Assembly: GCA_017536895.1 (NCBI GenBank)
Contig: JAFWCN010000012.1
Location: 1-36,279, forward strand
Reading direction: 5' to 3'
DNA length: 36,279 bases
Source of the DNA: Candidatus Saccharimonadota bacterium
GTDB lineage: Bacteria; Patescibacteriota; Saccharimonadia; Saccharimonadales; Saccharimonadaceae
In this document: positions 1 to 36,279 of the stretch, piece after piece
How positions within the stretch are numbered: position 1 is the first letter of the stretch
How the letters are laid out: the number at the start of each line of letters is the position of its first letter
Program-made: the position numbers and the translations under genes
The notes under the pieces: generated by a model
What the model saw: the letters and a program-made list of their open reading frames with translations, nothing else
Told to the model about the DNA's origin: nothing
The model's database searches: none

Positions 1-130
1 CCGCCCGTCAAACCATGAGAGTCACCAACACCCGAAGTCCGATTCGTCGGCCTAAGGTGGGGGAGATGATTGGGGTTAAGTCGTAACAAGGCATCCGTAC
101 GAGAACGTGTGGATGGATTACCTCCTTTCT
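1..130 (+). rRNA. rrs: 16S ribosomal RNA, 3' end (partial)
   Basis: The window opens in the universally conserved 3' part of 16S rRNA: CCGCCCGTCA at the 1392 region, then AAGTCGTAACAAGG and a final GGATTACCTCCTTTCT. The last bases hold the anti-Shine-Dalgarno CCTCC at 121-125, which matches the AGGAGG-type sites before many genes here. The end at 130 is placed by analogy with other bacteria. The 3'-terminal hairpin (helix 45) seems to close on AGAA rather than the usual GGAA. The rest of the gene lies to the left of the window. Confidence 0.97.
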
Positions 131-317
131 TGAGAAGGAATAGATGCTTATGAATCCGTGAGGACACATAATGCTAGGTCGGTTATGGTTATGATGAGCA
201 AGCTTGCATCATAACAACTCTGGTTTTACCAGACGTAACATTAAGCTAAACTACTGAAGAATGAAATTGCACAGCTAAGTTGTTAAACAAAAGCCACGCT
301 CAAAGAGTGGCTTTTTT
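131..317 (+). terminator. 16S rRNA trailer ending in a rho-independent terminator
   Basis: About 160 nt follow the rRNA without a gene. They contain a hairpin around 195-216 (ATGAT arms around the perfect palindrome GCAAGCTTGC) and a small CTGG/CCAG hairpin near 223-235. A clear terminator follows at 289-317: AAAAGCCAC, a 9-nt loop, then GTGGC followed by six T. No tRNA or 23S start is present, so 16S is the last gene of its transcript. Confidence 0.8.
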
Positions 318-320
318 GTT

Positions 321-331
321 TATGCTATAAT
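321..331 (+). promoter_or_regulatory. Extended -10 promoter of the pnuC-like gene
   Basis: TATGCTATAAT with the hexamer TATAAT at 326-331. The ATG at 342 is 10 nt downstream, so the mRNA leader is at most about 4 nt and there is no Shine-Dalgarno. It lies directly behind the rRNA terminator. Confidence 0.75.
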
Positions 332-341
332 AAAAACAATT

Positions 342-1040
342 ATGCCAAAAAAAACAAAGCAACCCCAAAAAAGCACCGCGGATGGTTTTTACTTCAACCC
401 AATAGACTGGCTTTGTATTGGTTTCGGATTCTTTATGTCCATTATCACACCTTTTGTAGACCATGAGCACTCACTGGTTTACATCATCATCAGTATTATC
501 ATGCTAATGTGTGGTATATTCGAAATGATCTTGGGAGTCAGAGGACGTCGTAGTAATTATATATTCGCTATTGTAAATACTCTAGCTTCGTTCTATATTG
601 CCTGGGCCGACCATTATTATGGCAATATGATTATCAATGTATATTACGTTTTTATCTGCCTTTTCGGATTTTATTCATGGGGGAAGCATAGAGACAAAAA
701 GAAAGATGTAATTGCCCGAAAATTAAACGCCAAACAAACCCTCATAGCTGCTCTGACTTTTGCATTATCTTCTATTGGGCTATTCTATACACTTGAATAC
801 TTCGGAGGTCACTTTACTGTTCTGGATAGTACATCAACCGTTTTGATTATTTTTGCTAGTATACTTGGGGCTTTGCGTTATCGTGAACAGTGGATTATAT
901 GGATAATTGTGAACATCTTGACTCTTATTATGTGGACAGCGGTAGGGAATCCTGCAACTATCGGGATGAAGGCTTTTTATGTTATAGGTTCAATCTATGG
1001 CTATCTCAATTGGCGAAGTTTTATCAGAAAAAACAACTAG
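342..1040 (+). CDS. pnuC: PnuC-family nicotinamide riboside/mononucleotide transporter
   Basis: A 232-aa polytopic membrane protein with about seven hydrophobic segments. It shows the PnuC pattern: SNYIFAIVNTLASFYIAWAD in the middle, YSWGKHR after it, the second-repeat stretch DSTSTVLIIFASILGALRYR, and YVIGSIYGYLNW near the C terminus. The family carries nicotinamide riboside or related NAD precursors across the inner membrane by facilitated diffusion, with trapping by phosphorylation inside. This suits an organism that cannot make NAD de novo. The N terminus is a short lysine-rich tail. The gene stands alone behind the 16S terminator and looks leaderless. Family assignment is firm; the exact substrate is not visible. 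Confidence 0.88.
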   Translation: MPKKTKQPQKSTADGFYFNPIDWLCIGFGFFMSIITPFVDHEHSLVYIIISIIMLMCGIFEMILGVRGRRSNYIFAIVNTLASFYIAWADHYYGNMIINVYYVFICLFGFYSWGKHRDKKKDVIARKLNAKQTLIAALTFALSSIGLFYTLEYFGGHFTVLDSTSTVLIIFASILGALRYREQWIIWIIVNILTLIMWTAVGNPATIGMKAFYVIGSIYGYLNWRSFIRKNN

Positions 1041-1090
1041 ATAATTAACTCATCGAAGAATAAGCATTAGCACGAGACTCGCTCATTTCA

Positions 1091-1106
1091 TAGCACGTGC
1101 TATAAT
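1091..1106 (+). promoter_or_regulatory. Promoter with a 12-bp palindrome over the extended -10
   Basis: TAGCACGTGCTA (1091-1102) is a perfect palindrome running into TATAAT at 1101-1106. Six bases then separate the hexamer from the ATG at 1113, so transcription should start on the start codon. The palindrome could be an operator or simply the extended -10 (TGC) in a symmetric setting. Confidence 0.65.
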
Positions 1107-1112
1107 TAAAAG

Positions 1113-1895
1113 ATGGATAAGACAATAGTACTAGAAAGTATCACCAAAGTAGTTCACGAATGCGGCGAAGATATGCTGACTAGCAGTATCAACAGTCTCA
1201 AGATAAACACCAAAACCTCAAATCGTGATGTTGTTACAGAAAAAGACCTAAGTAATCAAAATAGAATCATTAACCACCTCTCTCATAAATTTCCTGAGGC
1301 CGGGTTTATTTCGGAGGAAATAGAGGATAACGCATTTCCGAGTAATGAATTAGTCTTCATTATTGACCCAATTGATGGTACCATGAATTTTACCAAAGAT
1401 ATGGGATACAGTTGTGTATCGGTTGCCTGTTTTAAAAACCAAAAACCATACGTCGGAGTTGTTTACAACCCATATCGAGATGAATTGTTTACAGCTACTT
1501 TAGGCGGTGGCGCATTTTGTAACGGCAACCTCATTTCTGTCACAAACGAATCCTTATCAAACTCCCTAATTCAAACAAATACATCTTCATATTACCCTGA
1601 GTTACGGGACGAAACAATCACTAGAGTCCAAAGTATTCTCCCAAAATGCATCAACATTAGAATGGCCGGCGCTGCCGCCTTAGATATTTGTCAAGTTGCC
1701 GCCGGAAGAGCCGGATTGTATTTCGAAGCAAGGATTTCGCTCTGGGATTATGCCGCTGCCGCCTTGATTCTTACCGAAGCTGGAGGAGAAGCTCTCGACC
1801 TAAAAGGTAATCCTATCTCATATAACCTCGAAAAAACCTCTATCATCGCCGGCCCAAGGAATAATATAGATTCATCAGAGCTAATCAATGGCTGA
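1113..1895 (+). CDS. suhB: Inositol monophosphatase family phosphatase
   Basis: A 260-aa protein of typical length for the IMPase/CysQ/fructose-1,6-bisphosphatase-like superfamily. It has the metal-binding motifs in order: DVVTEKD (residues 39-45), ISEE (66-69), DPIDGTMNF (85-93) and, near the C terminus, WDYAAAALILTEAGG (211-225). These Glu and Asp residues bind the two or three Mg ions that hydrolyse a phosphomonoester. Substrate is uncertain: inositol-1-phosphate, another sugar phosphate, or 3'-phosphoadenosine 5'-phosphate are all possible in this family. The mRNA is predicted to be leaderless. It is convergent with the next gene, with only 6 bp between the stops. Confidence 0.88.
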   Translation: MDKTIVLESITKVVHECGEDMLTSSINSLKINTKTSNRDVVTEKDLSNQNRIINHLSHKFPEAGFISEEIEDNAFPSNELVFIIDPIDGTMNFTKDMGYSCVSVACFKNQKPYVGVVYNPYRDELFTATLGGGAFCNGNLISVTNESLSNSLIQTNTSSYYPELRDETITRVQSILPKCINIRMAGAAALDICQVAAGRAGLYFEARISLWDYAAAALILTEAGGEALDLKGNPISYNLEKTSIIAGPRNNIDSSELING

Positions 1896-1901
1896 AGCGT
1901 T

Positions 1902-2453
1902 TTATCCTCTTATCTTTCTTTTTGGCTTCCTATATCTGTAAATAGCTGCCAAGTCATTTCCGATATATACCAATTCAGATACAACCCCAACCAAAGAGAA
2001 AACATATACATTATAAATCAACCACATCAAAGAACAAAACCCTGCAACATAACGAATTGTTTTTGCTTCACCTAGATATATTACAACCGTAAAAACAATT
2101 ACTCCGAAGGTTGGTAGCAAAGAGAAAACCGACTCATAGGTTAGGCACCCACTAATCGCATAAAAAATAACAAATACAAAAGGCAAAACCTTCGGCTTTT
2201 TTTGCTTATGCGCTGCGTAAGCTGCGGTGGCATTACGCGTGGCACTAACTATCTTTATAGCCACTCCAGTCCAAGCTCCCAAAAACAAATAATGCAAAAT
2301 CGCAGAAGCTGACGCCAGTGTATTATAGTTTAGGATTTGCACCTTCTTTTTTTGCTGGACGGACAGCAAAGAAAGGATTGTTCCAACTAAAGCAAAAAAC
2401 TGTGAAACCACGTACAACAATCCAAAATCATGCCCAACAAATATTTCTGACAT
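1902..2453 (-). CDS. YgjV-like inner membrane protein
   Basis: A 183-aa protein with about five or six hydrophobic segments. The N-terminal half (VSQFFALVGTILSLLSVQQ, then LHYLFLGAWTGVAIKIVSATRN) resembles the Imp-YgjV family, in which a Q-rich break after the first helix is followed by a helix ending in a conserved arginine-asparagine pair. The biochemical function of that family is unknown. The C terminus is a basic tail (YRYRKPKRKIRG). The start is fixed by a -10 hexamer on the minus strand (2465-2460) six bases before the ATG, so the gene is probably leaderless and transcribed alone. Confidence 0.65.
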   Translation of the reverse strand: MSEIFVGHDFGLLYVVSQFFALVGTILSLLSVQQKKKVQILNYNTLASASAILHYLFLGAWTGVAIKIVSATRNATAAYAAHKQKKPKVLPFVFVIFYAISGCLTYESVFSLLPTFGVIVFTVVIYLGEAKTIRYVAGFCSLMWLIYNVYVFSLVGVVSELVYIGNDLAAIYRYRKPKRKIRG

Positions 2454-2490
2454 ATCACCATTATACCACTTATGCTATGATAAAATAGGA

Positions 2491-2548
2491 TTGACAAAAT
2501 ACCATAAGTATGATATAATGCAATCATTAGCCTAATGGGAGGCTAATG
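2491..2548 (+). promoter_or_regulatory. Consensus promoter and 5'-terminal hairpin of the 112-aa gene
   Basis: TTGACA (2491-2496), a 17-bp spacer and TATAAT (2514-2519) form a near-perfect housekeeping promoter. The transcript should begin near 2526, right at a 9-bp perfect hairpin: CATTAGCCT (2525-2533), 6-nt loop, AGGCTAATG (2540-2548). A hairpin at the extreme 5' end often protects mRNA from decay. A further 56 nt lead to a strong Shine-Dalgarno. Confidence 0.75.
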
Positions 2549-2604
2549 AACTGAGCCCCTTTATGGATGTATTGGGGTAGTACATTTAGGAAGGAGGTAT
2601 TCGG

Positions 2605-2943
2605 ATGAATACCAATAGCGTTTTTAAGGTTATCGACGGACCAAGTCTGGGTAGGGTGCTTGTTTCTATGGATCTTTTCCCGGATGTAAGAGTGCCACTT
2701 GATTTCAAGGTTATTGAGGTCTCAGACTCAACTGGGGCTGCAACAATGTTAGAAATCAGAGAGGCCATAGTGGACACCGTGTCACGTAAAATCGGTTCCG
2801 GTACGAGATTTGATTTTAGTGGGAGTCTTGAGGTAAAAACAAATGGGATATATATCCCTCGTAGATTCGACATCAAAGACTATGACCCTAAAAAACGAAA
2901 AGGAGACTTCAGTCTCAAGAAGTTCTTCGAATCCCAGGCCTAG
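2605..2943 (+). CDS. Hypothetical protein, 112 aa
   Basis: I do not recognise this protein. It begins at an ATG with the strong ribosome site GGAAGGAGGT 7 bases before it. The sequence alternates short hydrophobic stretches (FKVIDGPSLGRVLVSMDLF, VPLDFKVIEV) in a way that suggests a mixed alpha/beta soluble domain. It ends in a basic tail (DYDPKKRKGDFSLKKF). There is no signal peptide or membrane segment. The consensus promoter, the 5' hairpin, the strong ribosome site and a terminator overlapping the stop codon all point to a highly expressed single gene. The product may bind nucleic acid, but only the basic tail suggests it. Confidence 0.7.
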   Translation: MNTNSVFKVIDGPSLGRVLVSMDLFPDVRVPLDFKVIEVSDSTGAATMLEIREAIVDTVSRKIGSGTRFDFSGSLEVKTNGIYIPRRFDIKDYDPKKRKGDFSLKKFFESQA

Positions 2944-2957
2944 TGCCTGGGTTTTTC
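2933..2957 (+). terminator. Rho-independent terminator overlapping the stop of the 112-aa gene
   Basis: CCCAGGC (2933-2939), loop CTAGT containing the TAG stop, GCCTGGG (2945-2951), then TTTTT. Stop codon and terminator loop are the same bases, an example of the compaction seen throughout. Confidence 0.85.
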
Positions 2958-3056
2958 TTTTCAATAAAACAGGGGGCAGATTAGACGAAAACCTAATAAT
3001 ATGGTATAATCACAATAGTGGTACATTAACAGACGGGTCTTAGGGAGGAAAAAGTT

Positions 3057-3749
3057 ATGGCTATAGGTATTGTCGTTGCAACGAAATATGAAAAAGAAGC
3101 TTTTTTGAAAACATTTGGCTCTCCCACTATGGAGAACCTTGGTTCAGGGGCATACGAAATCGCCCAGTGGATCTTAAAAGGAAGTAAATATCTCTATTTG
3201 ATTATGAGCGGAGCAGGTGAAATTGCTGCTGCTACCGCTACTCAGTATTTGATTGATAACTTCACTATTGATGGAATCATTAACTACGGTGTTGTCGGCG
3301 CATTATCAGAGGAACATGCCGAAAGAAAAGTTGGTATTGTCTCCAGTGTAATCCACTACGACTTCGATATTTCTTTCGGTAGTCATTACAAAATTGGCGA
3401 GTATCCAAAACAGGGTTTATTTCAAAAACCCTTGAAAGACACTATCCCACCTTCCTTCACTCAAGATTTACCACAGTTTGTCTGCGCTTCCGCTGACAAA
3501 TTAGTGGGCGGTGGGGAACCGAAGAGGAAACTGAGAAGAGAATACTATGCTGATATTTGCGAAATGGAAGCTGCTGGCATCCTCATGACTTGCAATAGGA
3601 ATAAGATGCCGTGCACGCTCATCAAGGCAGTCTCTGACGGTGTAGACGGGGATATCGAAGCTTTCGATAAACACGCTGATGGCGCCGCCGAAGCCTGTGT
3701 TAGATTAATCGCAAAATACATCAATTCCGATTCAGTGAACCTGTCTTAA
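3057..3749 (+). CDS. mtnN: 5'-methylthioadenosine/S-adenosylhomocysteine nucleosidase-like protein
   Basis: A 230-aa member of the PNP/UDP phosphorylase superfamily, the usual MTAN length. It has a Glu at position 12 (VVATKYEKE), the glycine-rich SGAGEIAAATATQYLID (51-67), IINYGVVGAL (75-83), the substrate motif CEMEAAGI (168-175) with Glu169 and Glu171, and AVSDG with Asp194, matching the catalytic Asp of MTAN. The reaction cleaves adenine from MTA or SAH, removing the by-products of SAM-dependent methylation and polyamine synthesis. A TATAAT at 3005-3010, a 40-nt leader and GGGAGGAA fix the ATG start. A terminator follows directly. Confidence 0.82.
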   Translation: MAIGIVVATKYEKEAFLKTFGSPTMENLGSGAYEIAQWILKGSKYLYLIMSGAGEIAAATATQYLIDNFTIDGIINYGVVGALSEEHAERKVGIVSSVIHYDFDISFGSHYKIGEYPKQGLFQKPLKDTIPPSFTQDLPQFVCASADKLVGGGEPKRKLRREYYADICEMEAAGILMTCNRNKMPCTLIKAVSDGVDGDIEAFDKHADGAAEACVRLIAKYINSDSVNLS

Positions 3750-3777
3750 CCTGCGCTTTCAAAGTGCAGGTTTTTTC
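3749..3777 (+). terminator. Terminator after the nucleosidase gene
   Basis: ACCTGC and GCAGGT arms with an inner CTTT/AAAG extension, followed by six T. It abuts the stop of the convergent MazG-like gene at 3776, so the intergenic space is only the terminator. Confidence 0.8.
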
Positions 3778-4117
3778 ATCTCTCATCTCCAGCGCCATGT
3801 AGCTTATCGCGTTGATAGCGACTTTCTAGTTTATCAATATTACCCTTAGCTACCTCAGATAACTCCACTCCTAAATATCTCGCAATCGCCGCAATATACC
3901 AGAGAACATCACCTAGCTCCTTCGCGATAGATTCTCGGTCTTCATCCGATATCACTCCGTCTTTATCTCTTAAAACTTTCTTAATCTTATCCGCCGTTTC
4001 ACCAGCCTCCCCAGTTAGCCCCAAGACTTTTTCGATAAATCCCACTTCCCGACAGTCAGAAACTACCTCAAATAAATCATACTTTGCCGCTCTTTTTTGG
4101 TAATCATCAAACTCCAT
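3776..4117 (-). CDS. MazG-like nucleotide pyrophosphohydrolase
   Basis: A 113-aa all-alpha protein with the MazG/dUTPase-like metal-binding pattern: GLTGEAGETADKIKK in helix 1 (the ExxE pair) and ESIAKELGDVLWYIAAIARYLG in helix 2 (the ExxD pair). Such enzymes hydrolyse nucleoside triphosphates to the monophosphate and pyrophosphate, often as house-cleaners of non-canonical nucleotides. A TTG codon at 4126 could extend it by three residues, but the TATAAT on the minus strand (4131-4126) covers that codon. The ATG at 4117, eight bases after the hexamer, is the only start that can be transcribed. The mRNA is therefore close to leaderless. Confidence 0.82.
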   Translation of the reverse strand: MEFDDYQKRAAKYDLFEVVSDCREVGFIEKVLGLTGEAGETADKIKKVLRDKDGVISDEDRESIAKELGDVLWYIAAIARYLGVELSEVAKGNIDKLESRYQRDKLHGAGDER

Positions 4118-4125
4118 ATATCTCA

Positions 4126-4152
4126 ATTATATAACAAATCTTATGCTACAAT
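4126..4152. promoter_or_regulatory. Divergent promoters of the MazG-like and 2H-like genes
   Basis: Minus strand: TATAAT at 4131-4126, driving the ATG at 4117. Plus strand: extended -10 TATGCTACAAT with hexamer 4147-4152, driving the ATG at 4173 through a tiny leader that consists almost only of the Shine-Dalgarno AGGAGG (4161-4166). The two hexamers are 15 bp apart, so the promoters share their upstream DNA. Confidence 0.7.
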
Positions 4153-4172
4153 TATAAAAAAGGAGGTCAATT

Positions 4173-4883
4173 ATGCACAAGGAATATATCCCAGGCGACA
4201 GTCATGGCAGCGAACAGAGAGAATTGCCAAACGGGTACGCAAATTCGTATACTGACAAATTCGGCGAAGCATTTGATAATGGCAGCAATTTTGATGAAAA
4301 AATAGAAGCAGATGAGCCCGAGACAGCATCGTTCGAATCCATAGCCGAAGATCGAGAGCTCGCCGATTATATCAAAGATAAAATCATCTACACCGGGTTT
4401 TTTATTGACCAAAAAGAACTCCACGACAAATTTCCACCAACTTTATATCATGCAATTAGAGACCCACACGTCACGGTCTCTTATCGTCCTGATGCTAAAG
4501 GAGTGTTTCTCGATGCCCTAAACGACGAAGCACGCATCCGGGTTATTGGATACGGCAATAATGGCGAAAACGAAGGTCTTCTCGCAGAAGTAATCGCCGA
4601 TAACCCAGCCATTCAAAAAAACCTTCAGGATAATATAGGTATAAGTGATGATATAGAGACAAAGCCAATCCCTGCCCATATCACTCTTTCTATCGATGAA
4701 CATACGTCGGCATACAGCACGAGGAAACTCAATTTTAGGCCGCTCAAAACTCCAGTTGAGTTGACAGGCAATTATAAACTTTTCTGTAAAGACGGAACCC
4801 TTATATCAGACAAAAAAGCCGTTCGTGAAATGAAACAAAATGGCTTCAATACAAACAGGGAAGTAGATCCAGATCGCATCTAA
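4173..4883 (+). CDS. 2H phosphoesterase-like protein with an acidic N-terminal extension
   Basis: A 236-aa protein. Residues 1-66 are acidic and look disordered. From about 70 on there is a domain beginning IIYTGFFID, with two HxT motifs on beta strands: PHVTVSYRP (His99, Thr101) and AHITLSID (His169, Thr171). Two H-hydrophobic-T/S motifs about 70 residues apart are the signature of the 2H phosphoesterases (LigT/CPDase fold), which open 2',3'-cyclic phosphates, process tRNA-splicing ends or cleave 2'-5' and cyclic dinucleotide signals. The YTGFFID...HVTVSYRP arrangement also resembles the cyclic phosphodiesterase part of fungal-type tRNA ligases. The exact substrate is open. The stop overlaps that of the convergent TrmB-like gene by 4 bp. 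Confidence 0.6.
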   Translation: MHKEYIPGDSHGSEQRELPNGYANSYTDKFGEAFDNGSNFDEKIEADEPETASFESIAEDRELADYIKDKIIYTGFFIDQKELHDKFPPTLYHAIRDPHVTVSYRPDAKGVFLDALNDEARIRVIGYGNNGENEGLLAEVIADNPAIQKNLQDNIGISDDIETKPIPAHITLSIDEHTSAYSTRKLNFRPLKTPVELTGNYKLFCKDGTLISDKKAVREMKQNGFNTNREVDPDRI

Positions 4884-5671
4884 TTAGTTTTGTTGGTTTT
4901 TTTATCTAATTCATCCTGCTTGGTTGACTGCCGTATGTATTTTTTTGCAAACAAGAACATCTGTCTCATCGCGTCAGCAATTTCGGGTGATTCTATCAGT
5001 GTAGACAAACCATTGTCCGCATAGTTAATGAATGCTACGTTGTCACCGAAAATATCAATTTCCACGGGAGAATCATACTCAGACGGCGGCAAAAGCGTAC
5101 GATCGAGTAAGTATTTGTCTTTTAATTCCTTATTTGTATTATGGGTAAACTCTGACGGTGTAATATCTTGGCTTTCGATTCTAGCTTCAACTCTAGAATT
5201 CTTAAACTCCTCAAGAGCCTCTCTGTCCGCCAATTCATCATAACGGCTCCTAACGAAATAAAATGTTTGTCCCGTCGCTATGATCTTATCCCAAATCATC
5301 TTAACACCCTCCTGTCCATAAAAGGTCGTCGCGCCAGGGGTTTTTTGGTGTTCGTTGTAATAATTAATCAGGGAAGGGAGGTTACTCTCAAGGTTCTTGG
5401 CTTGTCTAACAACCTTGCGTAGCCGTTTCTCAGCTATGCTCTCAAGTACAGATGGGTGGTTGGGTACGTAGGCGGAAATTTTACCTCTGTCTTTTTGTGA
5501 TATTACACCAAGGGCCTCTAGTTTCTCTGCCGCTGAGTAAACAGTAGTACGATTCTCATCTATTCCTGTCGCAATCTCTGATGGTGTGCTCTGGCCATGT
5601 TTAATTAAATATAAGTATATATTTGCTTGGACTTTGGAAAGCCCTGTTTGTATCAGTAATTCTGTATCCAT
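4880..5671 (-). CDS. TrmB-like winged-helix transcriptional regulator
   Basis: A 263-aa protein. Residues 1-75 form a winged helix-turn-helix: LIQTGLSKVQANIYLYLIKHG, then STPSEIATGIDENRTTVYSAAEKLEALGVIS as recognition helix and wing. It continues into a coiled-coil-like helix (KRLRKVVRQAKNLESNLPSLI) and a C-terminal alpha/beta domain with TTFYGQEGVKMIWDKII, as in TrmB-type sugar-responsive regulators and their CPR relatives. The C terminus is a basic tail. The ATG follows TATAAT (5683-5678) by exactly six bases, so the mRNA is leaderless. A 9-7-9 palindrome (5699-5723) covers the -35 region of this promoter, which suggests autoregulation. The same site recurs at 8920. Confidence 0.8.
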   Translation of the reverse strand: MDTELLIQTGLSKVQANIYLYLIKHGQSTPSEIATGIDENRTTVYSAAEKLEALGVISQKDRGKISAYVPNHPSVLESIAEKRLRKVVRQAKNLESNLPSLINYYNEHQKTPGATTFYGQEGVKMIWDKIIATGQTFYFVRSRYDELADREALEEFKNSRVEARIESQDITPSEFTHNTNKELKDKYLLDRTLLPPSEYDSPVEIDIFGDNVAFINYADNGLSTLIESPEIADAMRQMFLFAKKYIRQSTKQDELDKKTNKTN

Positions 5672-5698
5672 AACTCTATTATATCATGAATAATCTCG

Positions 5699-5723
5699 TT
5701 TTGTCGATATCATTTCGACAGAA
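5699..5723. promoter_or_regulatory. Palindromic operator, copy 1
   Basis: TTTTGTCGA (5699-5707), 7-bp spacer, TCGACAGAA (5715-5723), a 9-7-9 inverted repeat with one mismatch. It lies between the -10 of the TrmB-like gene, where it covers the -35 position, and the promoter of the leader RNA, whose -35 begins 47 bp after the right arm ends. A near-identical site sits at the same distance before the second RNA. Confidence 0.7.
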
Positions 5724-5769
5724 TCTCAACAAAATAACCTCTGTTAAAGCAAAAATCGCCACAATCATA

Positions 5770-5798
5770 TTGACAAAACATAACCATTTTGGTATAAT
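5770..5798 (+). promoter_or_regulatory. Promoter of RNA module 1 and the Csx3-like operon
   Basis: TTGACA (5770-5775), 17 bp, TATAAT (5793-5798). Predicted start near 5805, so the RNA begins with AACAATC, the same 5' end as the second RNA at 9026. Confidence 0.82.
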
Positions 5799-5804
5799 AG
5801 TGGC

Positions 5805-6256
5805 AACAATCAAACAAATGTTTTATAACATTCAAAAGATTGCGCAGAATTAATATCATGGTAGGGTGAGCAGGGAAGTAATAGATCTATAATACTTCTT
5901 CCTATACCGGTATTAAAGTACCTTTAGATTATGCATTTAATATCCTGATAACCTTGGGTGGGCACATTCAGGGTGGGATAAATCTCAGTTCGATATGCAC
6001 GGGCTGAGCCGAAGGAATAAGCCAAAATGATTTATTCCTCCAGCTCTGCTCGTGACACCGTAAGGTGGGCAAGAGCAGAACATTAACAATTTGAACCCGA
6101 AATTATCCTTTCTCCCTTGGCTAATTTAGGGATATAAGTTACCTCCCTTACTTATATCTCAAAATTAGTCAAGGGGACGCCCTCGGCTTGAATAAAATAT
6201 TTATGCCGACGGGCGCTGGTCGTGGCGGACCTAAAACGCTAGGAAGGAGGTAGCAT
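5805..6256 (+). ncRNA. Long structured leader RNA (module 1) of the Csx3-like operon
   Basis: About 450 nt without an ORF. The first 175 nt align with the free-standing RNA at 9026-9230. Shared parts are a CAATC/GATTG stem at the 5' end, the stem TTAATATC (5850-5857) with GGTATTAA (5909-5916), the box ATGCATTTAAT (5931-5941), CCTGATAAC, and GGGTGGG-N8-GGGTGGG (5956-5977). The rest is more hairpins: CTCAG/CTGAG, GGAATAA/TTATTCC, TCTGCTC/GAGCAGA, a hairpin of about 64 nt at 6115-6178 with 14 bp outer and 9 bp inner arms, and a GC-rich hairpin at 6178-6217. It ends at AAGGAGGT before the ATG at 6257. It may be a cis-regulator, a processed RNA, or both. It is not a known class to my eye. Confidence 0.7.
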
Positions 6257-6550
6257 ATGGCTACCATCAATATCGGACTTAACAACTCGGCACTTTATAA
6301 TGGGTGTGAAATAGAGGAGGTCGCTGGACGACTGAATCTCACCACCCCTGTAGAGAGAGCGGTTACGATTGTCGGCAGGAATATCGCCGATATCGTAGCG
6401 GCCGAGGACGACCGCGACGAGATCGTCCTCACCGGCCCTATGGCCGTGTGGAGCTATCTCGTGGTCTTCCACGCCGTGGTACACGCGTTCAGGCGCGTGT
6501 ACTATGACGACGGCCGCGGGAACAAGGTTCTCGTGGCCGCTCACGGCTAA
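6257..6550 (+). CDS. Csx3-like small protein (possible ring nuclease)
   Basis: A 97-aa protein of the usual Csx3 length. Its C-terminal half follows the Csx3 pattern: EIVLTGPMAVW (55-65), matching the VVISGRGPIW-type strand-turn-helix, then a helix with His72 and His76, then VYYDDGRGNKVLVAAHG (81-97), matching the YDPRLG-VVV-SH ending. Csx3/Crn3 proteins bind and cleave cyclic tetra-adenylate, the second messenger of type III CRISPR systems. The usual DPRLG is here DDGRG and the SGRGP is LTGPM, so activity is not assured. The start has the ideal ribosome site AAGGAGGT. The gene is clearly richer in G+C than its surroundings and is followed by another structured region rather than by CRISPR genes. 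Confidence 0.58.
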   Translation: MATINIGLNNSALYNGCEIEEVAGRLNLTTPVERAVTIVGRNIADIVAAEDDRDEIVLTGPMAVWSYLVVFHAVVHAFRRVYYDDGRGNKVLVAAHG

Positions 6551-7002
6551 GCCGGTGACCTAGGCGGAGTTAACGGACCCTAACCCCGTCTCTGCGCATT
6601 GCGCAAGAGAACGAGCCGTCGCTTGCTCCGTCGAAAGATTTCGGGTTAAAGCGTAAAAGTTAGGGAAAAGTGGTGGCTCACTCTAAAAAGCCAAGCTCAA
6701 ATGCTCTAGGGGGTGGGCCAAATGGCCCGCCCTTCTTCCAAATTAAAGCCAGATAACTGCGAATTTAGCTAAACTCCCAGTTATCTCGCTTTAAAAATAA
6801 CTAAAGCGAGAGAAATTTAACAATTTGGCAAAGGTTGTTTCATTTGTGTCTCCACTCTTGTTTCTGTGAGCAGTATTAAACTCGTCATTATTGGCTAGTT
6901 TAATACTGCTTAGTAGAAGCAGGAGTTAGTTGCCAATGTGAGGAAAATCCTCTTAAATCTGCAAGAACATTGGCTTTCCCCTAGGGAAGAAAGGAGACAG
7001 AC
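6551..7002 (+). ncRNA. Structured spacer: a chain of stem-loops between the Csx3-like and 522-aa genes
   Basis: 450 nt without an ORF. In order: a GC-rich hairpin GGTGGGCC-AAAT-GGCCCGCC near 6712-6734; AGATAACTG paired with CAGTTATCT (about 6751-6786); CTCGCTTTA paired with TAAAGCGAG (about 6787-6812); the 12-bp perfect pair CAGTATTAAACT / AGTTTAATACTG (about 6869-6907) with a 14-nt loop; and GCCAATGT / ACATTGGC enclosing GAGG/CCTC (about 6932-6974). It ends in AAAGGAG six bases before the ATG at 7003. The regular spacing of perfect stems suggests a selected RNA fold. It could be processed into separate RNAs or act as a translation switch. Confidence 0.6.
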
Positions 7003-8571
7003 ATGAAAAAGACACTAACAATCATCGAGGCACGCGAAATGTTCGGAGAGACCTGCTATGAGACGGAGACCGGTTTTCTGGTCAACACCTTCGGCAAATA
7101 CTGCCCGAACATCACGTTTGTCATCAGTAAAGAGTTCGATCTCGACGCTGATGGCAAACCCGTCAACCCACTGCGCTACGTCAGTGACCGCGAGGTTACC
7201 GACAGTATGAATATGGACTTTGACGGCGACGCCGAGTTCATGTTTGGTGACTTCTGGCGGTCCAAGAAGGGCGGGGCTTGCTTCCGTCCAAAGAGCCCCA
7301 GAGTCGCTAAGGACCTCCTGGTCCGCGTTTCTTGGGGCGGCTGTTTCAATAGCCACCGGGGTACTTATTCCGATGAGGCGAAAGCCATCGAAGGAGTAAA
7401 GTACTTCCGCAGGGCCTCCAGTAACGGCGGCGGAGCTGGCTACGACTACTGGGTTGTGCCGGTCGGGTTCGCCAGAATCCTGCACATCGACGAAATCGAT
7501 GGCGAGACTACGGTGGACCACACGGCGGAATTCGAGCGCAGGGCGAAAGCTTATCGCGAGAAGCACGCTAAGCTCCAGAGGGAAGCTTCTGAAGCCAACG
7601 ACAAAGCCTATAAGGCTAAGTTGGCGGCCGAAGAAGAATCTCGCCAGGCGAAAGCTGGACTCGTATCTAGACTCGAGGCTGTCAAAGAGCGTCTCATTCC
7701 GCTGAATGAGTTCTTTGGCGAACATTGCTGGGGTAGAAAGACGTTCGAGATGCTCGATTCTTACTTCAAGATCGAGTACACTCAGTATCTCTACACAGAG
7801 GAAAACGTCCGAAAAGCCGAGCGGTGGATCGCCGATCAGGAACAACGTGTTACTGATACAAAGGTAGCATGGGCAGCAAGAGATGCGGCAAAAGCCGAAT
7901 TCGAGTCGAAGTTTTTAAGCTTAGAAGCTAGGTTCGTCGAGATCGGTTGGCGCATGGAAACGGCCTCTTCCGAAAAGGCGAAAGTGTTTGAGCCTTATGA
8001 GCGGTACTGGAATTATCATACCCATCACGAGGAATCCGCACACGAATTTGCCTATAGTGAGGATGGCTTGAAGTCCTGCATCGCTATGCTCGAGTCAAAG
8101 GAAACTGAGATTCGTGAGAAGCGTGAAGCCGAAGAAGCCGCTGAGCGCCTTAAAAAGGCTCAGGAAGAAGCAAAGACCCTCGGCCTTCCGAGCGATGTCA
8201 AAATCTGGAATCGCACAGGTGGTGCGACTAACGCCGGACATGGCTGGGTTATCACACCAAACGGCATGGACCGCCCTCGTGATAGTATCACTGGGGACTC
8301 CCATCGTATCCAGCGCTATGATGAGGGATACGAAGTGTGGGACCAGATCATGCCGGGAGAGCTCGTGCTCGAGTGGCGGCATGCCTATACGGCTGCCGAA
8401 CACGAGTTTTATGTGATCTATCGTCCAGAGACGATCACGGAGGCTCAGCTTGAGCGCGTAGCCGAGGTTCAGAACGAATTGGAGGAGAGATTCTTCGGTA
8501 AGGCTGGTCTGACCGGCACTCGTTCTTGCCCGTCTATCGGACAGGGCTGGGGTCTCTTCCATCGAGAATAA
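7003..8571 (+). CDS. Hypothetical 522-aa protein with central coiled coils
   Basis: I do not recognise a family. Residues 1-170 look globular and hold Cys18, Cys34, Cys93 and Cys114. Residues 175-235 are a charged, alanine-rich coiled coil (EFERRAKAYREKHAKLQREA and on). Residues 236-350 hold aromatic-rich helices, including WNYHTHHEESAHEF. Residues 360-395 are a second coiled coil. Residues 398-500 are a C-terminal domain. A short motif occurs in both globular ends: RASSNGGGAGYDYWVVPVG (137-155) and RTGGATNAGHGWVITPNG (404-421), suggesting a duplicated domain. There are no membrane segments or signal peptide. The start has AAAGGAG. Codon choice favours GCC, GAG and CTC, unlike the neighbours, which suggests acquisition by transfer. 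Confidence 0.85.
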   Translation: MKKTLTIIEAREMFGETCYETETGFLVNTFGKYCPNITFVISKEFDLDADGKPVNPLRYVSDREVTDSMNMDFDGDAEFMFGDFWRSKKGGACFRPKSPRVAKDLLVRVSWGGCFNSHRGTYSDEAKAIEGVKYFRRASSNGGGAGYDYWVVPVGFARILHIDEIDGETTVDHTAEFERRAKAYREKHAKLQREASEANDKAYKAKLAAEEESRQAKAGLVSRLEAVKERLIPLNEFFGEHCWGRKTFEMLDSYFKIEYTQYLYTEENVRKAERWIADQEQRVTDTKVAWAARDAAKAEFESKFLSLEARFVEIGWRMETASSEKAKVFEPYERYWNYHTHHEESAHEFAYSEDGLKSCIAMLESKETEIREKREAEEAAERLKKAQEEAKTLGLPSDVKIWNRTGGATNAGHGWVITPNGMDRPRDSITGDSHRIQRYDEGYEVWDQIMPGELVLEWRHAYTAAEHEFYVIYRPETITEAQLERVAEVQNELEERFFGKAGLTGTRSCPSIGQGWGLFHRE

Positions 8572-8697
8572 TTATAGCCCCACCCCTGAAGTAGCGCAGT
8601 TGCGAGACCTGCGCCACGAATTAAAACTCGCAACAAAAAATATCCCGACCCCGGGGAAAAATCGGGTACGTCCTTCGGGACGGGAAAGGAGAGTGAT
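8572..8697 (+). other. Hairpin-rich spacer before the 52-aa ORF
   Basis: Three short hairpins in 126 nt: GCGCAG/CTGCGC near 8595-8615, CCCGA/TCGGG near 8644-8666, and CGTCC-TTCG-GGACG at 8669-8682, which has the very stable UUCG tetraloop. The last one sits directly before the ribosome site GGAAAGGAG and could block decay from the 3' side or set translation of the small ORF. Confidence 0.55.
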
Positions 8698-8856
8698 ATG
8701 TTGTATAATATCGCTCTACTAATGATGGCCGTCGGGCTCTCGACGGTCATCGGCATGGGCATAGCCCCATGCAAGAAGACCAACACTAAAATAATAGTGT
8801 TGGCCGGCGCAATTTGCGTCGTAGGCACAGTCATATGGCTGTGCTATGCTCAATAA
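8698..8856 (+). CDS. Small membrane protein, 52 aa
   Basis: An ATG with GAAAGGAG eight bases upstream opens a 52-codon frame ending in TAA. The product has two hydrophobic helices (residues about 3-23 and 32-50) joined by a basic turn, CKKTNTKI, so it should be a membrane hairpin with the loop on the cytoplasmic side. It has three Cys (25, 40, 49). It is the last gene of the RNA-rich operon and a terminator follows 10 bp later. I recognise no family. Two-helix peptides of this size serve as small transporters, holin- or toxin-like proteins, or partners of larger complexes, and nothing in the sequence decides between these. Confidence 0.65.
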   Translation: MLYNIALLMMAVGLSTVIGMGIAPCKKTNTKIIVLAGAICVVGTVIWLCYAQ

Positions 8857-8866
8857 AAGCTCAAAT

Positions 8867-8894
8867 GCCCTCGGCAGCCAGCCGGGGGCTTTTT
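8867..8894 (+). terminator. Terminator of the Csx3-like operon
   Basis: GCCCTCGGC (8867-8875), loop AGCCA, GCCGGGGGC (8881-8889), TTTTT. It is preceded by AAGCTCAAATGCCCT, which is almost the same as the 15 nt before the GC-rich hairpin at about 6712. Confidence 0.85.
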
Positions 8895-8919
8895 CATGCC
8901 AAAACACCTCAAAACCTCT

Positions 8920-8944
8920 TTTTGTCGACATTATTTCGACAAAA
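8920..8944. promoter_or_regulatory. Palindromic operator, copy 2
   Basis: TTTTGTCGA (8920-8928), spacer CATTATT, TCGACAAAA (8936-8944): a perfect 9-7-9 inverted repeat. The -35 of the following promoter starts 47 bp after the right arm ends, exactly as at copy 1. Confidence 0.72.
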
Positions 8945-8990
8945 TATCACACAATCTACCCATGTAATTCAACCAACAGCCAATCACACA

Positions 8991-9019
8991 TTGACATTTT
9001 ATTACGCTTATGCTATAAT
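8991..9019 (+). promoter_or_regulatory. Promoter of the free-standing RNA (module 2)
   Basis: TTGACA (8991-8996), 17-bp spacer, TATAAT (9014-9019) within TATGCTATAAT, so it has both full consensus hexamers and the extended -10. Predicted start near 9026. Confidence 0.87.
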
Positions 9020-9025
9020 TATACT

Positions 9026-9227
9026 AACAATCAATAAGGATTGTAGAGAATTAACATCAAGGTGGGCAGAGAAGAGGATAACAGATACAAGCAATCTCTA
9101 TACAAGATGTTAAGCACTTTCATAAATAATGCATTTAATCCTGATAACTTGGGTGGGCACATCCAGGGTGGGAATCTGTCTCGCATCAGCGGGGTAGGCA
9201 AAGGGTCGCCAAAATGGCGGCTTTTTT
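9026..9227 (+). ncRNA. Free-standing structured RNA (module 2), about 205 nt
   Basis: It has its own strong promoter and ends in the terminator GTCGCC-AAAAT-GGCGGC-TTTTTT (9205-9227). No ORF with a ribosome site lies inside. It shares with module 1 the 5' AACAATCAA, the CAATC/GATTG stem, AGAATTAA, the long-range stem TTAACATC (9051-9058) with GATGTTAA (9106-9113), ATGCATTTAAT (9129-9139), CCTGATAAC and GGGTGGG-N8-GGGTGGG (9151-9172). In the long-range stem one C-G pair here is T-A in module 1, a compensatory change that supports pairing. It lacks the marks of tmRNA, RNase P RNA or SRP RNA. It is convergent with the 666-aa gene, so it is not a leader. Confidence 0.72.
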
Positions 9228-9245
9228 GTTGTAGATTACAAAAAC

Positions 9246-11246
9246 CTAAGCCGCAGCTCTTCCGGCTTTCCCAAAGGCTCGCATCAGCTTCCTAAAACTT
9301 TCATCATCTTTGCCAGGTTTATGTTCATTACACCAACCATGCATCAGGGAATCGATATAGCCTACAAGCCCCTTGAACCCATCCGCTTTTCCATAAGAGT
9401 CTTGATCAAACCAATGTGTATTATGATTCAGATTAAAACTAGTCCCAGACTGTTCCTCGCGCAATTTATTGCCTACACTAAACAACCGAGCAATCTTGCC
9501 GGATGGTGTATCCGCTCTATCATTAATTGCGGCGAGGTCCACCGATACTGTCCCAACATCATTCATCGGGTTTCGTTCGGGATCATCAGCCGGCGCACCA
9601 GGGGCACGACCCTCTCGGTCTAGTCGAATCGCGCTCACTTTATCCATTGTTGATTCATCGTAAAAATGTGGGTTTTTAACTGCACGAAAGTCAGGTTTGT
9701 ATGGTTTAGGCAGGACAAACGGATTCACTGGGTTCGTAATCAAACTGATTGAGGCTTCTACCCCCGCATTGTTGTTCGTCGTATCGTATTTACTACGGTG
9801 CTTACCATATTCAATCGTCTCGTCAAAAGTCCCTGACCCTTCCGGTCTGGTATAAAGCAGCACATAGCCATAATCGGGCGAATATAGATTATAGAGAGTA
9901 AACTGTGAATAATAATCTGACGGCAAAACAGTTTCTACGAAAGCCCCTTTCTTGCCAGACGATACATCCTCCAAAGTTCCATTAATAATCCTCAGCGAGT
10001 CCATCTCGTATTTCAATGCCTCAATTGCATCGTCGTAATCAAACTCAGTTTTGCCAGCCCAACCCAAATCCGCCTCGGCCTTACCTGTCTTCGCAATTTG
10101 CTGAAAAACCATCAAGGCATCAGTTAATCGTTCATTGGAAGCTCGGGCATATTCACTAGCAAACTTACCGCCATCGAATCCTTCATACAGGCTAGTTATT
10201 CCATGAATTGACTCTCGGCACGACTCTATCCCATCTAGCATTTCACCCAATTGCTCGCTAGAAATTCGCTCTGAATTCGCAATATCCAGTAATCCATCAC
10301 CAAAATCCTCTCCAAAATCCGTCGCCAGAAAAGCGCCCAACGTTTTTTCGCGAAGATTTTCATCTTCCATTTTTTGTAAAGTCTCGCATAAATTATCAAA
10401 CCTCTCATTACCTGCCTCCATCATAAAACTCAAGAGATGTTTTTGCGATTCAAAAGGAATTTTTGCTAAATTTACATTCAGAATGCTATCGAGGTAGGAT
10501 CTTAAAAAACGATTTCCATGTATCATTTTTAGGCATTTCGCCGAATCATCATCCTCCGATATGATGTCACCATTATCATCCATAATCGAGTCAGCTGCAA
10601 GAGAAAAGAGTCCATCATGATCAAATTTTTGTGCCCACGTCAATACCGCCACGGCATCTGGAGCCACTTTGATTATTTGATTAGTATTAGGAGCTTCAGG
10701 GAATTCTCGATGTAGTTTCGCCTGATTGTTCGAATACCAGATGTTTCTCAAAGCTTGCTCTAGTATTAGTCGTCGGTTATAGTTCTTCCTCCATAATTCT
10801 TCATCTTGAGAAGACTCATCTGTTTGAGCCAAGCCATTCAACTCAGTTAATATGGCTTCTTTACCTTTGCCTTCTGCTTCGGTTATTTCCGTACTACTAG
10901 CCAGCATCTCCGGTGTCGCAATAGTGTAATACCCAATATCTTCTTTTTGTGTTGAGGGCATCATATGGTAATCTTCACCATACATCACAAAATCCTTCAC
11001 GATAGGCTCAAAGCTTTTTGCAGCAATTCGAGTAATTGGTGGCAGGTTCTTGTTATGGACAGCATCCTCAACCAGCTTCTTCGACGAGAACATAGACCAC
11101 CCTACGTCGTCATATGCTTCTTCTGCAGCCTCGGACAGGGCCTCTAACTGTTTTATAGGAGTAAGTTTCGTTAAATCCAAACGAATATGCTCGCCCCCCA
11201 CTTCTAGACCGTCTTTATCTGGGTAACTCATCTCATGTTTTTGCAT
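9246..11246 (-). CDS. Hypothetical 666-aa acidic cytoplasmic protein
   Basis: I do not recognise this protein. It has no signal peptide or membrane segment. It is acidic and largely helical up to about residue 410 (for example LREKTLGAFLATDFGEDFGDGLLDIANSE, quoted only as two parts LREKTLGAFLATDF and GEDFGDGLLDIANSE). It then has a beta-rich part containing DYYSQFTLYNLYSPDYGYVLLY and a C-terminal segment with PADDPERNPMNDVGTVSVDL and THWFDQDSYGKADGFKGLVG. Large acidic proteins of unknown role are common in Saccharibacteria. The ATG has GGAGGTGAG directly upstream and a TATAAT at 11276-11271 on the minus strand, so this mRNA has a short normal leader, unlike its divergent neighbour. Confidence 0.8.
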   Translation of the reverse strand: MQKHEMSYPDKDGLEVGGEHIRLDLTKLTPIKQLEALSEAAEEAYDDVGWSMFSSKKLVEDAVHNKNLPPITRIAAKSFEPIVKDFVMYGEDYHMMPSTQKEDIGYYTIATPEMLASSTEITEAEGKGKEAILTELNGLAQTDESSQDEELWRKNYNRRLILEQALRNIWYSNNQAKLHREFPEAPNTNQIIKVAPDAVAVLTWAQKFDHDGLFSLAADSIMDDNGDIISEDDDSAKCLKMIHGNRFLRSYLDSILNVNLAKIPFESQKHLLSFMMEAGNERFDNLCETLQKMEDENLREKTLGAFLATDFGEDFGDGLLDIANSERISSEQLGEMLDGIESCRESIHGITSLYEGFDGGKFASEYARASNERLTDALMVFQQIAKTGKAEADLGWAGKTEFDYDDAIEALKYEMDSLRIINGTLEDVSSGKKGAFVETVLPSDYYSQFTLYNLYSPDYGYVLLYTRPEGSGTFDETIEYGKHRSKYDTTNNNAGVEASISLITNPVNPFVLPKPYKPDFRAVKNPHFYDESTMDKVSAIRLDREGRAPGAPADDPERNPMNDVGTVSVDLAAINDRADTPSGKIARLFSVGNKLREEQSGTSFNLNHNTHWFDQDSYGKADGFKGLVGYIDSLMHGWCNEHKPGKDDESFRKLMRAFGKAGRAAA

Positions 11247-11270
11247 CTCACCTCCTATCTGTTATTATCT

Positions 11271-11288
11271 ATTATAACATGATATAAT
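11271..11288. promoter_or_regulatory. Back-to-back divergent -10 elements
   Basis: Minus-strand TATAAT at 11276-11271 and plus-strand TATAAT at 11283-11288 are separated by only 6 bp (ACATGA), giving an almost perfect palindrome. Both have a TGN extension and no -35, which could not fit without lying in the other transcript. RNA polymerase can hardly sit on both at once. Confidence 0.7.
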
Positions 11289-11294
11289 GAGGGC

Positions 11295-11816
11295 ATGGAA
11301 GATTCACGCAATCTCACAGATGAGTTCAAGGGAATGGCCAACGAGCAAGTTTTTGATGCATTAGAAAAAACCCGCACTCCTCTTGAGATCGCTATCGAAA
11401 ACGTTGAACACGATTTTAATATTGGTTCCATCGTCCGCACCGCAAACTCGTTTAATGTAAAAAAAGTCCACATCATCGGCAAGAAAAAATACAATCGTCG
11501 CGGTGCTATGTGTACCGATAAATACTTAAAGATCGAGCATCACACCACCATTGAAGATTTTCTCAAGACTCAAAAGAATAGGGAACTGGTCGCCATCGAG
11601 AACAATACCGAACGCGCCAAGCCCCTACTGAACAAAAAATTTGTTCAAGCCACCACTCTGTTATTTGGCTCAGAAAACAACGGAATCAGTCCAGAACTAT
11701 TAGAAAAAGCTCAAGATGTTCGCTTCATCGAGAGCTTTGGTTCCACTCGTTCAGTTAATGTCGGCGTTGCCGCAGGGATAGCAATGTATGAATATGCTAG
11801 ACAAATTATTCTCTAG
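11295..11816 (+). CDS. SpoU/TrmH-family RNA 2'-O-methyltransferase
   Basis: A 173-aa SPOUT enzyme with the three knot motifs: FNIGSIVRTANSFNV (about 41-55, Asn and catalytic Arg), TLLFGSENNGIS (about 123-134) and GSTRSVNVGVAAGIAMYEY (about 149-167), the SAM-binding trefoil knot. Such enzymes methylate a ribose 2'-OH in tRNA (TrmH or TrmL type) or 23S rRNA. There is no extra RNA-binding L30-like domain beyond a short N-terminal helix, closer to a minimal TrmH/TrmL form. The ATG follows TATAAT by exactly six bases, so it is leaderless. The next gene overlaps its end by 29 bp. Confidence 0.85.
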   Translation: MEDSRNLTDEFKGMANEQVFDALEKTRTPLEIAIENVEHDFNIGSIVRTANSFNVKKVHIIGKKKYNRRGAMCTDKYLKIEHHTTIEDFLKTQKNRELVAIENNTERAKPLLNKKFVQATTLLFGSENNGISPELLEKAQDVRFIESFGSTRSVNVGVAAGIAMYEYARQIIL

Positions 11817-12771
11817 AGAGATTAATCGTCGTACCGGTGCTCACGCCATCAGTATTTATATCGATAGCGCCACAAAAACCAGAAAACGTTCGCGCTCCCT
11901 CGGCTCTAGTGCCATCAAAGCCTCATCTAGCAAAAACCGCGGCAAAAACAAAACCATAATCACTACCAAGCGTGCCGAACGCTCATTTTTCTATCGCCTA
12001 AACATCCGTTTCCCGTGGCTCAAACTAGTTGCTGTAATTGTAGTCGGCGTAATCGTGATTCTTGACCTCTGTGATTTAACCATTTCAAGAACCGGCGATC
12101 CTCACAGCAAAGTTCGTATCGCCCCAATGGCAAAACACGTTAAAGCCACCGACCGCATCTTTAAAGGCAAAATGTTAGCCGCTCTTACTTTTGATGATGG
12201 CCCTTTCCCCGAAACCACCTCAAGACTTCTTGATATTCTTCAACAAAAAGATGTTCCTGCGACATTCTTCACGCTAGGTAGCAAAGCCGCTGCCTATCCT
12301 GATATCATTAAGCGCGAAGCAAAGGAACATCACGAAGTCGCTAGCCACACCATGTATCATCAAAATCTCATCCGAATTCCTGCCGCCTCTGCCGTATCCG
12401 ATATCAACGAAGCAAAATCCACCCTAAGTAGTATTCTCGGCCACGACCCAGTTTATACTCGTCCGCCTTACGGCAATATTAATGAAACAGTCCGTACCAC
12501 TGTTGGAACTCCTATCATTTTATGGTCTGTTGACACTGAGGATTGGAAAAGTAAAGATGTAAACTCTATCATCACTACCGCTATGCGCGAAGTTCACGAT
12601 GGGGCTATTATTCTAATGCACGACATCTATCCATCAACCGTTGACGCTGTGCCAATCCTAATCGATACTCTCCGCGAAAACGGCTATGAATTAGCTACCA
12701 TCTCTGAGCTCGTCAAACAAAGAGGGCTCAAATTAGAAAATGGCACGGCCTATTACAATTTCCGCCCCTAG
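11788..12771 (+). CDS. Polysaccharide deacetylase (NodB domain), membrane-anchored
   Basis: A 327-aa protein. Residues 1-75 are a basic cytoplasmic stretch rich in Arg, Lys and Ser, about 77-97 is one transmembrane helix, and about 127-310 is a NodB homology domain outside the cell. The catalytic motifs are complete: TFDDGP (134-139, Asp136 and Asp137), SHTMYH (186-191, zinc His187 and His191), RPPYG (225-229), VDTEDW (248-253) and LMHD (276-279, His278). Relatives (PgdA) remove acetyl groups from peptidoglycan GlcNAc, which protects against lysozyme, useful for an organism living on a host cell surface. It overlaps the upstream methyltransferase gene by 29 bp, with CAGGGA before the start, so the two are probably translationally coupled. 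Confidence 0.86.
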   Translation: MNMLDKLFSREINRRTGAHAISIYIDSATKTRKRSRSLGSSAIKASSSKNRGKNKTIITTKRAERSFFYRLNIRFPWLKLVAVIVVGVIVILDLCDLTISRTGDPHSKVRIAPMAKHVKATDRIFKGKMLAALTFDDGPFPETTSRLLDILQQKDVPATFFTLGSKAAAYPDIIKREAKEHHEVASHTMYHQNLIRIPAASAVSDINEAKSTLSSILGHDPVYTRPPYGNINETVRTTVGTPIILWSVDTEDWKSKDVNSIITTAMREVHDGAIILMHDIYPSTVDAVPILIDTLRENGYELATISELVKQRGLKLENGTAYYNFRP

Positions 12772-12780
12772 CGCCCTTTT

Positions 12781-12791
12781 TATGGTATAAT
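12781..12791 (+). promoter_or_regulatory. Promoter of the HD-domain gene
   Basis: TATGGTATAAT with hexamer TATAAT at 12786-12791. A leader of about 35 nt ends in AAAGGGGGTGAT before a TTG start codon at 12833. Confidence 0.7.
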
Positions 12792-12832
12792 GAACAACAG
12801 ATGGGAAGTACATTAATAAAGGGGGTGATATT

Positions 12833-13582
12833 TTGGAATATCAATATACATGCGAAAGAATCTGGAAAGGATACCAGATTTATGCAAATTGTGCATCTGT
12901 TATCCGTAAGGGATTCGAACTGGTAGGAGCGGCAAATATCACCAACGATTCTCTAGATTTAAATTCTACCTTTATGCGCAGGAGTGATTCCGCGTTAGAA
13001 CATCAAGCTAAAACCACTTGGTTGGCATCGGTGTTCCTGAGTAATTTTCCGGACTTTTTCGGAAAGGGCATTACTTGTGAGACGTCACCAGAAGTTTGGA
13101 CATATATTACGACTGCACTTTGTCACGACGTTGGCGAGTCTATAATAGGAGACATCCCAGATGATGGTAGCCTCTTACACGACACCAAAGACGCAGTTGA
13201 GCTTGAGGTTTTTCAGGAATTTGTTTGTGCCTATAGTTTCTTTGATCGGAGAGAACTGCTCAGGACATTTAGTTCTTTTCAGGAAAGAGACTCTCACCCA
13301 GCACGAGCACTTTACGCCCTTGATAAAACAGAGGCAATACTAACGCTATTAGTGCTAGAGAAATGTGGAATTTACGGTAATCTTGAGGCGAGAGAGAACC
13401 CTACTAAACGGGATTTAAGTTTTGCAAAAATGGCAGACTCTAAGCTTGCGGCAGACATCTGGGGTGCACAGATGATAACGCGATTTGAAGGTTTTCCTCC
13501 AGAAATAATTCACCCAATCTACGAGCTACTAACTGTAGCTTCGTATGATGTCAGAGGTGAAAAATTCACATGGCTCGAGTAG
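12833..13582 (+). CDS. HD-domain metal-dependent phosphohydrolase
   Basis: A 249-aa helical protein with the HD pattern: His57 in ALEHQAK, the doublet His98-Asp99 in TALCHDVGE followed by Gly-Glu, and Asp164 in YALDKTEAIL. The layout H...HD...D with LCHDVGE resembles YfbR-type 5'-nucleotidases and related HD hydrolases, which remove phosphate from (deoxy)nucleoside monophosphates. Substrate cannot be read from the sequence. The start is TTG, chosen because AAAGGGGGTGAT precedes it at good spacing and no ATG is available before residue 48. A terminator follows, so the gene is transcribed alone. Confidence 0.8.
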   Translation: MEYQYTCERIWKGYQIYANCASVIRKGFELVGAANITNDSLDLNSTFMRRSDSALEHQAKTTWLASVFLSNFPDFFGKGITCETSPEVWTYITTALCHDVGESIIGDIPDDGSLLHDTKDAVELEVFQEFVCAYSFFDRRELLRTFSSFQERDSHPARALYALDKTEAILTLLVLEKCGIYGNLEARENPTKRDLSFAKMADSKLAADIWGAQMITRFEGFPPEIIHPIYELLTVASYDVRGEKFTWLE

Positions 13583-13597
13583 CCAACCTCCCATCTG

Positions 13598-13625
13598 AAT
13601 CCTCCGAGTAATCGGGGGATTTTTC
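13598..13625 (+). terminator. Terminator of the HD-domain gene
   Basis: ATCCTCCGA, loop GTAA, TCGGGGGAT, then TTTTT. Just beyond, the palindrome AACACCTAATTAGGTGTT (13638-13655) followed on the minus strand by ATTTTAA can end the tRNA transcript coming from the other side. Confidence 0.75.
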
Positions 13626-13657
13626 TAGCATTAAAATAACACCTAATTAGGTGTTTC

Positions 13658-13734
13658 TGGTGGGGATATGTGGACTTGAACCACAGACCTCGTCATTATC
13701 AGTGACGCGCTCTAACCAGCTGAGCTATATCCCC
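13658..13734 (-). tRNA. tRNA-Ile (GAT anticodon)
   Basis: Minus strand, 77 nt. Acceptor GGGGATA pairs with TATCCCC, then A and an encoded CCA. The D arm is AGCTCAGCTGGTTAGAGC. The anticodon stem is CGTCA/TGACG with loop CTGATAA, anticodon GAT. The T arm contains GTTCAAGT. It lies four bases after tRNA-Ala and shares its promoter. Confidence 0.95.
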
Positions 13735-13738
13735 AATT

Positions 13739-13815
13739 TGGTGGAGTAACAGGGACTCTAACCCTGGACCTCCGCCTTGCAAAGGCGGCGCTCTAAACAG
13801 CTGAGCTATTACCCC
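13739..13815 (-). tRNA. tRNA-Ala (TGC anticodon)
   Basis: Minus strand, 77 nt with encoded CCA. Acceptor GGGGTAA pairs with TTACTCC and includes the G3-U70 wobble that identifies alanine tRNA. The anticodon stem is CCGCC/GGCGG with loop TTTGCAA. The T-loop region is GTTAGAGT where GTTCGAGT is usual, a small oddity. The pair Ala-Ile is what many rRNA operons carry between 16S and 23S; here it stands alone. Confidence 0.95.
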
Positions 13816-13823
13816 ATAAACAT

Positions 13824-13852
13824 ATTTTACCAAATAGATACTTTTTTGTAAA
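13824..13852 (-). promoter_or_regulatory. Promoter of the tRNA-Ala/tRNA-Ile transcript
   Basis: TTTACA at 13852-13847, 17-bp spacer, TAAAAT at 13829-13824. The expected start near 13817 is only about two bases before the mature tRNA-Ala 5' end. Confidence 0.75.
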
Positions 13853-13864
13853 GATAATCAACCT

Positions 13865-15097
13865 CTAAATCACAAAACTAGCGATTTCAGAATCTTTTAT
13901 GATGCAGCTCTTCTGTCTATCATCCACCTTAATAATCACCCCCTGTTCTTTAGACGACATATTAGCAATTATTACCTCATATCGAGCGCCTAATTTGCGC
14001 CCTACAGCGACGATGCTATCCGATTTACATTCTAAACGCACCACCTTGCTCCCAACGGGGAAAAGCTCTGTAAACTTCTTTAAAGCATCATAAATCGGGG
14101 TAAGGATAAAACTGTCGCCTTTCTCATTCAGGATAATTGGGCTCTTCAAGTAATTCTTGCAGTAACTCGGACCACCTTCTTGATTGAGCAACATATTCCA
14201 ATCAATAAATGCACTCGCCCCAGCATTAATATCGGCAAACAGCTCACGCAAATAATGCTTTGCATCGTTTTGCCAGCTGACCTCATCATAAGGGGAGAAT
14301 CCACAACTCATCTCTGAGCTTAGCATCAAAATATCTGGGTATTTTTGCCGTACTTTCCACATTTCATCAGGAAAGATTCCATCATACCAGTGGAAACACA
14401 ACCCAGCTATCTTCTTATTGCATCCATATTCTGTCACAAAGCTACCGCAAAATAGTTTATCAGCAACCTTGCTGAGTTTCGCCTTGTTATGATCCCATAG
14501 TAGAATTTGAGTGTCACAATCGTCTAGTTCATCTGTTAGATATTTATAGGCAAGCTTTCTTTGGGCTTTGAAAGAATAAACACAAGATTCCCAAATCTGC
14601 CTCGCTCTCGGCTCATTTTGTATAGTGACGTAAGCAATATCAATGCCACGTTTCCCGTAAGCCTCTATCCATAGCCGGATGTATTTGGCAAAATCGTCAA
14701 AACACCAAGGTTTTAAAAAATTATAATGATGTGCCTCTAACCCCAGTTTCATATACTCCGGTGGCGACCAAGGGCTAGCCACAAACTGCACAGTTTTTTT
14801 CTTCAAAACATCTTTCACCATCGGAATCACCCACTTCTCGTCGTGCTTAATTGAGAAATCAGATAAATCATTCTTCTTTGTATATTCATAAGGCTTCAAA
14901 CAAAAATCATTGCTTCCGATACTTAGTCTGCCCCAACGATAATCTAGTCCATTCTTACCGTAATATGCTTCGATCAGTTGACGTTTTTTCGTGGAGCTAA
15001 GCCCTGAATAATTGAATGCGGTCGCTTCCGTAATAGCACCGCCCAGTCCTTGCCAGGCACCTAACATCACATCACTAATTACAATCTCATTGTTCAT
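13865..15097 (-). CDS. Glycoside hydrolase family 30-like beta-glycosidase
   Basis: A 410-aa protein with the GH30 layout. It has GLGGAITEATAFNYSGLS near the start (the typical GFGGAfTEAtA), RLSIGSNDF (57-65), SPWSPPEYMK (108-117), the acid/base TIQNEP with Glu162, and the nucleophile LSSEMSCGF with Glu262, followed by a small beta domain at the C terminus. Related enzymes cleave beta-glucosyl, beta-1,6-glucan or glucosylceramide bonds. No signal peptide is present, so it should act in the cytoplasm on imported saccharides or leave by an unusual route. There is no Shine-Dalgarno. A TAGAAT eight bases before the ATG could drive a leaderless mRNA in addition to read-through from the gene 11 bp upstream. 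Confidence 0.82.
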   Translation of the reverse strand: MNNEIVISDVMLGAWQGLGGAITEATAFNYSGLSSTKKRQLIEAYYGKNGLDYRWGRLSIGSNDFCLKPYEYTKKNDLSDFSIKHDEKWVIPMVKDVLKKKTVQFVASPWSPPEYMKLGLEAHHYNFLKPWCFDDFAKYIRLWIEAYGKRGIDIAYVTIQNEPRARQIWESCVYSFKAQRKLAYKYLTDELDDCDTQILLWDHNKAKLSKVADKLFCGSFVTEYGCNKKIAGLCFHWYDGIFPDEMWKVRQKYPDILMLSSEMSCGFSPYDEVSWQNDAKHYLRELFADINAGASAFIDWNMLLNQEGGPSYCKNYLKSPIILNEKGDSFILTPIYDALKKFTELFPVGSKVVRLECKSDSIVAVGRKLGARYEVIIANMSSKEQGVIIKVDDRQKSCIIKDSEIASFVI

Positions 15098-15108
15098 ACT
15101 AGGAGATT

Positions 15109-16110
15109 CTAATTTTCAGAATTTAGCGGCTTTACTCTTGTTTTAGATTGGTCGGTAATACGGCTTTCAATTTTCCTCAACATAGACATGATATCATCGG
15201 AAATATAAGGGTAATTTTTCGTTTCAAATATCATCCATATCCCATTAAGCATTGCGTCACCCAATTTACTTGAGAAGAAAGGGTCAACAAATATGCTTTC
15301 TGTAGAAGTGGCTGATGAAGGGCGGACATCACAGATATCTTCTAAAGTTTTCTCCTGTTTTGCCAACGCCTCTTCTATTTTGTCTACTATAAAATCGGTC
15401 TCTTTTTCAGATAAAATAGTTTTCTTATAATTATAATCAAACTCTTCATCTGTGTTATCACAATAATAGTAAGCTGTTTTGTTAATTATTGTACCCATTG
15501 TTTTTTTCTCTTCTTCTGGGGTTTCATCTGAAAAATATCTTTCAATTATACCCGGTAAATTGCGACAAAATTTCAGGTATTGTCTATTAACGTTGCCATA
15601 TTTGTCATCATCCACAAACCTAAGCAATATATTAATATCAGCTAGCGACACTCCAAATTTTTCAACTTGACTGCCATATTTATCAGCTATCGTTCGCGGA
15701 TTCCAATCACCAACAAGGAGCTTCATTGTCTTGCTCTCGTCTTCATTTATGTCTACCAACTCTTGTAATAAATCTACACTATACTCTGGCATTTCGTGGT
15801 TCGCATTATATTCTAAAAGTTTATCTAGTCTCCATTTCTTATCATTAGCATAAGAATCAACTATAGAATGGCAACTATAAAAATCGATATTCTCATAATT
15901 ATTGAACTGATAGCGGTCACTAAGAAATCTTTCTCTAAGCTCCTTCGGAGTTTCATGTCCCAGTCCTTCTTTATTTTTTGGTGCATCGCCTCTATCTTCT
16001 GAGTCATTTTGTAGCATATGTTTTTCAAATGAAGGCATTTCCTCTAACAGGTCTACCCTCAAAGTATTCTCATTAGAATCATGAGCCTGGTATGTTTCGT
16101 CTTTTTCCAT
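15109..16110 (-). CDS. Hypothetical 333-aa acidic protein
   Basis: I do not recognise it. The first 65 residues are acidic and low in hydrophobic residues, probably disordered. The rest is helical, with recurring Asp/Glu-rich stretches (VDINEDESKTMKLLVGDW, DETPEEEKKTMGTIINKTA). There are no Cys pairs, membrane helices or catalytic motifs that I can name. TTGGAGAG seven bases before the ATG is the ribosome site. The -10 TATAAT at 16173-16168 leaves a leader of about 50 nt that contains AAGGTGGGCC. It is probably co-transcribed with the GH30-like gene 11 bp downstream. Confidence 0.75.
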   Translation of the reverse strand: MEKDETYQAHDSNENTLRVDLLEEMPSFEKHMLQNDSEDRGDAPKNKEGLGHETPKELRERFLSDRYQFNNYENIDFYSCHSIVDSYANDKKWRLDKLLEYNANHEMPEYSVDLLQELVDINEDESKTMKLLVGDWNPRTIADKYGSQVEKFGVSLADINILLRFVDDDKYGNVNRQYLKFCRNLPGIIERYFSDETPEEEKKTMGTIINKTAYYYCDNTDEEFDYNYKKTILSEKETDFIVDKIEEALAKQEKTLEDICDVRPSSATSTESIFVDPFFSSKLGDAMLNGIWMIFETKNYPYISDDIMSMLRKIESRITDQSKTRVKPLNSEN

Positions 16111-16167
16111 TTTTTTCTCTCCAAAGCGATGATTAAAATTGTCAATAGCCCAATAAGGCCCACCTTG

Positions 16168-16173
16168 ATTATA
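16168..16173 (-). promoter_or_regulatory. -10 element of the 333-aa gene
   Basis: TGATATAAT read on the minus strand, hexamer 16173-16168. The transcript leader begins close to AATCAAGGTGGGCC, a motif also seen in the RNA modules. Confidence 0.6.
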
Positions 16174-16237
16174 TCACAATACCCCGTTGTTTGAGTTCAT
16201 ATTTTTTACATTCTTCATATACACAGAATAATACTTC

Positions 16238-16323
16238 AAAAAAGAGAAAACCGCCCATTTGGACGGTTTTCTTAGGTCATACATGTATTTTAAGTAGCCT
16301 CGCAGTTTAATCTACTTAAAACT
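16238..16323 (-). ncRNA. Candidate small RNA, about 86 nt
   Basis: On the minus strand a promoter (16358-16330) is followed by a 10-bp perfect hairpin, arms at 16321-16312 and 16297-16288. About 16 nt later comes a terminator: GAAAACCGTCC, loop AAAT, GGGCGGTTTTC (16271-16246), then CTC and six T. No ORF with a ribosome site fits. The layout of promoter, one long stem and terminator is that of a trans-acting sRNA. It lies between the 333-aa gene and the KGG gene and reads toward the former. Confidence 0.65.
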
Positions 16324-16329
16324 ACCTCT

Positions 16330-16358
16330 ATTTTATATCACAAAATGCATATTGTCAA
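16330..16358 (-). promoter_or_regulatory. Promoter of the candidate small RNA
   Basis: TTGACA at 16358-16353, 17-bp spacer, TAAAAT at 16335-16330, both on the minus strand. Confidence 0.7.
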
Positions 16359-16447
16359 CACCTTTTTTCCACAAATTGTTCAAAAGTCCAAAAATATTTG
16401 TTCGGCTTTTTCAAAAATATTACAACATATTTTTAAGAAAAAGCATA

Positions 16448-16476
16448 TTGACAAAACTAAAGCGCTATGCTATAAT
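16448..16476 (+). promoter_or_regulatory. Strong promoter of the KGG gene
   Basis: TTGACA (16448-16453), 17-bp spacer, TATAAT (16471-16476) inside TATGCTATAAT. A 60-nt leader follows with GGGTGGTG and GGTGGGCAGATAGGAG; the last bases serve as the ribosome site. GGTGGGCAGA also occurs in RNA module 2. Confidence 0.85.
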
Positions 16477-16542
16477 CAAACTATTCACTCTATAAATGGG
16501 TGGTGTTAATTTTTAATTTGGTGGGCAGATAGGAGTTCTAGA

Positions 16543-16743
16543 ATGGCTGGAACTAAAGCTGGCGGCATGAAAGCTGCTGCTACTAATAAAGCTAAATACG
16601 GTAAAGAATTCTATGCCCGTATTGGTAAAAAAGGTGGCCAGAATGGTCACACCGGTGGTTTTGCTGCTAATCCTGCATTAGCACGTGTTGCTGGTGCTAA
16701 AGGCGGTCGTATTTCTCGCCGTGGCCCAGCGAAGAAGGCCTAA
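16543..16743 (+). CDS. KGG-repeat small basic protein
   Basis: A 66-aa protein rich in Gly, Ala and Lys with the stress-protein KGG signature: ARIGKKGGQNGHTGGFAANP (36-55) and AGAKGGRISRRG (51-62 region). Proteins of this type (YciG-like, general stress family) are small, basic and often abundant; DNA or RNA association is suspected but not settled. The gene has one of the strongest promoters in the window, a TAGGAG ribosome site, and codons such as GCT, GGT and CGT that fit high expression. Its stop overlaps the end of the convergent zinc-peptidase gene by 4 bp. Confidence 0.8.
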   Translation: MAGTKAGGMKAAATNKAKYGKEFYARIGKKGGQNGHTGGFAANPALARVAGAKGGRISRRGPAKKA

Positions 16744-17201
16744 AAACCTTCACATCTCGGGCAATGGTATTGCCCATCAGGGGTCTGAAATCGCGTTAGT
16801 CCGCAATCTGGACAACGCGATTTTTGATGCAACCAATCTCTGTAAGTATCTAATTGATCTTGTATTAAATCTTCATCTACGGGCACTTTATATCTCACCG
16901 CTAGTTTCCGAGCTTCTTCCCATGCTTGATTTTCCATTTTAAGCCGCCTTACGTCCATTTTAAAGCTCTTATGCTTACAAATCGCATGTCCGACCTCATG
17001 TAGCACTAAAAGTTGCGAGAACGGCTCTGGTGGCCCAATTACGATAGTTTTAGGTGGACGAAACTTGAATTTCGTCCCCAAAATAAACCTATAACCTGGA
17101 AAATCATCAATCAATCTGTCAAAAAAAGCAGCATGCTTCTTATCATAACCTTTTTCAACTGCCTTCTCTCGTGTAAAACCCCTATCAGAACGGGGAATCA
17201 C
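16740..17201 (-). CDS. HEXXH zinc metallopeptidase-like protein with C-terminal zinc ribbon
   Basis: A 153-aa protein. A helix carries LLVLHEVGHAICKH, the HEXXH zinc site, followed about 25 residues later by ENQAWEEARKLA, where Glu could be the third ligand as in ImmA/IrrE peptidases. The C terminus is a zinc ribbon, CPDCGL...YHCPRC. A TTG at 17234 would add 11 residues. I prefer the GTG at 17201, because AAAGGAG lies five bases before it and it overlaps the upstream TGA stop as GTGA, a classic coupled start. It may cut regulatory proteins, but target and activity are unknown. It is co-transcribed with the ROK gene. Confidence 0.75.
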   Translation of the reverse strand: MIPRSDRGFTREKAVEKGYDKKHAAFFDRLIDDFPGYRFILGTKFKFRPPKTIVIGPPEPFSQLLVLHEVGHAICKHKSFKMDVRRLKMENQAWEEARKLAVRYKVPVDEDLIQDQLDTYRDWLHQKSRCPDCGLTRFQTPDGQYHCPRCEGF

Positions 17202-17968
17202 TCTTGCTCCTTTTGCCGAGCATACAGATAACAACCATACACTACCGATTCATTCGGTCGCTTTGGTCTCCGGTATTTCACCCCTAAATCTGGCAAATAG
17301 TCTACATACAACTTAAAAATCTTTCCCATTGGACCACCGAGTACTATGCTGTCTGGTTTATATTGTTTAACTATATCAGGTAAGCCTAGCGCAATTCGCT
17401 TTGCCACATCCTCCATTGCATCTTTCTTACGTAAATCTGTTGCCCAATCCACATGGTAGTAATTTTCGATTGCGCTAGCCGCTGCAATATCCTCCCACTC
17501 TCTTATCCGGCCATCATACCAGTACTTCTTATGTCCCGGTTCAAATCGATCAGATTCGGGTGCAATCCTATTTCGATCAGATATTCCACCCCCGATACCA
17601 GTTGAAAAAGTTAAGAATACCGTTCTTCCAGGTAGACGAAAACCTTCGTAAAGGACCGCTAGGTTTGCGTCATTTTCAAACCAAATTGGGCAATCGAACA
17701 ACTCTTTTAATGGCGTAATCAGGTCGATATTATCCCACTTCCGGTTGCCAAATGAAACTGAATAATTTTTTTGTACAACTCCCGGAATCGCTACAACTAC
17801 CCCTGTAATTTTACGGTGGGTAAAGTCAGATAAATTGTTCGTCAGTTCATGAATGAAAGTTTTAGACCCTTGTGCAGTCTTGAATTTCCGACGTCGAAGT
17901 ATGCGTCCTCGCTTTGAAAAAAGCGCAATTAAAGTTTTTGTTCCTCCAATATCAATTGCGAGTATCAT
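17198..17968 (-). CDS. ROK-family sugar kinase/transcription factor-like protein
   Basis: A 256-aa protein with the ROK/ASKHA fold. The start MILAIDIGGTKT is the phosphate 1 motif, VVVAIPGVV the connecting strand, WFENDANLAVLYEGF holds the catalytic Asp region, and TFSTGIGGGI is the phosphate 2 loop. The zinc-binding CxCGxxGC motif is missing; GHKKYWYDGRIREWEDIA takes its place. It probably phosphorylates glucose, N-acetylmannosamine or a related hexose. A longer open frame runs on to 18454, but that part is antisense to rpsA. TATAAT at 17981-17976 seven bases before the ATG fixes the start at 17968. There is no DNA-binding N-terminal domain. Confidence 0.83.
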   Translation of the reverse strand: MILAIDIGGTKTLIALFSKRGRILRRRKFKTAQGSKTFIHELTNNLSDFTHRKITGVVVAIPGVVQKNYSVSFGNRKWDNIDLITPLKELFDCPIWFENDANLAVLYEGFRLPGRTVFLTFSTGIGGGISDRNRIAPESDRFEPGHKKYWYDGRIREWEDIAAASAIENYYHVDWATDLRKKDAMEDVAKRIALGLPDIVKQYKPDSIVLGGPMGKIFKLYVDYLPDLGVKYRRPKRPNESVVYGCYLYARQKEQE

Positions 17969-17975
17969 ACCCTTG

Positions 17976-18035
17976 ATTATATCATAAAAATTTGCTATAA
18001 TGATAGGAGTTTTTGGACCCCTTAAGGGGACCAAA
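17976..18035. promoter_or_regulatory. Divergent promoters of the ROK gene and rpsA, with the rpsA leader hairpin
   Basis: Minus TATAAT at 17981-17976 and plus TATAAT at 17996-18001 (TTTGCTATAAT). The rpsA mRNA starts near 18008 and at once forms a hairpin: TTTGG (18012-18016), CCCCTTAAGGGG with an A-A mismatch at the base, CCAAA (18031-18035). A hairpin next to the ribosome site of rpsA could serve S1 autoregulation. Confidence 0.65.
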
Positions 18036-18056
18036 GGGAAGGAAATAATATTAACT

Positions 18057-19124
18057 ATGGCAAAAGCCACTAAATTAACTATGGATGAGCTCCTAGAAAA
18101 AAACGAGGAGGCATTCAAAAAAGTCAATACAGGTGACACCGTCAAAGGTACGGTTCTCTCTGTTAAAAAACACGAAATACTAATCGATCTAGGCAACCAA
18201 GGCGTTGGCCTAGTTCCGCGCCGCGAAGCATCTTTCGCTAAAGGTCTTGAGGTCGGCGAAGAGGTTACTACCTCAGTTATCGATTCCGAGATGAAGGACG
18301 GATATGTTCTGTTGTCTCTCAGAAAAGCTGTCAAAGACAAGGGTTGGGACGAAATTAACGCAAAGCTCGAAAGTGGAGAAGTCGTTGAGGTCACCCCATC
18401 TGATGCTAATAGAGGTGGTTTACTCGTTGAGTACGAAGGTATTCGCGGTTTCATGCCAGTTTCACAATTATCTGCCGAGCATTATCCTCGTGTGGGGAGC
18501 TCTGATAAGGACGAAATCTTACAACGACTCAATTCGCTAGTCGGTAAACCAATGAAAGCGCGCATCCTTGATGCTAATAAGAAGGAAAACAAACTCATTT
18601 TCTCTGAGAAAGAAGCTATCAAAGATGGTCTCGCTGAGCGTTTTGCCGAGCTTAAGGTAGGTGATACTGTCAAGGGTGTAGTCACCGGTGTAGTTGATTT
18701 TGGCGTTTTCGTCAATGTTGATGGTATTGAGGGGTTAATCCACATCTCTGAGATTTCTTGGGAACGAGTCAACAATCCATCAGATTATGTCAAAGTAGGC
18801 GACACTATTGAGGCCAAGATTATCGCTATCGATAAGGAGCGCCTATCTCTCTCGATGAAACAACTCGTAGAGGATCCGTGGCTCTCCGAAGTAGAGAATC
18901 TCAAAAAAGGCTCCAAGGTCGAGGGTACTATCACTCGGATTACCCCATTTGGTGCTTTCGTTCAGATTAGTCCAGCGGTAGAAGCATTGGTACATGTTTC
19001 GGAGCTTGGTGAAGGCTCTGATGTTGATCCGGAGAAGATTTTCACCTTGAACGAACGCAAGAACTTCAAAGTTCTCGATATCGACAAAGAAGGACGCAAA
19101 ATCTCGCTCTCGATCACCAAATAA
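18057..19124 (+). CDS. rpsA: 30S ribosomal protein S1
   Basis: A 355-aa protein with four S1 (OB-fold) domains: GDTVKGTVLSVKKHEILIDL, then GEVVEVTPSDANRGGLLVEY, GDTVKGVVTGVVDFGVFVNV and GSKVEGTITRITPFGAFVQI, each beginning with the typical G-D/E/K-x-V-x-G turn. E. coli S1 has six; four is usual for reduced bacteria. It unfolds and docks mRNA on the 30S subunit. An upstream ATG at 18000 overlaps the -10 hexamer and cannot be used. MAKATKLTMDELLE at 18057, with AAGGGAAGGAAA upstream, is the start. Many neighbours are leaderless and would need S1 less. Confidence 0.9.
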   Translation: MAKATKLTMDELLEKNEEAFKKVNTGDTVKGTVLSVKKHEILIDLGNQGVGLVPRREASFAKGLEVGEEVTTSVIDSEMKDGYVLLSLRKAVKDKGWDEINAKLESGEVVEVTPSDANRGGLLVEYEGIRGFMPVSQLSAEHYPRVGSSDKDEILQRLNSLVGKPMKARILDANKKENKLIFSEKEAIKDGLAERFAELKVGDTVKGVVTGVVDFGVFVNVDGIEGLIHISEISWERVNNPSDYVKVGDTIEAKIIAIDKERLSLSMKQLVEDPWLSEVENLKKGSKVEGTITRITPFGAFVQISPAVEALVHVSELGEGSDVDPEKIFTLNERKNFKVLDIDKEGRKISLSITK

Positions 19125-19125
19125 G

Positions 19126-19151
19126 AAAATAGCCCCAAAAGGGCTATTTTT
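19126..19151 (+). terminator. rpsA terminator
   Basis: AAAATAGCCC, loop CAAAA, GGGCTATTTTT. The next promoter (TATAAT at 19156-19161) begins four bases later. Confidence 0.85.
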
Positions 19152-19178
19152 GTGATATAATTACCGTAAGGAGTTTTT

Positions 19179-20900
19179 GTGAAGAAAAATAAGAAAGAAT
19201 TAAAAGCCAGCCCTTGGCTGAAGCTTTATGAGGAGGAAGGTATTCCTGCCCACATTGATTATCCAGATTGTTCCATGGTGGACATGGTAATGCAGTCTGC
19301 CGAAAAATGGCCTGACAACACCGCTTATACTTACTACGGACACAAGGTTACTTATAAGAATTTCGTCAAAAAAATCGAAAAAACCGCTCGTGCCCTCAAA
19401 AACTACGGTGTCAAAGAAGGTGACAGGGTTACTATTTGCATGCCAAACACTCCAGAGGGAATCACTATGGTTTATGCCGTCAACATGGTCGGCGCCATTT
19501 GTAACATGGTCCATCCCCTATCTTCCGAAAAAGAATTGGAATACTACATAAGGGTAGCAGAATCTAAATATGTTCTCGTTATTGATGCTGTTTTCGACAA
19601 AATCTACAAATTGCGTGACGTTGCCGGCCTAGAGCGCATCATTGTAGTTCGTCCTAGCGATGGACTAGGTTTTCTCAAGAAAAAACTTTACAACACTCTT
19701 CACATCAAGAAAGTACGTCTTCCAGCCAACGACAGTCGCGTTGTTCTCTGGGAAGACTTTATTGCCAACTCTTATTTCTATCAGGGCAACTATCACGAAG
19801 AACGTAGTGGTAATGATCCAGCCGTCATCATGTATTCTGGCGGTACCACTGGTGCCCCTAAAGCCACAATGCTTTCCAATCTCAATATCAACGCCGAATC
19901 AATCTGCGACGCCACTATGATTCGTCAGATTGTCCCAGGCGCAAGTGTTCTCTCGATTTTACCTATCTTCCACTGTTTTGGGCTTGGTATCTGCATCCAT
20001 ACTCCACTCTGTAAAGGGATGAACTGTATCTTAATCCCAGCTTTCTCACACAAGCAATTTGCCGATATCATTCGAAAAAACGAGCCAAATTTCATCGTTG
20101 GTGTACCAACTTTGTTTGAGGCGCTAATAAATACTAAGCTAAGATATGATGACCTCAAATCTGTCACCGCGGTCATTTGCGGTGGTGACGCCCTCAATCA
20201 GACTCTACGCGACAAAGTCAACGACTTCCTAAAACACCACGGCTCCGAGGCCAAAATCCGTGTCGGCTATGGTCTTACCGAAGGCTCTGGCGCTGTTTGT
20301 CTATCCCCAGAACATACCTTCAAAGACGGCATTATTGGTGTACCATTTCCAGACACCGACTTTAAAATTGTCAAAAACGACACCTTTAAACAACTTCCTG
20401 CTGGCGAAGAAGGTGAAATTTGTATTTCTGGCCCACTTGTCATGATGGGATATCTCGGTGATGATGTCGAGACCGCCCAGACTTTGAGGCTTCACGACGA
20501 CGGTAAAATCTGGCTCCACACTGGCGATATTGGTTATGTCGGAGAGGACGGTTTAGTTTACTTCGCTCAGCGTCTGAAACGCATTATCATCTCAAGTGGC
20601 TATAACATCTATCCAACCCATCTTGAATCTATCATCAATTCGCACGAAGCCGTCCTTACTTCCACTGTCATTGGTATTGACCACCACTACAAGGGACAGG
20701 TCCCGAAGGCCTTCATCGTCTTAAAACCCGGCTACAAACCAGGCAAACGTTTGGAGCGGGAAATCAGGGAACTACTAGAGCGCAACGTTCCAATCTATGC
20801 ACTTCCTGCCGCCTATGAATTCCGTGATAAACTTCCTCAGACCAAAGTTGGCAAAGTTGCCTTCCGTGAACTAGAAAAAGAAGAGCAAAACAAGAAATAG
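19179..20900 (+). CDS. fadD: Long-chain acyl-CoA synthetase-like AMP-forming ligase
   Basis: A 573-aa member of the ANL superfamily, full length. It has the ATP motif MYSGGTTGAPKAT, the YGLTEGSG adenine motif, TGDIGY before the hinge, the hinge region RLKRIIISSGYNIYP, and the C-terminal catalytic lysine in LPQTKVGKVAFREL. It activates a carboxylic acid to acyl-AMP and then usually to acyl-CoA. Length and motifs fit fatty-acid CoA ligases, though substrate is not decided by sequence. The start is GTG at 19179 with TAAGGAG five bases before it, behind TATAAT at 19156-19161. In an organism expected to lack fatty acid synthesis this points to use of host lipids. It abuts the next, convergent gene with no gap. 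Confidence 0.86.
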   Translation: MKKNKKELKASPWLKLYEEEGIPAHIDYPDCSMVDMVMQSAEKWPDNTAYTYYGHKVTYKNFVKKIEKTARALKNYGVKEGDRVTICMPNTPEGITMVYAVNMVGAICNMVHPLSSEKELEYYIRVAESKYVLVIDAVFDKIYKLRDVAGLERIIVVRPSDGLGFLKKKLYNTLHIKKVRLPANDSRVVLWEDFIANSYFYQGNYHEERSGNDPAVIMYSGGTTGAPKATMLSNLNINAESICDATMIRQIVPGASVLSILPIFHCFGLGICIHTPLCKGMNCILIPAFSHKQFADIIRKNEPNFIVGVPTLFEALINTKLRYDDLKSVTAVICGGDALNQTLRDKVNDFLKHHGSEAKIRVGYGLTEGSGAVCLSPEHTFKDGIIGVPFPDTDFKIVKNDTFKQLPAGEEGEICISGPLVMMGYLGDDVETAQTLRLHDDGKIWLHTGDIGYVGEDGLVYFAQRLKRIIISSGYNIYPTHLESIINSHEAVLTSTVIGIDHHYKGQVPKAFIVLKPGYKPGKRLEREIRELLERNVPIYALPAAYEFRDKLPQTKVGKVAFRELEKEEQNKK

Positions 20901-21830
20901 CTATTTGTAATAATTTAAACGTACCAACAGTCGCAGTTTAAGTGGTTTTTTCTTCAAAAACTTATTCTTTCGCCAAGCAGGGAAATACTTTTTTAACATT
21001 TCGCGCGAACGTCCAAAGCCTGACTTTCCCTCAGTAAACTTCGCAAAATCCTTCGCCGAATCAATTAATAGATTCCAAATAAAGAACCATTCCATCTCAT
21101 CATGATACAAAGATTCCGCCCCTGCTTTTTCGAATCTCTGGTAAAAACTCTCAAGCACCGGAAAAATATCGAAAATATGCGGATTAAAATTATGTTTATG
21201 CAGTACCGATTCATCGTTTTGACAGTAAAAATACAACGGCTCATCGATACTAGCAAACTTATCAGTATAGAGAATCAAAGACGACATCAACTCCATATCT
21301 TCATGAATATGTCCTTCCATAAAACTAAACCCATGTTTTTCCCACCACGTGCGCCTGATTATTACTTGCCACGGCCCCATTCCATAGCGAATAAAGCGGC
21401 TTTTGTAATTGGGATCATTAGCATCTACTGCTGATAGATAAGAAAGCCGAGCTCCTGCTTCATTAACTCTTTCTGCTCCCATCATCACGAGATCAGCTTT
21501 TTTCTCCCTCGCAACATCAAGTAACTTAGCTATCGCGCTTTTATCGATGTAATCATCTGCATCAACAAACCACAAATATTTACCAGTGGCTTTCTTTGTT
21601 CCATAGTTTCTCACCGCCGCCGCTCCCCATTTATCGCACTTTAAAGTGCGTACTGTTTTAGGATACTTTTTCTCATATTTGCGGATAATACTAGGAGAGC
21701 CATCTGTTGAATTATTATCTATCAGCAAAATTTCACCTTTAATTCGACCTAGCGCCTCAAGTATCGAATCCACACATCTCGCTAGGTATTTTTCTGCATT
21801 ATAAACCGGAATAATAACTGAAATCTCCAT
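20901..21830 (-). CDS. Family 2 glycosyltransferase
   Basis: A 309-aa GT-A fold enzyme. MEISVIIPVYNAEKYLARCV at the start, LIDNNSTDGSPSII for the nucleotide sugar, the DXD-like FVDADDYI, and EDMELM for the acceptor or base Glu. There is no transmembrane helix; the C terminus is basic (RKNKFLKKKPLKLRLLVRL), which suggests loose binding to the inner membrane. Such enzymes add sugars to surface polysaccharide, glycolipid or protein. Donor and acceptor are unknown. The ATG lies exactly six bases after TATAAT (21842-21837), so it is leaderless, and its stop touches that of the acyl-CoA synthetase. Confidence 0.87.
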   Translation of the reverse strand: MEISVIIPVYNAEKYLARCVDSILEALGRIKGEILLIDNNSTDGSPSIIRKYEKKYPKTVRTLKCDKWGAAAVRNYGTKKATGKYLWFVDADDYIDKSAIAKLLDVAREKKADLVMMGAERVNEAGARLSYLSAVDANDPNYKSRFIRYGMGPWQVIIRRTWWEKHGFSFMEGHIHEDMELMSSLILYTDKFASIDEPLYFYCQNDESVLHKHNFNPHIFDIFPVLESFYQRFEKAGAESLYHDEMEWFFIWNLLIDSAKDFAKFTEGKSGFGRSREMLKKYFPAWRKNKFLKKKPLKLRLLVRLNYYK

Positions 21831-21836
21831 ACTTTA

Positions 21837-21853
21837 ATTATACATGATATAAT
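21837..21853. promoter_or_regulatory. Back-to-back divergent -10 elements of two leaderless genes
   Basis: ATTATA-CATGA-TATAAT: minus hexamer 21842-21837 and plus hexamer 21848-21853, 5 bp apart. Six bases on each side lead straight to the start codons at 21830 and 21860. The core is nearly the same as at 11271-11288. Confidence 0.75.
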
Positions 21854-21859
21854 GTATTT

Positions 21860-22345
21860 ATGCTTTGGAAATACCTATTAGTTTTATTGATTTCAATGAT
21901 TCCTCTGATTGAGCTGCGCGGCGCTATTCCAGTCGCTGTTGGCATGGATCTTGGGCTTCCTGAATGGGCCGTTCTCATCACTGCTATCGTCGGCAATATG
22001 ATTCCAGTTCCGATTATTTATCTGTTTGCTCGCAAGGTTCTCGAATGGGGCTCGGGGGTAAAATGGAAACCATTTAAAGAGTTTTGCAATTTCTGTCTCA
22101 AAAAAGGCGAGAAAGCTGGCAATAAATTGCTCAAGAAAGCCGGGAACTATGGCACTTATTTCGCTCTTTATCTCTTTGTCGCCATCCCAATCCCTGGCAC
22201 TGGCGCCTGGACCGGTACCCTCGCCGCCAGTATCTTAAAACTAGACTTCAAAAAGACCCTCATCGCCGTATTGGCTGGGGTTCTCACTGCGGGGCTCATC
22301 ATGCTCGCCGCCTCTTTCGGATTATTTAAAGTCATCTTCGGCTAG
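21860..22345 (+). CDS. COG2426-like small multidrug export membrane protein
   Basis: A 161-aa protein with about four to five membrane helices. The first ends in IPLIELRGAIPVAVGMDLG, and the re-entrant-like segment FVAIPIPGTGAWTGTLAAS is the mark of the small multidrug export family (COG2426, related to the DedA/SNARE-associated superfamily). The loop between helices 2 and 3 is strongly basic (CLKKGEKAGNKLLKKAGNYG). Despite the family name, drug transport is poorly proven; lipid or ion handling is possible. It is leaderless: TATAAT ends six bases before the ATG. A two-way terminator follows. Confidence 0.78.
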   Translation: MLWKYLLVLLISMIPLIELRGAIPVAVGMDLGLPEWAVLITAIVGNMIPVPIIYLFARKVLEWGSGVKWKPFKEFCNFCLKKGEKAGNKLLKKAGNYGTYFALYLFVAIPIPGTGAWTGTLAASILKLDFKKTLIAVLAGVLTAGLIMLAASFGLFKVIFG

Positions 22346-22369
22346 CTTTGTTTATGGACCGATCACGAA

Positions 22370-22388
22370 AAAAGCCCGAAGGGCTTTT
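22370..22388. terminator. Bidirectional terminator between the export gene and tRNA-Asn
   Basis: AAAAGCCC-GAA-GGGCTTTT. On the minus strand it is followed by a T-rich run (TTTTTTCG), making it the better terminator for the tRNA; on the plus strand TTTT follows. Confidence 0.75.
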
Positions 22389-22391
22389 GAG

Positions 22392-22466
22392 TGGCTCCCG
22401 GGACTGGACTCGAACCAGCAACCTCGAAGTTAACAGCTTCTTGCTCCACCATTGAGCTACCCGGGA
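22392..22466 (-). tRNA. tRNA-Asn (GTT anticodon)
   Basis: Minus strand, 75 nt with encoded CCA. Acceptor TCCCGGG/CCCGGGA, discriminator G. D arm AGCTCAATGGTGGAGC. Anticodon loop CTGTTAA, anticodon GTT; the stem AGAAG/CTTCG has an A-G mismatch at its outer pair. T arm GCTGGTTCGAGTCCAGT. Confidence 0.93.
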
Positions 22467-22476
22467 CTACCTCCCC

Positions 22477-22509
22477 ATTATAGCATATTTTTTCAAAATG
22501 TGGTAAAAT
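22477..22509. promoter_or_regulatory. Divergent promoters of tRNA-Asn and infB
   Basis: Minus strand TATGCTATAAT, hexamer 22482-22477, ten bases from the tRNA 5' end, which leaves a 5' leader of about 3 nt. Plus strand TGTGGTAAAAT, hexamer 22504-22509, seven bases from the infB ATG. Confidence 0.7.
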
Positions 22510-22516
22510 TAACAGA

Positions 22517-24283
22517 ATGGAAGAAAAAACAATCCAAATCGCCGGTTCTATTACTGTCGACGAGCTTGCAAATGCGCTCGGTCTTTCTGTTACCGAATTA
22601 ATTGGAACTTTATTTAAAAACGGGATTGTTGCTACAATCAACCAGAGGTTAGACTATGAAACCGCCCAAATCATCATTGATGAGCTAGGGTTAGAAAACG
22701 TTAAATTGGAACGCAAAAATACTTCCACCAAGACCTCTAATTTCCACCGTGAACTCTCTGACAAAGCCGTCACACGCCCACCAGTGGTAGCAGTGATGGG
22801 CCACGTCGATCATGGTAAAACCACCTTACTTGATACTTTGCTTCACAAGAAGACTGTAGAGGATGAAGCTGGCGGTATCACTCAACACATCTCCGCTTAT
22901 CAGTTGAAACATAACGACAGATTGATTACTTTTCTAGATACCCCTGGCCACGAAGCTTTTGCCGCTATTCGTCAACACGGCGCCATGCTTACTGACATCG
23001 TCGTTATCGTAGTCGCCGCCGATGATGGCGTTAAGCCGCAAACTGTTGAGGCAATTAATTTTGCCAAGTCTGCCAATGCCAAGATTATCGTTGCTATCAA
23101 TAAGATAGACCGCGAAGGCGCCGACGTCAACCGTACCATGGCTGACCTTTCTCAGCACGGTCTTCAGCCTGAAGAATGGGGTGGCGACATCGTAATGGTG
23201 CCTATTTCCGCCAAAATGAACCAAAACCTTGACCAACTTTTAGATATGATTTTACTCACTGCGGATATCGAGGAATTGAAAGCCGATGTCAATATCCCAG
23301 CCGAAGGTCTAGTGATTGAATCACATATGGAAGTTGGCAAAGGTTCAGTAGTTAATGTCCTAGTCACCGGCGGGGAACTAAAAACCGGTAAATTTATCGT
23401 CGCCGGCAATACTTATGCCAAAATTCGCACCATGCTAGATTGGCAGGGTAAACCAAAAGGTAAAGCTACTCCATCCACCCCAGTTACTATTACCGGCTTC
23501 AAGGAGCTACCAAACTTCGGCGATCGTTTTATCGAGGCCAAAGACGAGAAAACCGCTCGCAAGATGGCACTACTTAATGCTCAAGCAGCGGCTGACGAGT
23601 CTGCCTCTGCCAATGTCACCAGTGGCGACTTGCTCCGCATGATGAATGTCGCTGATAACACCAAGACTTTCAATGTCATCATCAAAGGCGATGTACTCGG
23701 CTCCGTCACTTCTGTGGTAGATAGCCTGAAAATGATTGATACCAAGGGAGAAATTACTCTCAATATCGTCTCTACCGGTGTCGGTGACATCAACGAAAAC
23801 GATGTCTACATGGCTGCCGGAGATAACACCGTGGTCTATGGCTTTAATGTTTCCGTTCCGGTCAATATTAACAAAATGGCCGCTCGTGACGGCGTGCCAG
23901 TCCGCACTTACAAGGTAATTTACGAACTATTAGATGACGCCAAACACGAGATGGAAAATCTCCTTGATGCTGAAATTGTCGAAGAAGACAAAGGTGAGCT
24001 CAAAGTCCTTGGTGTCTTCCGCACCGAAAAGACCTCTATTATCGCTGGTGGGGAAGTTTTAACTGGCGATGTTAAGCCAGGCTATCTCGCTCGCGTCATT
24101 CGCAACAAAAAATATCTCGGCGAAGCTGAGGTCACCTCTGTCCAGAAAGAAAAAATGGATGTCAACGTTCTTGTCGCCGGCGAAACAGGTGGCCTTGCCA
24201 TGAACACCACCTCTAAAATTGACCTCCAAGTGGGCGACCGTCTCAAATTCTTCACTCGCGAATCCAAAAAACGTACACTGTAA
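22517..24283 (+). CDS. infB: Translation initiation factor IF-2
   Basis: A 588-aa IF-2, much shorter than the roughly 890 residues of E. coli because the N-terminal region is cut down to one IF2_N domain (about 3-60, [20 protein letters not shown]). The GTPase follows with [14 protein letters not shown] (P loop), DTPGHEAF and NKIDREG, then domain II, the IF-2 core domain and the C-terminal domain that binds the formyl-methionyl tRNA end. Its mRNA is itself predicted to be leaderless (TAAAAT seven bases before ATG), which suits a factor that promotes initiation on leaderless messages. A 30-bp piece of its 3' end is repeated at 24911. Confidence 0.93.
24235..24264 (+). repeat. 30-bp direct repeat, copy A (inside infB 3' end)
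   Basis: CGACCGTCTCAAATTCTTCA and the following ten bases CTCGCGAATC recur at 24911-24940 with a single T to C change. This copy is the true infB coding sequence. Confidence 0.85.
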
Positions 24284-24349
24284 CTTCATAAAACAAGGAT
24301 AGAATTATTGTTAAATAGCCATATTGTGTTCTGCCTTGCTACAACGTGC

Positions 24350-24382
24350 TATAATAAATCACAAGAATACACTAATTCTTAG
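24350..24382 (+). promoter_or_regulatory. Promoter and leader hairpin of the TM2 gene
   Basis: GTGCTATAAT with hexamer near 24350-24355 and a leader of about 35 nt holding the small hairpin AGAAT-ACACTA-ATTCT. TAGGAAC before the ATG at 24395 is a weak ribosome site. Confidence 0.55.
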
Positions 24383-24394
24383 GAACAAAAAACA

Positions 24395-24898
24395 ATGAAA
24401 AGAAGCAATAAAAGAGAATATGTTAGCGATGAGGTTAATAATATGCGTTTGGAAACCGCTACTATTTTCGGTTTTTTCTTTGGTATGTTTGGCATTCATG
24501 ACTTTGTTGCTAAACGCTATTCCAAAGGATGCATTCATTTAATCCTGTCTATTATCGGTATAATAATGGCTCCATTTTGTATTTTTCTTGCTACTATGGG
24601 AAGCGATGCCGGATACTACAATATGAGCATTGAATCACGACTCTTGGCCAATACAATCTTTTATGCACCATTTTTAATTATTGCTGTTTCTTATGTTTGG
24701 GCGATGATTGAGAGCATCAACTTTCTCAATGTCGTCAGGCATAGAATTGACACCAGTATGCTTCCTTCGCCTCAAAAAGAAAAGATAAAAAGAAAAAAAC
24801 TCGATTACATGATAGTGGCCATTGTAGTGGCAACACTCATCATCGTCCCTATTGTCATTGCTTTTCTGGCCAGTACGATCTCAGTATTAAATCGATAA
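24395..24898 (+). CDS. TM2-domain membrane protein
   Basis: A 167-aa protein. Residues about 20-115 match the TM2 pattern of two helices joined by a short turn: TATIFGFFFGMFGIHDFVAK, then a Gly-Cys helix and YVWAMIESINFL. An additional helix sits between them and one more near the C terminus (LDYMIVAIVVATLIIVPIVI). The domain is widespread in bacteria, often next to other domains, and its function is not settled. It lies between the two copies of the 30-bp infB repeat, so it may have arrived by an insertion or duplication event at the infB 3' end. Confidence 0.7.
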   Translation: MKRSNKREYVSDEVNNMRLETATIFGFFFGMFGIHDFVAKRYSKGCIHLILSIIGIIMAPFCIFLATMGSDAGYYNMSIESRLLANTIFYAPFLIIAVSYVWAMIESINFLNVVRHRIDTSMLPSPQKEKIKRKKLDYMIVAIVVATLIIVPIVIAFLASTISVLNR

Positions 24899-24910
24899 TC
24901 TTTAACTAAA

Positions 24911-24940
24911 CGACCGCCTCAAATTCTTCACTCGCGAATC
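24911..24940 (+). repeat. 30-bp direct repeat, copy B (infB 3' end fragment)
   Basis: Matches 24235-24264 inside infB in 29 of 30 bases but lies in non-coding DNA after the TM2 gene. Similarity stops abruptly on both sides, although both copies are followed by an A-rich stretch. Confidence 0.85.
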
Positions 24941-24990
24941 TCATAAAAAAGCTTGTAAAATCCATTTCGTTTATGCTATAATCAAAATAT

Positions 24991-25542
24991 ATGGCAGAAA
25001 TAAGACGAGAAAAACTCAAGAAAACACTCCTCCTAATATTCGGAGCATTGTTGGCTATCGTAACAATCGTCGTGTTAATCACTACCATCATCGGAGCTAA
25101 GAATGGTAGAATTTCCCGCGAAGATTATTTGGCTCACTATTTTTATATTGGAATTATCATTTTCTTTTCGTTGCCACCATTCGTATTGTATTTTACTGAA
25201 CGGCACGTTAAAAAATCCTTAGTTGGCCCCATGGCCAATCAGGCGCGCTCACCATCTTATTTTATCACCGGTCTTATCATAACCATTTTTGCTTTTCTAC
25301 TTTCCCAGATTGTTCGGCTCCTGATTTTCCCATGCGAAGGGATGTGTGTTCGCGGTTTCGCTAGAAATTTCTATCTCCTTCCGATTGTAGCTATTGGTAT
25401 CGCCTTTACGATATCTGGCGCCATGACACTCTTTAGTAAAAAACACCCCGACAACGATAAGCTCAACGTCACACTTTGGATTATCTACTTCGTTGTTTTG
25501 TTTGTTGAAGATATTACCTTCCTGTTCGATGTATTATTATAA
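24991..25542 (+). CDS. Hypothetical membrane protein, 183 aa
   Basis: Four strongly hydrophobic segments: about 12-37 (LLLIFGALLAIVTIVVLITTI), 50-68 (YFYIGIIIFFSLPPFVLYF), 85-108 and 123-142, with a last one near the C terminus (LWIIYFVVLFVEDITFLFDV). The N terminus is basic (MAEIRREKLKK). A short lumenal loop contains CEGMC, a possible disulphide. I recognise no family. TATAAT at 24977-24982 is eight bases before the ATG, so the mRNA is close to leaderless. The next gene follows after 15 bp with a good ribosome site and is probably co-transcribed. Confidence 0.75.
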   Translation: MAEIRREKLKKTLLLIFGALLAIVTIVVLITTIIGAKNGRISREDYLAHYFYIGIIIFFSLPPFVLYFTERHVKKSLVGPMANQARSPSYFITGLIITIFAFLLSQIVRLLIFPCEGMCVRGFARNFYLLPIVAIGIAFTISGAMTLFSKKHPDNDKLNVTLWIIYFVVLFVEDITFLFDVLL

Positions 25543-25557
25543 CTATAAGGAGAAAAA

Positions 25558-25845
25558 ATGGAATTTAACGAACAATTTTTGCAAGAGATGGGTCTTTCGA
25601 GTATGCCGGAAGAGCAAAAAAAGAAATTCCTAGCCTACATTCAGGAAGAACTTGAAATACGTATCGGCGAGCGCATCGCCAAGGGGTTAACCGAGGCACA
25701 ACTTAACGAATTTGACATGATTACAGATCAAAACGAAGCCACCAAATGGCTTGAGAAAAATCGTCCTGATTTTCGTGAAATCGTTACCCGTACTATCGAA
25801 GAAATGAAACAAGAAATCCGCGACAATCGCAATAGACTAGTATAA
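25558..25845 (+). CDS. DUF5663-like small helical protein
   Basis: A 95-aa all-helical charged protein. The pattern NEQFLQEMGLSSMPEEQKKK, then a helix with AYIQEELEIRIGERIAKGLT, then DQNEATKWLEKNRPDFREIV matches a small family that I know mainly from CPR bacteria (DUF5663). Function is unknown. The start has AAGGAG six bases upstream. It is convergent with fmt, 3 bp between the stops. Confidence 0.7.
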   Translation: MEFNEQFLQEMGLSSMPEEQKKKFLAYIQEELEIRIGERIAKGLTEAQLNEFDMITDQNEATKWLEKNRPDFREIVTRTIEEMKQEIRDNRNRLV

Positions 25846-25848
25846 AAA

Positions 25849-26628
25849 CTACTTTTTATAGCCATTAATAAAGCTTTTCGCATCCATTGGTTTTTTGCCC
25901 TCTGGCTGCAATCTATCAATCACCACTACACCGCCGTCAGCACAGGGGATTGAAAGTAATGCGGTCTCACCCGGCTTTAGTATATGCGCCTCTAGAATGA
26001 TGCAATTTATGCCGTAAAACGCATATTTTGGTTTTGGATACCCCTGATAAGCCACAATTTTCCTAAAAGTCACCTCCGCCGTATCTGTTTCAGGTGTAAG
26101 CAGCGACATCGATTTGTCTAATTTACCACAATAAGTCGTCTTAGAATCATCTTGTAAAACCGGCTCTGACAAATTCATCAAATTCTGGCATATCCAATCC
26201 GCCCCTGTTTCCGCTAATGCTTTGTAAATATCATCTTTACAAAGTGGCAAATCAGAAAGTGTAGTCTGGTAGTAAATCGGGCCCGCATCCATCGCTTTTA
26301 CCAGCTTCATTACAGACACGGAAAACTCCGTATCACCATTTAAAATTGCTGACTCAATTGGTGACGCACCCCTATACAAAGGCAAAAGGGAAGGATGGAT
26401 ATTTAAAATCCCCTCTGGCTCAAATAACTCTAATACTTTTTCCGGAATCATCACCCCAAACGAAGCTAGAATCCCATGCGCCCCTGGCATCTCTTTTTTA
26501 ATCCGGCAAACCTCCTCTAAGTCCCCCCGAGACCGAGCATGAAAAATCACCTCACAGTCCCTTTTAATCACCTCTAGTGCATAATCGGCCAGAGGTCCAT
26601 TTCCAAAAAAAATCACCTCACTAGCCAT
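25849..26628 (-). CDS. fmt: Methionyl-tRNA formyltransferase
   Basis: A 259-aa protein, shorter than the usual 310 or so; the C-terminal OB domain seems trimmed. The catalytic triad is present: Asn76 and His78 in NIHPSLLPLYRGASP (76-90) and Asp114 in VKAMDAGPIYYQ. The C-terminal EGKKPMDAKSFINGYK is typical of Fmt. It transfers formyl from 10-formyl-tetrahydrofolate to Met-tRNA. The start at 26628 lies just after the def stop, with GAGGAA upstream, so def and fmt form one unit. Usual Fmt proteins start with a longer Rossmann strand; here it begins directly with VIFFGNGPLADYAL. Confidence 0.9.
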   Translation of the reverse strand: MASEVIFFGNGPLADYALEVIKRDCEVIFHARSRGDLEEVCRIKKEMPGAHGILASFGVMIPEKVLELFEPEGILNIHPSLLPLYRGASPIESAILNGDTEFSVSVMKLVKAMDAGPIYYQTTLSDLPLCKDDIYKALAETGADWICQNLMNLSEPVLQDDSKTTYCGKLDKSMSLLTPETDTAEVTFRKIVAYQGYPKPKYAFYGINCIILEAHILKPGETALLSIPCADGGVVVIDRLQPEGKKPMDAKSFINGYKK

Positions 26629-26631
26629 GGG

Positions 26632-27204
26632 CTATTCCTCACCCCAAAGTTCATCATTATCAGCGATTTCTTTGTCGTAATCTACTGCCTCAAGATCACC
26701 CTTATCATTCATCCTATAAAATGCATCTTTTACCCCCTTAATATGGTCAATAAACAAAACTCCGTCTAGGTGGTCAATTTCATGAAGCAAAGTCCTCGCA
26801 AGCTCATCTGTCGCTTTGATTCGTACCTCTGTACCGTCTTCCAGTTTTGCCTTCACGCGTACCTTCGTAGCTCGTGGCACCATTCCATACACCGATGGCA
26901 CCGATAAACACCCCTCATAATCCTTCTTAATCTTGCCTTCAGCTCTAATCACCTCTGGATTAATCAAGGCCGTAAAGGTAGCCTTCTTCTTATCAGACAT
27001 ATCATCTCGGATGATAATAATTCGCTTGTTTATCCCCATCTGAGGCGCCGCCATTGCCGCCGAAAGCTCATAAGGGTGCTCTTTTTCCCAATCAAGGGAT
27101 AGTTTCCGCATATCAGAAATAATCCCAAGAATCTCATCGTCAATCTCGCGGACTTTCTCTGATTTCTCCCTTAGGCGCGCATCTGGCGTCGTAATTATTT
27201 TCAT
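26632..27204 (-). CDS. def: Peptide deformylase
   Basis: A 190-aa enzyme with motif 2 EGCLSVPSVYG (Cys99) and motif 3 LLHEIDHLDG (His141, Glu142, His145), the metal-binding core. Motif 1, normally GxGLAAPQ, reads ELSAAMAAPQMG (Gln55 kept, both first glycines replaced), as in some divergent deformylases. It removes formyl from new proteins. The start is leaderless: TATAAT at 27216-27211 exactly six bases before the ATG, and that hexamer includes the TAA stop of the upstream gene. It is followed by fmt with 3 bp between. Confidence 0.92.
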   Translation of the reverse strand: MKIITTPDARLREKSEKVREIDDEILGIISDMRKLSLDWEKEHPYELSAAMAAPQMGINKRIIIIRDDMSDKKKATFTALINPEVIRAEGKIKKDYEGCLSVPSVYGMVPRATKVRVKAKLEDGTEVRIKATDELARTLLHEIDHLDGVLFIDHIKGVKDAFYRMNDKGDLEAVDYDKEIADNDELWGEE

Positions 27205-27211
27205 AAGCCTA

Positions 27212-28159
27212 TTATACCACGATTACCTCTGTTGAGTCAAGGTCGTAGTCCTTCAGCGCTACACTCTTGATTGCCGGATCCTCATAGGTGCTATAGTAGT
27301 AAGTTCGCGTAGCCGTAGAATACCCACCAGTATAAACTGTTTTTTCAAATTGTCCGTCAGCCATCGCGGCTGCGCCATCAATCATTGCCACCCCAGTTAA
27401 AGTATGAAATAGTCGTGATACATTTGAAGCTTCGTCCGCCTGTACCGGGTAATGCGTATTAAGATAAGCTACCCTCACAAACCGTGACGGGGAATAATAA
27501 TCACCTGGCAAACCTCGCATCAACGACCCCGAGCCAAACGCTGTAAACTTCGCTTCGCGCCATTTAACTTCTTTTGGCATCTGTGGGAACAAGTTCATGT
27601 AGTTTCGCATGTTTTCCTTATGCCAAGCGTACCCTGGTTGATTGGTCAAAACATCCACGTCATTCTTGAAGATTTCCATCCCAGCCGCAGTATATTCCAC
27701 CACAATCGATCGCTTTGCATCCCCAATAATCCAGTGTAGCTCCGATACCGGATACTGATCATTAATCGGTTTTGCCACTATTACAACGTCAGATAGCGCC
27801 TTCTCGACCTCATCCACCGAAGTAAAATTTAGTGCCACCCACAAAGGAAATTCATAAGCCGCCACATTAGTCTTACCATCAATTGCTTCGGGGGCATAGG
27901 CAGCATAACCAGGGAAGTTTAACCCCGCTACTGCGAGTCCATGTTCATTAGCGCAGTCAAAATAAAGCGGCATATTCTCGGCTACAATCCCCATCCCAAT
28001 AATCGCTGGCGAATTTGCCATTTCGCCTAGAAATGCTGATTTATATTTATAGCCACGCGGCGTCACTACTACTTTTTGCCCATAACCAGTACTCCAGTCC
28101 AAATTCCGCCCAAAATACATATTGCCATTCGCATCACTAAATCTCACCCCAGTACACAT
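27212..28159 (-). CDS. Choloylglycine hydrolase family (bile-salt-hydrolase-like) amidase
   Basis: A 315-aa Ntn hydrolase of usual length. After removal of Met1 the nucleophile is Cys2 (MCTGVRF). Arg18 and Asp21 (FGRNLDW), Asn81 (AGLNFPG), Asn173 (LTNQPGY) and Arg226 (SPSRFVR) complete the site. Asn at the 81/82 position is found in bile salt hydrolases, where penicillin V acylases have Tyr. Members cleave conjugated bile acids, penicillin V or acyl-homoserine lactones. There is no signal peptide, as usual in the family. The start has GGAGG six bases upstream; the promoter lies over the priA stop (TGCTATAGT). If the activity is real, it suggests an animal gut or oral host. Confidence 0.88.
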   Translation of the reverse strand: MCTGVRFSDANGNMYFGRNLDWSTGYGQKVVVTPRGYKYKSAFLGEMANSPAIIGMGIVAENMPLYFDCANEHGLAVAGLNFPGYAAYAPEAIDGKTNVAAYEFPLWVALNFTSVDEVEKALSDVVIVAKPINDQYPVSELHWIIGDAKRSIVVEYTAAGMEIFKNDVDVLTNQPGYAWHKENMRNYMNLFPQMPKEVKWREAKFTAFGSGSLMRGLPGDYYSPSRFVRVAYLNTHYPVQADEASNVSRLFHTLTGVAMIDGAAAMADGQFEKTVYTGGYSTATRTYYYSTYEDPAIKSVALKDYDLDSTEVIVV

Positions 28160-28193
28160 CTTTGCCTCCTAATTAATTCTTAAGCTTATTCTA

Positions 28194-30233
28194 CTATAGC
28201 AAACCTGGCGGGTCAAGCGTAACCTTAAAATTCGGGTCAAGCCCAGATAAAGCCTCCAGTAAAACCTTTCGCGTTCTTGCTCGCACAATAATTTGCCAAG
28301 TATAACCTCTATTAGTTCGTTCATGAAATGCTGGTTGAGGCGGGGAAACGATTAGTCGCGTGTCAGCGGACAGTTTTTTAACCAACTCCCGCACTTTCCG
28401 GAGTACCACCGCCTCTGTTTTCATGGTGATTTCGAGCTTCGCTACGAATCTAAATGGCGGAAACCCAGCACGCTGCCGTTTGGAAATCATATACTCATAA
28501 AACCCCAGATAGTCTTCCTGCATGGCAAAGAGTAGCACCGGGTGCTCTGGTTGATATGTTTGGATAAACACTTCTGCCGTATCAATATGACCTCGGCCCA
28601 CCCTTCCAATTACCTGCGTCAGAAGCTGAAAAGTTCGCTCCTCCGCCATATAATCAGGAAGCGACAAACCCGCATCCGCTTGCACTACCCCTACAGTAGC
28701 GAGCTTCGGTAAATCCAATCCCTTTGCCAAAGTCTGTGTCCCCACTAGAATATCAACCTCGCCATCCCTCACCTCTGAATAGACTGCATCTAACCCCTCA
28801 CCTTTTTTGTTATCTGCATCGAAACGTCGTACCCGAGCCTTGGGGAAGAGCCGCTTCAATTCATTCTCTAGAAGTTTCGTCCCAAATCCCTTGTGAAGTA
28901 GTCCCGGCGCCCCACATTTTGGACATCCCGCCGGTACTTTCTCCGAAAAACCGCATGTATGACACTGTAATACATAGTCATCTGCGTGAAGTGTCAGAGG
29001 CAAATAACAATTCGGGCACAAAATCTCCTCGCCACAATTATCGCAAATCGTTAGTGGCGCTGAGCCCCGTCGGTTATGAAAAATCAAAGTTTGCCTCCCA
29101 TTCTCCAGATTATCAGCAATTGCCTTCAAGAGGGAATTACTAAAATACCGATTGCGCGAAAACTCACCCCTGTCTTTTAAATCAATCATTTTGATCTCGG
29201 GTTTCATTGCAGATGATAACGCCTTTTCTTTCAATGCCACTACCGTCTTGCGCATCGAGGCAATATAGTAATCTTCCACTGTCGGAGTAGCCGACCCCAA
29301 GATCAACGGACAGTCTACCTCTTGAGCCATAAAACTCGCCACCCGAATTGCCGAATACTTCGGCGCGTTCTCTTGGTGATAAGTACTCTCGTGTTCCTCA
29401 TCGATAATAATTAAACCTAGTTTCGCTACGGGTGCAAAAAGAGCAGAACGCGGCCCAATCACAACTAGAGGCTCCTCGGATTCAAGGATACCTTCAAAAA
29501 TCAAATGTCTCTCCGCTTCGGTTTGCTGAGAATGTATCACCACTACACGATCACCAAACACCTCCTTAAACACCTGTACCAATTGCCCCGTAAGAGCGAT
29601 TTCTGGCACCAAAAGCATAACTGCTTTTTGCTCTGAAAGGGCCATAGCAGCCATTTTAAGGTAGATGTTTGTTTTACCACTACCAGTAACACCATAAAGC
29701 AGTTTCGTGGCTCCTGGAGCCTTTAAAAGGCCTTCTAGGGCACTTTTTTGGGGGGCATTAAGCGGAATATTGGCCGGAAGACGACAAGGACATTCTAACG
29801 AAGGGGCATTTCGGAGCGCGGCAGCGCGAGAATTAGCGCGCGAGCCCCGTAGCGACGGGCGCGAGCGACGCGGCCCCGAGTAGAATGTCTTGTCGTCTAT
29901 CATACCGAACATTTGTTCGGTTTTACGCCTCCGCCTCTGTTTCTCAACCCCTCTAGGCAACACCAAAGAGACAGCTTGCCCCGACGGCACCATATAGTAA
30001 TCATGTATGAACTTTACAGTTTTTAATAAATGTTTCGGCAGCGGCTTTGAATACAAAACTTTCAAAATCGATTTAGTCTTAAAATCCGGTTGCGCAACTT
30101 TTTTAACGACCACACCCGGCACTACGCGCCGCCCAATCGGCACTTGAACAATTTGCCCCAGCAAAAGGGAATCATCAAAAGAATAGGTCAACTCCTCCAC
30201 CCTCCCCTCCGGTATCACCTCATAAAAAAACAT
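28194..30233 (-). CDS. priA: Primosomal replication protein N' (PriA helicase)
   Basis: A 679-aa superfamily 2 helicase. The N-terminal DNA-binding domain is followed by Walker A GVTGSGKT, DEEH, GSATP, the zinc module with four Cys pairs (CDNC, CPNC, CHTC, CPKC), then GTQTLAKGLDLP and QVIGRVGRG. It restarts stalled replication forks by loading the helicase. Oddity: residues about 112-151 (FYSGPRRSRPSLRGSRANSR and on) come from a 120-bp, very GC-rich palindromic insertion that keeps the reading frame, placed in the linker before the helicase domain. The ATG is exactly six bases after TATAAT (30245-30240), so it is leaderless. Confidence 0.93.
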   Translation of the reverse strand: MFFYEVIPEGRVEELTYSFDDSLLLGQIVQVPIGRRVVPGVVVKKVAQPDFKTKSILKVLYSKPLPKHLLKTVKFIHDYYMVPSGQAVSLVLPRGVEKQRRRRKTEQMFGMIDDKTFYSGPRRSRPSLRGSRANSRAAALRNAPSLECPCRLPANIPLNAPQKSALEGLLKAPGATKLLYGVTGSGKTNIYLKMAAMALSEQKAVMLLVPEIALTGQLVQVFKEVFGDRVVVIHSQQTEAERHLIFEGILESEEPLVVIGPRSALFAPVAKLGLIIIDEEHESTYHQENAPKYSAIRVASFMAQEVDCPLILGSATPTVEDYYIASMRKTVVALKEKALSSAMKPEIKMIDLKDRGEFSRNRYFSNSLLKAIADNLENGRQTLIFHNRRGSAPLTICDNCGEEILCPNCYLPLTLHADDYVLQCHTCGFSEKVPAGCPKCGAPGLLHKGFGTKLLENELKRLFPKARVRRFDADNKKGEGLDAVYSEVRDGEVDILVGTQTLAKGLDLPKLATVGVVQADAGLSLPDYMAEERTFQLLTQVIGRVGRGHIDTAEVFIQTYQPEHPVLLFAMQEDYLGFYEYMISKRQRAGFPPFRFVAKLEITMKTEAVVLRKVRELVKKLSADTRLIVSPPQPAFHERTNRGYTWQIIVRARTRKVLLEALSGLDPNFKVTLDPPGLL
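29779..29898. repeat. 120-bp in-frame palindromic insertion element in priA
   Basis: The ends are inverted repeats: AGACGACAAGGACATTCTA (29779-29797) and TAGAATGTCTTGTCGTCT (29881-29898), complementary over 18 bp with one bulged G. The 80-odd bases between are far richer in G+C than priA and contain smaller inverted repeats such as GGGGC/GCCCC and CCCGT/ACGGG. The length of 120 is a multiple of three and no stop occurs in the priA frame, so it adds 40 Arg/Ala/Ser/Pro-rich residues. This resembles the Rickettsia palindromic elements in kind, not in sequence. I see no second copy in the window. Confidence 0.75.
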
Positions 30234-30239
30234 ATTTTA

Positions 30240-30263
30240 ATTATACACTATTTGTGTTACAAT
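30240..30263. promoter_or_regulatory. Divergent promoters of priA and the attenuator-like leader
   Basis: Minus TATAAT at 30245-30240 for leaderless priA. Plus TGTTACAAT with hexamer TACAAT at 30258-30263, giving a start near 30270. Confidence 0.68.
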
Positions 30264-30269
30264 CAAATT

Positions 30270-30384
30270 GCGGAACTTACAATTCATTTTTAAAATTTGG
30301 ATGAGCAATGAATGCGGCTATTTACGCAATTTGCTTATCCAAGTGAATTGTAAGTTTCGCGACTAAGTAAATAGTCGCATTTTT
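30270..30384 (+). ncRNA. Structured leader with terminator (attenuator-like)
   Basis: The RNA starts with a 17-nt arm (30270-30286) that pairs with 30344-30360 with one wobble. Inside it a 12-bp stem pairs TTGGATGAGCAA (30297-30308) with TTGCTTATCCAA (30331-30342), capped by TGCG/CGCA around a loop GCTATTTA. An intrinsic terminator follows: GCGACT-AAGTAAAT-AGTCGC-ATTTTT (30359-30384). The apical segment GGCTATTTAC (30316-30325) is complementary to GTAAATAGTC (30367-30376) in the terminator, and the outer stem and terminator share GC at 30359-30360. Either a regulated leader of the gene at 30409 or a separate short RNA. Confidence 0.68.
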
Positions 30385-30408
30385 AGTGAGGTGCGGCAAA
30401 GGAGGAAA

Positions 30409-31299
30409 ATGAGCAATAACGAACAACTAAAGGGTGGAGAACAAAATCAAGAGCCAACTGAAGCCGAAGAAATCTTAGGCTCCATGGAAGGTAAATTCGA
30501 TAAAACACAGGCAGAGAGTGAACGTAAAAAGGTAGAAAAGAAAAAACAAAAAGAAGCTGACCCATGGGATTTAGCAGGATATTCTGATTTTGATCTCCTA
30601 GAAACAGAAGACTATTATCGACGGAACCTCGACGAAATATATGAAGGGACCGCGCGTGGTATGGAGAACCATTTAAATCGGTCCATGTACGAGAGGGAGT
30701 TAAAAGATATTCAAAAAGAAAAAGAACGTCGCGGGACAAACCGACCGGAATATATAGAAGCCGAAGAAATATTACGCGATACAAAAGATGTTAAAAAAGC
30801 AATATGGAACACTGAAGAAACGCTAGGAGATTATTTTGAAAACACTTGTAAGCAACGATTAGCTGATGGTGTGGGATCAATATACGATAGCATTAATAGT
30901 ACGGATGATATGAGCTCCGCATTGTTTGCGGCTCATTGGAAAAAAACCGAACACCCAGATGTTATGCCTGGTTGCCAAGCATATGTTACCAAAGATATTA
31001 AAGGTGGGCACCTAGGCCTATTAAGAATTGCCGATTTACCAGACGACGCAGCAATAATAGCTTCCGATCCAAAGGGAACCGGTAAAGTTTCAATGACGGT
31101 ATCAGGAGAAAAAGGTCCAGAAGTGGAAGATACTTGGTTAATTGTTGGCAAAGAGGATGGTGTTGACGTTGTATTCACTTTTCATCCTGGCGAGCCGGTC
31201 CGCCCATCCGTAGTAGAAGTCAAAGACTGCCCAGATGGCACTAAACTAACCAAAGAGCAAGCTCTAAATCTAGGTTTTGATCTAGCCAAGATTGTCTAA
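30409..31299 (+). CDS. Hypothetical 296-aa protein behind an attenuator-like leader
   Basis: I do not recognise a named family. Residues 1-60 are highly charged, with KKVEKKKQKEADPWDL, and probably disordered. About 60-130 is a charged helical region (ERELKDIQKEKERRG). About 180-296 looks like a folded beta-rich domain with VMPGCQAYVTKDIKGGHLGL, TWLIVGKEDGVDVVFTFHPG and PVRPSVVEVKDCPDGTKL. There is no signal peptide or membrane helix. A GTG at 30391 would add six residues, but the ATG at 30409 has AAGGAGG just before it and begins after the upstream terminator. The FHPGEPVRP stretch may be a useful search key. Confidence 0.75.
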   Translation: MSNNEQLKGGEQNQEPTEAEEILGSMEGKFDKTQAESERKKVEKKKQKEADPWDLAGYSDFDLLETEDYYRRNLDEIYEGTARGMENHLNRSMYERELKDIQKEKERRGTNRPEYIEAEEILRDTKDVKKAIWNTEETLGDYFENTCKQRLADGVGSIYDSINSTDDMSSALFAAHWKKTEHPDVMPGCQAYVTKDIKGGHLGLLRIADLPDDAAIIASDPKGTGKVSMTVSGEKGPEVEDTWLIVGKEDGVDVVFTFHPGEPVRPSVVEVKDCPDGTKLTKEQALNLGFDLAKIV

Positions 31300-31309
31300 A
31301 TGCTTTATC

Positions 31310-31339
31310 TTGACGGACCCTGCCACTATCTGCTAAAAT
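31310..31339 (+). promoter_or_regulatory. Promoter with overlapping inverted repeat
   Basis: TTGACG (31310-31315), 18-bp spacer, TGCTAAAAT with hexamer 31334-31339. The inverted repeat CCCTGCCACTAT / ATAGTGACAGGG (31318-31349, one mismatch) spans spacer, -10 and start, so it may be an operator. Confidence 0.6.
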
Positions 31340-31345
31340 AGTGAC

Positions 31346-31418
31346 AGGGAGCAAGCCCTAGAAACTTGCTTAGGTTTGGATTACCCTTCGTCTTCAACGA
31401 CGAGGGTAACCTTTTTTG
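31346..31418 (+). ncRNA. Candidate short RNA, antisense to a small ORF
   Basis: From the start near 31346 the RNA has a hairpin AGCAAG/CTTGCT (about 31350-31370) and then a strong terminator: GGATTACCCTTCGTC, loop, GACGAGGGTAACC, TTTTTT (about 31378-31418). No ORF fits. Its 3' half lies opposite the last 12 codons of the 28-codon ORF on the minus strand. Confidence 0.6.
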
Positions 31419-31467
31419 TTTTCGGCTTGCGTTTTAATCTAAAATAGAAATAACATTCTACTTCCAT
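31381..31467 (-). CDS. Small basic ORF, 28 aa
   Basis: ATG at 31467 preceded by AAAGGAGGTG, one of the best ribosome sites in the window, opens 28 codons ending in TAA. The peptide begins MEVECYFYFRLKRKPKTKK and ends in VTLVVEDEG: a short aromatic start, a basic middle and an acidic end. A minus-strand promoter at 31685-31658 (TTGACA, 16 bp, TAGAAA) would give a leader of about 184 nt with a 9-bp GGAGCGGAT/ATCCGCTCC stem. The product is too short for homology judgement. The antisense RNA makes a regulated small protein or type I toxin-like pair possible, though the peptide is not hydrophobic as such toxins usually are. Confidence 0.5.
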   Translation of the reverse strand: MEVECYFYFRLKRKPKTKKVTLVVEDEG

Positions 31468-31685
31468 AACGCACCTCCTTTCTGTTTGTTTTCACACCCA
31501 TTGGGAGGATGGTAACCGAGATTTATCTAGAACATCAACGGGGTAAATCCCCCCATTATGGAGCGGATCCACCGCACCTAAAATGCTAGTAATCCGCTCC
31601 TCTGGAAGGGGAATCTAATGCTCCTCGTAAACTCAAAGTCCGCCCAAACCTAACCCCTTTCTAGCATGGTAAAAAGCAATGTCAA
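31468..31685 (-). promoter_or_regulatory. Promoter and structured leader of the 28-aa ORF
   Basis: TTGACA at 31685-31680 and TAGAAA at 31663-31658 on the minus strand. The leader contains the pair GGAGCGGAT / ATCCGCTCC (31600-31592 with 31568-31560), GGGG/CCCC around 31540-31555, and ends with AAAGGAGGTG. The rest of the gap up to 31800 holds a G/C-rich run near 31746-31758 but no gene that I can see. Confidence 0.5.
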
Positions 31686-31822
31686 CCCCTGATATCATCC
31701 AATTCTAGTGGGTGGTTGTAATCTGTTGACGTCTATGTTACAATCCCCCCACCCCCAGCAAGCAACTTTATTGAACATAAATTGTTGTATTTTTTACATA
31801 TTCATGTATAATAGATTAAGTT

Positions 31823-32125
31823 ATGCGAGGTAATATGTTAGAAATCTTTGTCACTTCACGCGTCCGGCGTAAAATCCTGGTTGTTTTTGCTAAATACCCA
31901 GACTTTAAAACCCATGTCCGCGGGCTTGCCAAACTGATTAAGGAAGACCCCGGCAACATCCAAAGGGAATTAGAACGTATGGCGAACGGCGGATTCCTTA
32001 CCGTCACCAAAAAAGGCAAGACCAAAATCTACCAAACCAACAAAAGCTACCCCATTCTAAAGGAACTTCAGTCTATTGTTATCAAGAGTCAAAAGGGCAA
32101 TAAGCCCAACAAAATGATCGGCTAA
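31823..32125 (+). CDS. Winged-helix DNA-binding protein, 100 aa
   Basis: A helix-turn-helix core: LEIFVTSRVRRKILVVFAKYPDF, HVRGLAKLIKEDPGNIQREL as the recognition unit, then MANGGFLTVTKKGKTKIYQTNK as the wing. This is the short winged-helix type seen in ArsR/MarR-like and nucleotidyltransferase-associated regulators. The C terminus is basic. Two starts are possible: ATG 31823, ten bases after TATAAT (31807-31812), near leaderless; or ATG 31835, which has GAGGTAAT before it. I keep the longer form. recJ begins one base after its stop without a ribosome site, so recJ translation is probably coupled to it. Confidence 0.78.
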   Translation: MRGNMLEIFVTSRVRRKILVVFAKYPDFKTHVRGLAKLIKEDPGNIQRELERMANGGFLTVTKKGKTKIYQTNKSYPILKELQSIVIKSQKGNKPNKMIG

Positions 32126-32126
32126 A

Positions 32127-33752
32127 ATGAATAAATTATTTGTGCGTCTTCTAAAGTCTCGCGGTCTCACCCCTGAATTTTTGCACCCCAAATACGAACA
32201 AACCATTGACCCATTTATCCTCCCTGGGATGAAGGAGGCGACAGATCGCATAGAAAAAGCCATCAAAAACCAAGAAAAAATCCTCATATATGGTGATTAC
32301 GATGTGGATGGCGTTACCGCAAGTACCGTGATGGAGCAAGCACTCCATCTCGCCGGTGTGAACCCGAAAAATACTACCATCATGCTCCCTGACCGCTTTG
32401 CCGATGGTTACGGCATGAGTCCAAAACTGATCGAAAAAGCCAAAAAAGAAGACATAACGCTCGTTATTACCGTTGATTGCGGTTCCGGCAACCGCGATAT
32501 TATCGAGGAATTAAACACCTTAAGCATCGATACTATCGTTACCGATCATCACGAAACTCCCGAAATACTCCCCGATGCAATCGCTATAATTAACCCAAAA
32601 CGCAAAGACCAACCGACTGAACCTCTCTATAACCTTGCCGGTGTCGGTGTGGCTTTTAAGCTTACGCAAGCTCTAGTAAAGCAGAATCTTATCAAAAACG
32701 GTCAGGAAAAATGGCTCCTTGACCTCGTTCTACTGGGTACCATCTGCGATAACATGACTATGATAAACGAAAACCGTACCCTTTGTTATTATGGTCTCAA
32801 AGTTCTCGAAAAAACTCGCCGTCCAGGCCTCAGAGAACTAATGTCAAGAGCCCGAGTAAAAAATTTAACTTCCGACTCTATTGGCTTTCAAATTGGCCCC
32901 CGCCTTAATGCCGCCGGACGTCTTGAATCCGCCGAAATATCCTTGAACCTCCTCCGTACTAAATCTCCTACCGAAGCTGCCGCTATCGCCGAAAAGCTCG
33001 AAGAATTAAACCAAAAACGCAAAACCGAGCAACAATCTGCTACTAAAGAAATCAAAAATCGTGGCATCAAAGACAACCCTGTCATCATCGAAACCGGTCA
33101 TTGGCACGAGGGGATTTTAGGTATCGTGGCCGGCCGTTTAGTCGAAGATTATCATAAACCCGCCTTCGTTTTAACAGAGGTAGAAAACGGTATTTTCAAA
33201 GGCTCCGCTCGTAGTTTTGGCGATTTTAACCTCGCCGAGGCTTTGACTAAGGTCAAAGACACCATCATCAAAGGCGGTGGTCACGCTGGTGCCGCCGGAA
33301 TTAGTGTTGAACAAAAAAATCTCTACGAGTTCCGTGAAAAAATCAATGATTATTATAGGAGCCTTAAGCTAATCAACCAAGAGGACTATCTCAAAACCCA
33401 TGCCGATCTCGAACTAGAAGATTTCTCCGATCTTACGCTTGAGTTTCTTAACGACCTAAAATCCCTCGAACCCTTTGGCGCAGGGAACGAAGAGCCTATT
33501 TTTAAGCTAAAAAACGTCCAAATTGATAACGTCACTCGTATGGGTGCCGATCGCAACCATTTAAGACTAGATCTCAGGGATAAAACCGGCAAATACCTCA
33601 AACTCGTCGCATTCTACGCCCCCGAAAAATGGCTAAATCTCGATCCTACCGACCCCATGGTAAGAATCGAACCCCTAATAACTCTCACCGAAAACGAATT
33701 TAATGGCGTCAAATCCGTCGAAGCTCGACTTCTTGACCTGAATATGGTATAA
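32127..33752 (+). CDS. recJ: Single-stranded-DNA-specific exonuclease RecJ
   Basis: A 541-aa DHH-family nuclease of usual length. Motifs in order: IYGDYDVDGVTAS (54-66), VDCGSGN, VTDHHETPE (DHH motif), NLAGVGVAFKL, and in the DHHA1 domain KGGGHAGAAGISV; then an OB-fold C terminus. It degrades single-stranded DNA 5' to 3' with Mn or Mg in recombination and mismatch repair. No Shine-Dalgarno is visible; the ATG lies one base after the stop of the winged-helix gene. Its own TAA stop lies inside the -10 hexamer of the next gene. Confidence 0.92.
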   Translation: MNKLFVRLLKSRGLTPEFLHPKYEQTIDPFILPGMKEATDRIEKAIKNQEKILIYGDYDVDGVTASTVMEQALHLAGVNPKNTTIMLPDRFADGYGMSPKLIEKAKKEDITLVITVDCGSGNRDIIEELNTLSIDTIVTDHHETPEILPDAIAIINPKRKDQPTEPLYNLAGVGVAFKLTQALVKQNLIKNGQEKWLLDLVLLGTICDNMTMINENRTLCYYGLKVLEKTRRPGLRELMSRARVKNLTSDSIGFQIGPRLNAAGRLESAEISLNLLRTKSPTEAAAIAEKLEELNQKRKTEQQSATKEIKNRGIKDNPVIIETGHWHEGILGIVAGRLVEDYHKPAFVLTEVENGIFKGSARSFGDFNLAEALTKVKDTIIKGGGHAGAAGISVEQKNLYEFREKINDYYRSLKLINQEDYLKTHADLELEDFSDLTLEFLNDLKSLEPFGAGNEEPIFKLKNVQIDNVTRMGADRNHLRLDLRDKTGKYLKLVAFYAPEKWLNLDPTDPMVRIEPLITLTENEFNGVKSVEARLLDLNMV

Positions 33753-33753
33753 T
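33748..33753 (+). promoter_or_regulatory. -10 element of the CYTH gene overlapping the recJ stop
   Basis: TATGGTATAAT: the hexamer 33748-33753 contains the recJ stop TAA (33750-33752). Six bases later comes the ATG at 33760. Confidence 0.75.
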
Positions 33754-33759
33754 ATAGCC

Positions 33760-34290
33760 ATGAGAAAAGTTATCACTAAATGCAAGCTAAAAAACAAGGA
33801 TGAGTTTAAGAAGAAACTCACTGATATTGATTTTAAATTTTCTGATACTTACTGGCAACACGATCGCGTTTATGTACCGAGAAACTACAAACCTCATGCT
33901 AACTATCCGCGTCTTATCATGCGCACCGAGATGAAAGCGGTCGACAAACCCGCTAAGTACAGTTTTATCTTAAAACGTCATATTGAGGATTCTGGTGTTG
34001 ACGTCGCCGAAGAAACCGTTATCAAAGATTATGAAAAAGTGGTTAATATTATTCTTCAACTCGGCTTTAAACCCATCGCAGAAGTTTCTCGCCGTCGCGA
34101 ACACCTCAAAATGGGAGAGGGGAACTACATCTTCATTGATAAAATCGAAAACAAACCTGGCTACTATGCCAAAATCGAATCTGAACTCGCTCCTGGCGAC
34201 TCCATCGTCGAAGCCAAAGCCGACCTCGAGAAAACCTTCACAACTCTCGGTGAGTCTAATTTCGTCGACAATGCATATTTTGAGATTTAG
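33760..34290 (+). CDS. CYTH-domain protein (triphosphate tunnel type)
   Basis: A 176-aa protein matching the CYTH fold of class IV adenylate cyclases, thiamine triphosphatases and inorganic triphosphatases. Charged strands line the tunnel: KCKLKNKDEF at the start (the usual ExExK is here KVITKCK, so the first acidic pair is missing), YPRLIMRTE, KYSFILKRHIE, VSRRREHLKM and YFIDKIENKPG-like YIFIDKIENKPGYYAKIESE. The changed first motif may alter metal binding. The family hydrolyses or forms bonds in triphosphates. It is leaderless. Its last 4 bp overlap the end of the KwaB-like gene. Confidence 0.8.
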   Translation: MRKVITKCKLKNKDEFKKKLTDIDFKFSDTYWQHDRVYVPRNYKPHANYPRLIMRTEMKAVDKPAKYSFILKRHIEDSGVDVAEETVIKDYEKVVNIILQLGFKPIAEVSRRREHLKMGEGNYIFIDKIENKPGYYAKIESELAPGDSIVEAKADLEKTFTTLGESNFVDNAYFEI

Positions 34291-35264
34291 CCCCTTGGCG
34301 GCTCACCATCTGGCTCGCCGAGTAGTTTCTTAGACTTAATCTCGTATCTTTTTCCATTTACTGGCGAGATATAATAATCCTCATTCAGGAGATTCACAAA
34401 CATCGTAAGATCCTTGTCATCCATAATGATAATCGAACCATCATCGTCTGTCATTAATTCCAGCTGCATCTCGTCCGCATAATCCAGTAGCTTATCCTGA
34501 GGCATCTCCTCGGCGATATCCATCGCTTGCACCTTTTTTAGAATCGGCTTCTTGTCGGCCAGCAAAGTATCAAGTGTCAATCCTTCTGCGAACGACAATT
34601 TATATTTTTCAGTGAGTTCCTTTGCCTTAGCCTCTGCAATCACCTGCGATTTATAATCGTACTGGAATAGATTCTCAAACTTCGCTTGATTGAACACAAT
34701 AATTACACCATCCACAATCGCAACTTGATTGTCATCTGGCATTTTGAGTGCTACCTCCGCTGAGAACGGCTCAAACGATTCGCCATTAATCTCCCATGAC
34801 GAAGCTCCCTTGAGCGCTGAAGAAGCCGGCAGGAGTTTTGCAATGTAAAAAGTCTTCATCCCATCTTCACCTGGGTAGGTAAATTTCGCAATAATACCTT
34901 TTACTTTCTTAAAATCATATTCATTTTCTGAGAAATAATCGATGTCCTTGTACTCATTTTCAATCAAGTGAACCAAAGTCTCCGCTCGTCCAACTTTCGA
35001 AAGAGTCGTCTTATAAATCACTTTCTCCTCGCCGTCAGCTCGTTCGTATTCGCGGCATTCCAACCCCTTATCAGCCTCTTTAATGATATAGGACACCGCT
35101 TCATTCATAAACATCGCCTTTACCGCGCCGGTCAACTTGTCCGAATACTTTATTTTAAACGGCGTATAATTCTTATTAAACAAAAACAATTCTGCCGATA
35201 CATTATTCTTTACTTCGTCAATTTCGTTCGCCCACAAGAACACGTCAAAATCTGTTTTTTCCAT
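34287..35264 (-). CDS. KwaB-like protein (DUF4868)
   Basis: A 325-aa protein. The C-terminal two thirds follow the DUF4868 plan: KTFYIAKLLPASSAL, a hydrophobic strand pair AIVDGVIIVFNQAKFENLF (the usual I-x-D-x-V-x-I-x-N-x-x-x-F), then helices and the ending LLNEDYYISPVNGKRYEIKSKK (22 residues, cited as LLNEDYYISPV and NGKRYEIKSKK). DUF4868 is the domain of KwaB in the Kiwa anti-phage system. Its partner KwaA, a small four-helix membrane protein, is not next to it, so this is a stand-alone copy and may do something else. GTGAGGT precedes the ATG; TATAAT lies at 35293-35288 on the minus strand. Confidence 0.65.
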   Translation of the reverse strand: MEKTDFDVFLWANEIDEVKNNVSAELFLFNKNYTPFKIKYSDKLTGAVKAMFMNEAVSYIIKEADKGLECREYERADGEEKVIYKTTLSKVGRAETLVHLIENEYKDIDYFSENEYDFKKVKGIIAKFTYPGEDGMKTFYIAKLLPASSALKGASSWEINGESFEPFSAEVALKMPDDNQVAIVDGVIIVFNQAKFENLFQYDYKSQVIAEAKAKELTEKYKLSFAEGLTLDTLLADKKPILKKVQAMDIAEEMPQDKLLDYADEMQLELMTDDDGSIIIMDDKDLTMFVNLLNEDYYISPVNGKRYEIKSKKLLGEPDGEPPRG

Positions 35265-35302
35265 ATTTACCTCACTTATTTTTGACCATTATAACATAAA
35301 AC

Positions 35303-35331
35303 CAAGAAAAACCGGTCAATTAATGACCGGC
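35303..35331 (-). terminator. Terminator of the 84-aa coiled-coil gene
   Basis: Minus strand: CCGGTCATTAATTGACCGG (35330-35312), then TTTTTCTT. It ends the transcript just before the KwaB-like promoter. Confidence 0.8.
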
Positions 35332-35362
35332 AGAATAGGGAATAGCTAGAACGAAAAATAGG

Positions 35363-35617
35363 TTAAATTAAATTATTAACTTCTTTCATCAACTCATCAA
35401 CAGATTTTATCATCATTTCCTCCTCCCAGGGGTCTCTTAATCTTTCCTGGGCTTTTGCAGCTATATCCTCCAGGTTCTTTTTGGTAATGTTTAATCTTTT
35501 GGATTTTTCATCTGCTGAAATCTTGTTTTCTGAAATCTTTGATTCCAGAGATTCGAGCGCCCGTTTCTCGTTTTCAAACTTTCCCCAAAGAATTTCAAAG
35601 GTACGACTGGTTGCCAT
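35363..35617 (-). CDS. Small coiled-coil protein, 84 aa
   Basis: Starts MATSRTFEILWGKFENEKRA at the ATG 35617, chosen over an upstream in-frame ATG at 35644 because AAAGGAGGGTGA lies in front of it. The protein is one long charged helix, LESKISENKISADEKSKRLN and on, likely a coiled coil. No family recognised. The upstream part has TATAAA at 35664-35659. Gene layout (promoter, AAAGGARGGTG ribosome site, MA[TN]S start, GC-rich terminator followed by TTTTTCTTG) is the same as for the next gene upstream, so the two look like sister cassettes. Confidence 0.7.
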   Translation of the reverse strand: MATSRTFEILWGKFENEKRALESLESKISENKISADEKSKRLNITKKNLEDIAAKAQERLRDPWEEEMMIKSVDELMKEVNNLI

Positions 35618-35685
35618 TTTTTCACCCTCCTTTGTTTCAACCAATAACGTATCTGTTATTTATATCATATAATAAACAAAAAATC

Positions 35686-35713
35686 AAGAAAAAGCCGGCA
35701 AGCATTGCCGGCC
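35686..35713 (-). terminator. Terminator of the 108-aa gene
   Basis: Minus strand: GCCGGCAATGCTTGCCGGC (35712-35694), then TTTTTCTTG, the same tail as the terminator at 35303. Confidence 0.82.
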
Positions 35714-35730
35714 ATAGCATTAAGCAGGAA

Positions 35731-36057
35731 TTAAGCATATATCCGAGGATACACATAATCCTCAAAACTTGCCGCCGGATCACACTCGAACAGACACGCG
35801 TCTGCAAAAGCCTCCTCAACCCTAAGAAGCAAAGGGATTATTGTGGCCTGTATCTTGCGGCGATCATGCTCATTGATAAGCTCAGAGCTGTCATCCAGCA
35901 AACGATCAAGCTCATTTACCAGCTCATTCAGCCTGTCTGATCCGGCGTATTGCGCCAGAGTAGAGTCCTTGCTTAAGGCTCCCTCAACCAGGGAATAATA
36001 ACTCCTTTTTAACTTTTCGTAGCGATCCCAAATTCCTGCACATGTGCTATTTGCCAT
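35731..36057 (-). CDS. Small helical protein, 108 aa
   Basis: Starts MANSTCAGIWDRYEKLKRSY at ATG 36057; AAAGGAAGGTG lies upstream, which rules out the in-frame ATG at 36093 as the main start. It is helical and charged, with DRLNELVNELDRLLDDSSEL in the middle and FECDPAASFEDYVYPRIYA at the end. N-terminal similarity to the 84-aa protein (MATSRTFEILWGKFENEKRA) is visible: an MA-x-S start, then aromatic-W-x-x-aromatic-E, then a basic helix. Function is unknown. Promoter TGTGGTATAAT with hexamer 36109-36104. Confidence 0.7.
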   Translation of the reverse strand: MANSTCAGIWDRYEKLKRSYYSLVEGALSKDSTLAQYAGSDRLNELVNELDRLLDDSSELINEHDRRKIQATIIPLLLRVEEAFADACLFECDPAASFEDYVYPRIYA

Positions 36058-36180
36058 TTTTACACCTTCCTTTCTGCTAGAGAAAAACAGCATCTATAAC
36101 CTTATTATACCACAAAACATAAGAAAAATCAACCCAACCGTATTATCTCAGAACCTTTGCAACATAAAATGATAGCCTCT

Positions 36181-36209
36181 TGCCATCAAAAAAGGTAGGC
36201 TCTATACTT
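36181..36209 (+). promoter_or_regulatory. Promoter of the gene at the right edge
   Basis: TTGCCA (36181-36186), 17-bp spacer, TATACT (36204-36209). The arms AGGTAGGC (about 36194-36201) and GCCTACCT (36238-36245) are complementary; the second covers the bases next to the ribosome site. Confidence 0.6.
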
Positions 36210-36244
36210 ATATCAATATCACTTAATAAAGAAAGGGCCTACCT

Positions 36245-36279
36245 ATGTCATATTGTACAGGTAAACACATAGAAAAATC
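36245..36279 (+). CDS. Start of an unidentified gene, cut by the window edge
   Basis: ATG at 36245 after GAAAGGG opens MSYCTGKHIEK and runs off the end after 11 codons. Too little is visible for any identification. The promoter, ribosome site and absence of a stop support a real gene. Confidence 0.45.
   Translation, partial: MSYCTGKHIEK

Follow-up and report, generated by a model that had tools for sequence, protein, structure and literature searches.

The priA gene of the Candidatus Saccharimonadota bacterium studied here occupies positions 28194..30233 on the minus strand of the window (the whole 36,279-nucleotide stretch of DNA that was analysed). It is interrupted by an imperfect palindrome of 120 bp (29779-29898) that is read through in frame as residues ~112-152 of the 679-residue protein. 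The original prediction described this segment as an in-frame palindrome with 18-bp inverted ends, far richer in G+C than the gene, free of stops and placed in the linker between the DNA-binding and helicase domains, and all of these features held up. The ends AGACGACAAGGACATTCTA (29779-29797) and TAGAATGTCTTGTCGTCT (29881-29898) match each other as reverse complements along 18 bp, in arms of 18-19 bp with one extra, bulged G on the left (29788/29789). Because the bulge interrupts an arm, a gap-free repeat finder missed the palindrome. The G+C content is 0.633 over the 120 bp and 0.763 over 29803-29878, compared with 0.467 for the remainder of priA; the 679-residue frame has no stop across the insert, and Pfam places the insert between PriA_3primeBD (residues 15-93) and a DEAD/ResIII domain that begins at residue 156. 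The predicted RNA fold of the element has an energy of -69.4 kcal/mol (z -5.4), which none of 200 dinucleotide shuffles equalled, and its DNA fold gave z scores of -5.0 and -5.3 against dinucleotide shuffles. A search of Rfam returned no match to the element, and inspection by eye of this one copy showed no direct target-site duplication.

A second, perfect palindrome that had been noted 6 bp away (ACCGAACA) is indeed present, at 29904-29921 (ACCGAACATTTGTTCGGT), but it lies outside the element and belongs to priA itself, as it is conserved also in priA relatives that have no insert. Within it, CGAACNNNNGTTCG resembles the Gram-positive LexA box. The pattern AAAACCGAACA..TGTTCGG is present in 51 of 80 priA loci, and a short LexA-like DNA-binding protein is encoded elsewhere in the same genome as the window (G000 C14:59395-59580).

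The part of the insert that recurs is its centre. A conserved 75-bp core (29803..29877, plus strand), which we assign to subfamily A, comprises a closing stem, one short hairpin and one long hairpin, and has about 27 matches, some of them partial, in the 836-kb genome (G000). On the plus strand the core is flanked by a left stalk arm (29779..29802), whose outer part is site-specific and whose inner, core-adjoining part (GAA) is weakly conserved, and by a right stalk arm (29878..29898) complementary to it. The inverted ends had been put forward as the fixed ends of the element and as the handle by which to find further copies; instead, the arms vary from site to site, and the window copy is the only place in the genome where its arm sequences occur. 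A hairpin scan that made no use of the core, covering 431 kb, recovered 19 strict hairpins, compared with none in Markov shuffles, and about 12 of the 19 were GC-rich copies of the core-element kind. Among the loci collected from this and other genomes (denoted L, the genomes G), we assigned 44 copies to core subfamily A, 23 to B and 7 to C.

Copies of the core reside mainly within genes. Of 74 copies, orthologous copies included, 63 fall within open reading frames of 180 codons or more. Both orientations are represented, and some copies lie between genes. For each orientation a single reading frame is used nearly always (30 of 31 antisense and 10 of 10 sense copies in subfamily A, again counting orthologous copies). 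From our reading of the translated open reading frames, with Pfam confirmation for PriA alone, the hosts include TsaD, MnmA, UvrB, UvrC, GatB, IleRS, Der, GyrA, LepA, Obg, TypA, PheT, ArgS and an aminopeptidase. The claim that a mobile palindromic element spreads within coding genes is supported as regards dispersal, in-frame residence and patchy occurrence, but not as regards inverted ends as its signature.

The core is common across one genus and almost missing elsewhere. In a 60-genome sample it was found in 26 genomes of the same genus and in none of 24 other genera of the order, and among 245 genomes of the class it was confined to 3 of 109 genera, all of one family. The relatives of this PriA come from Saccharibacteria metagenome-assembled genomes, mainly of rumen or gut origin and including Candidatus Nanosyncoccus alces. 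Comparison of their priA genes had been suggested as a check on mobility, and the insert proved to be present in some loci and absent from others rather than shared by all relatives: five carry the insert seen here (L089, L091, L093, L095, L096), two have other hairpins at the same spot (L090, L092) and three have none (L094, L097, L098). In L090, L092, L119 and L149 the priA linker holds hairpins that differ from this element and have other cores, and the linker looks like a hot spot for hairpin inserts. Such hypervariability, with unrelated hairpins in some relatives, would also be expected of a non-mobile structure that arose locally in the priA linker; we give this reading almost no weight, as it is refuted by the occurrence of the same core at about 26 further places in the genome and across the genus. 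Carriage by viruses was considered and rejected: three 19-mer matches in viral contigs fall within phage genes, are not accompanied by the remainder of the core and seem fortuitous, and annotated phages gave no match. We also rejected TGTTCGGT as a DNA-uptake sequence, since it occurs 16 times in ~395 kb and is absent from the enriched words. In two places, L008/L022 (G000 C16:3601-3746) and L023/L026 (G000 C7:4832-4941), partial cores flank another palindrome (AGAAATCCGAGC...GCTCGGATTTCT), as though the core copy had been split by the arrival of a second element.

The structure of the core is conserved. In a set of 31 A cores, 28 of them distinct, a 26-pair fold was satisfied at 95.9% of paired positions, and 14 of the 26 pairs had changes on both sides; the pairing, the number of two-sided pairs and the covariation score each exceeded all of 500 shuffles. 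The fold was derived from one member, which favours it in the slide control and leaves the two-sided changes unaffected. Mean information content over the core is 1.52 bits per position. In this model the single-stranded core is predicted to adopt a T shape, with two hairpins borne on the closing stem. A strong RNA fold and two-sided changes that keep the structure are what one would expect of a functional RNA, a hairpin that works within the mRNA or is taken out of it, whether like an intron or by being bypassed. Against this, the element is found both sense and antisense to its host genes as well as in intergenic DNA, Rfam holds no match, and an element that was removed would have no need of a near-constant open frame in each orientation. 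We regard a role as functional RNA as very improbable, and intron-like removal in particular was rejected in view of the frame and orientation of the copies.

The stalk arms, of ~22-24 bp, differ in sequence at each site and yet remain self-complementary. Within one copy, 87-89% of positions 6-20 are paired between the two arms, compared with 53-57% for arms mismatched between copies, and pairing drops to the control level past ~24 nt. Much of the outer arm carries almost no information, and the inner ~8 positions are weakly conserved with a pyrimidine/purine bias. Similarity between cores says little about their arms: where cores are at least 95% identical, left arms are 38% identical, compared with 33% for less similar pairs, and the arms of L180 and L239 are unrelated even though the two copies match at every position of the 75-bp core. 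Within a site the two arms change together, 9 of 18 arm pairs being altered on both sides among priA orthologs (as in a change from GACGAC/GTCGTC to GATGAT/ATCATC). The core itself is inverted at one site, with L277 and L286 having common arms and oppositely oriented cores, and the sister locus L310 is empty. When L067 is compared with its orthologous copy L214, the right flank of L067 appears to have been altered in a way that makes it complementary to the left one, and the stem would then reach ~40 nt. A pair of outer motifs, ACGGGTGG...CAGGACCCGT, lies beyond the variable arm in L093, L095, L167, L119, L270, L278 and L285, which are possibly a longer form of the element; as some copies share ACGGGTGG/CAGGACCCGT, part of the arm can be element-owned. 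Extra bases are unevenly distributed, with 54 in left arms and 11 in right arms, at preferred positions (left 4-5 and 13-16, right 8-9) that are read from a simple pairing alignment. Their placement is set by the core and is independent of gene direction, a hint that a protein recognises the single-stranded hairpin.

Sister genomes provided pairs of filled and empty sites in which the origin of the arms could be examined. At L214 the right arm resembles the empty allele over ~30 nt, at L065 the right arm encodes DINVSMPGF where the native sequence is DISVSAPGF, and at L202 the left arm is native; the signal is carried mainly by these three sites. Resemblance is suggestive at L062, L067, L180, L169 and L064, and absent at L239 16488, L013, L061, L290 and L277. 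When arms were swapped for those of other copies, the summed gain in native matches was equalled in 4 of 20000 draws with 14 sites and in 15 of 50000 draws with 17 sites (p about 3e-4), the signal being weak at each individual site. That one arm comes from the target and the other is an inverted copy of it is supported, not proven, because the permutation was run after the examples had been seen and three sites had been set aside beforehand: L130, L149 (both read by eye; neither arm of L149 looks native against its empty site) and L016 (maybe a deletion). L131 was rejected as an empty counterpart of L130, as it retains an apparent core remnant. The empty sites read by eye gave no support to the idea that the core had entered the loop of a palindrome already in place, in which case both arms would be native. 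The empty sites suggest an inverted rather than a direct duplication of the target.

We think it somewhat probable that the insert is a selfish, non-autonomous fold-back element of one Saccharibacteria family, in which each insertion joins the core to an inverted duplicate of ~20 bp of target, most probably through template switching by a polymerase. In the course of replication or repair, the nascent 3' end of a strand would switch onto the single-stranded core and copy it; the nascent strand would then fold back via the closing stem of the core, copy the adjoining target in reverse and rejoin its template, leaving an insertion made up of the core plus the reverse complement of ~20 bp of target. 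Further switches of template inside the hairpin would preserve the complementarity of the arms and could turn the core around at its site, and stop-free, in-frame copies would persist in linkers and loops where the encoded peptides are tolerated. Both the template switching and the selfishness of the element are what we infer from these patterns. The positions of the bulges are what the template-switch model explains least, as simple inverted copying does not account for them. The fuller picture, of a mobile element that needs no dedicated transposase, duplicates its target in inverted form, builds a new host-derived stalk around a T-shaped core at each site and spreads as translated inserts in essential genes, we put forward tentatively, with a little less than even confidence.

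The competing account, which we consider possible though rather unlikely, is a conventional element resembling a Rickettsia palindromic element (RPE) or a MITE, with inverted ends of its own and some transposase to move it, its ends diverging rapidly through compensatory changes and its cores being homogenised by gene conversion. The weak conservation and pyrimidine/purine bias of the inner ~8 arm positions, the outer motifs common to certain copies at priA and within the G064-G067 group, and bulge positions suggestive of a recognised hairpin are all in keeping with it. Identical cores with unrelated arms would, however, demand conversion tracts that at many sites end precisely where the core does, and the native-like arm at some empty sites counts against it. 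Nor did a search for a mobiliser favour it: Y1 transposases numbered zero in G000 and were found in 1 of 36 genomes of the same genus, reverse transcriptases were lacking in G000 and in the copy-rich G003, G018, G025 and G026, and the tyrosine recombinases counted showed neither an excess nor any tracking of copy number. These are the families that the search spanned; a transposase of another family, such as a DDE enzyme, would have escaped it.

If the arms are target-derived, the fold-back reading could explain how the element spreads in ~0.8-Mb genomes without a Y1 transposase or a reverse transcriptase. With tens of new peptides inserted into the conserved proteins of each genome, the element offers a natural experiment in protein tolerance beyond the Rickettsiales, and the in-gene copies call for caution in the annotation of Saccharibacteria proteins. 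Our literature search, with subscription journals mostly outside it, found no report of such elements in Saccharibacteria, and their novelty is provisional.

Among known systems, RPEs, also found in Wolbachia, are palindromic repeats of ~100-150 bp that lie in frame in unrelated conserved genes as well as between genes (PMC2229807, PMC10969869). The link to Rickettsia that had been proposed appears to be one of lifestyle, in that both are dispersed, stop-free palindromes within open reading frames that form long stem-loops, a likeness drawn from descriptions rather than from aligned sequences. It does not extend to shared inverted ends: RPEs are described as having terminal inverted repeats that belong to the element, whereas the Saccharibacteria element, from another phylum, has site-specific arms and a conserved core. 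Shared terminal inverted repeats, by which MITEs are recognised, are likewise lacking, as arms are unrelated between sites barring the inner ~8 nt and a few outer motifs. Its stalk, which at each site seems to be built from the host gene, is unlike what is usual for mobile elements.

The attC sites of integrons form imperfect hairpins with bulged bases, in which the arms pair despite their variable sequence; they have conserved R-box ends and depend on an integron integrase. Here it is the centre that is conserved and the arms that vary, the outer arms included, tyrosine recombinases counted as one class show no excess, and the copies do not lie in cassette arrays. REPs and REPINs form families of multi-copy hairpins with Y1 (RAYT) transposases. 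They too are non-autonomous and numerous, and their stems show asymmetric irregularities (PMC3733652); the Saccharibacteria element is far longer, mainly intragenic, without conserved arms and without a Y1 transposase in G000. The mitochondria of Nematomorpha have inverted repeats within translated genes in which both arms encode conserved protein, and the abstract of that account mentions no dispersed core (PMC6649704).

Template switching at inverted repeats yields reverse-complement copies, homogenised arms and inverted spacers (PMC8604942, PMC8794818), and the co-variation of arms in priA orthologs and the inverted core at L277/L286 resemble this correction of quasipalindromes. Quasipalindrome correction is a local mutation, whereas the conserved 75-bp core has been dispersed to many sites. 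If its arms are target-derived, the element would represent a mode of insertion that joins selfish repeats with template-switch mutation.
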